A DNA stretch of 64,000 nucleotides from an uncultured Prevotella sp. (lineage in GTDB: Bacteria; Bacteroidota; Bacteroidia; Bacteroidales; Bacteroidaceae), in assembly GCF_946404925.1 (NCBI RefSeq), contig NZ_CAMJFM010000003.1:102887-166886 (forward strand), in the 5' to 3' direction. Below are positions 1 to 64,000 of the stretch, piece by piece. Position 1 is the first letter of the stretch. Each line of letters opens with the position of its first letter. Position numbers and translations under genes: made by a program. A model generated the notes under the pieces. That model was not told where the DNA came from. It ran no database searches and saw only the letters and a list, made by a program, of their open reading frames with translations.

Positions 1-958
1 TGGCGTTGGCGATGCCAAGGTTACCCTCAGAGTTCTCATAGTCGATGGGGTTTACCTTGTGTGGCATAGCGCTCGAACCTACCTCGCCCTTCTTGATCTT
101 CTGCTTGAAGTAGTCCATCGAGATATACATCCAGAAGTCGCGATCCAGGTCGATGACGATGGTGTTGATACGACGCATAGCATCGAAGATGGCACCAAGC
201 CAGTCGTAGTTCGAAATCTGAGTGGTGTACTGCTCGCGCTCCAGTCCAAGCTTCTCGCTTACGAACTGGTTACCAAACTCGCGCCAGTCGTACTGTGGAT
301 AAGCCACGTGGTGAGCATTGTAGTTACCTGTGGCGCCACCAAACTTAGCTGTGATTGGTGTAGCCTTCAATCCGCGCAGCTGCTCCTCCAGACGATACAC
401 GTAAACCATCACCTCCTTACCCAGGCGGGTAGGCGAGGCAGGCTGTCCGTGAGTCTTGGCCAACATGGGGATGTTTTTCCATTGTTCGGCATAATCGTGC
501 AACTGCTCGATAAGCTCCTCTACCATAGGATAGTAAACCTGCTCCAGTGCCTCCTTTATAGAAAGAGGTACGCTGGTGTTGTTGATGTCCTGAGAGGTGA
601 GTCCGAAGTGGATGAACTCTTTGTAGTTCTCAAAACCACCCATCGCGTCAAGCTGCTCCTTGATGAAGTACTCAACGGCCTTTACATCGTGATTGGTAAT
701 CGACTCGATGTCCTTAACTCGCTGAGCATCAGCGGGTGAGAACTTTCGATAGATGTCGCGAAGCTGATCGAAAAGTTGATGGTTGATACCCTGAAGTTGA
801 GGCAATGGTAATTCACAGAGTGTGATGAAATACTCAATCTCTACGCGTACCCTATAGCGGATAAGGGCGTATTCAGAAAAGTATTCTGCCAATGGCTCGG
901 TCTTACTTCTGTAACGGCCATCAATAGGCGAGATGGCTGTCAATAAACTTAAATCCAT
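1..958 (-). CDS. purB: Adenylosuccinate lyase (3' end beyond window)
   Basis: Reading the minus strand from the ATG at 958 gives MDLSLLTAISPIDGRY..., the usual N-terminus of adenylosuccinate lyase, and runs open to base 1, so the C-terminal part is missing from the window. The enzyme removes fumarate from SAICAR and from adenylosuccinate in purine synthesis (known for the family). Visible landmarks are FGLTSQDINNT around residue 120, KTHGQPASPT around 165 and the fumarase/ASL signature SSAMPHKVNPI near the window edge, with the catalytic serine loop. The ORF track misses it because no stop codon lies in the window. The + strand ORF at 59-739 is a shadow. No partner gene is adjacent; a tRNA gene lies upstream. 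Confidence 0.96.
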   Translation of the reverse strand, partial: MDLSLLTAISPIDGRYRSKTEPLAEYFSEYALIRYRVRVEIEYFITLCELPLPQLQGINHQLFDQLRDIYRKFSPADAQRVKDIESITNHDVKAVEYFIKEQLDAMGGFENYKEFIHFGLTSQDINNTSVPLSIKEALEQVYYPMVEELIEQLHDYAEQWKNIPMLAKTHGQPASPTRLGKEVMVYVYRLEEQLRGLKATPITAKFGGATGNYNAHHVAYPQYDWREFGNQFVSEKLGLEREQYTTQISNYDWLGAIFDAMRRINTIVIDLDRDFWMYISMDYFKQKIKKGEVGSSAMPHKVNPIDYENSEGNLGIANA

Positions 959-1065
959 GTTTTAAATTAAATTCCTAAAATTATCGATAATCCTTATACT
1001 ATTTCTATCCTCTCTTAACCCAAAAACGCAACCTCAACGGCTGCGTAATCGAGCTTTTTGTGTTG

Positions 1066-1140
1066 TGGGCGTTGACGGATTCGAACCGCCGACCCTCTGC
1101 TTGTAAGGCAGATGCTCTAAACCAGCTGAGCTAAACGCCC
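1066..1140 (-). tRNA. tRNA-Val (UAC anticodon)
   Basis: The minus strand folds as a complete cloverleaf: acceptor stem GGGCGTT/AACGCCC, D arm with AGCTCAGCTGG, anticodon loop CTTACAA giving anticodon TAC (reads GUA valine codons), and T loop GGTTCGAATCC. The discriminator base is A at 1066; the CCA end is not encoded, so it must be added after transcription. Confidence 0.95.
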
Positions 1141-1160
1141 TTTCTTCTTGTAAGCGGGTG

Positions 1161-1191
1161 CAAAGGTACGAAGAAAAATCGAGACTGCAAA
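1161..1191 (-). promoter_or_regulatory. Promoter of tRNA-Val
   Basis: On the minus strand TTTG (1188-1191), a 19-bp spacer and TACCTTTG (1161-1168) match the Bacteroidetes housekeeping pattern TTTG-N19-21-TAnnTTTG. The -7 box lies about 20 bp before the tRNA 5' end. The -33 box falls inside the terminator hairpin of the upstream operon. Confidence 0.7.
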
Positions 1192-1218
1192 ATTTTCGGG
1201 CGAAAAAATTGCAGTCTC
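1181..1218 (-). terminator. Terminator after the ACT-domain gene
   Basis: Inverted repeat GAGACTGCAA (1181-1190) with TTGCAGTCTC (1209-1218); the T-rich loop side extends the stem. It lies directly after the stop codon of the ACT gene on the minus strand. Confidence 0.65.
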
Positions 1219-1226
1219 GCGTAATT

Positions 1227-1652
1227 TTATAGCTGATAGAGGTCGTTGGCCGCCATCAACTCCACTTTTTTGTCGGCAAGAATCTTCTCGCAGGCGTCAA
1301 GATCGGTAGGACGGATAACCACTGTAGCTACATCGCCATTGGCGAACGAATACATATACTCGATGAAAACGCCGTTCTCAGAGAGATGCTTCAGCACTAC
1401 TGCCAGCGAACCGCTGACGTTGGGGCATACAAAACCGATAACATCGGTAATCTTAACGGCGAAGTGAGCCTCCTTAAGAACCTGATAAGCCTTGTCAGGG
1501 TCAGATACGATGCAACGCAGAATACCAAAGTCGCTGTTATCAGCGATACTCATGGCCGAAAGGTTGACACCAGCCTTACCCAAAACTTCGGTTACCTCAG
1601 TCAGACGGCCTGACTTGTTCTCAAGGAAAATTGAAAGTTGCTTTGTCTTCAT
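1227..1652 (-). CDS. ACT domain-containing protein
   Basis: A 141-residue protein with two successive ACT-like units: the first starts KQLSIFLENKSGRLTEVTEVLGKAGVNL (residues 4-70), the second around SGSLAVVLKHLSENGVFIEYMYSF (80-140). ACT domains bind amino acids or related small ligands and usually regulate an enzyme. It begins 14 bp after the phenylacetate-CoA ligase gene, so the two are probably co-transcribed. This pairing recurs in Bacteroidales and other anaerobes, often near indolepyruvate ferredoxin oxidoreductase; that oxidoreductase is not in this window. A role as ligand sensor for the ligase is inference. Confidence 0.88.
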   Translation of the reverse strand: MKTKQLSIFLENKSGRLTEVTEVLGKAGVNLSAMSIADNSDFGILRCIVSDPDKAYQVLKEAHFAVKITDVIGFVCPNVSGSLAVVLKHLSENGVFIEYMYSFANGDVATVVIRPTDLDACEKILADKKVELMAANDLYQL

Positions 1653-1666
1653 AATCTTTATTGTTT

Positions 1667-2965
1667 TTAGATTTTTCGATTGTCGATGACGCGCTTGGCC
1701 TTACCCTCAGAGCGCTCGATGCCCTTAGGCTCGACGAGCTTAACCTTGAATCCCAGTCCGATAACGCTACGCAGCTCGGCCTCCAGCTTCTTCTGCAAAC
1801 CAACCATCGTGGCCATATCATCGGTAAAGTACTCTTCCTTCACCTCAACCTTCAGCTCTGATGTGTCGGTGTTGTTCACACGGTCTACTGTGAGCAGGAA
1901 GTGTGGTTCGTACTCAGGCAGCTTCAGGATAACGTCCTCGATCTGCGATGGGAATACATTGACACCACGGATGATGAGCATGTCGTCGCAACGGCCCAGG
2001 ATGCGGTCCATACGTACCAGGGTGCGGCCGCACTTACACTTGTCGTAGTGCAGAGCCGTGAGGTCGTGGGTGCGATAGCGCAGCAGTGGCATACCCTCCT
2101 TGGTGAGGTGAGTAAAGGTGAGTTCGCCAAATTGTCCTTCGGGCAATGGTTCGCCTGTATTAGGATCCAGAATCTCTGGATAGAAAAGGTCTTCGTTCAG
2201 GTGGGTTCCGCATTGGTGCTCGCACTCGTAACCTACACCAGGACCAGCAATCTCGCTCAGTCCGTAGATGTCGTAGGCCTTAATGCCAAGAGTTGCTTCC
2301 AACTTCTGGCGCATCTTCTCGGTCCAGGGCTCGGCACCAAACACGCCAACCTTCAGTTTAAACTCGTCGCGTGGATACTCGCACTCCTGCATAGCCTCGC
2401 CCAGGAACATAGCGTAGCTGGGGGTACAGCATAGGATGGTGGTTCCGAAGTCGTGCATCAGTGTCATCTGCTTCTGGGTGTTACCCGATGAGATGGGGAT
2501 GACCGATGCGCCGATGTTGGTAGCGCCATCGTGTGCTCCCAGTCCTCCTGTAAAGAGTCCGTAGCCATAGGCCACCTGGAAGATATCGTCCTTAGTGGCA
2601 CCATAGGCGGTGAAAGCACGACTGATGGCCTCGCTCCACATGGCAAGGTCCTTGCGGGTGTAAAGTACTACGACTGGTTTGCCGGTGGTTCCCGATGAGG
2701 CGTGGATTCTTACAATCTGACTCATTGGTACGGCTGCCAGTCCAAAGGGATAATTGTCGCGGAGGTCGAGCTTGTTGGTAAAGGGGAGTTTCGTGATGTC
2801 GTCGATGCTCTTAATGTCACCTGGCTCCAACCCCATCTCCTGGAACTTCTTGCGGTAGAAGGGGGTGTTGTAATACACGTACTCTGCCATCTTTACCAGA
2901 CGGCGGCTCTGGATTTCGCGAAGCTGCTCGCGATCCATGCACTCCATTGTCTCATTCCAAATCAT
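1667..2965 (-). CDS. paaK: Phenylacetate--CoA ligase
   Basis: 432 residues, the normal length. It activates phenylacetate (or another aryl acid) to its CoA thioester using ATP. The AMP-binding P-loop is ASSGTTGKPVV near residue 90; YGLSEIAGPGVGYEC near 240 is the adenylate-binding A5-type motif; RILGRCDDMLIIRGVNVFPSQIED near 330 marks the mobile C-terminal domain. It is first in a two-gene operon with the ACT protein. In anaerobic Bacteroidales such ligases probably work with aryl-pyruvate oxidoreductases on aromatic amino-acid products; the physiological substrate here is not shown by the sequence. Confidence 0.92.
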   Translation of the reverse strand: MIWNETMECMDREQLREIQSRRLVKMAEYVYYNTPFYRKKFQEMGLEPGDIKSIDDITKLPFTNKLDLRDNYPFGLAAVPMSQIVRIHASSGTTGKPVVVLYTRKDLAMWSEAISRAFTAYGATKDDIFQVAYGYGLFTGGLGAHDGATNIGASVIPISSGNTQKQMTLMHDFGTTILCCTPSYAMFLGEAMQECEYPRDEFKLKVGVFGAEPWTEKMRQKLEATLGIKAYDIYGLSEIAGPGVGYECEHQCGTHLNEDLFYPEILDPNTGEPLPEGQFGELTFTHLTKEGMPLLRYRTHDLTALHYDKCKCGRTLVRMDRILGRCDDMLIIRGVNVFPSQIEDVILKLPEYEPHFLLTVDRVNNTDTSELKVEVKEEYFTDDMATMVGLQKKLEAELRSVIGLGFKVKLVEPKGIERSEGKAKRVIDNRKI

Positions 2966-3007
2966 TGTCTGTTTCGCTGTTGATAATTTAAAAGTACTTT
3001 ACGGGCA

Positions 3008-3039
3008 CAAAGTTAGCGTATTTTTTTGAATCAACCAAG
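3008..3039 (-). promoter_or_regulatory. Promoter of paaK-ACT operon
   Basis: Minus-strand TAACTTTG (3008-3015) with CTTG 20 bp further upstream. The -7 box lies about 40 bp before the paaK start codon. Confidence 0.55.
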
Positions 3040-3075
3040 AAAGTAACCTCAAAAATAGAATTTTTATTTAAATGG

Positions 3076-3107
3076 TTTGGAACTTTCGTATATTTATCGT
3101 ATTTTTG
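3076..3107 (+). promoter_or_regulatory. Promoter of the MBL-fold lipoprotein gene
   Basis: TTTG (3076-3079), 20-bp spacer, TATTTTTG (3100-3107): an exact match to the Bacteroidetes promoter consensus, 28 bp before the ATG at 3136. An AATAAGGT stretch before the ATG may serve as ribosome-binding site. Confidence 0.75.
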
Positions 3108-3135
3108 CCGCTGTTCTTTTATATATTAATAAGGT

Positions 3136-3864
3136 ATGAAAAAGCTGTTTACATGTTTATTGGCTGTGCTTGGACTTACCACAGCCTGCGGACAGAAGAG
3201 TTATGAGGTAGATGAGTTTACCACCAAGAGCGGTAAGACCGTCAAGTTCTACGCCCTGATGCATGCTTGCATCCGCATCGAGTTCGATGGAAAGGAGATA
3301 CAGATTGACCCTGTGCAGAAGTTAGGCAATCGTACTGTAGATTATACTGCGATGCCCAAGGCCGACTATATCTTTGTGACCCACGAGCATGGCGACCATT
3401 ACGATGCCAACGCCATCAAGCAGCTTTCGGCTGAAAAGTCCCAGTTGGTGATGAACAAGCGTTGTGCTGATATGTTTGGAGCAGGCCGGGTGATGGTAAA
3501 TGGCGACAAACTGCAGCTGAAAGATGTTAGCGTTGAGGCCGTTCCTGCCTATAACATTACAGAGGGCCACACCCAGTTCCACCCCAAGGGGCGCGACAAT
3601 GGCTATATCCTTACCATCGATGGCCTCCGCATCTACATAGCTGGCGATACCGAGGATATCCCAGAGATGTCGCAGGTCAAGGATATCGACATCGCATTCC
3701 TGCCTTGCAACCAGCCTTATACGATGACTCCCGATCAGCTGGTTCGTGCAGCCAAGACAATCAAGCCCAAAGTGCTGTTCCCATACCACTACGGACAGAC
3801 TGACCTAAGCGGTGTAGCAGAGAAACTAAAGGGCATCGATGTAAGAATACGTCATTACGAATAA
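3136..3864 (+). CDS. MBL-fold metallohydrolase, predicted lipoprotein
   Basis: 242 residues. The N-terminus MKKLFTCLLAVLGLTTACGQ is a lipoprotein signal with lipobox TTAC, so it is probably anchored in the envelope. The body is a UlaG/beta-lactamase-like metallohydrolase: metal ligands THEHGDHYD near residue 82, an Asp at AGDTED near 173, and a C-terminal FPYHYGQTD that supplies the last histidine. Relatives hydrolyse phosphodiesters, lactones or are called Zn-dependent hydrolases of unknown substrate; the substrate here is unknown. It is monocistronic with its own promoter and converges on the 3875 gene with only 10 bp between, without a visible terminator. Confidence 0.88.
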   Translation: MKKLFTCLLAVLGLTTACGQKSYEVDEFTTKSGKTVKFYALMHACIRIEFDGKEIQIDPVQKLGNRTVDYTAMPKADYIFVTHEHGDHYDANAIKQLSAEKSQLVMNKRCADMFGAGRVMVNGDKLQLKDVSVEAVPAYNITEGHTQFHPKGRDNGYILTIDGLRIYIAGDTEDIPEMSQVKDIDIAFLPCNQPYTMTPDQLVRAAKTIKPKVLFPYHYGQTDLSGVAEKLKGIDVRIRHYE

Positions 3865-3874
3865 TGGCGTCGTT

Positions 3875-4891
3875 TTACACATATATTTCTACTTCTACCA
3901 TGTAGAATCCATCAGCACGAGTAGGGCGGTGGATGGCGAACATGGTGGAGGTCGATTTATCTTTAAAGCGCTCCTGTACTAAGAACGAGCCACCATCGGG
4001 TTGCTTTTTAACCACAATGCGCCTACCCTCGAAGTTGAAGGGAGTGCTTCTGCTTGTCCTGTCGTAGAAACTGTTGGCATCTTCCTTTGTGGCAAAGTAC
4101 AGACGGCCATTTGTTGATGTGTCGATACTCATCGAGAAGTAGAAGGCATGAGGCGCGCTTTTGCATATTTCGTGGCCAAGTTCTCTCTTTTCTCCTTTAT
4201 AAATGTCACGACCATAAACATATTCGTCGTAATCCATTTCTTCGTCCGATACCGAGTCGTGATAGATAAAATTCAGACCAGATTTTTCGGCTTTTGCTGA
4301 CTGAAAATAGTACTTGGTGAGATAGAGCAGATCGTTAAGAGCGAATCGCTGATAGAACGTGCGATACTTGATGTAGTCCTCAATTGTTTGTTTCTCACCC
4401 GAACCATCTGTCAGGATGAAATCATCTACAAACCAGTCGTTGCGTTCATAGCGCATACTCAGAACAACATTATATCGTTTGCCAAAGTTCTTGGCATTGA
4501 TTTTAACGGTGGCGGTTGTGTCAGACATATTGCTGATTTTGCCCACTTCGCAAGTAAAGTCGGTATCATCCTGCGAGTTGGTCCAATGGTCGTAATCCAG
4601 AAATATTTCTTCACACTCTTCTGCCAGATCAGACGCTGTCTTATACACTTCCTTATAACCTGTGGTGCAGTACGTTTCGTCGCGACTGACTTGTTTGCCA
4701 TGATAGATAGAATCTACGCGAGCTCGAAGATAAGCCTCAGTATGCTTATCTACTTTCACCTCGATAGTATCAGCTGCCAAAGAGTCAGTTGCCACCGAGT
4801 CGGCATCGCTGGCCGACTTATTTGTCTTGTTACCACATGCTGAGAGCACCAGTACCGATGCTACAACAGCCATAATCTTGATTGTTTTCAT
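3875..4891 (-). CDS. Hypothetical lipoprotein
   Basis: 338 residues starting MKTIKIMAVVASVLVLSACG, a lipoprotein signal with cleavage before Cys19, followed by a Ser/Asp/Ala-rich linker (residues 20-50). The rest is soluble, with many charged and aromatic residues and no catalytic motif I recognise. Its start codon overlaps the stop of the upstream 4891-5436 gene (TAATG), so they are one operon. Both encode exported proteins, suggesting a shared envelope role, but function is unknown. Confidence 0.8.
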   Translation of the reverse strand: MKTIKIMAVVASVLVLSACGNKTNKSASDADSVATDSLAADTIEVKVDKHTEAYLRARVDSIYHGKQVSRDETYCTTGYKEVYKTASDLAEECEEIFLDYDHWTNSQDDTDFTCEVGKISNMSDTTATVKINAKNFGKRYNVVLSMRYERNDWFVDDFILTDGSGEKQTIEDYIKYRTFYQRFALNDLLYLTKYYFQSAKAEKSGLNFIYHDSVSDEEMDYDEYVYGRDIYKGEKRELGHEICKSAPHAFYFSMSIDTSTNGRLYFATKEDANSFYDRTSRSTPFNFEGRRIVVKKQPDGGSFLVQERFKDKSTSTMFAIHRPTRADGFYMVEVEIYV

Positions 4892-5436
4892 TATTCTTCA
4901 GACATCATATCATCTATTGATTCCTCTTCATGAGAAACCACCTTCAACTTGTTTCCTTCCCACTTATAGGTGGCTCTTACAAAGGTAGTGTCGTCCATGC
5001 GATAAGCAATGCTGATAGTTTTGTTTTCAGCGTCAAACTCAGGGTCGGGCATCATCTCGAACTCCTCCTCTTGAATAAACTTGCGAGTTGTGGGATTCCA
5101 CACGTAGGCTGAATACACATCGCCTCCCTGTCCACCATAGCCCACATAACCCAGATATACCATCAGGTCAGGAATGCCGTCGAAGTTTATGTCGCGCTCG
5201 TCAATCCACTTGATATTGGGATTATCCGGATATTGGAGTGTAAAAATGCGCTGACTGAAATTAAGATAGGTCTTAACACCATCGACATAAGTGTCGACCG
5301 TGATGCTGTCAACTAACTCTTTATCATCCTCGTCGAAGTGGAAAGAGGTTTTGAAACTATAGGCGCTACGCCCCTGTGCCTGGATGCCTAACACGCTGAC
5401 TAACAGCACAATGGTTGACAAAAGAAGCTTTTTCAT
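4891..5436 (-). CDS. Exported hypothetical protein, XAC2610/FG-GAP-like
   Basis: 181 residues with a cleavable signal MKKLLLSTIVLLVSVLGIQAQG. The middle has a Ca-binding-like DINFDGIPDLMVYLG segment (around residue 90) followed by YVWNPTTRKF, a pattern seen in the XAC2610-related/FG-GAP-like periplasmic proteins of unknown function. A possible -7 box TATCTTTG is present on the minus strand at 5472-5479. First gene of the pair with 3875-4891. Confidence 0.75.
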   Translation of the reverse strand: MKKLLLSTIVLLVSVLGIQAQGRSAYSFKTSFHFDEDDKELVDSITVDTYVDGVKTYLNFSQRIFTLQYPDNPNIKWIDERDINFDGIPDLMVYLGYVGYGGQGGDVYSAYVWNPTTRKFIQEEEFEMMPDPEFDAENKTISIAYRMDDTTFVRATYKWEGNKLKVVSHEEESIDDMMSEE

Positions 5437-5519
5437 GACTAATAATCTTTATAGTTATAAGTTCAACGCTGCAAAGATACACATTTTTTGTTAGAATCAT
5501 ATTCTTATCAGTCATTTTT

Positions 5520-5813
5520 TTATTTTTCCATCAACCAATACTCCATGTGTTTCTTGGTACGGCGACTCTTGAAGTTGAATTGGACGTCGTTCAACGTGTT
5601 GCCAATCTTCTTGAAGGTCGTTTCTGGATCGTAGTTGGGGTAACGGTTTGTTAGTACGGCGCTGATTTCAGCCAGACTCCACCACTTGCCCGATTTGGGT
5701 TCCGTGGGCTGTTGGAATGTCTCGCCAATCATCTCAACCAGGTCGTTCAAGTGCTGATAAGGCTCGTTCTCTGCTATCAGTGTCTTGATTTCATCATCGT
5801 TCAGCCAGATTGC
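5520..5813 (-). pseudogene. Remnant of a DUF3874/VapE-like protein C-terminus
   Basis: The open frame between stops encodes AIWLNDDEIKTLIAENEPYQ... through ...KHMEYWLMEK, about 97 codons. The ORF track starts it at an internal TTG (5750). The sequence WWSLAEISAVL and the spacing of charged segments look like the small C-terminal domain (DUF3874) that follows VapE/DUF3987-type primase-ATPase modules in Bacteroidetes. There is no ATPase part upstream; a TAA precedes directly. I read it as the tail of a lost accessory gene, but a short functional DNA-binding protein cannot be excluded. A different, apparently intact DUF3987 gene lies at 41.8 kb. Confidence 0.45.
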
Positions 5814-5816
5814 TTA

Positions 5817-6221
5817 GTTTTAAAAACAAATACGTGTATTAGCAATAACTACCATTAAAGGTTGTTGTATAATTCTCTAGAGAATTTTCCGCCAAGTAAC
5901 GTACTAACAATTGCTGATAGGTGAGGAAACTATAAAATTCTCTAGAGAATTTTGTAGCTAGTATTAGACTGAAAACTTACATCTTGCGTATATCATTTCG
6001 CTTATATCACTATGGAGTGCTAAAAGGTGTATGTTGGGTGTATGTAATATGTATGTTTGGTGTAGGTTGTAAAAGCTATAACTCCTTGTTAAACAGTAAT
6101 ATAAAGCAAATAGGTGTATATGTGTATGTACTTTTATGAATTTTGAGTGTGCAGTTACAAATGTAACGTGTAATAATTGTTAAAAGAGTTTCTTTTCAAT
6201 ACTGCGTGATAGAAAAAAGCG
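5817..6221. other. AT-rich intergenic region with palindromes and GTATG repeats
   Basis: No gene is seen in this ~400-bp stretch. It contains two copies of AATTCTCTAGAGAATT, a cluster of GTGTATGT/GTATGTTTGG words at about 6025-6065 and 6119-6130, and the promoter of the following outer-membrane gene at its end. Confidence 0.6.
5871..5953. repeat. Twin 16-bp palindromes, possible operator pair
   Basis: AATTCTCTAGAGAATT occurs at 5871-5886 and again at 5936-5951, where the palindrome extends to 20 bp (5934-5953). Centres are 65 bp apart, about six helical turns, which would put two bound dimers on the same face. They lie 280-350 bp before the outer-membrane gene and just upstream of the DUF3874-like remnant on the other strand. 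The bound protein is unknown. Confidence 0.6.
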
Positions 6222-6229
6222 TATATTTG
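6222..6229 (+). promoter_or_regulatory. -7 box TATATTTG of the outer-membrane gene
   Basis: TATATTTG ends only 6 bp before the ATG at 6236. If used, the mRNA would have almost no leader. No clear -33 TTTG is seen at the expected distance, so this is tentative. Confidence 0.4.
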
Positions 6230-6235
6230 CAAAAG

Positions 6236-7825
6236 ATGTACCGACGAATTCTGATAACTATTAACTTTTTGCTTATATCTGTATCAATGTTCGCAGAAAG
6301 TAGTTTGCCTATCATAGAGATTAAGGCAGACAGGACGATAATTTACCCTCAGCGAATGGAGTTGACGGGGGAGGAGTCGTTGATGGATGTTCTGCAAATG
6401 GCACCTGATTTGATGATTGCTGGATATGAAGACGTAATCTCCAACTATAATCTCCGTATAGACAACTGTCCGATGAATGGTGACACAAGGTTGATTCTTA
6501 GTCAGATGAAGGCCAAGGATATCGCTAAGATTCAGGTTTGCGACAATACTGGAGTTGCAAAAGGAACCATAGGAACGGGTAGGGTGCTGGATATTAACAT
6601 GAAGATGCCTGAGGACTTGAATGGTTTTGTGGAAGGACAGGGTGATTTTGGAAAGAATGTGGCTGGTATTGCATCTGCGAATGCTTTATATGGAAGCAAA
6701 AACACAGACCTGTATGCCAATGCGTCTTATCGACATCAGGATGGTAATGTGGAGTATCTAACGCTTCATATGACGAACCGTTTTGACGACAGAAACAAGC
6801 TGCTGACCTATTTCACCCAGCAATATCTTGACCTTCCTTCTGGTACGTCACGTAAGGTTATGGGCAGAGCGCGATACTTCCATACGTTTAATGACCAGGG
6901 TACAGAACTGCTTATAGTGGGTGGCTATCAGTATGCTATTGATAAGAACTTCTCTAACAAGTTGCCATTGTATATCGTAGAGCTGAATACGCCTTTGCTA
7001 ACCAAGCGCTTGTCTATGATGTTGGGTGCAGAGGGTGATTTCCTGATGACTAGGCAGAAGGATAATGACAAAAGGTGGGATGTATTCAATAATGATATCT
7101 ATCTGCAGTTTACGTATTCTTTGCCTAAATGGAAATTCACACTTGGTAATCGCGTGATGTTCTATAACTATAAGATTAAGGATGCAGGAATAACTCAAAT
7201 GTATGCCGATACCCGCGATAATGCAAATGCGTGCGTTATCTATGTGCCAGACAGTCGGAATCAGATTCAGTTGGGCTATTATCGCAAATACTATAATCCT
7301 TCCTATCAATCTCTCTTTATGAATATCAATACGCTTTCTGATGAGGAGTGGGCGATTACGAAAGGACAATTGGTGGAACGTACCATCAACCAGATGAAGT
7401 TGGCATATTCCTATAGTAAACAAAAACTAACTGTGCAGACAGAGGCAAGTTATTATGCCATTGAAGATGGCGAGAATTTTACTGAATTGGGAGCATCAGC
7501 TTATTGGAGAACTGATGGCTTGAGTTTGGCTGGAGGATCAAATCTATATACAGCTAAGAGTGGAACCTATGCTTCGTTCCGATTTGTTCCCACAGTTTAT
7601 CTCAATAATGATTGGCAGATAGGGCTGCAGATGGTATATTACACCCGTAATTCGCCCAAACGTGAGGAAACAGGTGTGCCTGTATATGGATGTCTGTCGG
7701 TGAACAAGCAATTTTGCAAGAGATGGAATCTGGGCGTTGATTGGCATGATATGTTTGATGCATTCTGTAGTGATGCAAAATTAAACAGACATGCTGTAAA
7801 TGTTAAGTTGCAATATAGACTATAA
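6236..7825 (+). CDS. TonB-receptor-like outer-membrane barrel protein
   Basis: The track starts at 6206, but the ATG at 6236 gives a proper signal peptide (MYRRILITINFLLISVSMFA), so about 529 residues. After it comes a short plug-like section (ESLMDVLQMAPDLM..., VLDINMKMPEDLNG, residues 40-140) and then a long stretch of alternating aromatic/polar strands typical of a beta-barrel, ending VNVKLQYRL. It is shorter than a full TonB-dependent receptor (700-1000 residues) and has no carboxypeptidase-like domain. The next gene is the glutamate symporter gltS, whose ATG follows 19 bp after the stop; co-transcription is likely. Coupling of outer-membrane uptake with glutamate import is only inference. 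Confidence 0.7.
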   Translation: MYRRILITINFLLISVSMFAESSLPIIEIKADRTIIYPQRMELTGEESLMDVLQMAPDLMIAGYEDVISNYNLRIDNCPMNGDTRLILSQMKAKDIAKIQVCDNTGVAKGTIGTGRVLDINMKMPEDLNGFVEGQGDFGKNVAGIASANALYGSKNTDLYANASYRHQDGNVEYLTLHMTNRFDDRNKLLTYFTQQYLDLPSGTSRKVMGRARYFHTFNDQGTELLIVGGYQYAIDKNFSNKLPLYIVELNTPLLTKRLSMMLGAEGDFLMTRQKDNDKRWDVFNNDIYLQFTYSLPKWKFTLGNRVMFYNYKIKDAGITQMYADTRDNANACVIYVPDSRNQIQLGYYRKYYNPSYQSLFMNINTLSDEEWAITKGQLVERTINQMKLAYSYSKQKLTVQTEASYYAIEDGENFTELGASAYWRTDGLSLAGGSNLYTAKSGTYASFRFVPTVYLNNDWQIGLQMVYYTRNSPKREETGVPVYGCLSVNKQFCKRWNLGVDWHDMFDAFCSDAKLNRHAVNVKLQYRL

Positions 7826-7844
7826 CGAAAACAAGAAAGTGAGT

Positions 7845-9122
7845 ATGACAAGTATTGAACTGGATATGATACAAACGGCTGGCATAGGTGCTTTAGCTCT
7901 TATAGTCGGTATGATTTTAACAAGAAAGGTTTCATTCCTGCAGAAGTTTTGTGTGCCATCGCCAGTAAGTGGAGGTATCATCTTTTCGTTTCTTACCCTG
8001 GCATTATATGGGTGGTGCGATATCGAAGTATCGTTCGATGGTACGTTGAAAGATGTCTTTATGCTGGCGTTCTTTACCAGCGTTGGTTTCCAAAGCGACC
8101 TTAAAGTAATAAAGCAAGGCGGCAGGCTGTTGGTGATTATGCTTACCCTGTTGGTTGTCATTATTGTTTTGCAGAACCTAATGCCAATGGGCATTACCCG
8201 ATTTATGGGTGTTGATCCTTTGATTGGTATGGCTGCAGGTAGTATTTCTATGACAGGTGGACATGGTACGGCAGGAGGATTCGCAAGTGTTCTTGAGGGA
8301 ATGGGGCTTCATGGCGCAGGAACAATAGGTATGGCAGCAGCAACCTTTGGTTTGATAGCAGGCTCTATGATTGGAGGTCCGTTGGCAGAGAAAATCGTGC
8401 GTACCAAACTTACACACGAACAGATGCAGCCACATGATGAAGATATTGACCCTGCAATGGCTGGTATCGAGAGCGACGAGGCATCGCCAACAGGTCGTAC
8501 AAAGCGTGTCAGTACTAACGAGCAGGAGTTTCAGCAGTATGCCAAGGCTGCATATTGTATTCTTCTTGTAATGGGTGGTGGTACCTTGATGAGTTGGTTG
8601 TTAGCAAAGACTGGCATCACGTTTCCAACCTATTTTGGAGCCTTGATTCTTGCAGCCATCGTCCGTAATAGCATAGGATTTGTAAGTTACAAGGATGACG
8701 GTAAATGGGAGAATGCCGAGAAGTTACTTGATATGGAACGAATTGTGAGTGTAGGAAATATCTGCCTGTCAATGTTTCTTGGTATGGCTATGATATCTCT
8801 TAGGCTTTGGGAGCTGCAAAGCTTAGCTCTTCCATTGATAGTTATTTTGATATCTCAGGTAATTATGATGGCATTGTTTGCATACTTTGTGGCATTCCCA
8901 ATGTTGGGGCGCAACTATGATGCAGCCGTATTGTGCGCAGGTATGTGTGGCTTCGGCCTAGGAGCAACCCCAAATGCTATGGCTAATATGAGTGCTGTAT
9001 GTTATAAATACCGCTATACAGTCAAGCCATTTCTCATAGTTCCAATCATTGGTGCAATGTTCGCCGATCTGATTAATACTGGAATGATTACTTTATTCCT
9101 TAATCTTATTACATCAATATGA
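7845..9122 (+). CDS. gltS: Sodium/glutamate symporter
   Basis: About 425 residues from the ATG at 7845; the track start at 7800 lies inside the previous gene. Ten or more hydrophobic segments are visible. Family marks are PSPVSGGIIFSFL near residue 38 and MTGGHGTAGGFA near 130, typical of the re-entrant loops of ESS/GltS transporters, with a second GFGLGATPNAMANM near 370. It imports glutamate with Na+ across the inner membrane. A charged cytoplasmic loop rich in Glu/Asp (residues 190-230) separates the two halves. It follows the outer-membrane barrel gene and ends in a strong terminator. Confidence 0.93.
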   Translation: MTSIELDMIQTAGIGALALIVGMILTRKVSFLQKFCVPSPVSGGIIFSFLTLALYGWCDIEVSFDGTLKDVFMLAFFTSVGFQSDLKVIKQGGRLLVIMLTLLVVIIVLQNLMPMGITRFMGVDPLIGMAAGSISMTGGHGTAGGFASVLEGMGLHGAGTIGMAAATFGLIAGSMIGGPLAEKIVRTKLTHEQMQPHDEDIDPAMAGIESDEASPTGRTKRVSTNEQEFQQYAKAAYCILLVMGGGTLMSWLLAKTGITFPTYFGALILAAIVRNSIGFVSYKDDGKWENAEKLLDMERIVSVGNICLSMFLGMAMISLRLWELQSLALPLIVILISQVIMMALFAYFVAFPMLGRNYDAAVLCAGMCGFGLGATPNAMANMSAVCYKYRYTVKPFLIVPIIGAMFADLINTGMITLFLNLITSI

Positions 9123-9145
9123 TGGGTTAATAAAGTAAACATAAA

Positions 9146-9182
9146 AATCCGTGTAATCTTTCGACTACACGGATTCTTTTTA
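9146..9182. terminator. Bidirectional terminator gltS/dnaK
   Basis: Stem AATCCGTGTA (9146-9155) / TACACGGATT (9166-9175), 10 perfect pairs, flanked by A-run on the left and T-run on the right, between two convergent genes. Confidence 0.85.
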
Positions 9183-9194
9183 TAGAGTATAAAT

Positions 9195-11111
9195 TTACTT
9201 TACCTCCTCGAAGTCGGCGTCCTGGATGTCCTCAGGCTTTGGACCTTCCTGCTGAGCCTGCTGCTGACCACCGTTGAACTGGTCGCCACCAGGCTGGCCT
9301 GCTGCGCCACTCTGCTGGTACATCTGCTGTGAAGCTGTCTGCCAAGCATTGTTGAGGGCTGCGATAGCTGTGTCGATAGCGTTAACATCGCCTGCCTTGT
9401 GAGCATCCTTCAGCTGCTGCAGAGCCTGCTCGATGGCTGGCTTGTGCTGAGCTGGGATCTTGTCGCCAATCTCCTTGAGCTGGTTCTCTGTCTGGAAGAT
9501 CATAGAGTCAGCCTGATTCAGCTTGTCAACACGCTCGCGCTCCTTCTTATCGTTCTCGGCATTCTGCTCAGCCTCGGCCTTCATGCGGTTGATCTCGTCC
9601 TGTGACAGACCAGAAGATGCCTCGATGCGGATGGCCTGCTCCTTACCAGTAGCCTTATCCTTGGCAGAAACCTTGAGGATACCGTTGGCATCGATATCGA
9701 AGGTTACCTCGATCTGAGGAATACCACGACGTGCTGGAGCGATACCTGTGAGGTTGAACTGACCAATTGACTTGTTCTGTGAAGCCATTGGACGCTCACC
9801 CTGCAGAACGTGGATGGTTACCTCTGTCTGGTTATCAGCTGCAGTAGAGAATGTCTCGCTCTTCTTGCATGGGATAGTTGTGTTAGCCTCAATCAGCTTG
9901 GTCATTACACCACCCATGGTCTCGATACCCAGAGTAAGAGGAGTAACGTCGAGCAGTACGATGTCGCCTACGCCACCTTCCTTGTTCAGGATAGCACCCT
10001 GGATAGAAGCACCTACGGCTACAACCTCGTCAGGATTTACACCCTTTGAAGGCTCCTTGCCAAAGTAGTTCTTAACCAGCGTCTGCACAGCAGGGATACG
10101 GCTTGAACCACCTACGAGGATAACCTCGTCGATATCAGCAGTTGTGAGGTGTGCATCAGCGATAGCCTTCTGACATGGAGCCAGACAAGCCTGGATCAGG
10201 TCGTGAGCCAGCTGCTCGAACTTAGCACGAGTCAGAGTCTTAACCAAGTGCTTTGGTACACCAGCTACAGGCATGATGTAAGGCAGGTTAATCTCAGTTG
10301 ATGTGCTTGATGACAGCTCGATCTTTGCCTTCTCAGCAGCCTCCTTCAGGCGCTGCATAGCCATAGGATCGCTCTTCAGGTCGGCACCCTCGTCGTTCTT
10401 GAACTCCTGTACCAGCCAGTCGATGATAACCTGGTCGAAGTCATCACCACCAAGGTGAGTATCACCGTTGGTTGACAGTACCTCGAATACGCCACCACCA
10501 AACTCCAGGATTGAGATATCGAATGTACCACCACCCAGGTCGAATACTGCGATCTTCATATCCTTGTTAGCCTTATCTACACCATAAGCCAGAGCAGCTG
10601 CTGTAGGCTCGTTTACGATACGCTTAACCTCGAGACCAGCAATCTGACCAGCCTCCTTAGTAGCCTGACGCTGAGAGTCAGAGAAGTATGCAGGTACGGT
10701 GATAACTGCCTCTGTAACCTCTTGTCCGAGATAATCCTCAGCAGTCTTCTTCATCTTCTGAAGAACCATAGCAGAAATCTCCTGTGGAGTGTACTTACGG
10801 CCATCGATGTCAACACGTGGGTAACCACCCTCGTTAACTACAGTATATGGCACGCGAGCAATCTCCTTCTCGGTCTGCTGCCAGTTCTCACCCATGAAAC
10901 GCTTGATAGAGTATACGGTGTTCTTTGGGTTAGTGATAGCCTGACGCTTGGCAGGATCACCAATCTTACGCTCACCATTCTCAACAAAACCAACTACTGA
11001 AGGAGTTGTACGCTTACCCTCGCTGTTGGCAATTACTACTGGCTCGTTACCCTCGAATACGGCAACACAGCTGTTTGTAGTTCCTAAATCGATTCCAATA
11101 ATCTTTCCCAT
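9195..11111 (-). CDS. dnaK: Molecular chaperone DnaK (Hsp70)
   Basis: 638 residues, full length. N-terminal ATPase domain begins [17 protein letters not shown]; other signatures are [16 protein letters not shown] near 195 and [14 protein letters not shown] near 330. The substrate-binding domain starts around [16 protein letters not shown] (390), followed by the helical lid and a Gln/Gly-rich tail ending QDADFEEVK. It folds and refolds proteins with DnaJ and GrpE, neither of which is next to it here. A 12-bp inverted repeat in the upstream gap may control it. Confidence 0.98.
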
Positions 11112-11168
11112 AATTCTATATTTTTTTAATTTATACTCAATTTGTCACAAATCGGATTGCAAAGCGTA

Positions 11169-11220
11169 TGCCAAAATGACTAATTAGGTAAAAAATGTTT
11201 TTTATTACGTCATTTTGGCA
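11169..11220. promoter_or_regulatory. Inverted repeat upstream of dnaK, candidate stress operator
   Basis: TGCCAAAATGAC (11169-11180) and GTCATTTTGGCA (11209-11220) are perfect 12-bp inverted arms 28 bp apart, in the divergent gap between dnaK and the 11294 gene. It is not a CIRCE element (TTAGCACTC-N9-GAGTGCTAA). Position 58-109 bp before the dnaK start fits an operator; binding protein unknown. Confidence 0.5.
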
Positions 11221-11227
11221 CAAAATA

Positions 11228-11259
11228 TTTGGATATTCATTCGAAATATTCTATCTTTG
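11228..11259 (+). promoter_or_regulatory. Promoter of the 11294 gene
   Basis: TTTG (11228-11231), 20-bp spacer, TATCTTTG (11252-11259): consensus Bacteroidetes promoter, 34 bp before the ATG. It begins 8 bp after the inverted repeat above, so the same factor could affect both genes. Confidence 0.75.
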
Positions 11260-11293
11260 CACACAGAATTATAGAATAAAACTATAGGTAGTC

Positions 11294-12706
11294 ATGAAAA
11301 GAACGATTTTTACGGCCTGTTTGGCGATTGCCTTTTTGACAGCATCGGCTCAGAGTAACTCTTATATAGTGAAGACTAAGGGCGCCAAGAAGAGTGCCCA
11401 GACCCACATGCAGGAAGAGATAGCTGAGGCTCAACTGGAGGAAGAGGAGGCATCGAAGGATTTCATCAGCCAGAACTTCAAGTTTCACAGCCTGTGCGAC
11501 TGGGAGAAGGGTATGAAGTTTATGGTGATGCCTGATAAATACGACCTGGTGGTTAAGACCTTTACTGATCCAAGCACGGAAAAAGAGGTTAGCAGCATGA
11601 CGCTGAAGTATAAGATTATGGTTTACCAGGGTCATGATGAGAGTAAGGATGGCCACGCGCGTATCCACTTTACCTGTCAGGATAATGGCAAACCCTATTA
11701 TTATGAGATAGGTTACGGAACGTTTGAAGACTACTGTTTTCAGAAGACAGGTGTGCCCACTTTGGCATATCTTGGCGATGTTGACATAGCCAAGGAGAAA
11801 CTGATGGACAAGACGCTTTATACCAAGACCAAGTATTATCGCATAGACACAGAGTATGATGGCGAAGGCTATCAGGATGTCGAGGTCGATCAGGATATGG
11901 AAGTAAAGGTGGTGGCCGTTGGTGTAGGCTCACGCAAGTATCCTGTAAAGATTGTGGTTGAGGATAAGGATGGCAACCAGTTCTATCAGAATGTGGCCAT
12001 GTCGAAGACTAACTGCGGCATGCGCGATGATGAATTTGTGGCTGACGAGGCAAGATATCTGTTCAACAACTCGTTCGAGCTTCAGGACGACATCATGTCA
12101 ATCAGCAGCAGAAACTATAAGCAGTTTATTGGCAAGGTAATCCACACCAAGCACCCAATAAAGATGCTGAACGAGGTTACCAGCAAACAGCAGGCTATTC
12201 CACGCTTGGCTGAGTACAAGATTGAGTTGATTACTCCGCACAAGAACGATGATATGGCAACTGTTAAGCTCAAGAATACCACACTGGGTAACTACTTCTA
12301 TGCTGAGTGCTATCTGGATCAGTATAAGAGTGTCAGTGATGAAACAAAGTTCTTTGGATACATCTTTGCTCCTGGTCCTGGTAAGAAGGTGGCTACTAGC
12401 GAGGCATCGCGCGCCATGATTCGTGCAGGACACGTAGGTATCGGAATGTCGGAAGACGAGGTTGAGATGGCTGCTGGCGAGGCTGATAAGGTGGAAGCTG
12501 GTCAGGGTGGTCAGTACTTCTGGATATTCAAGCGCTCTAACGACAAACTGCTGTATGTAGAGTTTGACGGATCGGGCGTGGTTAAGAAAACCAGCGTAAA
12601 GGATGCCAACGAGGGTTCTGGAAAGAACGGTACAAAGAAAAAGAAGGCTGCCCCCAAAGCCGTAAACGGATGGATGGGCGGAACAGGAACACCCCTTGAA
12701 AACTAA
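11294..12706 (+). CDS. Exported protein with C-terminal BamE/SmpA-like domain
   Basis: 470 residues with signal peptide MKRTIFTACLAIAFLTASAQ. Residues 20-50 are charged and partly helical; the middle is a beta-rich region of unknown family. Near residue 375 the segment HVGIGMSEDEVEMAAGEADKV followed by FWIFKRSNDKLLYVEFDGSGVV resembles the small SmpA/OmlA (BamE-like) fold, where a 'G-M-s-xx-eV' helix precedes a sheet. A Lys-rich linker (KNGTKKKKAAPK) leads to the C-terminus. It has its own promoter and terminator. Function unknown; probably periplasmic. Confidence 0.75.
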   Translation: MKRTIFTACLAIAFLTASAQSNSYIVKTKGAKKSAQTHMQEEIAEAQLEEEEASKDFISQNFKFHSLCDWEKGMKFMVMPDKYDLVVKTFTDPSTEKEVSSMTLKYKIMVYQGHDESKDGHARIHFTCQDNGKPYYYEIGYGTFEDYCFQKTGVPTLAYLGDVDIAKEKLMDKTLYTKTKYYRIDTEYDGEGYQDVEVDQDMEVKVVAVGVGSRKYPVKIVVEDKDGNQFYQNVAMSKTNCGMRDDEFVADEARYLFNNSFELQDDIMSISSRNYKQFIGKVIHTKHPIKMLNEVTSKQQAIPRLAEYKIELITPHKNDDMATVKLKNTTLGNYFYAECYLDQYKSVSDETKFFGYIFAPGPGKKVATSEASRAMIRAGHVGIGMSEDEVEMAAGEADKVEAGQGGQYFWIFKRSNDKLLYVEFDGSGVVKKTSVKDANEGSGKNGTKKKKAAPKAVNGWMGGTGTPLEN

Positions 12707-12712
12707 AATAAG

Positions 12713-12741
12713 AATCCCAGCCGATTGGCTGGGATTTCTAT
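12713..12741. terminator. Bidirectional terminator 11294-gene/recA
   Basis: Stem AATCCCAGCC (12713-12722) / GGCTGGGATT (12727-12736), 4-nt loop, with T-rich sequence after it on the + strand and A-rich before it. Confidence 0.88.
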
Positions 12742-12743
12742 TT

Positions 12744-13775
12744 TTATTTCTTGTTAGCAATTGCTTCCATAATCTTTGCTTCGAGTTCGTCGCAGAGTTC
12801 AGGATTGTCTTTCAACAGTGCCTTTACTGCATCACGGCCCTGACCAAGTTTCGAGTCGCCATAGCTGAACCATGAGCCACTCTTCTTGATGATGTCATAC
12901 TCAACGCCCAGATCTGCAATCTCGCCAATCTTTGAGATTCCCTCGCCAAAGGTGATCTCGAACTCAGCCTTGCGGAATGGGGGAGCAACCTTGTTCTTAA
13001 CAATCTTCACACGAACCTGATTGCCAACGGGTTGGTCACCATCTTTCAGAGTTTGGGTCTTGCGAATGTCGAGACGTACTGAGGAATAGAACTTCAGGGC
13101 GTTACCACCAGTGGTAGTCTCAGGATTACCAAACATCACACCAATCTTCTCGCGCAGCTGGTTGATGAAGATACAGGTGGTGTTGGTCTTCGAGATGGTT
13201 GATGTGAGCTTGCGCAGAGCCTGGCTCATCAGTCGGGCCTGGAGTCCTACTGACGAATCGCCCATATCTCCCTCAATCTCCTTCTTTGGAGTAAGTGCAG
13301 CTACTGAGTCGATAACGATGATGTCGATAGCGCTTGAACGAATCAGCTGATCAGCAATCTCGAGTGCCTGCTCACCATTGTCTGGCTGAGAGATGTAGAG
13401 GTTGTCGATATCAACGCCAAGGTTGGCAGCATAGAAACGGTCGAATGCATGCTCTGCATCGATGAATGCTGCGATACCACCAGCCTTCTGGGCCTCAGCG
13501 ATGGCGTGGATGGCCAAAGTGGTCTTACCTGATGACTCAGGACCATAGATCTCAATGATACGTCCCTTGGGGTAACCACCTACACCAAGAGCTGCATTCA
13601 GACTAATCGAGCCTGTAGGTATCACTTCTACATTTGCTATATTTTCATCGCCCATGCGCATAATCGAGCCTTTGCCATAGTCCTTTTCGATTTTTGACAT
13701 GGCGGCCATCAGGGCTTTCATCTTCTCCTGTTGAGGCGTCAATACCTCTTTTTCTTCTTCTTTTTTCTTTGCCAT
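12744..13775 (-). CDS. recA: Recombinase RecA
   Basis: 343 residues, normal length. Walker A is GPESSGKTT near residue 77, Walker [13 protein letters not shown] near 150, and the signature [13 protein letters not shown] near 225. It forms filaments on single-stranded DNA for strand exchange and SOS induction. N-terminus is Lys/Glu-rich; the acidic tail is short. It ends 4 bp from the bidirectional terminator; the start is followed upstream by a GAGGTGA repeat tract. No lexA or recX is nearby. Confidence 0.98.
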
Positions 13776-13788
13776 AATTTAATTTTTT

Positions 13789-13822
13789 AAGAGGTGAGAG
13801 GTGAGAGGTGAGAGGTGAGAGA
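13789..13822. repeat. Tandem GAGGTGA repeats upstream of recA
   Basis: Four head-to-tail copies of GAGGTGA with 7-bp period just upstream of the recA start region. The same motif, inverted, lies at 14262-14294 on the far side of the four-helix-bundle gene, and related sequence is embedded in menC and menE. Confidence 0.8.
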
Positions 13823-13861
13823 TTAGTCTCAAATCTCAGAACTTACACAATGCACCTAGTG

Positions 13862-14242
13862 TTATACATTATTATTGATCATTTTATCTTCCATTGTTCT
13901 TCTTAATCCAATAAGCATTTTCGCAATTTCTGTTATGCTCTTTTCTTCTATCGCTAGTTGCTCACTTGTTATGTAATGCAGTAATTCTGCAACTTCCAAT
14001 TGACACATAACCTCCATAAGCGAACCATAACTGATTTCAATGAAGTGAACACGTTCTTTTATTGAGAAACGCCCCATCCCCTCAGCAATATTTGATGGAA
14101 TTGAAACAGCGGCTCTTTGGATTTGATTGGTAAGCCCATAAGATTCCTGAGATGGGAATTTCTTACATAGATTATAGATTTCTGCCACAAGTGCTTTAGC
14201 TTGATGGTATACTTTTAATTTTCTATAATAAAAATCTTCCAT
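13862..14242 (-). CDS. Four-helix bundle protein (S23/IVS family)
   Basis: 126 residues, starting MEDFYYRKLKVYHQAKALVAEIYNLCKKFP with YGLTNQIQRAAVSIPSNIAEGMGR near residue 40. This is the signature of the 'four helix bundle protein' family first seen as ORFs inside 23S rRNA intervening sequences; in Bacteroidetes it occurs as free-standing copies. Function is unknown. Flanked by inverted GAGGTGA/TCACCTC tracts, it splits recA from the saccharopine-dehydrogenase-type gene, which is compatible with mobility of the gene plus its repeats. Confidence 0.88.
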   Translation of the reverse strand: MEDFYYRKLKVYHQAKALVAEIYNLCKKFPSQESYGLTNQIQRAAVSIPSNIAEGMGRFSIKERVHFIEISYGSLMEVMCQLEVAELLHYITSEQLAIEEKSITEIAKMLIGLRRTMEDKMINNNV

Positions 14243-14261
14243 GTTCTGCCTACAATCTATT

Positions 14262-14294
14262 CTCTCACCTCTAGCTTCTCACCTCTCACCTCTT
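14262..14294. repeat. TCTCACCTC repeat tract
   Basis: Imperfect tandem copies of TCTCACC between the start of the four-helix-bundle gene and the stop codon of the 14293 gene, which it abuts. It is the inverse of the tract at 13789-13822. Confidence 0.75.
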
Positions 14295-15531
14295 ACAATT
14301 CGATATCAATATCGAATTGTTCATTCCAAGGCAGGCCCTGCTTGTTGAGCTGCTCCATGAATGGATCTGGATCGAATTCCTCTACGTTGTAAACGCCTGG
14401 CTTCTTCCAGAGCCCCTTGCAGAACATCATAGCGCCAATCATGGCAGGTACACCTGTGGTGTAGCTTACGCCCTGCATACCTGTCTCCTCGTAGGCTGCA
14501 CGATGCGAGCAGTTGTTGTATACATAGTATGTGTGCTCCTTGCCATCGTTGCCAATTCCACGAATACGGCATCCGATAGATGTCTCGCCCTCGTAGTTCT
14601 CGCCAAGATCCTGTGGGTTAGGCAGTACTGCCTTCAGGAACTGCAGAGGCACAATCTTTACTTTTGCTGTGCCAGAACCATCAGCCAGAGGTGCCTCGTA
14701 TTCAACCTCGTCGATACGACTCATACCGATGTTCTGAATCACCTCGAGGTGCTTAAGATACTGCTGACCAAAGGTCATCCAGAAACGTGCACGCTTGATA
14801 GTGGGGTAGTTGATAACCAATGACTCGATCTCCTCATGGTGCAACAGATAGCTGTCGCGAGGGCCGATGTTTGGATAGTTCAGATCCTTGTGAATCTCCA
14901 GAGGCTCTGTCTCAACCCACTTACCATCTTCCCAGTAGAGTCCCTTCTGGGTAATCTCGCGGATATTGATCTCTGGGTTGAAGTTGGTGGCGAATGCCTT
15001 GTGGTGGTCGCCTGCGTTGCAGTCAACGATATCCAGATACTGGATCTCCTTGAAATGATGCTTTGCTGCATAAGCAGTATAGATGCTGGTTACGCCTGGG
15101 TCGAAACCACAACCAAGGATAGCTGTGAGGCCAGCCTTCTCAAAGCGGTCGCGATAAGCCCACTGCCATGAGTACTCAAAGTGTGCTTCATCCTTAGGCT
15201 CGTAGTTGGCTGTATCCAGATAGCTGCATCCGCAAGCCAGACAAGCGTCCATAATCGTCAGGTCCTGATAGGGCAGGGCCAGGTTGATAACCAACTCAGG
15301 TTTGAAGTCGTTGAACAGCGCCTTCAGCTGCTCCACATCGTCAGCATCAACCTGAGCGGTCTTGATGTCCATCTTATATCCAGCCTTGTGGATATCCTCC
15401 ACAATCTTATCGCATTTTGCCTTACGGCGACTAGCAATCATAAACTCTGTAAACACATCAGCATTCTGAGCAATCTTGAATGCTGCAACGGTAGCCACGC
15501 CACCTGCGCCAATCATTAATACTTTTGCCAT
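14293..15531 (-). CDS. Saccharopine dehydrogenase-family protein (likely carboxynorspermidine synthase)
   Basis: 412 residues with Rossmann start MAKVLMIGAGGVATVAAFKIAQ and conserved ILGCGFDPGVTSIYTAYAAKH near 155. This length and architecture match carboxynorspermidine dehydrogenase/synthase, which reductively joins aspartate semialdehyde and a diamine in the alternative polyamine route of Bacteroidetes; saccharopine dehydrogenases are the near relatives. Assignment within the family is inference because the partner decarboxylase (nspC) is not next to it. It follows the 15565 gene on the same strand after 34 bp of TTTAATC/TTAATG repeats. Confidence 0.75.
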   Translation of the reverse strand: MAKVLMIGAGGVATVAAFKIAQNADVFTEFMIASRRKAKCDKIVEDIHKAGYKMDIKTAQVDADDVEQLKALFNDFKPELVINLALPYQDLTIMDACLACGCSYLDTANYEPKDEAHFEYSWQWAYRDRFEKAGLTAILGCGFDPGVTSIYTAYAAKHHFKEIQYLDIVDCNAGDHHKAFATNFNPEINIREITQKGLYWEDGKWVETEPLEIHKDLNYPNIGPRDSYLLHHEEIESLVINYPTIKRARFWMTFGQQYLKHLEVIQNIGMSRIDEVEYEAPLADGSGTAKVKIVPLQFLKAVLPNPQDLGENYEGETSIGCRIRGIGNDGKEHTYYVYNNCSHRAAYEETGMQGVSYTTGVPAMIGAMMFCKGLWKKPGVYNVEEFDPDPFMEQLNKQGLPWNEQFDIDIEL

Positions 15532-15536
15532 ATTTT

Positions 15537-15575
15537 TTAATGTTTAATCTTTAATTCTTAATGTTTAATCTTTTA
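15537..15575. repeat. TTTAATCTTTAATTCTTAATG repeat tract
   Basis: Imperfect tandem TTTAATC/TTAATGT words fill the short gap between two co-oriented genes. Similar gap-filling heptad tracts occur at 32475, 33583 and 44605. Confidence 0.6.
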
Positions 15576-16170
15576 TCTCGTCTGCCTTGATTCCAAGTGC
15601 TGCCATCAGCGAGTATCCCAGTATTTCCTGGCGATAATTGCCTCCTGTAGTTGGCTGCATGGTGAACACTGTTACACGCTTATTGTCATCGTCAGCTTGA
15701 CGCAATGCCTCGCGTACCTTATTATATATAGGGGCATCTTCTGCGTTTGGAATCACCATCAGTCGCTTGATGTTCTTCTGTGCCAATACCAATTCGAGCG
15801 CTTCGTTGAAGAAATCGCCCACCTTGGCAAAGCCTTCAGCCTGATAGGCGTTGATGGTAAACTCGCCCAGATGGTCCTTGAAAGCCTTCTCGCTCAGGTC
15901 GCTGGCATAGTTGCCAGGCACAAAGTTGTCCATCTGCTGCTTATCCTTCTGGTGAATCAGTATCACCTGTATCTCATTTTCGCCATCTCTGATACCTCCA
16001 TCCAGGGCGATGCAATCCAACCATTTGGCGATGTCGGCCTGGGGTATGCGTCGTCCTATCATCCTCTCGAAGTTCACGATCAGATTAAATGCTACAGAGT
16101 CAACGTAGTCAGCATCAACCAGCACCACGTTTTCACTCCACTTTGCTTCTCTATTTAAGTCGTTGTTCAT
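15565..16170 (-). CDS. Conserved protein of unknown function
   Basis: About 201 residues from the ATG at 16170 (MNNDLNREAKWSENVVLVDADYVD). The track start at 16209 must be wrong because the promoter's -7 box TATATTTG (16179-16186) lies inside that extension. The protein has a DADYVDSVAFNLIVNFERMIGRR segment, a mid region resembling a nucleotide-binding alpha/beta fold, and ends SLMAALGIKADEIKD. I recognise it as a conserved Bacteroidales protein (possibly the DUF6621 family) without known function. Upstream of the saccharopine-dehydrogenase-type gene on the same strand. Confidence 0.7.
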   Translation of the reverse strand: MNNDLNREAKWSENVVLVDADYVDSVAFNLIVNFERMIGRRIPQADIAKWLDCIALDGGIRDGENEIQVILIHQKDKQQMDNFVPGNYASDLSEKAFKDHLGEFTINAYQAEGFAKVGDFFNEALELVLAQKNIKRLMVIPNAEDAPIYNKVREALRQADDDNKRVTVFTMQPTTGGNYRQEILGYSLMAALGIKADEIKD

Positions 16171-16178
16171 ATGGAGTG

Positions 16179-16210
16179 CAAATATACGAACTTTTTCGCT
16201 AAGCAACAAA
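16179..16210 (-). promoter_or_regulatory. Promoter of the 15565 gene, near-leaderless
   Basis: Minus-strand TTTG (16207-16210), 20-bp spacer, TATATTTG (16179-16186). The ATG at 16170 follows after 8 bp, leaving a leader of only a few nucleotides. This decides the start codon. Confidence 0.75.
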
Positions 16211-16237
16211 CTTTTCGACTTTTATTTAGAATAATTA

Positions 16238-16269
16238 TTTGGTTTTCTTCTCACTTATTCGTACCTTTG
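16238..16269 (+). promoter_or_regulatory. Promoter of nhaD
   Basis: TTTG (16238-16241), 20-bp spacer, TACCTTTG (16262-16269); consensus match, 43 bp before the ATG. Confidence 0.78.
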
Positions 16270-16312
16270 CACCCAAATTCAAAACAATAAATAAAAAAAG
16301 TAATAAATTAAA

Positions 16313-17644
16313 ATGTCAACATTAACAATTCTTATTGTCGTTGTGTTCTGTTTGGGCTATCTTAGTATAGCTTTAGAGAGCCTGACAAAAGTCAATAAGG
16401 CGGCTGTTGCGCTGCTGATGTGTGTGCTGTGTTGGACACTGCTCATGCTTGATCCTGCTTCGTATTACCCCTCGATTCTTGGTGGCGATGTGGTTCACCA
16501 TATCTCTGAGGTCATCGAGCATCATCTGGGCGATGCCGCTGGTACGCTATTCTTCCTGATGGGAGCCATGACCATCGTAGAGATTGTAGACTCGAATGGC
16601 GGATTTAACTTCGTGCGCGACACGCTGAAGACTCGTTCTAAGCGCAAGCTGATGTGGCGTATGGCTTTTATGACCTTCTTCCTCTCAGCTATTCTCGACA
16701 ACCTTACCACCTCTATCGTTATGATTATGGTGCTCCGTAAGCTGGTTCAGAGTCACAACGATCGCCTTATCTATGCAGCCCTTGTGGTTATCTCTGCCAA
16801 TTCAGGAGGTGCTTTCTCGCCTATTGGCGACGTTACCACCATCATGCTCTGGATTAAGGGCGTTATCACCACTCAGGGTGTGCTTACTGAAATCTTTATT
16901 CCTTCGCTTGTTTCTATGCTTGTACCTGCATTTATCCTGCAGTATCAGCTTCAGGGCAAGTTCGACAAGGAGCAGAATCTGCCAAAGGCTGATGTAAGCC
17001 AGTTCACAAAGTCGCAGCGTGACATCATCTTCTGGCTTGGTGTTGGTGGTCTCTGCTTTGTGCCCATCTTCAAGACTATTACTCATCTGCCTCCATTCAT
17101 GGGCATTCTGCTGGTTCTGGGATTGTTGTGGACAGTTACAGAGATTTTCCACTACAACACATCTGATGATGACACGATGGCCAAGCGCGTAAGCGATCTG
17201 CTTTCTAAGATAGACCTTTCTACCATCATGTTCTTCCTTGGTATCTTGATGGCAGTAGCTGTTCTGCAGGAGGTTGGTGTGCTCACCATGCTTGGTGGCG
17301 TACTCGACAGTACCTTCGAGGGCAACCACTTCCTCGTAACAGGTATCATTGGTGTTCTGTCGTCAATCGTTGATAACGTACCTCTCGTAGCAGGTTGTAT
17401 GGGTATGTATCCTGTGGCTGCTACTGGCGATATGGCTATCGATGGTATCTTCTGGCAGTTGCTGGCTTACTGTGCTGGTGTTGGTGGTTCGATGCTGATT
17501 ATCGGATCAGCTGCTGGCGTAGTAGTGATGGGCCTTGAGAAGATTACCTTTGGATGGTATATGAAGAAAATTACCTGGGTAGCTTTCGCAGGCTATATGG
17601 CAGGTATCATAGTCTACTGGTTTGAGCGTGCTTTGCTCTTCTAA
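16313..17644 (+). CDS. nhaD: NhaD-type Na+/H+ antiporter
   Basis: 443 residues, about 12 membrane segments, starting STLTILIVVVFCLGYLSIALE. NhaD marks include FLSAILDNLTTSIVMIMV near 125, SANSGGAFSPIGDVTTIMLWI near 162 and SSIVDNVPLVAGCMGMY near 350. It exchanges Na+ (or Li+) for protons across the inner membrane and supports pH and salt homeostasis. Monocistronic, with its own promoter and a strong terminator. Confidence 0.92.
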   Translation: MSTLTILIVVVFCLGYLSIALESLTKVNKAAVALLMCVLCWTLLMLDPASYYPSILGGDVVHHISEVIEHHLGDAAGTLFFLMGAMTIVEIVDSNGGFNFVRDTLKTRSKRKLMWRMAFMTFFLSAILDNLTTSIVMIMVLRKLVQSHNDRLIYAALVVISANSGGAFSPIGDVTTIMLWIKGVITTQGVLTEIFIPSLVSMLVPAFILQYQLQGKFDKEQNLPKADVSQFTKSQRDIIFWLGVGGLCFVPIFKTITHLPPFMGILLVLGLLWTVTEIFHYNTSDDDTMAKRVSDLLSKIDLSTIMFFLGILMAVAVLQEVGVLTMLGGVLDSTFEGNHFLVTGIIGVLSSIVDNVPLVAGCMGMYPVAATGDMAIDGIFWQLLAYCAGVGGSMLIIGSAAGVVVMGLEKITFGWYMKKITWVAFAGYMAGIIVYWFERALLF

Positions 17645-17649
17645 ATAAA

Positions 17650-17686
17650 ATATCCCCTCGCAGGTCTGCGAGGGGATATCTTTTTT
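17650..17686. terminator. Bidirectional terminator nhaD/histidine kinase operon
   Basis: Perfect 13-bp stem ATATCCCCTCGCA / TGCGAGGGGATAT (17650-17679), 4-nt loop, followed by CTTTTTT on the + strand and preceded by an A-rich run for the minus strand. Confidence 0.92.
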
Positions 17687-20423
17687 AATTCCTTGGTATC
17701 CACATCCAGAAGGTAGAGCCATGTCCTTCACCTTCAGATGTTACTCCAATCTTTCCGTTGCATCGCTCTGCGATGGCCTTACAGATGCTAAGACCAAGAC
17801 CTGTGCCCTGAACAAAGTCGTTCAGTTTCACGAATCGCTCGAATACAGCATCCTGCTTGTCCTTAGGAATACCAGCACCAGTATCTTCGCAATAGAAGTA
17901 TATGCCACCATCCTGCTCGCGATAGCCCACCTTGATGTGGCCCTCGTGGGTGTATTTGATGGCGTTGGTGGTGAAGTTGGTCAATACCTGCTGTATGCGT
18001 CCCTTGTCGAGGGTAGCTATGAACGAGTCGTATGGATTGTCTTTGATAAACTGGACTCCAGCCTCGTCGACACGCTGAGCCAGCGTCTGACAGATGTCGT
18101 CGAATACCTTGGCAAAGTCAACCTCCTCAGGCTGAATAGCCAGAGCCTGACCAACATTCGATGCCTCAAGGATATCGTTGATGAGTCGCATCAGCATATC
18201 GCAGTTGTTGCGGATAATGCGGATGAACTCCATACGATCATCGTGGCCTTCTACTACTGGCAGAAGGTCGCTGAAGCCTACGATGGCATTAAGTGGAGTA
18301 CGTATCTCGTGGGTCATGTTGGCAAGGAAGGCTGCCTTCATCTTTCCTGACTCCTCTGCACGCTTGGTCTCGTCCTTCAGCTTTTGCTGAGCCTCCATCA
18401 GATTGTCGATGTTACGAGCCACACCAAAGTACTTGATGACATTACCCTCATCGTCAAACCTTGGTATACCGCTGATGGCGTACCATACTGGGCCAGGGTT
18501 AATCATGGTGTACTTAAAGTGGATGGTCTTGTTGTATGGCTTAGCTTGCGAGATGGCCTCTCTGGCCTCTCTGAAGGCTTCTTCGCGGAACTCGTCAGTA
18601 GCACCACCAAAGAATACGTCTAGAGTCTTGGTGTTGTCTGACTTATGACCACTATAACTAAAGTGGATGAGGCCTTCTTTCAGGTCGAATGTCCATAAGA
18701 ACATCTTACTGTTTTCAAGCAGATAGCCAAGTTGCTTCTCGTAGAACTGTATTTCCTGGGTTGCTTTCTGAAGTTCCTTATCGTGTTTGGCTTGTTCCAG
18801 ATAAAGGCGACGTTCAGCAGTCATATCACGAGCAGTAACTACGTAGAACTGCAATTCTCCCTCTTCGTCGAATGTGGGATGAACCTTAATCTCGATATAC
18901 TTAAATATTCCGATTTCAGGATAGAACATACGCTGGCAGACATGGAAACTCTCCTTGTCGCCCTTCTGATACTGGCCTTTTACCAATGGTACATCAAACA
19001 GATTCATCTGGCGGAAGAACTGCTCACCCTCCTTGTCGAATTCGCAGAGTTCGCCCATACGTCTGTTTACGTCAATCAGCGTACCATCCTTGGCATAGAA
19101 CGACATGGCTGTAAGTCCGTTGCTGAACATGTTCTGATACTTACTGGCTATCTCCTCGTTGATGCGCTCTTCCAGAATCTCGTGGGTGTAGTCTCTGAAC
19201 GATGTGATGACGTAGCGTGGCTTTCCGTCTACGTGCTCCACTACAGCATGACCCTCAATCCAACGCCAATCCGGATCCTTTTCTGTACCTCTGTTATAAC
19301 GACGCTTCAGGTAGCCCAGGTCTTTCTGACCTTGACTCATCAGTCGCATAGCCTCGCTAAACTTGCCTTTCTCATTGTCAGGCAGACGCTTCATAAACTC
19401 TTCGTGAGCCAGACCTTCCTTTGGCAGCATGTCGCCATAGTCGTTTCTCATGCGCTGGGTCTGTATGTCGTATTCTATCACGTAGTAGTTACCTGATCTC
19501 AGCGCCTCAGTCATCAGCTGGTTCATATCTACCGATTTCTCTACAGCCTTCTTTACCCTGATGCGCATCATGTGGCTGAACAGCAGGGTGACTATACCTG
19601 CTATGATAATGGCAATCAGCAGGATGAGCGCCATTGGCGATGCATCGTTGTGTACGTTTTCTGGGTGGAACCACTTGTCGCGTATCTTCTGGATGTCGCC
19701 TGACTGTTCCAAGCGTGCAAACACATCATCGATGGCGTGTATCAGTTCCTTGTCGTATCCTATGATGCGCAACTCGCCTGCAGGGATGTCGGTCTCGTCG
19801 AATTCTATTCCATCGAGGGCAAGCTCTTTCACCTTCATCTTCAGTGGCTGTTCGCCCCACATGTAGTATTTATACTTTCCGCTTCTTATTCCCATCAGGG
19901 CTTCGCGAGGCGTATGATACTCTACTGTGAAATCCTTGCTTTTGAGTGCGCTAACCTTCAGGTCTACATAGTCGTTCTTCTTCAGGGTAAGTGTATCGCT
20001 GTTGGTAAGCTGGCTGATTCGCTTCAGCGGACGTGTTGATCTGAGTCGGATGGCCCTTATATTATAATAGGTAATCATGTTGTGTGTGTACTCGAATGCA
20101 GGATCCTCGTACTTGAATTTAAGGGCATGGATAAGGTCGGCCTCATGATTGTCGAAAGTCTCAGTACACTTGTACCACTCCATCATCACGAATTTGTGTG
20201 GAATGCCAAGTTTGTCGAGAATCATGTTCAGTACCTCTACATTATATCCATCAGGTTCGCCAAGGTCGTTTCTGAACTCGTATGGTGGAAACTCCCAGTC
20301 GCTAACGATTACAAGCGGATTTTCGTTCGTATAATTACGCAGATAATCTGCCTTGGCATGTTGCGTGGGGCACAAGGCTAGCAAACTGGTAATGGCGAGT
20401 ATTATTATCTTCTTTGTCATCAT
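17685..20423 (-). CDS. Sensor histidine kinase with periplasmic SBP_bac_3 domain (HK1)
   Basis: About 912 residues from the ATG at 20423. Signal/TM segment (IIILAITSLLALCP), then a periplasmic extracellular-solute-binding family 3 domain (FPPYEFRNDLGEPDGYNVEVLNMIL, to ~residue 260), a TM helix (MALILLIAIIIAGIVTLLF), two to three PAS-like domains, the HisKA motif MTHEIRTPLNAIVGFSDLL (~700) and HATPase with N-box NFTTNAIKYT, DTGAGI and GTGLGLSICKAIA. All catalytic motifs look intact. No receiver domain. It is last in a four-kinase run without a response regulator and is most like HK3 in its C-terminal half. Domain type suggests sensing of an amino acid or similar small ligand; this is inference. 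Confidence 0.9.
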   Translation of the reverse strand: MMTKKIIILAITSLLALCPTQHAKADYLRNYTNENPLVIVSDWEFPPYEFRNDLGEPDGYNVEVLNMILDKLGIPHKFVMMEWYKCTETFDNHEADLIHALKFKYEDPAFEYTHNMITYYNIRAIRLRSTRPLKRISQLTNSDTLTLKKNDYVDLKVSALKSKDFTVEYHTPREALMGIRSGKYKYYMWGEQPLKMKVKELALDGIEFDETDIPAGELRIIGYDKELIHAIDDVFARLEQSGDIQKIRDKWFHPENVHNDASPMALILLIAIIIAGIVTLLFSHMMRIRVKKAVEKSVDMNQLMTEALRSGNYYVIEYDIQTQRMRNDYGDMLPKEGLAHEEFMKRLPDNEKGKFSEAMRLMSQGQKDLGYLKRRYNRGTEKDPDWRWIEGHAVVEHVDGKPRYVITSFRDYTHEILEERINEEIASKYQNMFSNGLTAMSFYAKDGTLIDVNRRMGELCEFDKEGEQFFRQMNLFDVPLVKGQYQKGDKESFHVCQRMFYPEIGIFKYIEIKVHPTFDEEGELQFYVVTARDMTAERRLYLEQAKHDKELQKATQEIQFYEKQLGYLLENSKMFLWTFDLKEGLIHFSYSGHKSDNTKTLDVFFGGATDEFREEAFREAREAISQAKPYNKTIHFKYTMINPGPVWYAISGIPRFDDEGNVIKYFGVARNIDNLMEAQQKLKDETKRAEESGKMKAAFLANMTHEIRTPLNAIVGFSDLLPVVEGHDDRMEFIRIIRNNCDMLMRLINDILEASNVGQALAIQPEEVDFAKVFDDICQTLAQRVDEAGVQFIKDNPYDSFIATLDKGRIQQVLTNFTTNAIKYTHEGHIKVGYREQDGGIYFYCEDTGAGIPKDKQDAVFERFVKLNDFVQGTGLGLSICKAIAERCNGKIGVTSEGEGHGSTFWMWIPRN

Positions 20424-20440
20424 ATATCTTTGTATCATAA

Positions 20441-23224
20441 TTAGTTTCTTTCCATTTCTAACATCTTACATGGTATCGAGAACCAGACGGTGGTGCCCTT
20501 ACCCTCAGTAGATGTAAGCTCAATATTACCACCCATATACTGTACCAACTCATGGCAGATGCTGAGGCCAAGGCCAGCACCATTATTGGCACCAGTAACA
20601 AATCGTCCGAAGATGTTCTCCTGATTCTCCTTCTTGATACCACTACCTGTATCTTCTACTGATATCAGCAGTCTGTCGGCTATAAACTCATAGCGTGCCA
20701 GAACACTACCTGAAGTGGTGTGCTGGATGGCGTTAGTAAGTATCTTGTTGATAATCATCGATACGTTTGGCTCGTCAATCTCGATAACCAGTCGCTTGTA
20801 CGGACTCTGTACGATGTACTCTACGCCTGGCAGCTTGTGGTTGTCCCATACTGATGAACATCTGCCACCAAATATGCTTGCAAAGTCTACTGGTTGTGGC
20901 GATAGGGTAATCATTCCTGCATCGAGTCGCGATAGGAACAGGATGTCGTTGATCAGCTTCAGCAGCGATGCTGAGTTGTTCTTAATCTCGTTGATGAACA
21001 CAGCCTCGTCCTCAGGCGAGTGCTCCATCTCAAAGAGTTCCGAGAATCCTACTACAGTGTTAAGTGGCGTACGTATCTCGTGGCTCATGTTGTGTAGGAA
21101 TGCGTTCTTAACAGTCTCAACCTCCTGAGCGCGAACTGACTCCTCTGCCAGTTTCTCTTCTACAGCCTTAATCTCGCTGATGTCACGAATCAGTCCGAAG
21201 TATTCCTGTATCTCGCCATCCACCTTGGTAGGCACAAAGTTAAACTGCAAGTGTAGTGGCAAATGGTCTTTGCGCCTGATGCAGGTCTTGACTTCTGCAA
21301 TCAGACTACCCGTCTGTCGATTATCCATCTTGTTGAGTAAGCGCAAGGCCTGTTTCTCTGACGAGCTATCTACGAAAGCCAGAGCACGGGTTTGTGTAAG
21401 CGAGTATTTCTCGTGGCCTATCTCGCTATAGATGGTCAGCGTATGTGTGTCGAGATGATATTTAACCAGACTGATACCTCCCACAGACAGCACATAGTCG
21501 ATGTTGTGTACGTAGGTTGACACATCGTCCTTTACAATTTGTAGCTGCTTGCTGTTTTCTTTCAGTTTTCTATACGAATTGGCCGACTCTGTAACGTTAC
21601 GTCCTGTTCCAAAGAATCCTATACGGTTGCCAAACTTGTCGTGTACAGGGAGCACCTGCAGCTCGTAGTAGAGCTTCTCTCTGCCCAACATTCTGTTCAG
21701 CACACGATTATCATCTGGCGAAGTGTATAGCTGGGTGGCATAGAAGTACTCGAACTTGTCGAGGTCGAGTTTATCCTCGCCAAGTACCTCTGCGAGTGAT
21801 ATCCTGCGTTGCTTGATGGTGTCATTATCAACTCCCATTGCTGATAGCGACTTGCTGTTCATATCAGTAATGTAGCCATCAGCATCGTAGTAAACCATAT
21901 CGACCAAGGCTGAATTGAATAGCGACTGATAGCGCAGCATCGACTCCTTGATCATTGACTGGCGCATACGATCCTGAGTGGTATCAGTCTTCGAGATGAT
22001 GATGACTGATGGCCTTTTTCGCTTATCCCTTCTCAGTACTGATAACGTGGCAGTATAGTTGTTGCTATGTATCAGGTCGCTTTCGTATTCCTTTAGCTGT
22101 ATGGATTGTGTTCCTGTTTTTTCTTCAATTACATCGCGTAGTGCCTCAGTAAGTGTGGTAAAGTCGTTGGCATCAAATCTGTGTGAGTACTCAAGTAGTG
22201 AGTATGTTTTCTCAGCATGGCCCGTTGAGTCCATAACTGTAAAGAACTGGCCTCCTACATCGTATGTGCAGAACTTAACATTACTGGTCTTCATGATTAG
22301 CGATAGGCGTTCGTTCTCCTTGTTCACCTTACGAGTCATCTTGCGCTCACGTAGTTTGAAGAAGGTGTAGTATATCAGTATGCCTACAGCCATGATAGTA
22401 AAGAACTTAATCATGTCCCATATCCACGATGGTATGCCTGATTCGTGGCGCTCTGGATAGAACCACTTGTTCTGTATAGCTGTTAGTTTGTCGTTGGCAC
22501 GCAGGTTTGAGTACACGCTGTCAAGCTGAGCCAGCAAGTGGTGGTCGTTGGCAAAGAACTTATATTCGCCATAGGGGAATTCGAATGGTGTAATCTCAAG
22601 ATTGTCAGTGTGGTATTTGTTCATCAGCCACTTAAGCGACATGGAGTTCCACAATATGATACCCTTGTTCTCTGTACTTACAATCTGTATGGCCTCCTTC
22701 ATGTCGTCGTAAGGAATCACCTCCTTGCTCCAACCTTTATCCTCCAGCATGTGATGGCTAAAGCTACCTTCGTGCACTATGACCGGATAGCTGGCCAGTT
22801 CTTTTCCGTTGCGGGCGTTTATGGCCATTCCCTTAGGTTTAACCAGGCTATGTGTGAATATCTGCACAATGGTTCTTCCATATGAAGAACTGTGACGTGC
22901 AAAGTCGGCATCCATTCGCAGCATCAGGTCCGACTTGTGTTCCTTCAGGTCTTTCTGGGCTTCGAGTGTAGGCCTCAGTCTTATGACATAAGGAATATCC
23001 AATTCCTTGAATATCATCTTCAGCAGGTCAATGTTGTATCCATCGGGCTCTCCGTTCTCGTTCAGGAATACGTAAGGCCACAAGTCCCATGCGTCTTCAT
23101 ATACCAATGGACGCTTATCTGTGTATACGATGGTTGAGTCTTCGTAGTTTTGAGCGTGGGTAATGCCTGTCGATAGGTGGCATGCCACAAACAATGCTAA
23201 TATTCTATATCTATTCATAATCAT
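20441..23224 (-). CDS. Sensor histidine kinase with periplasmic SBP_bac_3 domain (HK2)
   Basis: 927 residues. Signal peptide, solute-binding domain (WDLWPYVFLNENGEPDGYNIDLLKMIF at ~50 to ~265), TM helix (MIKFFTIMAVGILIYYTFF), PAS-like domains including VDMVYYDADGYITDMNSKSL and GFFGTGRNVTES, HisKA motif MSHEIRTPLNTVVGFSELF (~714), HATPase with LTNAIQHT, DTGSGI and GAGLGLSICHEL. Start overlaps the HK3 stop by 4 bp (ATGA), so translation is coupled. Its C-terminal two-thirds resemble the degenerate HK4, which lacks the sensor domain. No receiver domain or partner regulator nearby. Confidence 0.9.
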   Translation of the reverse strand: MIMNRYRILALFVACHLSTGITHAQNYEDSTIVYTDKRPLVYEDAWDLWPYVFLNENGEPDGYNIDLLKMIFKELDIPYVIRLRPTLEAQKDLKEHKSDLMLRMDADFARHSSSYGRTIVQIFTHSLVKPKGMAINARNGKELASYPVIVHEGSFSHHMLEDKGWSKEVIPYDDMKEAIQIVSTENKGIILWNSMSLKWLMNKYHTDNLEITPFEFPYGEYKFFANDHHLLAQLDSVYSNLRANDKLTAIQNKWFYPERHESGIPSWIWDMIKFFTIMAVGILIYYTFFKLRERKMTRKVNKENERLSLIMKTSNVKFCTYDVGGQFFTVMDSTGHAEKTYSLLEYSHRFDANDFTTLTEALRDVIEEKTGTQSIQLKEYESDLIHSNNYTATLSVLRRDKRKRPSVIIISKTDTTQDRMRQSMIKESMLRYQSLFNSALVDMVYYDADGYITDMNSKSLSAMGVDNDTIKQRRISLAEVLGEDKLDLDKFEYFYATQLYTSPDDNRVLNRMLGREKLYYELQVLPVHDKFGNRIGFFGTGRNVTESANSYRKLKENSKQLQIVKDDVSTYVHNIDYVLSVGGISLVKYHLDTHTLTIYSEIGHEKYSLTQTRALAFVDSSSEKQALRLLNKMDNRQTGSLIAEVKTCIRRKDHLPLHLQFNFVPTKVDGEIQEYFGLIRDISEIKAVEEKLAEESVRAQEVETVKNAFLHNMSHEIRTPLNTVVGFSELFEMEHSPEDEAVFINEIKNNSASLLKLINDILFLSRLDAGMITLSPQPVDFASIFGGRCSSVWDNHKLPGVEYIVQSPYKRLVIEIDEPNVSMIINKILTNAIQHTTSGSVLARYEFIADRLLISVEDTGSGIKKENQENIFGRFVTGANNGAGLGLSICHELVQYMGGNIELTSTEGKGTTVWFSIPCKMLEMERN

Positions 23225-25215
23225 ATGGTTGTTTCTTCTTTACATGGAATCCAGAGCCAGAAGGTCGATCCGCAGCCTTTGCCCTCGGATGTGACGCCAA
23301 TCTCGCCACCACTATTGTCAGCTATGGCTTTACAGATGCTTAATCCTAATCCAGTGCCTTGTACGAAATCGTTCAGTTTTACAAAGCGGTCGAACACTTT
23401 CTTCTGATGTTCCTTAGGTATGCCAGCACCTGTATCTTCGCAGTATATGTACAAGCCGTCTTTTTTATGGCGCACCTGTTTCTCATAACCTATCTTTATG
23501 TGTCCCTTTTGGGTGTACTTAACAGCATTGGTCACAAAGTTTGTTATCACCTGCTGTATACGTCCTCCATCTATCGTGGTGATAAATGTGGGGTAGGGGC
23601 TCTCTGTCTTGAATTCCACGGCTGGGTTCTGAACCCTCTTGGCCAGCGATATGGCCATGTTGTTGAAGCATTGGGCAAAGTCGGTCTTGGTGGGCTCAAT
23701 CTTGATGCTTCCACTATCCATCGATGATAGTGCCAATATGTCGTTAACCAGTCGCAGCAGCATGTCGCAGTTGTTGTTGATTACCTTGATAATCTCAGCG
23801 CGCTCAGCATCTGTAGCGAGCATGGGCAGAACTTCTGAGAAACCTACGATGGCATTCAGTGGCGTGCGAATCTCATGACTCATATTGGCCAGGAATGCAC
23901 TCTTTCGCAAGCCAGACTGGTTGGCACGCTCAGTCTCCTCCTTCAGCAGGTTCTGCTTGTTGATGAGTTTTGTAATGTTTCTCACCACGCCATAGGTGCC
24001 AACAAGTTTGCCTTCTTCATCATAGTAAGGGATACTATCAATAAAATGCCATTCCAACTCAGGACCATTATGGAAGAATGGGCGTGCATGCGAGAGCAGT
24101 GTCTTAGGTTCGCTAAAGAAATTGTTTGATTGCTTGATTTCCTTCACAAACGGAACGTCAACAAAGTAGTTCATCAGCTCATCAAAACTCATCTTTATTT
24201 CAGGCACGCTCATCTCCTTGTAGAAGGTTATCTCACGTTTGGTGAGCGATGCACGGAAGAATCGCATCTCGATGTTCTCCATCAGGTATTTCAGCTCGTT
24301 CTCGTATTCCTCAATCTCCTTGTTGGTACGATATATCTGGGCTTCGTTCTTCTTGTGCTGATGGTATAACTCGCGCTCTTGGGTGATGTCTCTGATGTAG
24401 AGGGTGAACATCTCCAACTGCTTATCGTCGTTGTAGATGGGGTGTATGCGTATCTCTGTATAGCAGTCAACCTCTCGCTCGGTAATGATTGTTCTGGTGC
24501 AGAAATACAGGTCTTCCTTATCTTCCTTATAGGTGTCTTTATAGGTGATGAAGCGGAAGTTGGGTATATCGAATAGGGGGAATCGATGGTAGAACGGATC
24601 GTTGTCGCCCTTGAACTTCAATATCTCGCGTAGCTTACGATTGGCATTTTGCAGATAGCCATCCTTATCGTAGAATGCCTGACCTACGATACTCTGTTCG
24701 AACAACTTGCGATAACGGTCTGTCAGTTCCTGCTCCTCCTTCTCAAGCAGCATCTGTTCTGTCTGGTCGTATAGCGTGCAATAGAAGTTGATAGGTTTCT
24801 TCTTGTCTTGCGCATCATATTCCACGATACCCACATCGCGCAGATAGCGCCAATCGTGTTTATGTTCTTTGGTACTTCTGTCCCATCTGAACATGCACTC
24901 TGCAGCTTTGGCACCCTTCACCAGTCTGTTCATAAATGCCATGTAGATGTGCTTGTCGTCAGGATGTATGTAGTTCAGACTCTCCTCGTATGTCATTCCC
25001 TGGTGAGGCAGGAACTTGCCAAACAGGTTGTCAGCCAGGCTGTTCTTCAGGTTTAGTCGTATCACGTAGTTGTTGTCGTTCAGCGTGTGTTGCATAATGG
25101 TAGCTATATCCTTAGCTCTCTCAGTATTCTTTCGTATACTGTAGAGGGTTATTCGGTTCAGTATCATTCCTATGATAATGACCATCAGGGTTAGTATAAC
25201 TATCAATATCTGCAT
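23221..25215 (-). CDS. Membrane-anchored PAS histidine kinase (HK3)
   Basis: 664 residues. One N-terminal TM helix (ILIVILTLMVIIIGMILN) replaces the periplasmic sensor found in HK1. Then PAS/PAC repeats (GQAFYDKDGYLQNANRKLREIL; GVVRNITKLI), a coiled linker, HisKA NMSHEIRTPLNAIVGFSEVLP (~460) and HATPase with NFVTNAVKYT, DTGAGI, GTGLGLSICKAIADNSGG. The catalytic residues are intact. The C-terminal third is very close to HK1, including VKLNDFVQGTGLGLS, so the two are recent paralogs. It starts 6 bp after the HK4 stop and overlaps the HK2 start. Confidence 0.88.
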   Translation of the reverse strand: MQILIVILTLMVIIIGMILNRITLYSIRKNTERAKDIATIMQHTLNDNNYVIRLNLKNSLADNLFGKFLPHQGMTYEESLNYIHPDDKHIYMAFMNRLVKGAKAAECMFRWDRSTKEHKHDWRYLRDVGIVEYDAQDKKKPINFYCTLYDQTEQMLLEKEEQELTDRYRKLFEQSIVGQAFYDKDGYLQNANRKLREILKFKGDNDPFYHRFPLFDIPNFRFITYKDTYKEDKEDLYFCTRTIITEREVDCYTEIRIHPIYNDDKQLEMFTLYIRDITQERELYHQHKKNEAQIYRTNKEIEEYENELKYLMENIEMRFFRASLTKREITFYKEMSVPEIKMSFDELMNYFVDVPFVKEIKQSNNFFSEPKTLLSHARPFFHNGPELEWHFIDSIPYYDEEGKLVGTYGVVRNITKLINKQNLLKEETERANQSGLRKSAFLANMSHEIRTPLNAIVGFSEVLPMLATDAERAEIIKVINNNCDMLLRLVNDILALSSMDSGSIKIEPTKTDFAQCFNNMAISLAKRVQNPAVEFKTESPYPTFITTIDGGRIQQVITNFVTNAVKYTQKGHIKIGYEKQVRHKKDGLYIYCEDTGAGIPKEHQKKVFDRFVKLNDFVQGTGLGLSICKAIADNSGGEIGVTSEGKGCGSTFWLWIPCKEETTI

Positions 25216-25221
25216 GCTCTG

Positions 25222-27252
25222 TTACTTTTTCTCAAAACTTGTCAACTCGCAAGGTATGCTCATAAAGAATGTGCTACCCTTGCCTGGTGCTGAGAGTACA
25301 TCAATGGTTCCTCCCATCTGCTCAACCAGTTCCTTCACTATTGGCAGATCCAAGCCCGTGCCTATACGTTTGTTCTTGGCATCGCCCATAAAGCGGTTAA
25401 AGGCCTTGGGCACTTCGTCAAACTCCATACCTTGACCTGTATCTTCTACTATGATAATCAACTCATCGTGTAGGTATTCGTATCTCGACTTCAGCGATCC
25501 TGCCTTGGTGGTGAGGGCCGAATAGCCACATAGCTTCTTTATGGCTGTGCCCAGATTCTGTGGATCGATCTTGATCAGCAGCGAGTTGTAGGCGTTTTCT
25601 GTTATCTGTTTGATGTTCTTGCTGGCATTGCTCCATCCCTTTTGGCACCATCCTTCAAACAGCGATGCAAAGTCGCACACCTCGTAGCGATACTCAATCA
25701 TGTGGGCATCAAGGCGTGATATAAACAAGATGTCGTTTATCAGACTCAGCAGTACGTCAGTATTCTTCTTGATTTCGTTGGCAAATACGGGCTCGTCTTC
25801 GCGACTGTGTTCTGTCTTGAATAGCTCTGCAAAACCTATGACGGCATGCAGGGGCACTCGTAGCTCGTAGCTCATGTTCAGTAGGAAGGTGTTCTTAAGT
25901 TGTTCTTCCTCTTGCGCCTTGGCTGTTTCCTCTTGCAGATGCTTCTCGATGTGCGCCATCTCAGTCTCGTTTCTGCACATGCCGAAGTAGTGAGTCACCT
26001 TGCCATCCTTATTTGTTATAGGCATCATGCTGAAGTTCAGATAGATGTCGCGCCCCTTTTGGTCTCTTAGCTTGGTGCGTACGGTCTCTGATATAGTGCT
26101 CTTGTAGAGTCTGTCCATTCTGGTGAGCAATCCTTTGGCCAGTTTTCTGTCGTCAGGGTGCACCATGGCTATGGCTTTAAGCTGGCTCAGGTGTGTACCC
26201 TCTCCACTCAGGTCGCTCAGTATTTCGAGTGTGTGGGTGGCTGGATAGTAGTTCGTTAGTCGCGCATCGCTAATTTTCAGCGTGTAGTTCAGGTCATCTA
26301 CGTATTGCTTCAGCGCCTTGGTACGCTCCTTCATCAGTCGTGATGATTCCTGCTGTCTGTGGTGCGATTCTACCATCTCTGTTATGTCGCGTCCAGCAGC
26401 TATTACGCCTAGCGAGTGGTTGTCAATGTCGTGTATGGGCTCCAGCATCACCTCGTAGTACATCTTTCCTGTACGAGTCACCTCTGGCACTCGCTCGTCA
26501 GTGGCTTTCACTTGGGTAATATCAGTTATCGATGATAGTTGGGTGTGCTCTAGGGTTTTAATGTCGATGTCTCTATACGATGGTATGTCCGTCATCTTCA
26601 TGTTCCTGCTTAGTAGGACTTGTGGATTCTTTACTCCAAATGTCTCGCAAGCCTTCTCGTTCAGTTCTGCCAGATTGCCATCAGCATCGTAGTATATCAT
26701 GTCTACCAGCGACGAGTTGAATACCGTATGGAACTTCAGCATCAGGTTCTTGTTGGTTGCTGCCAGTTTCTTCTCCTTGGTCACGTCTCTTTGTGTGCCC
26801 AGAATCTCTATTGGCAGGTCATGCTTGTCTCTGCGAAGTACGGTCAGTGTCATGTCGTAGATCTTGGCCTCTTCATCATCTTTCGATGGCGCACTCTTCA
26901 CTGTCATCGAGTCAGTTATCTGCTCTCTGTTCTGTATGCTCTCTATGCCCCTTACTATCAGCTTGAAGTCTTCGCGATCGTATAGTTGCGAGAACTCGAA
27001 TGGGGTGTAGAAGGTTTCAGTAAGATTCTCTTTCGATATGACTTTGAATTCATTCTTCTTGGTATTATAGGTCCAGGCATCAGTTTTGTTTGCATCCATA
27101 ATGAGGGTTAGCTGGGCGTTCATGCGTTGCACCTTGCGCGTCACTCTCTTCTCTTTGTAGTATGTCAGTCGATTGTATACTACCATTACGATAGCGGAAA
27201 TAATAAATGCCGCTATCAAATAGACGTAGGTGTGGTTAATATCTATAAGCAT
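25222..27252 (-). CDS. Degenerate histidine kinase homologue lacking the phospho-acceptor His (HK4)
   Basis: About 676 residues from the ATG at 27252 (MLIDINHTYVYLIAAFII). The track start at 27285 lies inside the -7 box and is rejected. One TM helix, several PAS-like domains (LVDMIYYDADGNLAELNEKA; GVIAAGRDITEMV), then an H-box that reads NMSYELRVPLHAVIGF: the His of SHEIRTP is Tyr. The N-box reads KKLCGYSALTT, without the Mg-binding Asn, and G2 reads GTGLDLPIV; DTGQGM is kept. It is therefore probably not an active autokinase. First gene of the four-kinase operon; a regulatory partner for HK3 or HK2 is a plausible role but not shown. Confidence 0.82.
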   Translation of the reverse strand: MLIDINHTYVYLIAAFIISAIVMVVYNRLTYYKEKRVTRKVQRMNAQLTLIMDANKTDAWTYNTKKNEFKVISKENLTETFYTPFEFSQLYDREDFKLIVRGIESIQNREQITDSMTVKSAPSKDDEEAKIYDMTLTVLRRDKHDLPIEILGTQRDVTKEKKLAATNKNLMLKFHTVFNSSLVDMIYYDADGNLAELNEKACETFGVKNPQVLLSRNMKMTDIPSYRDIDIKTLEHTQLSSITDITQVKATDERVPEVTRTGKMYYEVMLEPIHDIDNHSLGVIAAGRDITEMVESHHRQQESSRLMKERTKALKQYVDDLNYTLKISDARLTNYYPATHTLEILSDLSGEGTHLSQLKAIAMVHPDDRKLAKGLLTRMDRLYKSTISETVRTKLRDQKGRDIYLNFSMMPITNKDGKVTHYFGMCRNETEMAHIEKHLQEETAKAQEEEQLKNTFLLNMSYELRVPLHAVIGFAELFKTEHSREDEPVFANEIKKNTDVLLSLINDILFISRLDAHMIEYRYEVCDFASLFEGWCQKGWSNASKNIKQITENAYNSLLIKIDPQNLGTAIKKLCGYSALTTKAGSLKSRYEYLHDELIIIVEDTGQGMEFDEVPKAFNRFMGDAKNKRIGTGLDLPIVKELVEQMGGTIDVLSAPGKGSTFFMSIPCELTSFEKK

Positions 27253-27282
27253 CAATTGTCTAAAGATGGTAGTAAACACCCG

Positions 27283-27313
27283 CAAAGTTAGCTAATTTTG
27301 CGCAAATAACAAA
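27283..27313 (-). promoter_or_regulatory. Promoter of the four-kinase operon
   Basis: Minus-strand TTTG (27310-27313), 19-bp spacer, TAACTTTG (27283-27290). It places the transcription start downstream of the track's start codon and so supports the ATG at 27252 for HK4. Confidence 0.72.
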
Positions 27314-27339
27314 ATTTTTGAATGAAAAAAACACAATTA

Positions 27340-27371
27340 TTTGGAAGTTTCGCAGAAAAACCTTACTTTTG
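27340..27371 (+). promoter_or_regulatory. Promoter of frr operon
   Basis: TTTG (27340-27343), 20-bp spacer, TACTTTTG (27364-27371), 29 bp before the frr ATG. Confidence 0.75.
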
Positions 27372-27400
27372 TCATCAGAAAATGACTAAAATTATACAAA

Positions 27401-27961
27401 ATGGTTGACGTAAAAGAAATTTTGAGCAAGAGCGAAGAGCGCATGGAGATGGCAGCTATGTACCTTGAGGACGAGCTGAATCGCATTCGTGCAGGACGTG
27501 CCAATGTGGCCATTCTCGATGGTGTTCGTGTTGAAGTGTATGGCAGTAAGGTGCCCCTGAATCAGGTAGCTAATGTCAGCGTGCCCGATCCTCGTACCAT
27601 CGCCATCAAGCCTTGGGATCGCAAGGAGATCCGTAACATCGAAAAGGCTATCATGGATAGCGATGTAGGTATCACTCCTGAGAACAATGGCGAGGTGATT
27701 CGTCTGAACATCCCTGTTCCTACTGAGGAGCGTCGTCGTGACCTTACCAAGCAGTGTAACAAGATTGCTGAGAAGGCTAAGGTTGAGGTTCGTAACGTTC
27801 GTGGCGATATCAAGGATAAACTGAAGAAGGCCATCAAGGATGGTCTCTCAGAGGATCTTGAGAAGGATGCTGAGAACGAGCTTCAGAAGTTGCACGACAA
27901 GTACATCAAGAAGATCGACGAGCTGATTACAGCCAAGAACAAAGAGATCATGACCGTATAA
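27401..27961 (+). CDS. frr: Ribosome recycling factor
   Basis: 186 residues, normal length; [27 protein letters not shown] near residue 22 and [27 protein letters not shown] near 112 are family signatures. It splits post-termination ribosomes with EF-G. Its stop codon shares a base with the rsgA ATG (TAATG), so the two are translationally coupled. Confidence 0.97.
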
Positions 27962-28890
27962 TGCGCGGACTTGTTATTAAGAATACAGGCAGCTGGTACA
28001 CCGTCTTGACAGACGATGGCCAGCTGATTGATTGTAAGATAAAGGGTAACTTCAGACTCAAGGGTATTCGTAGTACCAATCCTGTGGCTGTGGGCGACAG
28101 GGTACAGATTGTGCCTAACAACGAGGGTACGGCTTTTATTACTGAGATTGAGGATCGTCGTAATTACATTATCCGCAAGAGTATCAACCTCTCTAAGCAA
28201 AGTCATATCATTGCTGCCAATGTAGACCAGGCCATCCTTGTGGTAACAGTGGCCAATCCCCAGACATCCACCACCTTCATCGATCGTTTCCTCGCTTCTG
28301 CCGAGGCTTATCGAGTGCCAGTCATCCTGGCGTTTAATAAGACCGACTTGCTCGATGAGGATATGCGTCGTTATCAGGAGGCGATGGTTAATCTCTACCA
28401 GACTGTTGGCTACGAGTGTCACCAGATTTCTGCTAATACTGGCGATGGGGTAGAGGCGTTGATCCCTCTGCTTAAGGGTAAGATCACCCTGCTGAGTGGC
28501 AATAGTGGTGTGGGCAAGTCTACGCTCATCAATCGCCTGGTGCCTGATGCCAATCTGCGTACCTCCGAAATCAGCGATGCCCATAACACAGGTCAGCATA
28601 CTACTACGTTCTCAGAGATGATTCGTCTTGACGAGGGTTGGTTGATAGACACTCCAGGCATCAAGGGCTTTGGCACCTTCGATATGGAGCCAGAGGAGTT
28701 GACCAGCTATTTCAAGGAGATATTCCATTTCTCGAAGGATTGCCGATTCTCAAATTGCACCCATACCCATGAACCTGGTTGTGCTGTACTCAAGGCACTC
28801 GAAGATCATTACATAGCCGAAAGCCGTTATCAGTCCTATCTGTCTATGCTCGAAGATAAGGACGAAGGAAAATATAGAGCAGCATATTAA
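27961..28890 (+). CDS. rsgA: Ribosome small subunit-dependent GTPase RsgA
   Basis: 309 residues. N-terminal OB-fold ([21 protein letters not shown]), then a circularly permuted GTPase: NKTDLLD (G4, ~122) precedes [12 protein letters not shown] (G1, ~180) and DTPGIKGFG (G3, ~225). The C-terminal zinc knuckle has C-x5-C-x-H-x5-C in [16 protein letters not shown]. It assists late maturation of the 30S subunit. It follows frr with overlapping codons, a sensible pairing of two ribosome-cycle genes. Confidence 0.96.
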
Positions 28891-28899
28891 ACTAACATA

Positions 28900-31335
28900 A
28901 TGAAGAAACTTATTTCTATTCAATGTCTGTTGGCCATTGGCATGATGGCAACAGCTCAAGTAAAGACTGCGGTTAGCGAGTTCAATATCGCTGGCCCTTA
29001 CGCCATTGCAGCTCCATTTGCATTGGATACAGTCGATGTTCAAGGTAAGAAGTTCGATCCAACATCGCTCATGGGTTCCATCGCTTTGACCTCAAAGGCC
29101 GATGGTCGTTTCTCAGGTAGCGTACTCCCATCTTTGAAGGAGAGTAAGAGCGTGGGTCTGCTTTCTTTCTATGTAAACAATGCCGATTTCATTAAGGGCA
29201 AGGTCGAGGTTAAGGGCCCCAAGCACTCTAAACTGTTTATCGATGGCGTTGAGGCTGGTGGCGAACTCAAGTTGGCTCCAGAGCATCACGTCTTCACCAT
29301 CCAGTATCTGGCTGAGCCTAACGATACTGACTCTATCAAGGTTTGTTTCGATGCGCCTAAGGCCATTCCTTATACGCTCGACTCGCATCACCCCTATATG
29401 GTTCACGATCTGACTGATGGCAAGCGCGTGCGTGGCATCTCGCTTTCAGCTGATGGTCAGTATGTCACCATTACTTATCAGACTACAGCTCGTGGTGGTA
29501 ACTCTAACTGGAACTACGAGATTCGCGAGACCAAGACCCAGCGTCTGGTTGTGGCTACTAACAGGAATATGCGTTGGATGCCAAAGTCTATTGCTTGCTT
29601 GATTGACGAGAAGCAGGGCGAACATCGTTCTCTCTACAAGGTCGATCCCAAGACGGGTGCTCGCACCATTTTCGCACATAATATCCCTGAGGGCGCTTAC
29701 ACCATTTCGCCTAACGAGGATTACCTCATCTTCACCATGGAAGAAGAGGGCCCCAAGGAGGATAAGGAAGTGTTCGAGGTTCTCGAGATGGACGATCGTC
29801 AGCCAGGTTGGCGCAAGCGTAACTATCTGGCCAAGTACGACATCAAGACGGGCATCACCCAGCGTATCACTTTTGGTACCAAGGGCGAGCATCTCTTCGA
29901 TATCTCACAGGATGGTAGCAAACTGCTGGTTGGCAGCTATCACTCTCGTCTGACTAAGCGTCCCACAACGGTTTCTGATATCTTCATGATCGATGCCAAG
30001 ACGCTGAAGGTAGATACCCTGCTTTCTGCAGCTGAGTTCCTGGGTGGTGGTAGCTTCTCGCCTGATGGCAAACAGGTTCTGTTCACTGGTAATCCTGAGG
30101 CCTTCAATCGCATAGGTTGTCAGCTGCCAGCTGATGTTACACCAAGCATGACCGAGAACGAACTATTCCTCTTCGATATCGCCACCAAACAGGTTACTCC
30201 ACTCACCAAGGACTTCGATCCAAGTATCGAGAGCGTAGATTGGACTTGGGGCGATGGTCAGATTTATTTCTCTGCTGAGGATCGTGATTATGTCAATATG
30301 TTTGTACTTAATCCTAAGACTCAGAAGATTACCAAGCTCCCCATTTCTGGCGATTATGCTTATCGCTACAACATAGCTGCCCATGCTCCTATGATTGCAT
30401 ACCTCTCGTATAAGACCATGGAGCCAGCATCTGCTTATGTCTACGATCTGAAATCTAAGAAGAATCTTACTTTCTTCGATGGTGTAAAGGCGCTTGGCGA
30501 GGCTGAGATTGGAACTTGTCAGGATTGGAACTTCACCAATTCTAAGGGCGATACCGTTTATGGTCGCCTCTACTTGCCAAAGGATTTCGATGCCAACAAG
30601 AAGTATCCTATGATTGTTTACTACTATGGTGGCTGCTCTCCAGTGTCACGATATTTCGAATCTCCTTATGCACCTCAGTATTGGAACTCTCTGGGCTATG
30701 TGGCTTATATCCTTGAGCCAAGTGGTGCCACAGGTTTTGGTCAGGAGTGGGCATCGCGCCACGTGAATACTGCTGGTCGTGGTCCTGCTGAGGATATCAT
30801 CGAGGGCACCAAGAAGATTTGTGAGGCTCATCCATTCATCAATGCTAATAAGATAGGTTGTATGGGTGCTAGCTATGGTGGATTCATGACCCAGTATCTG
30901 CAGACTCAGACAGACATCTTTGCTGCAGCCGTTAGCCATGCAGGTATCGCCAACCACACCAGCTATTGGGGTGAGGGCTATTGGGGCTACAACTATAGCG
31001 AGGTGTCTATGGCCAACAGCTATCCTTGGAGCCATCGTCAGTTGTATGTCGATCAGAGTCCGCTTTTCAATGCTGATAAGATCCATACTCCTCTGCTGTT
31101 GCTTCATGGCAATGCTGACACCAACGTGCCACTGATTGAGAGCTTGCAGATGTTCACAGCTTTGAAGCTTCTTGGTCGCGAGGTAGCCTTGGTAGAGGTA
31201 GAAGGCGAGAATCACCACATTCTCGACTACTCAAAGAAAGAGAAGTGGCTTGCCACCCAGATGGCCTGGTTCCAGAAGTGGCTCAAGGACGATCCCTCAT
31301 GGTGGGACGCCCTCTATCCAAAGAAACATCTCTAA
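28900..31335 (+). CDS. S9 family peptidase (DPP-IV-like prolyl oligopeptidase)
   Basis: 811 residues, with a signal-like start MKKLISIQCLLAIGMMATAQ. A beta-propeller part (residues ~140-560; repeats such as ISPNEDYLIFTM and FSPDGKQVLFTG) is followed by an alpha/beta-hydrolase domain with catalytic Ser in GCMGASYGGFMTQY, Asp in HGNADTNVPL and His in ENHHILDYSK. Such periplasmic peptidases remove dipeptides after proline in Bacteroidales. It starts 9 bp after rsgA and ends in a good terminator, so it is probably the last gene of the frr operon. Confidence 0.92.
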   Translation: MKKLISIQCLLAIGMMATAQVKTAVSEFNIAGPYAIAAPFALDTVDVQGKKFDPTSLMGSIALTSKADGRFSGSVLPSLKESKSVGLLSFYVNNADFIKGKVEVKGPKHSKLFIDGVEAGGELKLAPEHHVFTIQYLAEPNDTDSIKVCFDAPKAIPYTLDSHHPYMVHDLTDGKRVRGISLSADGQYVTITYQTTARGGNSNWNYEIRETKTQRLVVATNRNMRWMPKSIACLIDEKQGEHRSLYKVDPKTGARTIFAHNIPEGAYTISPNEDYLIFTMEEEGPKEDKEVFEVLEMDDRQPGWRKRNYLAKYDIKTGITQRITFGTKGEHLFDISQDGSKLLVGSYHSRLTKRPTTVSDIFMIDAKTLKVDTLLSAAEFLGGGSFSPDGKQVLFTGNPEAFNRIGCQLPADVTPSMTENELFLFDIATKQVTPLTKDFDPSIESVDWTWGDGQIYFSAEDRDYVNMFVLNPKTQKITKLPISGDYAYRYNIAAHAPMIAYLSYKTMEPASAYVYDLKSKKNLTFFDGVKALGEAEIGTCQDWNFTNSKGDTVYGRLYLPKDFDANKKYPMIVYYYGGCSPVSRYFESPYAPQYWNSLGYVAYILEPSGATGFGQEWASRHVNTAGRGPAEDIIEGTKKICEAHPFINANKIGCMGASYGGFMTQYLQTQTDIFAAAVSHAGIANHTSYWGEGYWGYNYSEVSMANSYPWSHRQLYVDQSPLFNADKIHTPLLLLHGNADTNVPLIESLQMFTALKLLGREVALVEVEGENHHILDYSKKEKWLATQMAWFQKWLKDDPSWWDALYPKKHL

Positions 31336-31347
31336 TTGTTCTAAAAT

Positions 31348-31380
31348 AATTAATCCTCGCCATTGGCGGGGATTAATTTT
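31348..31380. terminator. Bidirectional terminator S9 peptidase/mnmA
   Basis: 14-bp stem AATTAATCCTCGCC (31348-31361) / GGCGGGGATTAATT (31365-31378), one G-U pair, 3-nt loop, T-run following, between convergent genes. Confidence 0.88.
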
Positions 31381-32458
31381 ATATTGTGATTTCGCCTGAG
31401 CCTATGCAGTGGTGATGGTTCTCGTCGTAGACTACGCAGAACTGACCTGGGGCCACACCGTGGATTTTGTCTTTGGAGTGGACGATGCACTCATTTGGGC
31501 TTGTCCACTCGAGGGTGGCTGGATGATATTCGGGTGTGTGACGAATTTTGAATGTAACTTCTGTGGGCTGCATCTCTTTAGTTAAGAAATGGAAGTCCTT
31601 TACAGGGAAGTCGGCCTTGTAGGCTGTTTCTGGGTCGTAGCCATGCGATACATATAATATATTATGGTCTACATCTTTCTTAACCACAAACCATGGTCCA
31701 CCACCAAAGCCCATACCCTTACGTTGGCCAATGGTGTGGAACCACAAACCCTTGTGTTCGCCAATACGTTTGCCCGTTTCGAACTCGATCACATCGCCTA
31801 GTTGTTCGCCAAGGTATCGACGGATATAGTCGTTATAATTGATTTTGCCAAGGAAACAGATGCCTTGCGAATCCTTGCGCTTGGCATTTACCAAGTGCTC
31901 ACGCTCTGCTATCACGCGCACCTCATCCTTTACATAGTGGCCTATAGGGAACAAAGCCTTTTTTAATTGCCAATCAGCAATCTGAGCCAAGAAATCCGTC
32001 TGATCCTTTACTGGGTCAGGACTAGTGCATAGCCATTTGTAGCCATCAGCATCAATTTCGGTCATGGCGTAATGTCCAGTAGCTATCAGGTCGTAGTCGT
32101 GACCACGCTTCTCGTCGAATGCACCAAATTTTATCAATCTGTTACACATCACATCGGGGTTAGGAGTCAATCCTGCACGCACCTTGTCCATGGTGTATTT
32201 GGTCACTTGGTCCCAATACTCCTTGTGACAATCAATCACCTCAAGCTTGCAACCATACTTATGCGATACAGCTGTGGCCATCTCGAGGTCTTCCTCGCTC
32301 GAGCAGTCCCACTCCTCTTGCTCCTCAGGGCCAATCTTAATGTAGAAGCAATCTGGATGCAGCCCCATGCGAGCAAACTCGTATACGACTACACTACTGT
32401 CTACACCGCCTGAAAGCAGTACAGCAATGCGCTTATTCTCTATATCCTTGATATTCAT
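31379..32458 (-). CDS. mnmA: tRNA-specific 2-thiouridylase MnmA
   Basis: 359 residues. PP-loop ATP-binding motif [11 protein letters not shown] near residue 13, catalytic cysteines in NPDVMCN (~100) and SQGICFLG (~200), and the IGQRKG segment (~245). It thiolates U34 of tRNAs for Lys, Glu and Gln at the wobble position. The usual DQSYFL segment reads DQTDFL here. A TACCTTTG -7 box on the minus strand (32464-32471) lies only 5 bp before the ATG, suggesting a very short leader. Confidence 0.95.
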   Translation of the reverse strand: MNIKDIENKRIAVLLSGGVDSSVVVYEFARMGLHPDCFYIKIGPEEQEEWDCSSEEDLEMATAVSHKYGCKLEVIDCHKEYWDQVTKYTMDKVRAGLTPNPDVMCNRLIKFGAFDEKRGHDYDLIATGHYAMTEIDADGYKWLCTSPDPVKDQTDFLAQIADWQLKKALFPIGHYVKDEVRVIAEREHLVNAKRKDSQGICFLGKINYNDYIRRYLGEQLGDVIEFETGKRIGEHKGLWFHTIGQRKGMGFGGGPWFVVKKDVDHNILYVSHGYDPETAYKADFPVKDFHFLTKEMQPTEVTFKIRHTPEYHPATLEWTSPNECIVHSKDKIHGVAPGQFCVVYDENHHHCIGSGEITI

Positions 32459-32475
32459 GGGTGCAAAGGTACAAA

Positions 32476-32515
32476 AAGTTAATAGTTAATAGTGAATAGT
32501 TTATAGTTAATTATG
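32476..32515. repeat. TTAATAG tandem tract
   Basis: Imperfect tandem words of TTAATAG/TGAATAG/TTTATAG type in the divergent gap between mnmA and the SPFH gene. One of several gap-filling heptad tracts in the window. Confidence 0.6.
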
Positions 32516-32536
32516 CTTAATTATTTGCATATATTC

Positions 32537-32567
32537 ATTGTCAATTCAAAAATAGTACATATCTTTG
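32537..32567 (+). promoter_or_regulatory. Promoter of the SPFH operon
   Basis: ATTG (32537-32540), 19-bp spacer, TATCTTTG (32560-32567), 49 bp before the ATG. Confidence 0.6.
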
Positions 32568-32616
32568 CGATATCAAAATGATATCAAATTATTAATCATT
32601 AAAAACTATAAAGATT

Positions 32617-33582
32617 ATGGAGACAAAAGAGTTTGAGTTCAAAGGATCGGTATTGAACGGATTTCTGATGCTGTTTGTGAATATTGCAGTAGTTATATTG
32701 GCAATCCTTGGCATCGTGTATAGTATCATCATGCTCGATGGCAGCAATGGCGCCCAGGGCGGATGGTTGCTTGGTGGCAGCTTGTTGCTGATTATCGTTA
32801 ACATCATTATGTGGTGTGGCATGATGCAGTTAGAACCAAATGAAGCACGCGTTACCACATGGTTTGGTAAGTACGCTGGAACATTTTCTGAGACGGGCTT
32901 CTTCTGGATCAACCCTTTCTATGGCACCAAGAAGGTTTCGCTTCGCGCTCGCAACCTGGATGCAGAACCCATCAAGGTTAACGATAAGACAGGTAACCCA
33001 GTGATGATTGGTTTGGTATTGGTTTGGAAGCTGAAGGATACCTATAAGGCACTGTTCGAGGTTGACACACAGACCATGGCTGCTACTCCTAATGCAGTAG
33101 GTAGCGACACCAAGGGGCTGATGAAGGCTCTTGAGAGTTTTGTTCGCGTTCAGAGCGATGCAGCCCTGCGCCAGGTGGCTGGTCAGTATGCTTACGACGA
33201 TGAGGATTCAAAGTCGGGCGAGCCAACCTTGCGTTCGAGTGCCGATGAGATTAACGAGCAGCTGGAGCAGAAACTCGACGAGCGTTTGGCTCTTGCAGGT
33301 ATCGAGGTTGTTGAGGCACGTATCAACTACTTGGCCTACGCTCCTGAGATTGCTGCTGTTATGTTGCGCCGCCAGCAGGCAAGCGCCATCATCACTGCTC
33401 GTGAAAAGATAGTAGAGGGTGCTGTATCAATGGTTAAGATGGCACTCGATAAACTCTCAAGTGAAGAGATTGTCGACCTCGACGACGACAAGAAGGCTGC
33501 TATGGTTTCGAATCTGCTGGTAGTGCTGTGTGGCGACGATTCTGCTCAGCCCGTTGTTAATACTGGTACATTGAACCATTAA
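32617..33582 (+). CDS. SPFH/Band-7 domain membrane protein
   Basis: 321 residues. Two N-terminal TM helices (LNGFLMLFVNIAVVILAILGIVY and GWLLGGSLLLIIVNIIMWCG), then an SPFH domain from EPNEARVTTWFGKYAGTFSETGFFWINPF to about residue 270, with a coiled segment REKIVEGAVSMVKMALDKLS. The prohibitin/stomatin family forms membrane scaffolds. It heads a run of short genes with small gaps or overlaps ending in the hydrolase at 35897. Function of this operon is unknown. Confidence 0.85.
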   Translation: METKEFEFKGSVLNGFLMLFVNIAVVILAILGIVYSIIMLDGSNGAQGGWLLGGSLLLIIVNIIMWCGMMQLEPNEARVTTWFGKYAGTFSETGFFWINPFYGTKKVSLRARNLDAEPIKVNDKTGNPVMIGLVLVWKLKDTYKALFEVDTQTMAATPNAVGSDTKGLMKALESFVRVQSDAALRQVAGQYAYDDEDSKSGEPTLRSSADEINEQLEQKLDERLALAGIEVVEARINYLAYAPEIAAVMLRRQQASAIITAREKIVEGAVSMVKMALDKLSSEEIVDLDDDKKAAMVSNLLVVLCGDDSAQPVVNTGTLNH

Positions 33583-33617
33583 AAGGTAAAAAGGTAAGAA
33601 AGTAAAAAGGTAAAACT

Positions 33618-33809
33618 ATGGCAGAGAAGAAATCCACCAAAAGTTTTATCCTGCGTGTCGACGCTGAGACGATGGACGCGATAGAGGCTTGGGCTGCGGA
33701 CGAGTTCCGCAGCACCAATGGCCAGCTGCAGTGGATTATCACTGAGGCCCTTCGCAAAGCCAAGCGCCTGCCCAAGAAACGAACCCCAAAAACTGAAGAA
33801 AATGAATAG
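33618..33809 (+). CDS. Arc-like small protein
   Basis: 63 residues: KSFILRVDAETMDAIEAWAADEFRSTNGQLQWIITEALRKAKR. This fits a ribbon-helix-helix (Arc-type) fold, one strand then two helices, with a basic C-terminal tail. It probably binds DNA, perhaps regulating its own operon, but in Bacteroidetes such small proteins also follow SPFH genes as a conserved companion. Its stop overlaps the next start (ATGAATAG). Preceded by AAGGTAAA repeats. Confidence 0.7.
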   Translation: MAEKKSTKSFILRVDAETMDAIEAWAADEFRSTNGQLQWIITEALRKAKRLPKKRTPKTEENE

Positions 33810-33984
33810 AAAGAAAGCATTATTGATGATTGCTGCCATAGAGTTGATGTTATTGGCAGTAGTGGTAGCACTGTTTGTTTCAGATACCATAAGTATTACA
33901 GCCCTCATACCTATTGTGATAGTTATAGGCACAATAAGCAGTGCGGCTACAATAGCCGCAGTAAAGAAACTGCCAATAGAATAA
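33802..33984 (+). CDS. Small membrane protein
   Basis: 60 residues from the ATG at 33802, overlapping the Arc-like gene by 8 bp; the track begins this frame too early. Two hydrophobic helices (ALLMIAAIELMLLAVVVALFV and ALIPIVIVIGTISSAATIAAV) fill the protein. No family recognised. The overlap with the upstream gene and a 1-bp gap to the next show it belongs to the SPFH operon. Confidence 0.6.
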   Translation: MNRKKALLMIAAIELMLLAVVVALFVSDTISITALIPIVIVIGTISSAATIAAVKKLPIE

Positions 33985-33985
33985 T

Positions 33986-34414
33986 ATGGAAGAGAATAAG
34001 AATTTTGATTTAAAGTCAGTAAAAGTGCATCGCACACTCGAGGGAACTATCTTCGAGATTGCTGCTGCTGTTATCATGTTATGTGCGTGGGTGGTAGTAA
34101 TTGTTACCAGGCATAATTCTACCCCTGATTGGATAGGACACGGAGGTTTTACCGTAGCTGTTTTGGTAGCTCTATTATGTGCCTATTCGCCAAGTCATAT
34201 TAATGTATTTAGCATACCATTACGTAATATCCGACAAGTAGAACTTTCTATTCGTATGGTTCGTGTCATTGCTATAGGATTAGCATTAATGGCTCTGGTA
34301 CTTTCTATTGTCGGTCCAGATTCACCTCTTTCTAAAACGCTTACCCTTGGTATCTTTATTCTTGTCGGTCTCATTGGCTTTGTGTTTATTTACCTTATTC
34401 AAAGAGCAAGATGA
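33986..34414 (+). CDS. Predicted membrane protein
   Basis: 142 residues with four hydrophobic segments (IFEIAAAVIMLCAWVVVIV, GGFTVAVLVALLCAYS, VRVIAIGLALMALVLSIV, LGIFILVGLIGFVFIYLI). No motif recognised; a DUF1648-like small membrane protein is possible. Overlaps the next start by 4 bp (ATGA). Confidence 0.65.
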   Translation: MEENKNFDLKSVKVHRTLEGTIFEIAAAVIMLCAWVVVIVTRHNSTPDWIGHGGFTVAVLVALLCAYSPSHINVFSIPLRNIRQVELSIRMVRVIAIGLALMALVLSIVGPDSPLSKTLTLGIFILVGLIGFVFIYLIQRAR

Positions 34415-34695
34415 TACTCAATAAGATTGTTACATATCTGTATAATGTAGGCTGGTTAGTATTGACCATTGGCGTTATATGTAAGGCGCTAGCTCGTCTT
34501 TCTGTTTTTAGTTTCATACATAAAAATGTGTTTATCTACATGACGGCTGTTGGCATTTTTATGATGGTGCCATCGTGGATATATAAGTTGTACCATTTCA
34601 ATACGTTTAGAAGTGAAAACAAGCAAAGACTGCTTACCTTCGCTTTGGTTACAGTTGGCGTTTTGATAATGATTTATATTGTGAGAGGCGTATGA
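34411..34695 (+). CDS. Predicted membrane protein
   Basis: 94 residues, three hydrophobic helices (VGWLVLTIGVICKAL, FIYMTAVGIFMMVPSWIY, LLTFALVTVGVLIMIYIV). Starts and ends with 4-bp overlaps to its neighbours, so it is translated with them. Function unknown. Confidence 0.65.
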   Translation: MILNKIVTYLYNVGWLVLTIGVICKALARLSVFSFIHKNVFIYMTAVGIFMMVPSWIYKLYHFNTFRSENKQRLLTFALVTVGVLIMIYIVRGV

Positions 34696-35897
34696 AGAAA
34701 CTATTATTCACCGTTGCCTTAGCCTGTTTAGGCATAGCCGCCCAACCCCAGAACATCAATGGAACTTGGAGTGGCGAACTGAATGCAGGCTTTCAGAAGA
34801 TTAAGGTTGTGCTGAATCTGAGCGACGATGGCAAGTGTACGCTCGATAGCCCAGACCAAGGTGCTTATGGCATAGCAGCCACAACAAACTTTGTTTCTGC
34901 TGATTCTGTCAACGTAAGCATTGCTTCGCTTAATGCATCTTATGCTGCCAAATTGCAGAATGGTGAGTTGAAAGGAACCTTCACTCAGAGGGGCTTTAAG
35001 CTGCCATTGAGTCTTAAGCCAAGCGAGAGAGTCGAATTGAAGCGCCCACAAACCCCACAACCACCATATCCATACGAGACAGAAGAAGTGACATTCCAAA
35101 ATGCCAAAGCAGGAGCTACACTTGCTGGCACACTAACCATACCTGCTGGTGGCGCAAAATGTGTGCTGCTGATGGTTACTGGTAGTGGTGCTCAAAATCG
35201 CGATGAAGAGGTGTTTGGTCACAAACCTTTTGCGGTGATAGCAGACAAATTAGCACGTGCTGGCATCGCCACTTTGCGATATGACGATAGAGCTACAGGA
35301 AAATCAGTTGGCGGTATGGATCCAAACGTAACCACACAGGATTTTGCTGATGATGCAGAAGCTGGTATCGAGTGGTTGCGTGCTCAGAAACGATTCAAGA
35401 AGGTTGGCCTCATTGGCCATAGCGAGGGTGGTACCATCGCCTTTATGTTGGCTTCGCAAAAGAAACTTGACTTCATTGTTTCGTTGGCAGGTACAAGTGT
35501 TAAGGGCGATAGTGTGCTATTGGCCCAAACCAAGGCCATGGCAGGAGCCCAAGTCAAGGACTTGACCATAGAGCAGTTCCGCCAGATGCCAGAGATGCAG
35601 AACCCATGGATTAAATGGTTCATCGACTACGACCCACAAGATGATATAGCTAAAATCAAGTGTCCAGTGATGGCCCTTAATGGTAGCAAAGACCTGCAGG
35701 TTATCGCCACTCAGAATCTACCTGCCTTGCGTCGCACCCTCCCCAATAACAAGCGCAACGTCATCAAGGAGTACGAAGGTCTCAACCATCTATTCCAACA
35801 TTGCACCACAGGCATGCCCACAGAATACGCCACCATCGAAGAGACCTTCTCAGAAGAGGTCATCAACGACATCATCGCTTGGATTAAGAAGTTGTAA
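34692..35897 (+). CDS. Exported alpha/beta hydrolase
   Basis: 401 residues. Signal peptide MKKLLFTVALACLGIAAQPQ, a small N-terminal domain (NGTWSGELNAGFQKIKVVLNL..., residues 22-105; common in Bacteroidetes hydrolases), then an alpha/beta-hydrolase fold with nucleophile GHSEGGTIAF (~243), Asp in NGSKDLQ (~335) and His in YEGLNHLFQH (~365). Substrate unknown; an esterase or serine aminopeptidase-like enzyme of the periplasm. Last gene of the SPFH operon, followed by a terminator that is also copy 1 of a repeat. Confidence 0.85.
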   Translation: MKKLLFTVALACLGIAAQPQNINGTWSGELNAGFQKIKVVLNLSDDGKCTLDSPDQGAYGIAATTNFVSADSVNVSIASLNASYAAKLQNGELKGTFTQRGFKLPLSLKPSERVELKRPQTPQPPYPYETEEVTFQNAKAGATLAGTLTIPAGGAKCVLLMVTGSGAQNRDEEVFGHKPFAVIADKLARAGIATLRYDDRATGKSVGGMDPNVTTQDFADDAEAGIEWLRAQKRFKKVGLIGHSEGGTIAFMLASQKKLDFIVSLAGTSVKGDSVLLAQTKAMAGAQVKDLTIEQFRQMPEMQNPWIKWFIDYDPQDDIAKIKCPVMALNGSKDLQVIATQNLPALRRTLPNNKRNVIKEYEGLNHLFQHCTTGMPTEYATIEETFSEEVINDIIAWIKKL

Positions 35898-35901
35898 TAC
35901 A

Positions 35902-35957
35902 AATCCCCATTGGCACAACAACCAATGGGGATTATGGTAATTTTAAAAAGGCTTTTT
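35902..35957 (+). terminator. Terminator and direct repeat copy 1
   Basis: Stem AATCCCCATTGG (35902-35913) / CCAATGGGGATT (35922-35933) with an 8-nt loop, followed by ATGGTAATTT, AAAAAGGC and a T-run. Nearly the same ~50 bp recurs in the same orientation at 41686-41740, on the other side of the accessory genes. Confidence 0.85.
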
Positions 35958-35963
35958 TCTTAT

Positions 35964-36000
35964 GTGCGCAGGATTTCTGCGTACCTAAGTCGTATTTTTG
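35964..36000 (+). promoter_or_regulatory. Dyad CGCAG-N5-CTGCG plus -7 box, promoter of the WYL gene
   Basis: CGCAG (35967-35971) and CTGCG (35977-35981) are perfect inverted 5-mers within a longer imperfect 8-bp dyad; TATTTTTG (35993-36000) follows after 11 bp. The dyad occupies the -33 region. The same arrangement, with the same 11-bp spacing, recurs at 40861-40902. Likely the binding site of the WYL regulator itself. Confidence 0.7.
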
Positions 36001-36047
36001 CCCCCCGATACGAAATAAAACGAACCAATAAACGTTATTGAATTAAT

Positions 36048-36962
36048 ATGAAAGATCTGTTTAAAAAGTACATGTGGATACTCGAGAAGCTCTACAGCAC
36101 GGGTGGAATCACATTTAAAGATATGGCTGAGGCATGGAAGGAATCTTCAATCAACGCTCAGAAGACAACCCTTGCCAAGCGTACATTCGATGATTATCGA
36201 AGGGCTGTCGAAGAGACGTTTGGCGTCAATATTATCTGCGATGCCTCGCGTGGCTACCAATACCGTATCGAAAATACCCGTTCGCTGTCTAATGACCATA
36301 TCAAACAGTGGTTGCTCAGTTCGTTTGCTGTCAACAACATTCTTCAGGATTCACGCAGCCTCGCTGAACGAATTGTCTACGAAGATATTCCCTCTGGCAA
36401 CGACTATTTGCTTGACGTGGTGAAGGCTATGCAGAAAGACAAAATGATTCGCGTTACATACGATAATTTCTTCGAGCATGGCGAGCAGCATCTTCTGATT
36501 GCACCTTACTGTGTGAAGGTGTTCCGTCAGCGATGGTATGTGGTTGGTAAAGCGCGAGGGCAGAATACCATTTGGCGTTGGGCCTTAGATCGCTTCGTTA
36601 ATATGGAGATTACTGAGCAGAAGTTCCGCTTGCCCAAAGACTTCTTTGCCGACCTTTATTTTCGCGATGCATTTGGTGTGATAGTGGATGATGACGAATG
36701 TTCAGTGGAGACTATCCGCTTGAAAGCCTATAGTGCTAATCATCGTGATGACTACTTGCGTCATCTGCCTCTGCATTCTTCGCAGCATGAGATAGAAAGA
36801 CAGAAAGACTACACCATCTTTTCCATTCGTCTTCGCCCATCCTACGATTTCTGCCAGGAACTGCTCTCTTATGGCGAGGAGGTTGAGGTGCTTTCGCCTC
36901 AATATGTGCGAGATTACATGGCAGAGCGCATACGTAAGATGACTGTGATATACAAAGATTAA
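36048..36962 (+). CDS. WYL domain-containing transcriptional regulator
   Basis: 304 residues. An N-terminal DNA-binding part (GGITFKDMAEAWKESSINAQ... RTFDDYRRAVEETFGVNI, residues 15-65) precedes a WYL domain (MIRVTYDNFFEHGEQHLLIAPYCVKVFRQRWYVVGKARG, ~130-170; the W-Y-V pattern) and a C-terminal WCX-like region (YDFCQELLSYGEEVEVLSPQYVRDYM). WYL proteins sense a ligand, often nucleic acid, and in several cases repress phage-defence operons through palindromes in the promoter. Its own promoter carries such a dyad. First gene of the AT-rich accessory region. Confidence 0.9.
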   Translation: MKDLFKKYMWILEKLYSTGGITFKDMAEAWKESSINAQKTTLAKRTFDDYRRAVEETFGVNIICDASRGYQYRIENTRSLSNDHIKQWLLSSFAVNNILQDSRSLAERIVYEDIPSGNDYLLDVVKAMQKDKMIRVTYDNFFEHGEQHLLIAPYCVKVFRQRWYVVGKARGQNTIWRWALDRFVNMEITEQKFRLPKDFFADLYFRDAFGVIVDDDECSVETIRLKAYSANHRDDYLRHLPLHSSQHEIERQKDYTIFSIRLRPSYDFCQELLSYGEEVEVLSPQYVRDYMAERIRKMTVIYKD

Positions 36963-36978
36963 AATAATCGCTAGAAAA

Positions 36979-37010
36979 TTTGGAGATATGGTTATTATTA
37001 CGTATTTTTG
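36979..37010 (+). promoter_or_regulatory. Promoter of the MNT/HEPN pair
   Basis: TTTG (36979-36982), 20-bp spacer, TATTTTTG (37003-37010), 23 bp before the ATG. It lacks the CGCAG dyad, so this operon is probably outside the WYL control. Confidence 0.75.
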
Positions 37011-37033
37011 CAGCGTAATTAATGTGAAGAGAT

Positions 37034-37327
37034 ATGTTGGTACTTCAAGATTGCATCAATAAATTGGCTGACTTCAAGGCTGCGTTTAGCCAGAAGTATG
37101 GCATCACTAAACTTGGTATCTTTGGCTCTGTAGCCAGAAAAGAGAATACTGAGGGTAGCGATATTGATATAGTCGTAGAGGTTGAGAAGCCCTCGCTGCA
37201 ATTGATGTACGAATTGAAGGAAGCACTGAAGGCATTGTTTGCCTGCGAGGTGGATCTTGTTAGATTCAGAGATTCACTCCGTCCGCTGTTTAAGTCGAAC
37301 ATATTAAAAGATGTTATTTATGTCTGA
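37034..37327 (+). CDS. MntA-like nucleotidyltransferase (antitoxin)
   Basis: 97 residues with the minimal nucleotidyltransferase motif FGSVARKENTEGSDIDIVVE: GS-x9-10-S-D-x-D, all three acidic positions present or substituted conservatively, plus a later VDLVRF. MNT proteins of this kind act as antitoxins by adding AMP residues to a partner HEPN toxin. The HEPN gene overlaps its 3' end by 8 bp. The pair sits between the WYL regulator and the membrane/nuclease genes. Confidence 0.88.
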   Translation: MLVLQDCINKLADFKAAFSQKYGITKLGIFGSVARKENTEGSDIDIVVEVEKPSLQLMYELKEALKALFACEVDLVRFRDSLRPLFKSNILKDVIYV

Positions 37328-37691
37328 TAATCAACTAACAATCCACGACAGGCTCGAAGATATTCTGGAGTCAATTAACCTTATCCAAGAATGGAGCGAG
37401 GGTCGTAAGACTGTTCAAGATTTCATGAGTTCATCTACTGGCGTGATGGCTTTTAATGCCTGCGTCATGCGATTCCAGGTTATTGGCGAACATGTTGGCA
37501 AATTGCTCAAGAGCGAAGAAAAACCATTGGATGCTTACCCTCAAATCCCCTGGCAAGCCATCTATGGACTTCGAAATATTATCTCTCACGAATATGCCAA
37601 TATTGACGAGGACATCATTGTCTCTGTGATAAATGATGACCTTGCTCCACTCAAAGAAGCTGTCGAGGAGATGTTGAAGAAATTGGTTTGA
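37320..37691 (+). CDS. HepT-like HEPN domain protein (toxin)
   Basis: About 123 residues from ATG at 37320 (MSDNQLTIHDRLEDILESINLIQEW). All-helical DUF86/HEPN fold; the RNase motif R-x4-H with following Y is seen as LRNIISHEYANID near residue 88. HepT-type toxins cleave or deplete RNA and are inactivated by MntA AMPylation near this Tyr. The frame overlaps mntA (ATGTCTGA). Short, co-translated and complete. Confidence 0.88.
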   Translation: MSDNQLTIHDRLEDILESINLIQEWSEGRKTVQDFMSSSTGVMAFNACVMRFQVIGEHVGKLLKSEEKPLDAYPQIPWQAIYGLRNIISHEYANIDEDIIVSVINDDLAPLKEAVEEMLKKLV

Positions 37692-37723
37692 TTATTATAT
37701 TCATTTTCTACATTCTTAAAGAT

Positions 37724-38425
37724 ATGATACATACAGATTTACTAGATGATTATATAATTAATCAAAGGCAAATAAGGCTACAAAAAAAATCACATAGAGT
37801 AAATAGTTTTTTGAGCAATATAGCTAAAAGAATTAACCTTCGTTTGCAATCTCTTACGATATTATTGGCTTGTGTTTCACTTATTTCTTTTATGTCTTGT
37901 TCATCTGATGATACGGATGAAATTGATAAGCGTAAGGAGTTTACACAAATTGTGGAGAATCGATCGGCCAAGGATCTACTCAATGACTTGTATGTTGGTA
38001 GCGATGGAGATATTCAATCATTAGCTCGTATGTTAAATGTAACACCATCCTCAATTGAACGATTAAGAAAAGGAGAAACTGAACCAACAGATAAGTTTGA
38101 TAAAAGAATAAAAGAAGTCGCAATATACTACTATTTACATGACCGCTCATACAGACAATTGCGTGCTTGTTTGAAAGACGCAAGGTGGTATGAATATCTT
38201 ATATGGTTTGTAATAGATAATCCAGGTTGGTTTATTTTTGATTTTATATTGTCTTTATGTATTTCCTTGATTATAGCTGAAGAATTTCCTTTACCTGCTA
38301 TTTTATGGGGTATTATGTTCATAGTTTATATTGTTGCAGCAGTATTATATTTTTGTGTAACGCCAGCAAAAATGGATGACAAGTATATAGATACAATTAA
38401 CCCAACAATAGAGGTGCTGATTTGA
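37724..38425 (+). CDS. Unknown membrane protein with helix-turn-helix-like segment
   Basis: About 233 residues if it starts at the ATG at 37724; the track start at 37688 overlaps hepT by 4 bp and is also possible. The first 35 residues are basic and soluble, followed by a hydrophobic stretch with a Cys-Ser end (LTILLACVSLISFMSCSSDD), which may be a lipoprotein-type or membrane anchor. Next comes LARMLNVTPSSIERLRKGE, which has the pattern of a helix-turn-helix. The C-terminal part has two TM helices (GWFIFDFILSLCISLIIAE, ILWGIMFIVYIVAAVLYF). I do not recognise the family. Low GC content; precedes the lipoprotein and WHH-nuclease genes by close spacing. Confidence 0.6.
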   Translation: MIHTDLLDDYIINQRQIRLQKKSHRVNSFLSNIAKRINLRLQSLTILLACVSLISFMSCSSDDTDEIDKRKEFTQIVENRSAKDLLNDLYVGSDGDIQSLARMLNVTPSSIERLRKGETEPTDKFDKRIKEVAIYYYLHDRSYRQLRACLKDARWYEYLIWFVIDNPGWFIFDFILSLCISLIIAEEFPLPAILWGIMFIVYIVAAVLYFCVTPAKMDDKYIDTINPTIEVLI

Positions 38426-38429
38426 ATAT

Positions 38430-39248
38430 ATGTACAAATGGCTTTTCATATTGGTTCTATTATTCCTTTATTCGTGCTCAGATGAAGAGGACGATAAGTT
38501 GCGTGAATCAATAAAAGAAGAGATAGCCATTTCAGCAACAGATTCTATTTCAACTAATAAGATTATTACTATTGAGCAATATAAAGATGTAGAATTAGCA
38601 TTTAATAAAAAGTATATTAAGGATTTGCGAAGTCTCATAGAAGGCAGTTTTGAAAAACAACTTGATTCTTTTGATGATGAAGAACTTGGCTTTTGGGCTA
38701 GTTATGGATATATGATTGATTACCTTTTCAAATCTGACCAAGAATGGGAAGATGAGATGTTATTAAAGAGTCAGAAATATTTTAGCACTCTCGATATTGA
38801 ACAAGATGCAAATTCTTTATTTGAAAGTTATGTTAATGAGATAAATAGGTTAAGATCAAGGTTTGTCGAATCAAATAATTATAGGAAGGTGCCACAATTT
38901 CAAAGCTTTAATCTCCCTGATAGACAAATAAACATAATGGGCCTTAAAAAACATGCAGAGAGAAATTTGATTATTGAAATAGGAGAAGAATTTCTAAGGT
39001 GGTTCTTAGTTGTAACTGTAGTTGCTTTCATTTCATTTGTCATCGGCTTGGCAAAACCACCTGTATGGATTGCGACGGTAATTATGTTTATTCTCTCATG
39101 TATATTAACTTATCGAAACGATAATAAATTACTTGATTCTTTAAGGGCCCAAGAATCATCTATCATAATAGATTATAACTCCATAAATAAGACACTTGAC
39201 GCTAATACTTCTGCATTTTATGAAATATCCGACAAAAGCAATATATAA
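38430..39248 (+). CDS. Unknown lipoprotein with C-terminal membrane helices
   Basis: 272 residues. Lipoprotein signal MYKWLFILVLLFLYSCSDEEDD, then a helical acidic domain (residues 25-190), two TM helices (FLRWFLVVTVVAFISFVIGLA; VWIATVIMFILSCILTY) and a short hydrophilic tail. No known family. It starts 4 bp after the preceding gene, and the next ORF starts inside its last 30 bp, so all three are one translational unit. A role as transporter or immunity partner of the downstream nuclease is speculation. Confidence 0.65.
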   Translation: MYKWLFILVLLFLYSCSDEEDDKLRESIKEEIAISATDSISTNKIITIEQYKDVELAFNKKYIKDLRSLIEGSFEKQLDSFDDEELGFWASYGYMIDYLFKSDQEWEDEMLLKSQKYFSTLDIEQDANSLFESYVNEINRLRSRFVESNNYRKVPQFQSFNLPDRQINIMGLKKHAERNLIIEIGEEFLRWFLVVTVVAFISFVIGLAKPPVWIATVIMFILSCILTYRNDNKLLDSLRAQESSIIIDYNSINKTLDANTSAFYEISDKSNI

Positions 39249-40836
39249 TATACTCCTCTTAGGAGTCATCATGTCTTTTAGCTCATGCAAGAAGATAATT
39301 AGATCATTTGGTGATGAAGCCACAGATAAAATCTCAACGTCAATAGGCAAAAGTACATCTAAGGATCTTTCGGAAAAGGCTTTGCGGAAGATGAATTGGG
39401 ACGACATCATTGATTTCGTAAAAAATGAAAATGCTCCTTTAGCAGAGAGCCTTGAGAATTTAGATAAAAAGACAAAGAAATCAATTTTGCAGGCCATTCA
39501 AGATGATGCTCGTTTCTTTAATTCACTTCGAACTCCTCAGTATAATCTAATAAATGATTTCAAATTGTTTACAAGCGAAGTACCCAAATTGGCAAATGAT
39601 GTTAGTTTTTTGAAAATGTTTGCCAATTCTAAGTACGAAGCTAAGCGATTCGGGTCGGTTGATTTGTTTGATCATGTGGTTCTAAGTGAGCAAAATGGGT
39701 TTGTTAATTTCGTAAGAAAAGATAATAAACAAGTTGTAGCTAAGTATAGAGATGGTATTATAGAATTGACTGATGAACTGACGAGAGGCTCCAAAATATC
39801 TGAAAAATCATTGCTTGGATATCAACTATTACCAAATAGTACATACAAATTCAGAGGAAAAGAAGGACTTCTTTATTTATTCAATGTTGATAATTATGGA
39901 AGGGTGTCTAGCGTCAAGGCTAATAATATATCTGTGAATGACATTTCAACCAATATTATTAATCGTAAATTTGATATATACCTTGGAGAAGATTGGGAAG
40001 CGAGTTTAAAACAACTAAGACAGGCTTCTCATGGTGATGATATAGAATTAAATATCGTCTATAAATACGTAGATAATGGAACAACTCCCAAATATGCAAA
40101 GGTAGAGGCGAAAATTCGTGGGAAAAGTCAATTTAAGAAAACATATGAGAATATTGATCAGACAACTGGAAGACAATTCTCAGTAGCTAGCAACAGCGAG
40201 ATTCTTCGCCTAAACTCTGCGGCTTCTAATTTATCTATTGATCACCAAGCGAAATTGTTGGAGGAGATGAACGCTGATGAGGGGTTGGCAAAATTGATAC
40301 ATGAAGATCCCGTTTTTAATATACATAGATGGATGTCAACAAGGAATCATGTAGACGAATCTATGATAAAGTTAACGTCAAACGGACGTGTTCCGCCCAA
40401 TGCTAGAACTTATGCAGGAAACGTCTATTATTTCAATCCTCACCTTAATTATGGGCTGAAAGCTAGGGTCGAAAGGGGATATAATTTTGTTTCTCTAAAA
40501 AAAGAAATCGGTCTTTCATACGACGATTTGATAAAATTGGATAAGTTGTATCCTGAAGGCGTACCTTTTACAAAAGAAGGATATCCAGATTTTACTAAGG
40601 TTGCATTTAAAGATAAAAATGGTAACCCGATGAGAATAAACATAGGAAAGCTATCTGGTGACAGTAAGAAAGATATAGATCGCGCCGAAACTCTGTTCAG
40701 ACAGCAAGGCTATGAATGGCGTGATGGTTATACATGGCATCACGAAGAGAATTCAACGGTCTTATTGAGAGTTCCAACAATTATTCATCAATTGGTGGAT
40801 CATGCTGGTGGTATGAGCACTTCGAAATTGAAATAA
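39220..40836 (+). CDS. Lipoprotein with C-terminal WHH-type HNH/Endo VII nuclease domain (toxin-like)
   Basis: About 538 residues from ATG at 39220, whose lipobox-like end (LLLGVIMSFSSCKK) suggests export and lipid anchoring. Residues ~30-160 are helical; ~210-330 (YKFRGKEGLLYLFNVDNYGRV ... EDWEASLKQL ... KVEAKIRGK) resemble the strand pattern of DNA/RNA non-specific endonuclease toxins but lack a GH catalytic motif. The C-terminal ~90 residues have the WHH toxin pattern: YPEGVPFTKEGYPDF, then GYTWHHEENSTVLLRVP and IHQLVDHAGG. WHH domains are metal-dependent nucleases of polymorphic toxins. Overlaps the previous gene by 29 bp. No known immunity gene is recognised. Confidence 0.8.
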   Translation: MKYPTKAIYNILLLGVIMSFSSCKKIIRSFGDEATDKISTSIGKSTSKDLSEKALRKMNWDDIIDFVKNENAPLAESLENLDKKTKKSILQAIQDDARFFNSLRTPQYNLINDFKLFTSEVPKLANDVSFLKMFANSKYEAKRFGSVDLFDHVVLSEQNGFVNFVRKDNKQVVAKYRDGIIELTDELTRGSKISEKSLLGYQLLPNSTYKFRGKEGLLYLFNVDNYGRVSSVKANNISVNDISTNIINRKFDIYLGEDWEASLKQLRQASHGDDIELNIVYKYVDNGTTPKYAKVEAKIRGKSQFKKTYENIDQTTGRQFSVASNSEILRLNSAASNLSIDHQAKLLEEMNADEGLAKLIHEDPVFNIHRWMSTRNHVDESMIKLTSNGRVPPNARTYAGNVYYFNPHLNYGLKARVERGYNFVSLKKEIGLSYDDLIKLDKLYPEGVPFTKEGYPDFTKVAFKDKNGNPMRINIGKLSGDSKKDIDRAETLFRQQGYEWRDGYTWHHEENSTVLLRVPTIIHQLVDHAGGMSTSKLK

Positions 40837-40860
40837 TCATTCTTCAAGGCGATAATTTTT

Positions 40861-40902
40861 ATCCGCTGCGCAGGTTTTCTGCGTAGCGGATGCTTATTTT
40901 TG
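40861..40902 (+). promoter_or_regulatory. Dyad CGCAG-N5-CTGCG plus -7 box, second WYL-type promoter
   Basis: Arms ATCCGCTGCGCAG (40861-40873) and CTGCGTAGCGGAT (40879-40891), 12 of 13 pairs matching, contain CGCAG-N5-CTGCG; TATTTTTG (40895-40902) begins 11 bp after it, as in the WYL promoter. The dyad lies 24 bp after the WHH gene's stop and may double as its terminator. Confidence 0.7.
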
Positions 40903-40946
40903 CAGCGATAATTCAAATTTTGTAGAATTTTAAAAGTGAAAAAAGT

Positions 40947-41282
40947 ATGGAACAGTTACATTCGTATTTGTGGACGGAAAGTATTCCTCTTGTGGGGGTG
41001 TTGGCATTTGTAGCAATGATGGAGATTGGAATACTTACATTTATTGTTGCAAAAAGATTTTTGAAATTTTCGATTCCGCGTTGGCTTTATAATCCATTTT
41101 TATTAGTCTTGCCATTGGGCTTAATAATTTATATTGCTAAAACTCCAATCGGTTGCACATTGCTGTTTGGTACGACAGTAGTCCTCTTTGCATTGTTCGT
41201 GATGATAGTCTATTTTTATGGCTCGTCTAAGAAATTCAATGCTTGGTTTAATAACGAGCAACAAGAATCAAATGCATGTTAG
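40947..41282 (+). CDS. Small membrane protein of unknown function
   Basis: 111 residues with three to four hydrophobic helices (VGVLAFVAMMEIGILTFIV, WLYNPFLLVLPLGLIIYIA, GCTLLFGTTVVLFALFVMIVYFY) and a polar tail. No family recognised. It is first in a two-gene unit under the second CGCAG dyad promoter, so likely co-regulated with the WYL gene. Its end overlaps the next gene by 11 bp. Confidence 0.6.
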   Translation: MEQLHSYLWTESIPLVGVLAFVAMMEIGILTFIVAKRFLKFSIPRWLYNPFLLVLPLGLIIYIAKTPIGCTLLFGTTVVLFALFVMIVYFYGSSKKFNAWFNNEQQESNAC

Positions 41283-41673
41283 CCATGAGCCATTGGGGAG
41301 CTCTTCTGTGTGGTGGGATATTTCTGGAGAAAAACGGAGTATTCATGATCTGATGTGTAAAGAGGGACTCCTCAGACTTAACAAACAGGAGGTAGAAGAA
41401 ATGCTATTAGGTAACTATCTCTTTGTGTCAGTTAGTGGAACTGGCGGGATAAATGAACGTATAACGAATGCATTAGGTAAGATCCCCAAAATATTATTCT
41501 CTAAGATGCTCATTCTTATCGAGTACCCTAAGGAGTGCGAGGTGTATATCACAGAGATAGAAATATTGAGAAAATGGTTCTGGTTCACAAGAACCATATC
41601 AATAGGTTTGGCATATCAGAACAAATGGAATTGGGGAGAAAACATCAGATTAAGAATTCTGGCTAGGATATAA
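41272..41673 (+). CDS. Hypothetical protein
   Basis: About 133 residues from ATG at 41272 (MHVSHEPLGSSSVWWDISGEKRSIHDLM); the track start lies well inside the upstream gene. Predicted soluble alpha/beta protein with LLGNYLFVSVSGTGG near 50 and a C-terminal WFWFTRTISIGLAYQNKWNWGE. No known domain. Translationally coupled to the small membrane protein before it. Whether the pair is an effector or an immunity unit for the WHH protein is unknown. Confidence 0.6.
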   Translation: MHVSHEPLGSSSVWWDISGEKRSIHDLMCKEGLLRLNKQEVEEMLLGNYLFVSVSGTGGINERITNALGKIPKILFSKMLILIEYPKECEVYITEIEILRKWFWFTRTISIGLAYQNKWNWGENIRLRILARI

Positions 41674-41685
41674 ACGGGAAGGTAT

Positions 41686-41757
41686 TCCCCATTGGCGCAA
41701 CAACCAATGGGGATTATGGTAATTTAAAAAGGGCTTTTTGTCCAAAGTTACTGTGTT
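41686..41757 (+). repeat. Direct repeat copy 2 (terminator) plus GTCCAAAGT repeat
   Basis: Stem CCCCATTGG/CCAATGGGG (41687-41695 / 41704-41712) is followed by ATGGTAATTTAAAAAGGG and CTTTTTGTCCAAAGTTACTG. The first ~50 bp repeat 35905-35957 almost exactly; the last ~30 bp repeat the elements at 43261 (inverted) and 43430 (direct). It also terminates transcription from both sides. Confidence 0.82.
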
Positions 41758-43175
41758 TAATAGAGGTCGAGGAGGACTTTCTCGTAGATTTCGTATTCTG
41801 GAGATCTTAGGTAGCCCTCTTGTTGCCAGCGGGTGACCATCTTGTCGGCATTGGATGGCGTTACGTGTAGGATGTCGATCACATCTTGTTTGGTGAATAC
41901 CTCGGGGAGCATGGCATAGCGTCGCTTTGTCTTGAGCGTGTGGCGCACGTTTTTCTTGACTACTGAGAACTGGTCGTGCTCGTGCTCAAAGTAAACGTCC
42001 CAGAAACGACCGAAGTAATAACGCTGGCATGCAAACTGAATCTGCATGATGAGGCGGCAGAACCAACGGTCGGTCTTGTCGATGGTGATGGTGCCATGCT
42101 GTTGCCACTCATCCCAATGGCGCATCACCACAAATGGGATGCTGACATTCATGCCATAATAACCAACTCGCTTACACATCAGCTCGTCTGATTTGGAATT
42201 ATCTTCCTTGGCATCTTCCATGCGGTCGTTGGTCCAATCCCAACACTCTTCTTCGAGTTCCTTTACTGGCAACTCTCCGTGAGTCTTATCCAGACGCTCG
42301 GCCCACATGCGGAGTGTCTGATACTCCTCTGGCTCCTTGTAGTATTCCTTCGCTTCCTCGCGCTCCAGCATCTTGAAATTGGTTGAAGGCATGGGGATGG
42401 CTGCCAATCGTGTAGAGAGGCCATCGTTGATGTTGGCTCCGTTAACCTTGTGGCGAAGGGCGAATGGGGTGCCTGTGTATACGTAGTTCCAGTAAACATT
42501 GAATGTGTCGCAAACTGAGTCGACATTGCTATAGAACATACCATCCTCCTCGTTGTGGAATGATTTCATCTCGAGGAATCGCTTGTTGTTCCAATGCTCG
42601 CCTTGCTGCTTGATAGCATTGTCGAGCTCTGTATCGAACGAAAGCAGATGTAGGTGCATTGGCTCGCCATCAACAATGTCGATGGCATTTATCATGTCTT
42701 CGATAAATACCTTATTAGAGGTGCGTGCGGGATGGGTGCGAATAAGCGACTTTGGTTTTATAGGACCATCGCCCTTGCGACCATTATCGTCCCATCGCTT
42801 ATATCTACGTTTGTAGTTGTTCATGTCTTTACATCCTTGTTCTGAAACCTTAATGATAGGACCAGCCAAGAGATTGTAGAGCATGGTTACAAACGACTTG
42901 CCCGTACCAGGATCGCCAATGACGTAGATGCCATAGTTCATGCGACAGAGTTTGCCTCTTTGTCCGAAGTAACGATATGTACATCTGGTCATCAGTGTGC
43001 CCAGGAATGCGGCGCTCGAAAAGAGTGCGGCAGGGTAGGCGCCTACCTTAAGTCCGCGACAAACTTCGCGCATACAAGGATATGCATCCATCAACTTTTC
43101 AATCTCTTTGCCCGCATCTTCCATGATTAGTTCTATGCGCGAGCGCTTCATAGAATCTGTTATTCCGTCATTCAT
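41757..43175 (-). CDS. DUF3987-family ATPase (VapE/YfjI-like)
   Basis: About 472 residues from ATG at 43175 (MNDGITDSMKRS). The track start at 43232 lies upstream of the promoter's -7 box. Walker A GDPGTGKSFVTMLYN (about residue 88), Walker-B-like LHLLSFDTELDN (~175), and a C-terminal winged-helix-like segment FTKQDVIDILHVTPSNADKMVTRW. DUF3987 proteins occur on mobile elements, related to primase-helicase modules, function mostly unknown; solitary copies are frequent in Bacteroidales. The gene is bracketed by inverted copies of a GTCCAAAGT repeat. Confidence 0.82.
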   Translation of the reverse strand: MNDGITDSMKRSRIELIMEDAGKEIEKLMDAYPCMREVCRGLKVGAYPAALFSSAAFLGTLMTRCTYRYFGQRGKLCRMNYGIYVIGDPGTGKSFVTMLYNLLAGPIIKVSEQGCKDMNNYKRRYKRWDDNGRKGDGPIKPKSLIRTHPARTSNKVFIEDMINAIDIVDGEPMHLHLLSFDTELDNAIKQQGEHWNNKRFLEMKSFHNEEDGMFYSNVDSVCDTFNVYWNYVYTGTPFALRHKVNGANINDGLSTRLAAIPMPSTNFKMLEREEAKEYYKEPEEYQTLRMWAERLDKTHGELPVKELEEECWDWTNDRMEDAKEDNSKSDELMCKRVGYYGMNVSIPFVVMRHWDEWQQHGTITIDKTDRWFCRLIMQIQFACQRYYFGRFWDVYFEHEHDQFSVVKKNVRHTLKTKRRYAMLPEVFTKQDVIDILHVTPSNADKMVTRWQQEGYLRSPEYEIYEKVLLDLY

Positions 43176-43201
43176 CTTTTTCCTTAGTTTTGTTAGTGGT
43201 G

Positions 43202-43233
43202 CAAAGGTACTAATAATTTTCGACCTAGCCAAA
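43202..43233 (-). promoter_or_regulatory. Promoter of the DUF3987 gene
   Basis: Minus-strand TTTG (43230-43233), 20-bp spacer, TACCTTTG (43202-43209). Transcription would start near 43196, so the ATG at 43175 is the usable start. Confidence 0.75.
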
Positions 43234-43260
43234 CGTTTGTAAGATTAATCTTCGCGATAA

Positions 43261-43308
43261 CGCAGTGACGCAGTTACTTTGGACAAAAGGCGGTTTAAAA
43301 ATTACCAC
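43261..43308 (-). repeat. GTCCAAAGT repeat, inverted copy
   Basis: On the minus strand this reads GTGGTAATTTTTAAACCGCC then TTTTGTCCAAAGTAACTGCG and TCACTGCG. It matches the + strand copies at 41715-41757 and 43430-43478 with a few differences. With the copy at 41.7 kb it forms terminal inverted repeats around the DUF3987 gene. Confidence 0.78.
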
Positions 43309-43332
43309 TTTGGACTATAATTGGTTAATTTA

Positions 43333-43382
43333 ATTTTATATATTATATTATATATTATAATATATAATATAATATATAAAAT
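43333..43382. repeat. 50-bp perfect A+T palindrome
   Basis: Bases 43333-43382 contain only A and T and read the same on both strands with no central spacer; the symmetry centre is between 43357 and 43358. It could extrude as a cruciform. It sits between the two inverted GTCCAAAGT repeats. Confidence 0.9.
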
Positions 43383-43429
43383 ATATAGATAGTATTTTAT
43401 TACTTGTCTTGATCTCCCGCGTTGTATGG

Positions 43430-43478
43430 ATGGTAAATTTATTTTGGCTTTTTGTCCAAAGTAACTGTGTCACTGCGT
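43430..43478 (+). repeat. GTCCAAAGT repeat, third copy
   Basis: GATGGTAAATTTATTTTGGC followed by TTTTTGTCCAAAGTAACTGT and GTCACTGCG; same family as 41715-41757 and, inverted, 43261-43308. Confidence 0.78.
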
Positions 43479-43610
43479 GGAATGAACCGTAACTTCGTTG
43501 CCTTAAAAGTTACGTTTCGTTGCCCTTGAAGTTACGTTTCGATGATTATGGAGAGATTGAACCGTTCAATCTGGTAGATTCTGCCGTACAATCTCATAGA
43601 TTGCTTACTT

Positions 43611-44606
43611 CTATCTGAACGAGTCGGTAAGGAGTTTGATTTCGATTTGGGGGGCGATGCGCTCGTAGAGGATGTTGTAGACGGCATCGAGGATAGGCAT
43701 GTTGACGTGGCAATGACGGTTGATCTCCTTCATACACTTGGTGCCAAAATAACCCTCGGCTATCATCTCCATCTCAATTTGGGCGCTCTTAACTGAGTAG
43801 CCTTTACCAATCATGGTGCCAAAGGTGCGGTTACGTGAGAAATTACTGTAGCCAGTAACCAACAGGTCGCCAAGGTAAACGCTATCGTAGGCGTTGCGCT
43901 CAAGGGGATAGACGGCTGTAAGGAAGCGGTTCATCTCCTGAACGGCATTGGCCATAAGAACGGATTGGAAGTTGTCGCCATACTTCAATCCACTACAGAT
44001 ACCAGCTGCGATGGCATAGACATTCTTCAAAACGGAAGAATACTCGATGCCCACCACATCGGTAGAGGTCTTTGTCTTGATGTACTCGCTCGAAAGGACA
44101 TCGCAGAAGGCCTGGGCCTTTTCGCGATCGGCACATCCCACGGTGAGGTAGGAGAGTCGCTCGAGCGCAACCTCCTCAGCATGCGATGGGCCACCAATGC
44201 AAGCAAGATTCTCGTAAGGTACATCGTATACCTGATGGAAATACTCGCTACAAACGAGATTTTCATCAGGTACGATACCCTTAATAGCAGTTAATATAAA
44301 CTTATCGCGTATGCGCGTCTTCAGTTTCTTAAGATGACTCTTGAGGTAAGGCGATGGGGTGACGAACACCAGCGTGTCGTACTGCTGGGCAATACGGTTC
44401 AGATCGCTATCGAAGTATATTTCGTCGATATTGAAGTGGACACTGGTGAGGTAGGCAGGGTTGTGACCCATGCGACGGAAGTCCTCGATACGGTCGTCGC
44501 GACGCATATACCAGCCAATGTGGTGGGTGTGACTCACCACGATTTTGGCTATGGCTGTGGCCCATGAGCCGCCACCAATTATTGCTATCTTACCACAATC
44601 AAACAT
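43611..44606 (-). CDS. gpsA: Glycerol-3-phosphate dehydrogenase [NAD(P)+]
   Basis: 331 residues. Rossmann motif IIGGGSWATAIAKI near residue 9, catalytic Lys region YSSVLKNVYAIAAGICSGLKYGDN near 185 and LGDLLVTGYSNFSRNRTFG near 240. It reduces dihydroxyacetone phosphate to sn-glycerol-3-phosphate for phospholipid synthesis. It follows lysS on the same strand after a short TTAAACAT repeat, so is probably in the same transcript. Confidence 0.96.
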   Translation of the reverse strand: MFDCGKIAIIGGGSWATAIAKIVVSHTHHIGWYMRRDDRIEDFRRMGHNPAYLTSVHFNIDEIYFDSDLNRIAQQYDTLVFVTPSPYLKSHLKKLKTRIRDKFILTAIKGIVPDENLVCSEYFHQVYDVPYENLACIGGPSHAEEVALERLSYLTVGCADREKAQAFCDVLSSEYIKTKTSTDVVGIEYSSVLKNVYAIAAGICSGLKYGDNFQSVLMANAVQEMNRFLTAVYPLERNAYDSVYLGDLLVTGYSNFSRNRTFGTMIGKGYSVKSAQIEMEMIAEGYFGTKCMKEINRHCHVNMPILDAVYNILYERIAPQIEIKLLTDSFR

Positions 44607-44634
44607 TAAACGTTAAACATTAAACATTAAACGT
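44604..44634. repeat. ATTAAACGTTAAAC tract between lysS and gpsA
   Basis: Tandem ATTAAAC/GTTAAAC heptads fill the gap between the gpsA start and the lysS stop. Same style as the tracts at 15537 and 32476. Confidence 0.65.
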
Positions 44635-46361
44635 TAGGCTTGCGCCTTCTCAATCCATGCTGCAACCTCGTCTACGCTTGGCTTCTGCATCTCGAGCTTG
44701 TACTTCTTCACGATGTCGCCAATCTTCTGCTGCAGACCCTGAGGCTTCTCGTCCTTGATGTTAGTGATGAGGTTGAAACCAGCCTTGCGCAGAACAGGTA
44801 CCCACTCCTCAGCCACGCCAATCTCGGCCCACTCGGCTGGGGTGCTCTGTGGAATCTTCTTCTCAGGCTTCATCTGTGGGAACAGCATGACCTCGCCAAT
44901 GGTGAACTTACCTGTGAGCAGCATCACCAAGCGATCGATACCGATACCGATACCAAACGTTGGAGGCATACCATACTGAAGCGCACGCAGGAAGTCCTGG
45001 TCGATGATCATAGCCTCGTCGTCGCCCTTATCAGCAAGCTTCATCTGTTCGATGAAACGCTCCTCCTGATCGATTGGGTCGTTAAGCTCAGAGTAGGCGT
45101 TAGCCAGCTCCTTACCATTAACCATCAGCTCAAAACGCTCGGTGAGTCCTGGCTTAGAGCGATGCATCTTGGTGAGAGGTGACATCTCAACTGGATAGTC
45201 GGTGATGAAGGTAGGCTGGATGAAGCTGCCCTCGCAGAACTCGCCAAACAGCTCATCGATGAGTTTACCCTTACCCATGGTCTCGTCTACATCCATGCCC
45301 TTTGAGAGGCAGAATGCACGAATCTCGTCTTCGCTCTTGCCATCGCAGTCGAAGCCAGTCTTCTCCTTGATGGCATCGAGGATAGGCAGACGACGGAATG
45401 GGGCCTTGAACGAGATGATGTTGCCATCTATCTCAACCTCGGGCTTACCGTTAACAGCGGTACAAATCTGCTCGAGCATGTTCTCGGTGAAGGTCATACC
45501 CCAAAGCAGGTCCTTGTAGCTCACGTAGAGCTCCATGCAGGTAAACTCTGGGTTGTGAGTCTTGTCCATACCCTCGTTGCGGAAGTTCTTACCCATCTCG
45601 TAAACACCCTCGAAACCACCTACGATGAGGCGCTTCAGATAGAGCTCGGTAGCGATACGCATGTACATATCCTGATTGAGCGCATTGAAGTGGGTGATGA
45701 ATGGGCGGGCTGAAGCACCACCTGCGATGTTCTGCAGGATAGGTGTGTCAACCTCGGTATAACCAGCATTGTCGAGAATGCTGCGAAGTGTGCGGATGAT
45801 GGTGGCACGCTTCAAGAAGGTATCTTTTACGCCCTCGTTAACCACCAGGTCTACATAGCGCTGGCGATAACGGAGCTCTGGATCGTCAAACTTATCGTAA
45901 GCCACACCGTCCTTATACTTCACGATAGGCAGTGGCTTGAGCGACTTAGAAAGCAGGGTGAGCTCAGAAGCATGAACTGAGATCTCGCCTGTCTGGGTGC
46001 GGAATACCTTACCCTTTACGCCAATAAAGTCGCCAATATCCAGCAGACGCTTAAATACATTATTATATAAGTCTTTATTCTCGCCTGGACAAATGTCGTC
46101 GCGAGTGATATAAACCTGAATTCGACCTTTTGAGTCCTGAAGCTCGGCAAACGATGCCTTACCCATGACGCGACGACTCATCATACGACCTGCGATGGTC
46201 ACTTCACGCTCTTCGTCGTCCTTGAAATTTTCCTTAATCTCTGTGCTGAAAGCATTAGTTGGGAACTCGGCTGCAGGATAGGGGTCGATGCCCATCGAGC
46301 GCAGTTCCTGAAGGCTCTGACGCCTTCCGATTTCTTGTTCGCTTAATTCTAAAATGTTCAT
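44634..46361 (-). CDS. lysS: Lysyl-tRNA synthetase (class II)
   Basis: 575 residues, a little longer than E. coli LysS (about 505) owing to a C-terminal extension common in Bacteroidetes (KPQGLQQKIGDIVKKYKLEM...). N-terminal OB fold (EVTIAGRMMSRRVMGKASFAELQDS), motif 2 FRNEGMDKTHNPEFTCMELY near 260 and motif 3 GIGIGIDRLVMLLTG near 480. It charges tRNA-Lys. A TAACTTTG-type -7 box on the minus strand at 46395-46402 probably serves it. Confidence 0.97.
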   Translation of the reverse strand: MNILELSEQEIGRRQSLQELRSMGIDPYPAAEFPTNAFSTEIKENFKDDEEREVTIAGRMMSRRVMGKASFAELQDSKGRIQVYITRDDICPGENKDLYNNVFKRLLDIGDFIGVKGKVFRTQTGEISVHASELTLLSKSLKPLPIVKYKDGVAYDKFDDPELRYRQRYVDLVVNEGVKDTFLKRATIIRTLRSILDNAGYTEVDTPILQNIAGGASARPFITHFNALNQDMYMRIATELYLKRLIVGGFEGVYEMGKNFRNEGMDKTHNPEFTCMELYVSYKDLLWGMTFTENMLEQICTAVNGKPEVEIDGNIISFKAPFRRLPILDAIKEKTGFDCDGKSEDEIRAFCLSKGMDVDETMGKGKLIDELFGEFCEGSFIQPTFITDYPVEMSPLTKMHRSKPGLTERFELMVNGKELANAYSELNDPIDQEERFIEQMKLADKGDDEAMIIDQDFLRALQYGMPPTFGIGIGIDRLVMLLTGKFTIGEVMLFPQMKPEKKIPQSTPAEWAEIGVAEEWVPVLRKAGFNLITNIKDEKPQGLQQKIGDIVKKYKLEMQKPSVDEVAAWIEKAQA

Positions 46362-46461
46362 CTTAAATATTCGAATATTTCAATTTTATGGCTGCAAAGT
46401 TACAAAAATCTCGCGAAAAATGCAAGATTAGAGTAAATATTTGCAAAAAAAGTGCGAAATA

Positions 46462-46493
46462 TTTGTGTGGTTGAGAATAAATATATAAATTTG
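46462..46493 (+). promoter_or_regulatory. Promoter of the ROK gene cluster
   Basis: TTTG (46462-46465), 20-bp spacer, TAAATTTG (46486-46493), 24 bp before the first ROK ATG. Confidence 0.75.
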
Positions 46494-46517
46494 TAGCACG
46501 ATAACTTAGAACAACTA

Positions 46518-47498
46518 ATGGAACAAGAGACTATAAAGAAAAGAGTTGTTGGAATTGACATCAGTCTGGATGCCACCACTTACGCCATTGTCGACGTGAA
46601 GGGTGAAGTGATAGCTATGGACAGTTTCCCAACAATGGACTACCCTGAAATCAACCAATTCATCTCAGCCTTAAGCGACCATCTGATCAAGTTGGTCGAA
46701 GAAAACGGTGGCTATGAAAGCATCAGATCGGTGGGCATAAGCGCCCCAAGTGCCAACTTTATGAACGGAAGCATCGTGAATGCGCCTAACCTGCCTTGGA
46801 AGGGCGTGATACCACTGAGTATACTGCTGAGAGACCGTACTGGATATGCCGTGGCAGTGGCAAATAATGCTGACGTGAGGGCGCTTGGCGAGCATGCATT
46901 TGGAATGGCCAAAGGTATGCGTGACTTTGTGGTGGTAACCATGGGTAACGGCATAGGCAGCTGCCTCTTCTCGAATGGCATGATACACAAAGGCAACGAA
47001 GGATTTGCTGGCGAGATAGGGCATACGTGCATCGTGAACAACGGTCGCCAATGTACCTGTGGAAACAAGGGATGTCTTGAGGCCTATGTGGCAGCAAGAG
47101 GCATCGTAGCCACAGCCAAAGAGCTGATGGAAGAAACAGATAAGCCATCGCTGATGCGAGGCGTTGAGAAACTGACACCGAAACTGATAACTGACTTCTG
47201 CAATCAGGGCGACGAGATGGCCATCGAGGTATATCGCAGAACGGGCGAGATGCTGGGTATGGGTCTTGCCAACTACGGATCGATGGTAGACCCTGAGGCG
47301 TTTATCTTTACAGGCGGTATTGCTAAGGCTGGCAAGTGGTTGTTTGATCCAGCCAAGAAGGTGTTCGACGAATACGTGTTCCACAATACCTGTGGCAAGA
47401 TTAAGTTCCTGGTATCCGAGGAAGATCGCGTGTTGAACGATGTGCTTGGCGCAAGCGTGCTGGCATGGGAAGTTAGAGAGTATTCATTGTTTAAATAA
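46518..47498 (+). CDS. ROK family protein 1, catalytic Asp replaced
   Basis: 326 residues. ROK (repressor/ORF/kinase) features: GEIGHTCIVNNGRQCTCGNKGCLEAY, which holds the zinc-binding CxCGxxGC motif and the GH. The N-terminal phosphate motif reads GIDISLDATTYAIVD instead of the usual DxGGT. The sugar-kinase catalytic position, normally ENDANAAALGE, reads ANNADVRALGE: the Asp of NDA is Asn here. It may therefore bind sugar without phosphorylating it. No N-terminal HTH, so not a classic ROK repressor. First of three tandem paralogs. Confidence 0.82.
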   Translation: MEQETIKKRVVGIDISLDATTYAIVDVKGEVIAMDSFPTMDYPEINQFISALSDHLIKLVEENGGYESIRSVGISAPSANFMNGSIVNAPNLPWKGVIPLSILLRDRTGYAVAVANNADVRALGEHAFGMAKGMRDFVVVTMGNGIGSCLFSNGMIHKGNEGFAGEIGHTCIVNNGRQCTCGNKGCLEAYVAARGIVATAKELMEETDKPSLMRGVEKLTPKLITDFCNQGDEMAIEVYRRTGEMLGMGLANYGSMVDPEAFIFTGGIAKAGKWLFDPAKKVFDEYVFHNTCGKIKFLVSEEDRVLNDVLGASVLAWEVREYSLFK

Positions 47499-47506
47499 GT
47501 GATATT

Positions 47507-48514
47507 ATGGCGACTAATGATAATTCAGTTGAGAGCGTAGACAAAATCAAAACCCGCGTTATAGGTATCGACATACGTGTGGATAGAACCACCTTTGCTG
47601 TGGTGGACATCAGAGGCGAGATTGTGGCGCAAGACTACTTTCTGACTTCTGATTATGCTGAGGTTAACGACTATATAGGTGCTCTGAGCGAGAAGGTGAT
47701 TGCGCTGGCAGAGGAGAATGGTGGCTATGACACCATCCGCTCGGTAGGCGTGAGTGCTCCATCGGCCAGTTCGGTTACTGGATGCATCGAGAATGCAGCC
47801 AACCTGCCTTGGAAGGGCGTCATCCCCCTGAGTGCTCTGCTGAGAGACCGTCTGGGATTGGCCGTAGCTGTGGCCAACGATGCACACATATCGGCACTCA
47901 GCGAGAAATCGTATGGTAGCGCCCATGGTATGAAAGACTTTGTGGTGGTATCGATAAGCCATGGCGGACTGGGTAGCTGTTTCTTCTCAAATGGTCAGCC
48001 ACACCTGGGCTATAATGGCTTTGCAGGCGAGGTGGGCCACACCTGTGTAGAGGTGGACGGACGCCAATGCGGATGCGGAAACAAGGGATGCCTTGAGGCT
48101 TACTGCTCGGAGAAGGGATTGACGAAAACGGCTGAGGAGATGATAGCTGCCAGCAAGGAGCCCACATTGTTGAGCAATCTGCAGGAGCTGACCATCAAGT
48201 CGATAGCCGACTGCTGTTATAAAGGTGACAAGGTGGCCATCGAGGTGTTCCGCCAAACGGGCGAGCGACTCGGACTCGGATTGGCCAACTATGCATCGGT
48301 CTTGAATCCAGAAGCCATTATCCTAACTGGCGACATGACGCAAGCTGGAAAATGGTTGCTTAAGCCTATGAGATCCTCATTCGAGGAGCATGTGTTCCAT
48401 AACATCAAGAACAAGACCCGTATCCTGGTGTCAATCCTGAAGGAGGGTGAGCGAGATGTGCTTGGAGCAAGCGCCCTGGCATGGGACGTAAAGGAATACT
48501 CACTATTTAAATAA
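47507..48514 (+). CDS. ROK family protein 2
   Basis: 335 residues, closely related to its neighbours. Starts with a short polar extension, then GIDIRVDRTTFAVVDIRGEIV. VANDAHISALSE keeps the NDA catalytic Asp; GEVGHTCVEVDGRQCGCGNKGCLEAY carries the ROK zinc motif. ATP-side glycine motif again lacks the common DxGGT form. Could be a glucokinase-like sugar kinase; substrate not evident. Starts 8 bp after gene 1 and is followed closely by gene 3; all three end (V/W)xEYSLFK. Confidence 0.82.
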   Translation: MATNDNSVESVDKIKTRVIGIDIRVDRTTFAVVDIRGEIVAQDYFLTSDYAEVNDYIGALSEKVIALAEENGGYDTIRSVGVSAPSASSVTGCIENAANLPWKGVIPLSALLRDRLGLAVAVANDAHISALSEKSYGSAHGMKDFVVVSISHGGLGSCFFSNGQPHLGYNGFAGEVGHTCVEVDGRQCGCGNKGCLEAYCSEKGLTKTAEEMIAASKEPTLLSNLQELTIKSIADCCYKGDKVAIEVFRQTGERLGLGLANYASVLNPEAIILTGDMTQAGKWLLKPMRSSFEEHVFHNIKNKTRILVSILKEGERDVLGASALAWDVKEYSLFK

Positions 48515-48528
48515 TATAACTAGACAAT

Positions 48529-49509
48529 ATGGAAGAATATCAGATTAAAACAAAAGTGGTAGGTGTTGACATCAGTAATGAGCGTACAACCTACGCCGTT
48601 GTGGACATCCGTGGAAACATTATTGCCGAGGAACATTTCTCAACCTACGATTATCCAGATGTGAACAACTTTGTGAAGGATCTTAGCGATAAGATTGTGA
48701 CACTGGTTGAGGCAAATGGAGGTTACGAGACCATCCGATCGATAGGTGTTAGCTCGCCAAGTGCAAGTTCGGTATCAGGCTGTATCGAGAATGCCGCCAA
48801 CCTGCCTTGGAAGGGTATAGTGCCACTGGCTGCTATGCTGAGAGACAGAATCGGACTCGCAGTAGGTCTTTCGAACGATGCACATATTTCGGCATTGGGT
48901 GAGTACACCTTCGGATGCGCACACGGTATGAAGAACTTCATCATCCTGAGCATGGGTGTGGGACTGGGTAGCTGCTTCTTCTCAGCAGGAGGCGACCACC
49001 AAGGTCACAACGGCTATGCAGGTGAGTTTGGTCATACCTGTGTGGTGAACCACGGACGTAAGTGCGGATGTGGACACGAGGGATGTTTGGAGGCTTATGC
49101 TGGTGCCGCTGGTATTGTGCATACGGCTGAAGAGCTGATGGCCGAGACGGGCAAGCCTACACTGATGAAGGATCTAGACAAGCTTACACCACGCACCATC
49201 AAGATGTGTTGTGATAAGGGCGACGAACTGGCTATCGAGACATTCCGCAGAACAGGAGAAATCCTGGGATTGGCCATAGCCAACTATGCATCGATAGTAG
49301 ACCCTGAGGCTATCATCCTTACAGGTGGTATATCGCATGCAGGCAAGTGGCTGCTCGAACCAACCTACGAGTCGTTCGAGCAACACGTGTTTGGCAACCT
49401 GCGTGGCAAGGTAAAGATTCTGGTTTCGAAGCTTAACGACCGCGAGCGCGATGTGCTTGGTGCCAGCGCCTTGGCGTGGAGCGTGCCAGAGTACTCTCTG
49501 TTTAAGTGA
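48529..49509 (+). CDS. ROK family protein 3
   Basis: 326 residues. GVDISNERTTYAVVDIRGNII, LSNDAHISALGEYTFG with the catalytic Asp, and GEFGHTCVVNHGRKCGCGHEGCLEAYAG with the zinc motif. Conserved with copies 1 and 2 over the full length, so the set arose by tandem duplication. The men operon begins 28 bp downstream, so transcription may continue into it. Functional assignment (sugar kinase or sugar-binding regulator) is uncertain. Confidence 0.82.
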   Translation: MEEYQIKTKVVGVDISNERTTYAVVDIRGNIIAEEHFSTYDYPDVNNFVKDLSDKIVTLVEANGGYETIRSIGVSSPSASSVSGCIENAANLPWKGIVPLAAMLRDRIGLAVGLSNDAHISALGEYTFGCAHGMKNFIILSMGVGLGSCFFSAGGDHQGHNGYAGEFGHTCVVNHGRKCGCGHEGCLEAYAGAAGIVHTAEELMAETGKPTLMKDLDKLTPRTIKMCCDKGDELAIETFRRTGEILGLAIANYASIVDPEAIILTGGISHAGKWLLEPTYESFEQHVFGNLRGKVKILVSKLNDRERDVLGASALAWSVPEYSLFK

Positions 49510-49537
49510 GAATTTGGATTTTAGAATTAAGAGGTTA

Positions 49538-49954
49538 ATGAACGTAGAGAGAATAAAGGAACTTATAAACGAAAAACCCAATTTAAGTACAGCCCTCGGG
49601 ATGGAATTTATTTCCACTCCCGAGGACGATACTTGTATGGCGAGAATGAAGGTTGACGAGCGAAATCGCCAGCCATTCGGATTCCTGAGTGGTGGCGCAT
49701 CGCTTGCTCTGGCCGAGAATCTGGCTGGAGTAGCATCGTCAGCTTTATGCCCAGGATGTGCTTGTGTGGGTATTGAGGTGAGCGGTAGTCATGTGAAGGC
49801 CGTGGCCGAGGGCGACACCGTTACTGCCTATGCCCGTATGTTGCACAAGGGTACCACCCTGCATGTGTGGAATGTAGATATTAAGGACACTACTGATGAG
49901 CTGATATCGAGTGTGCGAGTTACTAACTATATCATCAAACAGAAGAAAAAGTAA
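49538..49954 (+). CDS. PaaI-type hotdog thioesterase (probable DHNA-CoA thioesterase)
   Basis: 138 residues from ATG at 49538; the track start at 49451 reads into the ROK gene. Hotdog-fold pattern: NRQPFGFLSGGASLALAENLAGVAS (the G-G-ASLALAE helix with the catalytic Glu region) and VGIEVSGSHVKAVAEGDTV. Located directly before menF and ending on the menF ATG, it most likely hydrolyses 1,4-dihydroxy-2-naphthoyl-CoA, the step after MenB. That role rests on context. Confidence 0.85.
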   Translation: MNVERIKELINEKPNLSTALGMEFISTPEDDTCMARMKVDERNRQPFGFLSGGASLALAENLAGVASSALCPGCACVGIEVSGSHVKAVAEGDTVTAYARMLHKGTTLHVWNVDIKDTTDELISSVRVTNYIIKQKKK

Positions 49955-51012
49955 TGAGCGCATACGCCATATACAGACTGCCCCATGAAGACCACGCCAC
50001 ACTGATACGTCAGACAGAAGGTGAGCCCATGGAGATTCATTCGCTCACAGAGTTGAATGGCAAGCAAGGATTTGTGGTGGCACCATTCGAGGTGAAGGCC
50101 AATCAGCCCATTTTGGTGATACAGGGTGAGACCTCGACTCTTCCACTTGATGGTAGTCATGCTTGTCATCTCGACCAAGCGAAGCGCGTGGAGAGATCTC
50201 TCGACTACGCTCGAGATGACAATCCATCAGGGTATTACAAAATCGACTTTGCCAACTATCACTCACAATTGGAGGCTGATAACTTCCGCAAAATAGTGTT
50301 GGCGCGATGTGCTGATGAGAAGATAGACAAGAAGGTAGAGCCAATGGAGTTGTTCTATCGCGCTTGTGCCTTGTATCCACGCATGTTCATCGCCTTGGTT
50401 GAGACAGAAAAGAGTGGATGCTGGCTGACGGCTACACCTGAGATTCTGCTTGATGGAAAGGAAAACGATTGGCGTACCATTGCACTTGCTGGAACCATGA
50501 AACTTGAGGGCGACCAGCTTGATGGCGAGGGCGAAACCTTGACGTGGAGCACCAAGAATATACAGGAGCAACGCATAGTGGCTACATACATCACTGAGTG
50601 CCTGGAGCGGTTTACGGGCGACTTCCGCGAGGAGGGACCAAAGACGGTGAGAGCTGCCAATCTGGTGCACCTTAGGAGCGACTTTACATTTAAACTCGAT
50701 GATAATAAGCATATTGGCGACCTGCTGAACACCCTGCATCCCACACCAGCCGTGTGCGGACTACCCAAGCGCGAGGCGTTTCAGTTTATCGTCAAAAACG
50801 AACATACCCCACGTCGCTACTATAGCGGCTTTATGGGACCTCTGGGGGCCACTGAGACTCATCTGTATGTTTCGCTGCGATGCATGAACATAGATGACCA
50901 CACATGTCATCTATATGCAGGAGGCGGATTGCTGAAAGACAGCGTAGAAGAGCAGGAGTGGCTTGAAACTGAAGCAAAAATGGAAACAATGAGGAGATTA
51001 TTATATGTATAG
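49954..51012 (+). CDS. menF: Isochorismate synthase
   Basis: 352 residues, chorismate-binding family. C-terminal signatures: LRSDFTFKLDDNKHIGDLLNTLHPTPAVCG and RRYYSGFMGPLGATETHLYVSLRCM. It converts chorismate to isochorismate, the first menaquinone-specific step. Around residues 65-92 the protein carries an inserted segment (HACHLDQAKRVERSLDYARDD) encoded by a 60-bp dispersed repeat; the frame is kept. Overlaps menD by 8 bp. Confidence 0.94.
   Translation: MSAYAIYRLPHEDHATLIRQTEGEPMEIHSLTELNGKQGFVVAPFEVKANQPILVIQGETSTLPLDGSHACHLDQAKRVERSLDYARDDNPSGYYKIDFANYHSQLEADNFRKIVLARCADEKIDKKVEPMELFYRACALYPRMFIALVETEKSGCWLTATPEILLDGKENDWRTIALAGTMKLEGDQLDGEGETLTWSTKNIQEQRIVATYITECLERFTGDFREEGPKTVRAANLVHLRSDFTFKLDDNKHIGDLLNTLHPTPAVCGLPKREAFQFIVKNEHTPRRYYSGFMGPLGATETHLYVSLRCMNIDDHTCHLYAGGGLLKDSVEEQEWLETEAKMETMRRLLYV
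50163..50222. repeat. Palindromic dispersed repeat inside menF
   Basis: Perfect 12-bp inverted arms TTGTCATCTCGA (50163-50174) and TCGAGATGACAA (50211-50222) enclose GAGAGATCTCTC. The minus strand encodes CHLERSREIS, a peptide that turns up in many bacterial annotations as a translation of a widespread palindromic repeat. Confidence 0.8.
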
Positions 51013-52666
51013 CAGTAAGGAGAACGTAAACATACTGACGTCGTTGTTGGTAAAGCATGGTGTAAGGACCGCAGTTGTATGTCCAGGTAGTCGCAATTCG
51101 CCCATCTCGCACAACCTTTGCGAGTGTCCTGATATCGAGTGCTATCCAGTTACCGATGAGCGTAGCGCAGGATTCTATGCCTTGGGCATGGCATTGACGC
51201 TTTGCAAACCTGTAGTTGTTTGTGTGACAAGTGGTACAGCCTTGCTCAATGTGGCTCCAGCTGTGGCCGAGGCCTTCTATCAGCATGTGCCTCTTGTGGT
51301 AATATCAGCTGATAGACCTGAGCAATGGATTGACCAGCTTGATGGCCAAACCATGCCACAGCCTGATGCTTTGGGACACTTTGTGAAGAAGGCCGTGTCG
51401 CTGCCAGAACCTCACGACGAGGAGTCGCGTTGGTATTGTAATCGCTTGGTGAATGAGGCCCTCAATGAGTTGAACCACCATGGCTACGGACCTGTACATA
51501 TCAATGTGCCCATCAGCGAACCATTGTTCGAATTCAATGTGCCAGAGCTGCCTGATGAGCGCCATATACACTTGATAAACAGCCGTTGCGATCGCTATAT
51601 GCTCTCGATAGCATGCTCCGATCAGTTTGTGGCTGCCCAGAAACCTATGCTGGTTATCGGACAGATGTCGATGGAGCAATTGCTGCCAGCTGAGATCTAT
51701 ATGATTTCGCAATGTGCGGTGGTGCTTAACGAGGCATTAAGTCTGGGTAAGGGTGGTAGCCACTTCAATGAGGTGCTCTATGCCGTTTCTGGCAATCCTG
51801 ATTTCGAGCCCGACTTCCTGCTATACGTGGGCGATACCTTGGTGAGCAAGCGCATTAAGAAATGGATGCGCACACTGAAGAATACCAAGATTTGGGCCGT
51901 TACTGAGGATGGAAGAGTTCAGGACACTACCATGAATCTGTATGGTGTCATCGAGGGTCGTCCAGCTGATGTGATTGAGGATCTGGTGGAGTCGATCAAG
52001 ACAAAATCCATCAGCTCAACATCTCGCTATAAGGCCCGTTGGGATATGGCGCTCCGCAAGACGGCTCACATGGCGTTTACCTATAAGCCAGAATACTCGC
52101 AGATGGCTGCCGTCAAGATGTTCGAGGAGAAACTTGGCACGGCTGTAAACTACTACGTGCACTATGGCAATAGCAGCTCTATACGTTTGGCCAGCTTCTA
52201 TGCGCGCCACTTTGTGTATTGCAACCGTGGTGTTAATGGCATCGAGGGAACGCTTTCAACAGCTGCTGGAGGATCGGTGGTTACTGAACAAAAAGTGTTC
52301 TGTGCCCTGGGCGACTTGAGTTTCTTCTACGATCAGAATGCGCTTTGGAATCAGAACCTGAAGGGCAATCTGCGTGTGTTGTTGTTCAACAATCAGCAGG
52401 GCACCATCTTCAGCATGCTGAAGGGCTTGGAGCAGAGTGATTCGCGCGACAGATTCGTATCAGGTGCGCATACTGCTACTGCTCAGGGTATCTGTATGCA
52501 GAATAACGTGCAATACCTCAAGGCTACCAACATGGAGGAGTTGGCACAAGGCCTCGACACACTGATTAATGCGGAGAGCGATCGACCCATACTGCTCGAG
52601 GTACTGACTGAGGCCGAAAACGACGTGCGCATAGTGAAGGAATATTATCAAAAGTTGAATATATGA
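51005..52666 (+). CDS. menD: MenD (SEPHCHC synthase)
   Basis: 553 residues, ThDP-dependent. N-terminal [28 protein letters not shown] with the conserved catalytic Glu region ([16 protein letters not shown]), C-terminal ThDP-binding [36 protein letters not shown] (GD...N pattern). It condenses isochorismate with 2-oxoglutarate. Overlaps menF and menB, so is translationally coupled to both. Confidence 0.95.
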
Positions 52667-53514
52667 GAAATTGGAAACAGATAAGAGAATTTAAGGAGAT
52701 ACTTTTCGAAGAATATAATGGTATAGCCAAGATAACCATCAACCGTCCACAATATCGTAATGCCTTTACACCCAAGACCACTTGGGAGTTGAGTCAGGCT
52801 TTCTCTATGTGTCGCGAGATGCAGGATATTAGTGTGGTGCTGCTTACTGGTGCTATGAGCGAGGTGCCTGAGGGTAAGACCTTGGCTGATGTGAAACATG
52901 CCTTCTGCTCTGGTGGCGATATGCACGTAAAGGGCCGTGGCGGATATGTTGACGAAGAGGGTGTGCCTCGTTTGAGTGTGCTCGATGTGCAGATGCAGAT
53001 TCGTCGTTTGCCTAAGCCCGTCATCGCCATGGTGAATGGTTACGCCATTGGTGGCGGACATGTGCTACACCTGGTGTGCGACTTGACCATCGCTTCAGAG
53101 AATGCCATCTTTGGTCAGACGGGGCCTAAGGTTGGAAGCTTCGATGCAGGTTTTGGTTCTTCGTATCTGGCAAGAATCGTTGGTCAGAAGAAGGCGCGCG
53201 AGATATGGTTCCTTTGTCGTCAGTATTCAGCCAAGGAGGCCGAGGAGATGGGTATGGTCAACAAGGTTGTGCCCATTGAGCGCTTGGAAGACGAGTGTGT
53301 GGAGTGGGCCGAGATTATGATGGAACGTTCGCCATTGGCACTCCGTATGATCAAGGCAGGACTCAATGCCGAACTCGATGGCCAAGCTGGTATCCAGGAG
53401 CTTGCAGGCGATTGTACCATGCTATACTACTTCCTCGATGAGGCCCAAGAGGGTGGAAAAGCCTTCCTGGAAAAGCGCAAGCCCGACTTCAAGAAGTATC
53501 CTAAACTGCCTTGA
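52663..53514 (+). CDS. menB: 1,4-dihydroxy-2-naphthoyl-CoA synthase
   Basis: 283 residues, crotonase fold. Oxyanion-hole motif [17 protein letters not shown] near 85, [47 protein letters not shown] near 125-170, typical of MenB. It closes the second ring to give DHNA-CoA. Starts within the menD stop codon (ATGA). Confidence 0.97.
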
Positions 53515-53519
53515 TTTTT

Positions 53520-53553
53520 TAGGCACGGATTTCACGGATTAACACGGATTTTT
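53520..53553. repeat. CACGGATT repeat between menB and menC
   Basis: Three CACGGATT words (TTTCACGGATTAACACGGAT) fill the menB-menC gap. Similar words occur in the gltS/dnaK hairpin. A common type of intergenic repeat in Bacteroidetes. Confidence 0.6.
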
Positions 53554-53558
53554 GTTCT

Positions 53559-54599
53559 ATGCGATTTGAGATAGAAGAACGACTTCTGCATTTTAAGCAA
53601 CCAGCTGGGACTTCGCGAGGGGTGTATCTGACGAGGAAAATCTGGTTGATTAAGCTTGTGGATGGCGATAAGACAGGAGTGGGAGAGTGTGCACCATTGC
53701 CCGATTTGAGCTGCGATGCGATGGGCGACGAGGCGTATGCCTCTATATTAAATAAGGTGTGCGAGGATTATTGCACATCGGGCGAGATCGATTACGACGC
53801 TCTTCGCGACTACCCCTCGATGCTCTTCGGCCTCGAAACAGCGGTGCTTGATTTGCAAGCTTCTCACCTCTCCGCTCTCCGCTCTCACCTCTTAATTGAC
53901 ACTGCTTTCAGCCGTGGCGAAGTAGGTATCCCCATCAACGGACTTGTATGGATGGGCAATTACGAGGAGATGTTGGCACGATTGGAAGATAAACTCGAAA
54001 AGGGTTTCCGTTGTGTCAAGCTGAAGATTGGCGCCATCGACTTCGACAAGGAACTTGATTTGGTAAAGCGCATCCGCGACAGATTCTCATTTCACGAGGT
54101 AGAGTTGCGTGTGGATGCCAATGGTGGTTTCAAGTACGAGGATGCGCTCTATAAACTCGAGTTGCTCTCGCAATACGCCATCCATTCCATCGAGCAACCC
54201 ATCAAGCAGGGACAGTGGGCATATATGGCCGAACTCTGTAGAGAGTCGCCACTTCCTATCGCGCTCGATGAGGAACTGATAGGCATCAACGATCCTGAGA
54301 CCAAGCGCCACATGCTGAACATCATCAAACCTCGATACATCATCCTCAAACCATCGCTTCATGGTGGCATGATGGGGTGCCGCGAGTGGATCAGCATTGC
54401 GCGCGAAATGGGTATTGGCTCGTGGATAACCTCTGCACTCGAAAGTAACATTGGTCTTAACGCCATCGCTCAATTCGCTTCGAGCGTTTATGGCGATAAC
54501 ATCACCATGCCCCAAGGTCTTGGTACGGGTCAGTTGTTTACTGATAACATCCCCATGCCGCTCGAAATACGTGGCGATAAATTGTGGCTATGTCGTTAG
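53559..54599 (+). CDS. menC: o-Succinylbenzoate synthase
   Basis: 346 residues, enolase superfamily. Lys pair in FRCVKLKIGAIDFDKE (~150), metal ligands in ELRVDANGGFKYEDA (~185), IEQPIKQGQW (~215) and LDEELIG (~240). It dehydrates SHCHC to OSB. Residues ~103-113 (HLSALRSHLL) are encoded by a TCTCACCTCTCCGC repeat, an in-frame addition. Overlaps menE. Confidence 0.93.
   Translation: MRFEIEERLLHFKQPAGTSRGVYLTRKIWLIKLVDGDKTGVGECAPLPDLSCDAMGDEAYASILNKVCEDYCTSGEIDYDALRDYPSMLFGLETAVLDLQASHLSALRSHLLIDTAFSRGEVGIPINGLVWMGNYEEMLARLEDKLEKGFRCVKLKIGAIDFDKELDLVKRIRDRFSFHEVELRVDANGGFKYEDALYKLELLSQYAIHSIEQPIKQGQWAYMAELCRESPLPIALDEELIGINDPETKRHMLNIIKPRYIILKPSLHGGMMGCREWISIAREMGIGSWITSALESNIGLNAIAQFASSVYGDNITMPQGLGTGQLFTDNIPMPLEIRGDKLWLCR
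53861..53893. repeat. TCTCACCTCTCCGC repeat inside menC
   Basis: TTCTCACCTCTCCGCTCTCC and following GCTCTCACCTC form an imperfect 7-14-bp tandem tract inside the coding frame. Same family as 13789, 14262 and 54864. Confidence 0.75.
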
Positions 54600-55564
54600 A
54601 GGAGTTTCTGGAGGAGTGGAATAAACCATCGGAGTTTGTTGAGGTGAAGACCAGCGGTAGTACTGGTGAGCCCAAGCGTATGATGGTTGAGAAACGCAGG
54701 ATGCTGAATTCTGCGCGCATTACCTGCGATTTTCTTGGCCTAAAAAAGGGCGATACTGCCTTGCTCTGTATGTCTACCGATTACATCGCAGGTAAGATGA
54801 TGGTGGTGCGCTCCATCGAGCGCGGACTCAAGCTTATTAGTGTTGAGCCTTCAGGCCATCCGCTTTCTCACCTCTCCGCTCTCACCTCTCACCTCTCTCT
54901 TGTCGCTATGGTGCCGATGCAGGTGTATAATTCGTTGCAGGTGCCGGAGGAGAAGGAACGACTGATGGCGATAAGGCATCTGATTATTGGTGGTGGGGCG
55001 ATTGATGAAGCGATGGAACGAGAGTTGCGCGAGTTTCCAAATGCTGTTTGGAGTACCTATGGCATGACGGAGACTTTGTCGCATATTGCTCTTCGTCGTA
55101 TCAGTGGTCCTGATGCATCCGACTGGTACACCCCATTCCCTTCTGTCGAAATCAGCCAGAATGATGATGGTTGCCTCGTGATCAATGCCCCTGAAGTTTG
55201 TGCTGAAACCTTGGTCACTAATGACATAGTGGAGATTGTGAACAAGCGTTTCCGCATCCTTGGCCGCAAAGACAATGTGATTTGCTCTGGTGGTATCAAA
55301 CTCCAGATTGAGGAAATTGAACGCGAACTTAAACCTTACGTGCGCGTACCTTATATAATAAGTAAGCGAAAAGATGAGAAGTTTGGCGAGGTAGTTGTGC
55401 TACTAACTGAAAATTCAACTGAAGTGGCTCAAGCTATCTGCGAAAAACACCTTCCTAAATATCATCAACCTAAAGCCTACATTCATGTAGACCAAATTCC
55501 ACTAACTGAAACGGGCAAACCCGCCCGCAAGAAGGCTGAAATTTTAGCTCGTGATATAAAGTAA
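54590..55564 (+). CDS. menE: o-Succinylbenzoate--CoA ligase
   Basis: About 324 residues from ATG at 54590 (MSLEEFLEEWNKPSEF); ATG at 54584 is also possible. Adenylate-forming enzyme: P-loop VKTSGSTGEPKRMMVEK near residue 22, STYGMTETLSHIALR near 155, ILGRKDNVICSGGIKLQIEEIE near 225 and the C-terminal Lys TGKPARKK. Shorter than the ~450-residue type, as in other compact MenE proteins. Around residues 95-105 the SHLSALTSHLSL segment comes from the CTCACCTCT repeat. Last men gene; menA and menH are not in the window. Confidence 0.9.
   Translation: MSLEEFLEEWNKPSEFVEVKTSGSTGEPKRMMVEKRRMLNSARITCDFLGLKKGDTALLCMSTDYIAGKMMVVRSIERGLKLISVEPSGHPLSHLSALTSHLSLVAMVPMQVYNSLQVPEEKERLMAIRHLIIGGGAIDEAMERELREFPNAVWSTYGMTETLSHIALRRISGPDASDWYTPFPSVEISQNDDGCLVINAPEVCAETLVTNDIVEIVNKRFRILGRKDNVICSGGIKLQIEEIERELKPYVRVPYIISKRKDEKFGEVVVLLTENSTEVAQAICEKHLPKYHQPKAYIHVDQIPLTETGKPARKKAEILARDIK
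54864..54902. repeat. TCTCACCTC repeat inside menE
   Basis: TTTCTCACCTCTCCGCTCTC followed by ACCTCTCACCTCTCTCTT within the coding frame; same family as in menC and around the four-helix-bundle gene. Confidence 0.75.
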
Positions 55565-55566
55565 GA

Positions 55567-55592
55567 TAGGACTACTCTCGCGAGCAGTCCTA
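55567..55592 (+). terminator. Hairpin after menE
   Basis: TAGGACT (55567-55573) / AGTCCTA (55586-55592) with an inner CTCG/CGAG extension, 3 bp after the menE stop. No T-run follows, so intrinsic termination is uncertain. Confidence 0.45.
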
Positions 55593-55659
55593 CCTCGATT
55601 AGTTAGTAATATGATTAGGTCTATTAAGTTGATTGGTTATTCCTATTTATATCTTGCGC

Positions 55660-56709
55660 CTAACTTTCTCTATAGAAGTCAAGTGCCTCATAAATTTCAT
55701 CCTTAGTGGCCGTCTGGTTGATCAGAATATCACCCACACCGCCTAGTAGCGTAAAGTTGATGACGCCAGCCACGTTCTTCTTGTCGTGAGTCATCAGCTC
55801 CATCAGCGTTGGATAATCATCACATGTGATGTCCATCTTACCATAGTGGTCGAGTATGAATCTGGCCGTCTGGTGCATCTTATCGCTTGGGAATCCAGTC
55901 TTGATGGCACTCAGATACAACTCTACTATCAATCCCCACGCCACGGCATAACCATGGAGCACGGGTTTACGCTTCAGAGCCAGCGATTCGAACGCGTGTC
56001 CAGCGGTATGACCTAAGTTCAGAGCCTTGCGGATGCCCTTCTCAGTAGGATCCTCTGTCACAATACGCTGCTTTACGGCCACCGATTCGGCCACCATACG
56101 TTTCAGTTCCACCAGATTTGGCTTTTCGATGTCGAACGATAGCAGTTCGCCAAGCATCTTCTCGTTGTTGATGAGTCCGTGCTTCAGCATCTCAGCATAT
56201 CCACTCAGCATGTTCTCTACATCGAGTGTTTTCAGGAACTCTGTGTCCAGGATCACGCTCTTGGCATTGTTAAACACGCCAACCTCGTTTTTCAGACCCA
56301 GAAAGTTTATACCTGTTTTTCCACCTACCGATGCGTCGACCATCGAGAGCAGGGTGGTGGGTATGTTGATGTAGTTGATGCCACGCTTAAAGGTAGATGC
56401 AGCAAAACCGCCAAGGTCGGTCACCATGCCACCTCCTATATTTATTAATAAGGTGTGACGTGTGGCTCCACCTTCGCTCAGATGTTTCCAAACGGTCATC
56501 AGCGATGCAAAGTCCTTATGTGCATCGGTAGCCTGGATAACAATCTGCTTGGCATTTTTCAGGCAATCAAAACCCTCAACTACGGGCCAACAGTACTTGA
56601 CCGTAGTCTCATCAGCCAACACGAAGGTCATATCGTGCTCGCACTCAGAGATTGCCTCTTCGAGTGTTTTATCCAACTGGTCGGATATGATAACTTTTTG
56701 TGGGCTCAT
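55660..56709 (-). CDS. aroB: 3-dehydroquinate synthase
   Basis: About 350 residues from ATG at 56709 (MSPQKVIISDQLDKTLEEA). The track start at 56838 adds residues encoded upstream of the -7 box and is rejected. NAD-binding INIGGGMVTDLGGFAASTFKRG near 90, VGGKTGINFLGLKN near 130, zinc ligands in LNLGHTAGHAFES and LHGYAVAWG. Second step of the shikimate pathway, which supplies chorismate for the adjacent men genes. It is convergent with menE. Confidence 0.95.
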   Translation of the reverse strand: MSPQKVIISDQLDKTLEEAISECEHDMTFVLADETTVKYCWPVVEGFDCLKNAKQIVIQATDAHKDFASLMTVWKHLSEGGATRHTLLINIGGGMVTDLGGFAASTFKRGINYINIPTTLLSMVDASVGGKTGINFLGLKNEVGVFNNAKSVILDTEFLKTLDVENMLSGYAEMLKHGLINNEKMLGELLSFDIEKPNLVELKRMVAESVAVKQRIVTEDPTEKGIRKALNLGHTAGHAFESLALKRKPVLHGYAVAWGLIVELYLSAIKTGFPSDKMHQTARFILDHYGKMDITCDDYPTLMELMTHDKKNVAGVINFTLLGGVGDILINQTATKDEIYEALDFYRES

Positions 56710-56748
56710 TATCGTTTGGTTGCCTAATTTCGATTTTTTTTCTGCGTG

Positions 56749-56756
56749 CAAAGATA
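56749..56756 (-). promoter_or_regulatory. -7 box of aroB
   Basis: Minus-strand TATCTTTG (56749-56756), 39 bp before the ATG at 56709; no clear -33 box. It lies inside the longer ORF-track version, which supports the shorter start. Confidence 0.5.
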
Positions 56757-56863
56757 ACACAATTTTTTTAAAACCTAACATTTTAAATAAAAAATTAGTG
56801 TTTGCATTAAACTTTTTTTCGCTGTGTGCGTCAAACAATCAGTTAAAACGTTGAAAAAGTAAT

Positions 56864-59806
56864 ATGAGAAGACTATTAGTTTTGATGATGACCGTATCGT
56901 TAGCGGTTCTCTCAGTACATGCGCAACGCATGGTTTCAGGTAAAGTGATTGAGCAGGATACTCAAGATGCTGTTATTCAAGCCACCGCCTCAATTCTTTC
57001 GGGCGACAAGGTTGTTTCTAACGGCGTAACCAACACCGATGGTGCATTCCGTGTAAAAGCTCCCAGCGATGGTACCTTTACACTTAAGATTACTTATGTG
57101 GGCTTCAAGACCTACACTAAGAAGATTACCATAAAGGACGGTAAGGACTTCAATGCAGGCACCATCTCGCTTTCGCCCGATGCCATCATGCTGAAGGGTG
57201 CCACCGTTACGGCTCGCGCATCGAAGGTAACACTCAAGGCCGACACCTTTGTATATAATGCAGCAGCATTCCGTACGCCCGAGGGTTCGGTAGTTGAGGA
57301 ACTGGTTAAGCGCCTTCCAGGAGCCGAGGTGAGCGACGACGGAACCATCAAGATTAATGGTAAAGAGGTTAAGAAGATTCTGGTAGATGGTAAGGAGTTC
57401 ATGACTGGCGATACCAAGACCGCCATCAAGAACCTGCCTACCAACATCATCGACCGTATTAAGGCTTACGACAAGCAGAGCGATCTGGCCCGTGTATCGG
57501 GTATCGAGGATGGCGAGGAGGAGACCGTGCTCGACTTCGGTATCAAGCAGGGAATGAACAAGGGTATCATGGCCAATGCCGACCTTGCCATTGGTACCAA
57601 GGACCGTTACTCTGGCCGTATCTTTGGTGGTATCATGAATAGTGCTACCAAGATATTCCTGATGACCAATGCAAACAATACAAATGATATGGGATTCCCA
57701 GGTGGTGGCGGTGGAGGCCGTTGGGGAGGACGCCAAGGCCTCACAGCCACAAAAATGACTGGTTTGAATCTTAACTACGAGGGCACCAAGCTTAAGCTCG
57801 ATGGTAGCGTCCGCTGGAATCACAGCAATGGCGATGCTTTCTCAAAGGTGTCACGTCAGACTATCTATAGCGAGACCGTGTCGCAGTATAGCAATAGCAT
57901 CTCGCAGAACTTTACTCGTTCTAACGCATGGAATGCCCAGATGCGTTTGGAGTGGACCCCCGACTCAATGACTAACATAATGTTCCGTCCATCGTTCCGT
58001 ATCAACTCAAGCGATGGCGACAACAACAGCCTCGAGGCTTCGTTTACCGATGATCCATATAAATATGTAAAGTCTCCACTCGACGAGCTTAACACTCTCA
58101 TCGGCCAGGGCCTCGTTCAGAACGATCGCACCCAGACAAGCGTGTCGTATAGCGATTCTAAGAACCTCAATGGTATGTTGCAGTTCAACCGCCGTCTCAG
58201 CAATACTGGTCGTAACATCACCTTGCAGTTGAATGCTGGATGGAGCGATGGCGACAGCAAGTCAATCTCAAATAGCTTGATTAGCTACTACAACACAGGT
58301 GTTATCACAGGCGACACCATCAATCGCTATTCTATCACACCTACCAAGAACTGGAACTATAGCGCCCGCATCACTTATAGCGAGCCTATCATGCCTCGCA
58401 CCTACTTGCAGTTCTGCTACCAGTATCAGTATCGCTATCAGAAGAGCGATCGTGGTACTTACGATTTCAGCTCGCTGCCCGTTGTTGCACCATGGTCTGG
58501 AGGCTTCCGTTCGTGGGATAGCTACCTCAACCAGTTTGGCGTAAATAATATCGATCCTTATCGCGACGACAGCCAGAGCCGCTACTCTGAGTATCAGAAC
58601 TACATCCACACCGCTGAGGTGATGCTTCGCATAGTTCGTAGCGCTTATACCTTCAATGTTGGTGTGCAGATGGTTCCACAGAAGTCGCACTTCATTCAGG
58701 ACTATAAGGGCGTTCATGCCGACACCGTTCGCACCGTTACCAACTTTGCGCCTACCATGGACTTCCGTTGGAAGCGCAATCAGCAGAGTCAGCTGCGTTT
58801 CATCTATCGTGCCAACACCAGTCAGCCTTCAATGAGCGACCTGCTCGATATTACTGATAACAGCGACCCCCTGAACATCCAAAAGGGTAACCCAGGCTTG
58901 AAGCCTTCGTTCACTCAGAACTTCCGTTTGAACTATAACGACTACATCCAGAAGTATCAGCGCGCCATCATGACGTTTGTAAACTTCTCGACTACAGCCA
59001 ACTCGATTTCAAACAAGACCACATACAACCCTGAGACCGGTGGTCGTATCACCAAGCCCGAGAACATCAACGGCAACTGGAATGGTATGGTTGGATTCAT
59101 GTTCAACACCGCTCTCGACTCAGCTGCATTCTTCAATGTCAACACCTTTACCAATCTTAACTACGCTCACAATGTGGGTTACGTTAGTGTCGACTTGAAC
59201 TCCGATTCTCAGAAGTCGGTTACAACCACTCTTGGCGTCATGGAGCGTTTGGCAGCCAGCTATCGCAACGATTGGTTGGAGTTCGAGCTTAGCGGTTCGG
59301 TTAACTACAACCACAGCCGTAGCGAACTTCAGAAGAACAACAACCTCGACACATGGATGTTTACCTATGGAGGTATGATTGGTCTTACTGCACCTTGGGG
59401 CACATCACTCACTACTAATATGAATATGCAGAGCCGTCGTGGTTACAACGATGCCTCGATGAACACCAACGAGCTCATCTGGAATGCCCAGCTCTCGCAG
59501 AGTTTCCTGAAGGGTAACGCCCTCACCATCTCTCTGCAGCTGTACGACATCCTGCATCAGCAGAGCAACATCAGTCGCTCTATCACCGCTTCAATGCGTA
59601 CCGATACCGAGTACAACTCGATTACCAGCTATGGTATGTTGCACGTCATCTACCGCTTGAACCTCTTCGGAGGCAAGGCCGGTCGGCAGGGCTTTGGTGG
59701 TCCTGGCATGGGTCCTGGCGGTCGTGGTGGCCGTGGCGGTGGCTTCGGTGGTCCACGCGGTGGTGGTCCTCGTGGTGGTGGCTTCGGTGGCCCACGCATG
59801 TTCTAA
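56864..59806 (+). CDS. Outer-membrane beta-barrel protein with carboxypeptidase-like N-domain
   Basis: 980 residues. Signal peptide RRLLVLMMTVSLAVLSVHAQ, then a CarboxypepD_reg-like beta-sandwich (VSGKVIEQDTQDAVIQATAS..., residues 22-110), a plug-like section (GSVVEELVKRLPGAEVSDDGTIKINGKEVKKILVDGKEFM, 140-185) and a large barrel from ~230 to ~935. Related to TonB-dependent receptors of the OMP_b-brl_3 type common in Bacteroidetes. The tail after the last strand is an unusual Gly/Arg/Phe-rich stretch (GGRGGRGGGFGGPRGGG...). A GGGGGGRWGGRQG loop also occurs near 285. Substrate unknown; monocistronic with a terminator. Confidence 0.85.
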   Translation: MRRLLVLMMTVSLAVLSVHAQRMVSGKVIEQDTQDAVIQATASILSGDKVVSNGVTNTDGAFRVKAPSDGTFTLKITYVGFKTYTKKITIKDGKDFNAGTISLSPDAIMLKGATVTARASKVTLKADTFVYNAAAFRTPEGSVVEELVKRLPGAEVSDDGTIKINGKEVKKILVDGKEFMTGDTKTAIKNLPTNIIDRIKAYDKQSDLARVSGIEDGEEETVLDFGIKQGMNKGIMANADLAIGTKDRYSGRIFGGIMNSATKIFLMTNANNTNDMGFPGGGGGGRWGGRQGLTATKMTGLNLNYEGTKLKLDGSVRWNHSNGDAFSKVSRQTIYSETVSQYSNSISQNFTRSNAWNAQMRLEWTPDSMTNIMFRPSFRINSSDGDNNSLEASFTDDPYKYVKSPLDELNTLIGQGLVQNDRTQTSVSYSDSKNLNGMLQFNRRLSNTGRNITLQLNAGWSDGDSKSISNSLISYYNTGVITGDTINRYSITPTKNWNYSARITYSEPIMPRTYLQFCYQYQYRYQKSDRGTYDFSSLPVVAPWSGGFRSWDSYLNQFGVNNIDPYRDDSQSRYSEYQNYIHTAEVMLRIVRSAYTFNVGVQMVPQKSHFIQDYKGVHADTVRTVTNFAPTMDFRWKRNQQSQLRFIYRANTSQPSMSDLLDITDNSDPLNIQKGNPGLKPSFTQNFRLNYNDYIQKYQRAIMTFVNFSTTANSISNKTTYNPETGGRITKPENINGNWNGMVGFMFNTALDSAAFFNVNTFTNLNYAHNVGYVSVDLNSDSQKSVTTTLGVMERLAASYRNDWLEFELSGSVNYNHSRSELQKNNNLDTWMFTYGGMIGLTAPWGTSLTTNMNMQSRRGYNDASMNTNELIWNAQLSQSFLKGNALTISLQLYDILHQQSNISRSITASMRTDTEYNSITSYGMLHVIYRLNLFGGKAGRQGFGGPGMGPGGRGGRGGGFGGPRGGGPRGGGFGGPRMF

Positions 59807-59820
59807 AAACTAAAAACGAG

Positions 59821-59850
59821 ATTGCTCCAAATTTTTTGGAGCAATTTTCT
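59821..59850 (+). terminator. Terminator after the outer-membrane gene
   Basis: ATTGCTCCAAA (59821-59831) / TTTGGAGCAAT (59835-59845), 11-bp stem, 3-nt loop, followed by TTTTCTTTT. Confidence 0.85.
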
Positions 59851-59870
59851 TTTATCTCCGAAATTTTGTG

Positions 59871-59878
59871 TAACTTTG
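59871..59878 (+). promoter_or_regulatory. -7 box of the nucleotidyltransferase gene
   Basis: TAACTTTG 27 bp before the ATG at 59906; no convincing TTTG at -33. Confidence 0.5.
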
Positions 59879-59905
59879 CAGCCCAAATAGATCATGTGCG
59901 CATTT

Positions 59906-60601
59906 ATGAAGCAAGCAATGATATTTGCCGCAGGGCTTGGCACTCGTCTCAAGCCGTTAACCGACACCATGCCAAAGGCTCTGGTGAGGGTAGGGGGGCA
60001 ACCGCTGCTTTGGCACGTGATACACAAACTTAAACATGCTGGATATGAGCGCATTGTGATTAATGTTCACCACTTTGCAGGTCAGATTGTAGATTATCTC
60101 AAGGCCAACGATAACTTTGGTCTCGACATCCGTATTAGCGACGAGAGCGATATGCTGCTCGAAACGGGTGGAGGCATCAAGAAGGCACTTCCGCTCTTCG
60201 ATCCCACCGAGCCAATACTTATTCATAATGTCGATATCTTGAGTAATCTCGACCTCACTGCTCTCCCCACCGATGCACCACTCCTTGTGGTTAGTCAGCG
60301 CCAAACCAAGCGCTATCTGCTTTTCGACGACACTATGCGTCTGCAAGGCTGGACCAACATCGAAACGGGCGAGGTGAAAGGAACTCGCGCGGAACGCGAG
60401 CTAGCTTTCTCTGGCATCCATATGTTCCACCCATCGTTGGCACCATTGCTGGCCGATTGGCCTGAGCGATTCCCCATCATGGACTTCTACCTCAAGGCCT
60501 GTGGCTCTCATCTTATCCGAGGCTACGAGGCTAAAGACCTCCGTCTGCTCGACGTAGGCAAGCTCGACACTCTCGACAAGGCTGAGGATTTTATTAAATA
60601 A
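59906..60601 (+). CDS. Sugar-phosphate nucleotidyltransferase family protein
   Basis: About 231 residues from ATG at 59906 ([26 protein letters not shown]). The G-x-G-x-R-x(n)-P-K motif of NTP transferases is intact; [13 protein letters not shown] has the metal-binding Asp, and the C-terminal [28 protein letters not shown] is typical of MurU/HddC-like enzymes. It probably forms an NDP- or NMP-activated sugar (for example in cell-wall recycling or surface glycan synthesis); the exact substrate is not shown. Ends 10 bp before guaA. Confidence 0.85.
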
Positions 60602-60611
60602 ATATATAAGT

Positions 60612-62222
60612 ATGACACAGAAGATTATTATTTTGGATTTCGGTTCGCAGACAACCCAGTTGATTGGTCGTCGCGTTCGCGAACTTGACACCTTCTGCGA
60701 GATTCTGCCTTACAACAAGTTCCCCAAGGACGATCCTTCGGTCATCGGCGTCATCCTGAGTGGTTCGCCCTACTCGGTTCACGATCCTGAGGCGTTCAAG
60801 GTAGATTTGAGCCAGTTCGTTGGCCGTCTGCCAGTGTTGGGCATCTGTTATGGCGCTCAGTTCATCTCGCACACACTCGGTGGTAAGGTCGAAAAGGCCG
60901 ACAGCCGCGAGTATGGTCGTGCCAACCTCCAGACGGTGGATACCACCAACCCTCTCTTCAAGGGTTTCGACCAGCACTCTCAGGTGTGGATGTCGCATGG
61001 TGATACCATCACTGCCATCCCCGATGATTTCAAGGTGATTGGCTCTACCAAGGATGTTACTAATGCCGCTTTCGCTTCAACCAAGCAGCCCGTTTGGGCC
61101 GTTCAGTTCCACCCCGAGGTGTTCCACACCCTTCAGGGCACACAGCTGCTCAAGAACTTCGTAGTTGATATCTGCGGTTCAAAGCAGGAGTGGAGTGCCG
61201 CATCGTTTGTCGATTCAACCGTAGCCGAGCTTAAGGCTCAGTTGGGCAACGATCGCGTTATTCTTGGTCTTTCTGGCGGTGTCGATTCTTCTGTGGCTGC
61301 AGTATTGCTCAACAAGGCCATTGGCAACCGTCTCACCTGTATCTTCGTTGATCACGGCATGCTCCGTAAGAACGAGTTCAGTCAGGTGATGGAAGACTAT
61401 AAGGTACTGGGACTCAATGTGATAGGTGTTGATGCCAGCGAGAAGTTCTTCAGCGATTTGGCTGGTGTTACCGATCCTGAGCAGAAGCGTAAAATCATCG
61501 GTCGCGACTTTGTAGAGGTGTTCAATGCCGAGGCTAAGAAGATTACCGATGCCAAGTGGTTGGCTCAGGGCACTATCTATCCTGACCGTATCGAGAGTTT
61601 GAATATCACTGGTAAGGTCATCAAGAGTCACCACAATGTGGGTGGTCTGCCTAAGGAGATGCATCTGCAGCTTTGCGAGCCACTCAAGTGGTTGTTCAAG
61701 GACGAGGTTCGTCGTGTGGGCCGCCAGATGGGCATGCCCGAGCACTTGATCACCCGTCACCCCTTCCCTGGTCCTGGTCTCGCCGTACGTATCCTTGGCG
61801 ACATCACTCGCGAGAAGGTAGAGATTCTGCAGAATGCCGACGATATCTATATCCGCGGTCTTCGCGACTATAAGGTTAAGCTCTCTGGCGAGGAGGCTCG
61901 TAAGGTGCTGGCTGCTGGTGTTCCTGCTCAGATGCAGGATGGCGAAATCGAGGTTTCGCTCTACGATCAGATCTGGCAGGCTGGAGCTATCCTTCTGAGT
62001 ACCGTTCGTTCGGTAGGCGTTATGGGCGATGAGCGTACTTACGAGCATCCCGTAGCCCTGCGTGCCGTTACATCAACTGATGCTATGACAGCTGACTGGG
62101 CTCATCTGCCTTACGAGTTTATGGCTAAGGTTAGTAACGAGATTATTAATAAGGTACGTGGCGTTAACCGCGTTTGCTACGACATCTCGTCAAAACCACC
62201 CGCAACCATCGAGTGGGAATAA
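60612..62222 (+). CDS. guaA: GMP synthase (glutamine-hydrolysing)
   Basis: 536 residues. Class I amidotransferase domain with nucleophile [13 protein letters not shown] near 80 and HPE in FHPEVFH near 173; ATP-pyrophosphatase PP-loop [14 protein letters not shown] near 220; dimerisation domain ending KPPATIEWE. It aminates XMP to GMP. Its last three codons and stop (GAGTGGGAATAA) are the first bases of the left 168-bp inverted repeat. The 3' end of guaA is a known insertion site for integrative elements in several bacterial groups. Confidence 0.98.
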
Positions 62223-62378
62223 TTGGTGGCGGGAAATCGAGAAATCTGCCCTAGACGGGCAAAACCCTCATAATCCCCATAATCCAATCATTATAAACAA
62301 CTTAGAGCCGCAAAGTGTCAGATTGTTGATGCACCTGCGGCTCTATTGTGTTTAGTCAGAATTTGAAAAGCTGCCACT
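62211..62378. repeat. Left arm of 168-bp perfect inverted repeat
   Basis: Bases 62211-62378 are the exact reverse complement of 63786-63953 (compared base by base). The arm begins at the last three codons of guaA and ends 80 bp before the recombinase start. Mismatches start on both sides immediately beyond these limits. Confidence 0.95.
62304..62344. terminator. Hairpin within the arm, possible guaA terminator
   Basis: AGAGCCGCA (62304-62312) / TGCGGCTCT (62336-62344) with a 23-nt loop, 80 bp after the guaA stop. The same hairpin is in the right arm. No long T-run follows. Confidence 0.5.
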
Positions 62379-62458
62379 GTTTTCTGCCCCTGCATATCCC
62401 TATTTTGTGACACTATTTTACGGTCAAAAAGTTTAATCAATAATAGGTGTATCATTTT

Positions 62459-63787
62459 ATGGCAGTAAAGTTTACTTTTAATTTGAAAGAACCTCAAAGT
62501 GAGGAATCTTTGCTAATGCTAATTTGCAGATGGGACAGTCAGCCAATTAAGCTCAGTACAAAGCAAAGAGTATTTGTTGCGACTTGGAATAACAAAAAGC
62601 AGTTGTGTATAACGAGTAAAGAGTTGTTCCCTCCTAGGATAAATCGTCACAGTAAGACGGTTAATGAATTCTTGGAGCGATTGTCTTCCAAGCTAATAGA
62701 ATTTTATGATGAGAACTATTCAAATTCAATCTCAGTATTACAGGCAAAGAATTCAATTAAGAAACTTATTGATAGTCTTGTGGAGAATGATAGAATTGAG
62801 GAAGAGAAGAAGAAAGTGACTCCGATACGTTTTTTTGAAGAATATATCGAAAAGAAACGTATAGACCCACATACAGGAAGATACATTTCGGAACGAACTA
62901 AAATTCACCAAAGAACTGTTATTCATCGTCTCAAAACCTTCCTTGCTGACAACAATCTACCAGATGACTTTTCTGTGTTTACTTCCAGCAACTTTGACAG
63001 ACAGTACACTGAATGGTGCTACTCTGTTAAGAAGTACAGACAAAATACGGTTTATGCAACCTATGGAGTACTTAAACCTTTCTTGAATGCTGCAAAGGAA
63101 GAAGGTATTGATGTTGGTGAAAGCTATAAAAACCTAAAGGGTAAGTGTGTTGATGTGGATGCTATCTATTTGACAGAAGAAGAAATAGAACGAATATATA
63201 AACTCAATATTGCAAAACTTATGGATGACGGAGAGATAGACAGAAAATCAACTATCGAACAGACAAGGGATTTGTTTATTATAGCATGTTGGACAGGCTT
63301 ACGACGTAGTGACATAAACCGTTTAGAGAAAGCGACATTCAACTTGAAAGATAAGATTATAATCGCTACAGCAGAGAAAACAAAGCGGCCCGTGATAATA
63401 CCGATGCATCCTATGGTAATGGCTATCTGGAAGAAGTATAATGGCAGATTCCCTCATTTAGGTGATAAAGGTAAGACCAATAATCATCTACGTGAGTGCG
63501 CTCGACACGCTGGCATTGATGATGAAGTAAGGATGGTGGAGAATCGAGCAGGAAAAGCTACTACTTTGATCTACAAAAAGTATCAATTGGTAGGTATGCA
63601 CACTGGCCGTAGAAGTTTTGCCACTAACATGTATAAGCGTAAATTCCCAACCATCGCAATTATGCGACTTACGGGGCATACTACGGAAGCAAATTTCCTA
63701 AAGTACATCAAAGTAACTCCAGAAGAAAATGCAGCAATGATGGCAGAAGAGTTCTTTAAAGCATTGAAACCGTTTGAGAATGATTAG
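62459..63787 (+). CDS. Tyrosine recombinase/integrase
   Basis: About 442 residues from ATG at 62459. N-terminal arm-binding region (VKFTFNLKEPQSEESLLMLICRW), SAM-like core-binding domain (HQRTVIHRLKTFLADNN...), catalytic domain with Arg in CWTGLRRSDINRL, HTGRRSFATNMY (H-x-x-R), TGHTTEANFLKYIKV (His and nucleophilic Tyr). Complete R-H-R-H-Y set. It catalyses site-specific integration, excision or inversion. Its TAG stop overlaps the first bases of the right inverted-repeat arm. Lower GC than guaA, indicating transfer. The inverted flanks favour inversion of the cassette. Confidence 0.93.
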   Translation: MAVKFTFNLKEPQSEESLLMLICRWDSQPIKLSTKQRVFVATWNNKKQLCITSKELFPPRINRHSKTVNEFLERLSSKLIEFYDENYSNSISVLQAKNSIKKLIDSLVENDRIEEEKKKVTPIRFFEEYIEKKRIDPHTGRYISERTKIHQRTVIHRLKTFLADNNLPDDFSVFTSSNFDRQYTEWCYSVKKYRQNTVYATYGVLKPFLNAAKEEGIDVGESYKNLKGKCVDVDAIYLTEEEIERIYKLNIAKLMDDGEIDRKSTIEQTRDLFIIACWTGLRRSDINRLEKATFNLKDKIIIATAEKTKRPVIIPMHPMVMAIWKKYNGRFPHLGDKGKTNNHLRECARHAGIDDEVRMVENRAGKATTLIYKKYQLVGMHTGRRSFATNMYKRKFPTIAIMRLTGHTTEANFLKYIKVTPEENAAMMAEEFFKALKPFEND

Positions 63788-63953
63788 TGGCAGCTTTTCA
63801 AATTCTGACTAAACACAATAGAGCCGCAGGTGCATCAACAATCTGACACTTTGCGGCTCTAAGTTGTTTATAATGATTGGATTATGGGGATTATGAGGGT
63901 TTTGCCCGTCTAGGGCAGATTTCTCGATTTCCCGCCACCAATTATTCCCACTC
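63786..63953. repeat. Right arm of 168-bp perfect inverted repeat
   Basis: Exact reverse complement of 62211-62378. It starts within the recombinase stop codon and ends with the sequence ATTATTCCCACTC, the mirror of the guaA tail. Confidence 0.95.
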
Positions 63954-64000
63954 AAGTATATGAGTTCTGTTGATACCCATTAACTTAGCTGCTGCAATTC
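63942..64000 (-). CDS. C-terminal end of a gene entering from the right, possible Fis-type HTH
   Basis: On the minus strand the frame entering at the window edge reads IAAAKLMGINRTHILEWE and stops at TAA (63942-63944). AAKLMGINRT resembles the C-terminal Fis-type helix-turn-helix of NtrC-family sigma-54 activators, where R-T-T-L-x-R-K-L would be expected. The last codons GAG TGG GAA TAA come from the repeat arm, so the original C-terminus was probably cut. Only about 19 codons are visible; the assignment is tentative. Confidence 0.4.
   Translation of the reverse strand, partial: IAAAKLMGINRTHILEWE

Follow-up and report, generated by a model that had tools for sequence, protein, structure and literature searches.

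A solitary gene for a DUF3987-like AAA+ helicase and a long nested palindrome upstream of it form a conserved pair in Prevotella. The palindrome lies within 400 bp upstream of all 17 short genes of this type (17/17) versus none of 50 long homologues. Our preferred reading, held tentatively and with a little less than even confidence, is that an initiator helicase and its origin form a minimal module at this locus, one that functions as SaPI Rep-ori does; its origin activity and its route of movement are what we infer. Gene and palindrome look like a built-in replication module that has spread among Prevotella chromosomes. The features of the locus in the window (the whole 64-kb stretch of DNA analysed) are:

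about 43431–43478, plus strand: left arm (the outer arm in gene orientation), with a GTCCAAAGT copy at 43454–43462
43333–43382, no strand: central perfect 25+25-bp palindrome, A/T-only, 50 bp
43260–43307, minus strand: right arm (inner arm), adjoining the promoter, with a GTCCAAAGT copy at 43276–43284
43260–43478, no strand: nested palindrome, 219 bp, putative binding site/origin, between the gene's promoter and gpsA
43202–43233, minus strand: promoter of the gene, presumably Bacteroidales-type, with TTTG at 43230–43233 and TAGTACCTTTG with TACCTTTG at 43202–43209
41757–43175, minus strand: standalone DUF3987-like AAA+ helicase gene, 472 aa, ATG at 43173–43175
41716–41756, plus strand: third arm copy, directly behind the stop codon, in direct orientation to the left arm

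On the gene strand the order is left arm, spacer with the A/T palindrome, right arm, promoter, gene and third arm. The two arms of the palindrome (43260–43307 and 43431–43478) are a 48-bp inverted repeat, 81% complementary, with 123 bp between them. Folded as single-stranded DNA, the whole palindrome has a z of −11, and no shuffle reached equal stability; a scan of the 64-kb window with the detector used for palindromes of this plan gave this palindrome as its sole match. GTCCAAAGT occurs four times in the window (0.42 expected; four were reached in 1 of 100 shuffles). An additional look-alike inside the gene, GTTACTTCGGACAAAG, is protein-coding sequence and was for that reason put down to chance and rejected as an arm copy. 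The sequence-only reading had described four repeat copies, with an inverted pair bracketing the gene as terminal inverted repeats. All four are present near the positions it gave, including the partial copy at 35935; the inverted pair lies wholly upstream of the gene, as the arms of one nested palindrome, in 17/17 copies of the unit. The half-copy at 35935 is a true sequence match but belongs to a separate 54-bp duplication, which flanks a toxin/immunity island:

35904–35957, plus strand: 54-bp direct duplication, other copy, which accounts for the partial arm match at 35935
36048–36962: WYL regulator of the island
37034–37691: MNT/HEPN pair of the island
39196–40836: WHH/colicin-DNase-type protein of the island, with small downstream genes
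41686–41739, plus strand: 54-bp direct duplication, near copy, with terminator hairpin, overlapping the third arm

The two copies are 94% identical, each includes a terminator hairpin, and the 5.7-kb island that they flank (35904–41739) is missing from the related locus L059, where one different gene lies between the unit and a hydrolase gene. The island also contains a 48-bp direct repeat (75%) at 35954–36001 and 40856–40903. Elsewhere in the window, 46518–49509 holds three tandem paralogous genes, look-alikes of ROK-family sugar kinases/regulators.

With the ATG at 43175 the protein has 472 aa. It carries a Walker A motif (GDPGTGKS), a conserved, Walker-B-like SFDTEL, a TGTP motif and a C-terminal winged helix, but not the BT4734-like primase N-terminus that the longer relatives have. 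Over its full length it is homologous to the C-terminal part of ∼800 aa proteins of its own genome (41–49% identity), in which that N-terminus is present. The short form is no remnant of a broken long one, as Prevotella-type rumen genomes contain another 16 short copies (57–85% identity; isolates KHT3, Ga6B6 and D31d included). Short forms are monophyletic with a support of 100/100 in a tree with 15 of the 16 further copies; the gene copy of L093 is broken by a stop. The earlier label 'DUF3987 ATPase' holds as regards homology to the long DUF3987-type proteins and fails as regards Pfam membership. Against a curated cut-off of 27 bits, Pfam DUF3987 (PF13148) gave 10.8 bits (E = 0.27) for the window protein and 13.0–24.2 bits for four short relatives, all below it. 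We call the protein DUF3987-like since the alignment relates the short form to the longer proteins.

An AF2 model (pLDDT 76) has an AAA+ domain followed by the winged helix and is weak in the Walker-B region (residues 184–227 below pLDDT 50). Foldseek searches of the PDB returned MCM2-7 and ORC-MCM complexes as best matches, with SCCmec Cch (5dgk) lower down; TM-scores to the query were low (0.32–0.37), so that the matches assign the protein to no more than a broad fold group. A sequence search of solved structures with the protein alignment gave no match. By prediction only, from a model of moderate quality, the protein would be an MCM-like helicase-type AAA+ ATPase with a C-terminal winged helix. 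DUF3987 domains have been predicted to be replicative helicases of mobile elements (Kazlauskas et al., PMC5862659).

The tie between repeats and solitary gene that had been proposed is borne out by the palindrome upstream of 17/17 short-gene relatives. The outer inverted-repeat score is 11–37 upstream of short genes, and at most 10 for long homologues. In 15/17 copies the arms surround an A/T-only palindrome; L071 has lost it and that of L093 is interrupted. The right arm abuts the −33 box of the promoter in every copy. This promoter has the form established for Bacteroides promoters; its placement between palindrome and gene is the same in all short-gene relatives and would leave the palindrome outside the gene's transcript. 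Three arm types were distinguished, TTTGGACAAAA (with ATTGGACAAAA), TTACGACAAAA and ATACGACAGGA. The two arms change together: both sides have changed in 25 of 34 pairs, covariation scores 0.348 where shuffles give 0.145 and slid partners no more than 0.149, and the arms within an element form 433 Watson–Crick pairs versus 352 ± 13 after arms are swapped between elements. G-U pairs make up about 13 of 442 paired cells (∼3%). Since an RNA helix would tolerate more of them, the constraint appears to lie on the symmetry of the DNA, and the comparison points to selection on the palindrome at the DNA level rather than via RNA.

Residue 442, in the recognition helix of the winged helix, is S in all elements with GGACA arms and R in all with CGACA arms (16/16). 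That it tracks the arm type is suggestive only, the two states being separated by one split of the tree. The third arm behind the gene is found in two lineages only, that of the window, L059 and L060 and that of L071. A MITE or REP family was rejected as an account of the repeats: within its own genome the exact arm motif is confined to this locus, plus one weak match with two mismatches elsewhere, and its 29-bp extension is absent from all other genomes (0 of 150 searched). An invertible promoter was rejected as well, since an inversion would have almost no effect with a palindrome at the centre, and the promoter is not enclosed by the arms.

Palindrome and gene together make up a unit of ∼1.65 kb without a recombinase. 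Its 17 copies, one per genome, occupy at least eight unrelated loci: beside gpsA, secDF and cobalamin genes, between an ABC transporter and a beta-glucosidase, and beside look-alikes of aldose epimerase, ribonuclease G, an mra-cluster gene and lptG (neighbouring genes were named by eye from translated sequences). When loci are compared, the homologous DNA starts at the left arm's outer edge and ends with the stop codon, as between L064 2071–3725 and L066 5765–7400. The window's own genome has an orthologous unoccupied site (L258) for the ABC transporter/beta-glucosidase locus, which is occupied in L067. The flanks of L258 and L067 have diverged so far that the junction cannot be located to the exact base, and we therefore make no claim of a target-site duplication, none being definable there. 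The single gene has no transposase domain in Pfam, NCBIfam or PHROGs. The small mobile unit of the sequence-only reading is thus upheld on the scale of evolutionary time, by the occupied loci, the defined edges and the empty site, and not as an element with a transposase or recombinase and terminal inverted repeats. From these comparisons, palindrome and gene appear to behave as a mobile unit in the broad sense, on evolutionary time.

In the two lineages with a third arm behind the gene the unit has direct repeats around it, and in L068 a partial second copy stands behind the first. Tandem insertion and loss could account for both features, as could the integration of a circle. The L068 fragment (3534–4990) is a second C-terminal piece of the helicase gene, ∼1 kb behind the intact copy, and its DNA is 93% identical to L066 versus 84% to the neighbouring intact copy. 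Searches of viral contigs, phages and plasmids turned up no relatives, and the viral scan gave no candidate confirmed by tblastn; no free replicating form is thus known, and a phage or plasmid origin of the unit was rejected on the same searches.

The palindrome belongs to a wider class. When searched with its covariance model, 41 of 150 genomes of the genus contained sites built on this plan (E up to 0.01), and the 148 genomes taken from other Bacteroidales contained none (E up to 0.001); the genome-wide counts rest on these searches, and the E-values of the model are rough. Within 1.36 Mb of fetched, partly hit-chosen sequence, 49 of 52 long A/T palindromes lie inside an outer inverted repeat. 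The arms of the class are iteron-like, made of tandem 7–9-bp units that differ at nearly every site (e.g. CGTGCCAT, GATGACA and CAGTGACT), and most of its palindromes have no adjoining helicase gene. The earlier expectation that the repeats would not occur broadly without the gene consequently holds only in part: palindromes of the same plan are widespread without it, and their arm sequences are mostly different. Close helicase relatives are commoner in genomes that have class palindromes: 22 genomes have both, 19 and 14 have one only and 95 have neither (Fisher p = 7e-7, inflated by shared ancestry).

Two further gene types are found near these palindromes. HU-HIG genes in 50 palindrome-centred regions all lie less than 1 kb from the palindrome (19/19, with 0 at 1–10 kb), and where one is within 600 bp it reads away from the palindrome in 16 of 17 cases; 13 of the 21 HU-HIG genes of the window's genome have a same-plan palindrome 170–400 bp upstream. 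Three HU-HIG loci of that genome (L239, L242 and L248) encode near-identical proteins behind wholly different iteron arms, the arm sequences evolving much faster than the protein. HU-HIG proteins are therefore unlikely to set arm specificity. Some long primase-helicase clusters have a related palindrome 1.5–3.5 kb upstream (7 of 55, with at most one downstream), and the arms of several of these palindromes contain TTTGGACAT or TCGGACAT, close to the window motif.

Some individual sites may be recorded here. L175 9650–9970 (genome G025) is an orphan palindrome with arms almost identical to the ones in L054, the helicase-linked palindrome of the same genome, and it is nested in another palindrome with tandem CTATCACA arms. 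In L155, a look-alike of IS200/REP-associated Y1 transposases lies a few hundred bp from an orphan palindrome. Arrays of a degenerate ∼20 bp unit (GTTACGTTTCGTTGCC, AGTATTCAATCTGG) are found just outside many palindromes (window 43480–43610; upstream of L062–L070 and L093) and are possibly another class of intergenic repeat.

The module would most likely work as follows. The winged helix would bind the arms, on whose inverted sequences two helicase rings would load head to head and melt the A/T centre, like SaPI Rep on its iterons; binding beside the −33 box would also autoregulate the gene. Because the unit is without a primase and without a recombinase, priming and integration would have to come from other elements or from the host, and the unit is probably a residual or parasitic replicon. 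Against the origin module count the low TM-scores and the weakly modelled Walker-B region, the loss of the A/T palindrome in L071, the broken gene of L093, the lack of matches among viral contigs, phages and plasmids, and the rarity of helicase neighbours in the class: most of its palindromes have none, so that the pairing is only one use of the class. A broader proposal, possible though we regard it as doubtful, is that Prevotella chromosomes carry dispersed origin-like palindromes with their own iteron-type arms as a family of minimal replicons or replication-control sites, partnered by HU-HIG proteins, primase-helicase clusters or a single MCM-like helicase. The diversification of arms would then resemble plasmid incompatibility, with many units per chromosome.

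The simpler rival is that the palindrome is an autoregulatory operator, through which the protein represses its own promoter and has no role in replication. The right arm against the −33 box in all relatives, the C-terminal winged helix and the co-variation of residue 442 with the arm would all fit such an operator, yet an operator needs no 50-bp perfect A/T palindrome, which is costly, unstable DNA, and the same architecture stands 170–400 bp from HU-HIG genes and in orphans without the helicase protein. We judge this reading unlikely. A structured RNA working with the protein would fit the strong predicted folding; the near absence of G-U pairs, the perfect A/T-only core, the lack of a conserved promoter reading into the palindrome and the lack of any Rfam match up to E = 1 make it extremely improbable.

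The other two rivals draw on the distribution and surroundings of the unit. The arms could be the ends of a transposon-like unit, recognized by an unknown or host recombinase or by the protein itself, as the insertion places, the sharp edges at left arm and stop codon, the empty site, the direct repeats created by the third arm and the partial second copy in L068 would suggest. Such a unit should have a transposase or recombinase and an inverted pair around the gene, but the former is missing, the latter is upstream, the 3′ end is bare in most members, no target-site duplication was found (given the divergence of the L258 and L067 flanks) and each genome has one copy; we consider it quite unlikely. 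An anti-phage or anti-element device, in which helicase and palindrome would sense or hijack the replication of an invader with the palindrome as decoy or trigger, is suggested by toxin/antitoxin- or defence-like neighbours (the window island, an MNT/HEPN-type pair behind L066 and a DUF262 protein behind L071). These neighbours vary by locus, with housekeeping genes only at several loci, and the PADLOC match is a weak one to AbiEi (E = 0.0037) over the winged helix, so that we hold a defence device to be very unlikely. Transposition by an unknown enzyme, a defence role and an RNA are all less likely than the initiator-helicase/origin module.

These Bacteroidales genomes hold many DUF3987-type and HU-HIG proteins, for which no role is known there. 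With a conserved, easily recognizable cis-site tied to both, these proteins acquire a definite substrate, and what they do can be put to the test. If true, few known replication modules would be as small as this helicase module of one gene and one site, and a dispersed class of about a dozen origin-like palindromes on each chromosome is something one would not expect of a major rumen and gut genus. Long perfect palindromes are normally unstable and are here retained for some purpose. The dispersed origin-like palindromes are possibly a new class, whereas the helicase-origin module itself is, pending experiment, of an already known kind. Nothing relevant to HU-HIG or the Prevotella palindromes was found in the open literature; papers beyond it could describe them.

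In SaPIs the repeats of the origin lie on either side of an A/T-rich stretch. The helicases of SaPIs and of SCC elements bind iteron origins that adjoin their genes, SaPI Rep doing so via its C-terminal domain (PMC7581432). The Prevotella unit resembles SaPI Rep-ori in its AAA+ helicase gene (self-loading in SaPI) with an adjoining short-repeat origin, both predicted on the Prevotella side. It differs in that its site lies upstream and is one long inverted repeat around a perfect A/T-only palindrome, in its different ATPase family, and in lacking integrase, primase and packaging genes and excision sites. As it has only chromosomal neighbours and none of the SaPI integration, excision or packaging genes, we do not file it as a SaPI-like island. 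SCCmec Cch/Cch2 is likewise comparable, with an MCM-like structure among the fold matches (5dgk) and a putative SCC origin adjoining the operon, but SCC has Ccr recombinases and a polymerase where the Prevotella unit is one gene. The long BT4734-primase-DUF3987 proteins of Bacteroidales, whose gene clusters also hold a lysozyme/peptidase-like gene, have a homologous ATPase domain (37–49% identity); they differ by their primase domain, their multi-gene clusters and a palindrome that is not directly at the gene. REP/RAYT systems and MITEs share palindromic intergenic DNA and a single-copy partner gene, whereas the Prevotella palindrome is far longer, nested, with an A/T core and without a Y1 transposase, and its arms differ at nearly every site instead of forming a repeated family. 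HU-HIG (PF18291) is a DNA-bending protein and not an ATPase, and shares with the helicase a palindrome of the same plan upstream of its gene.
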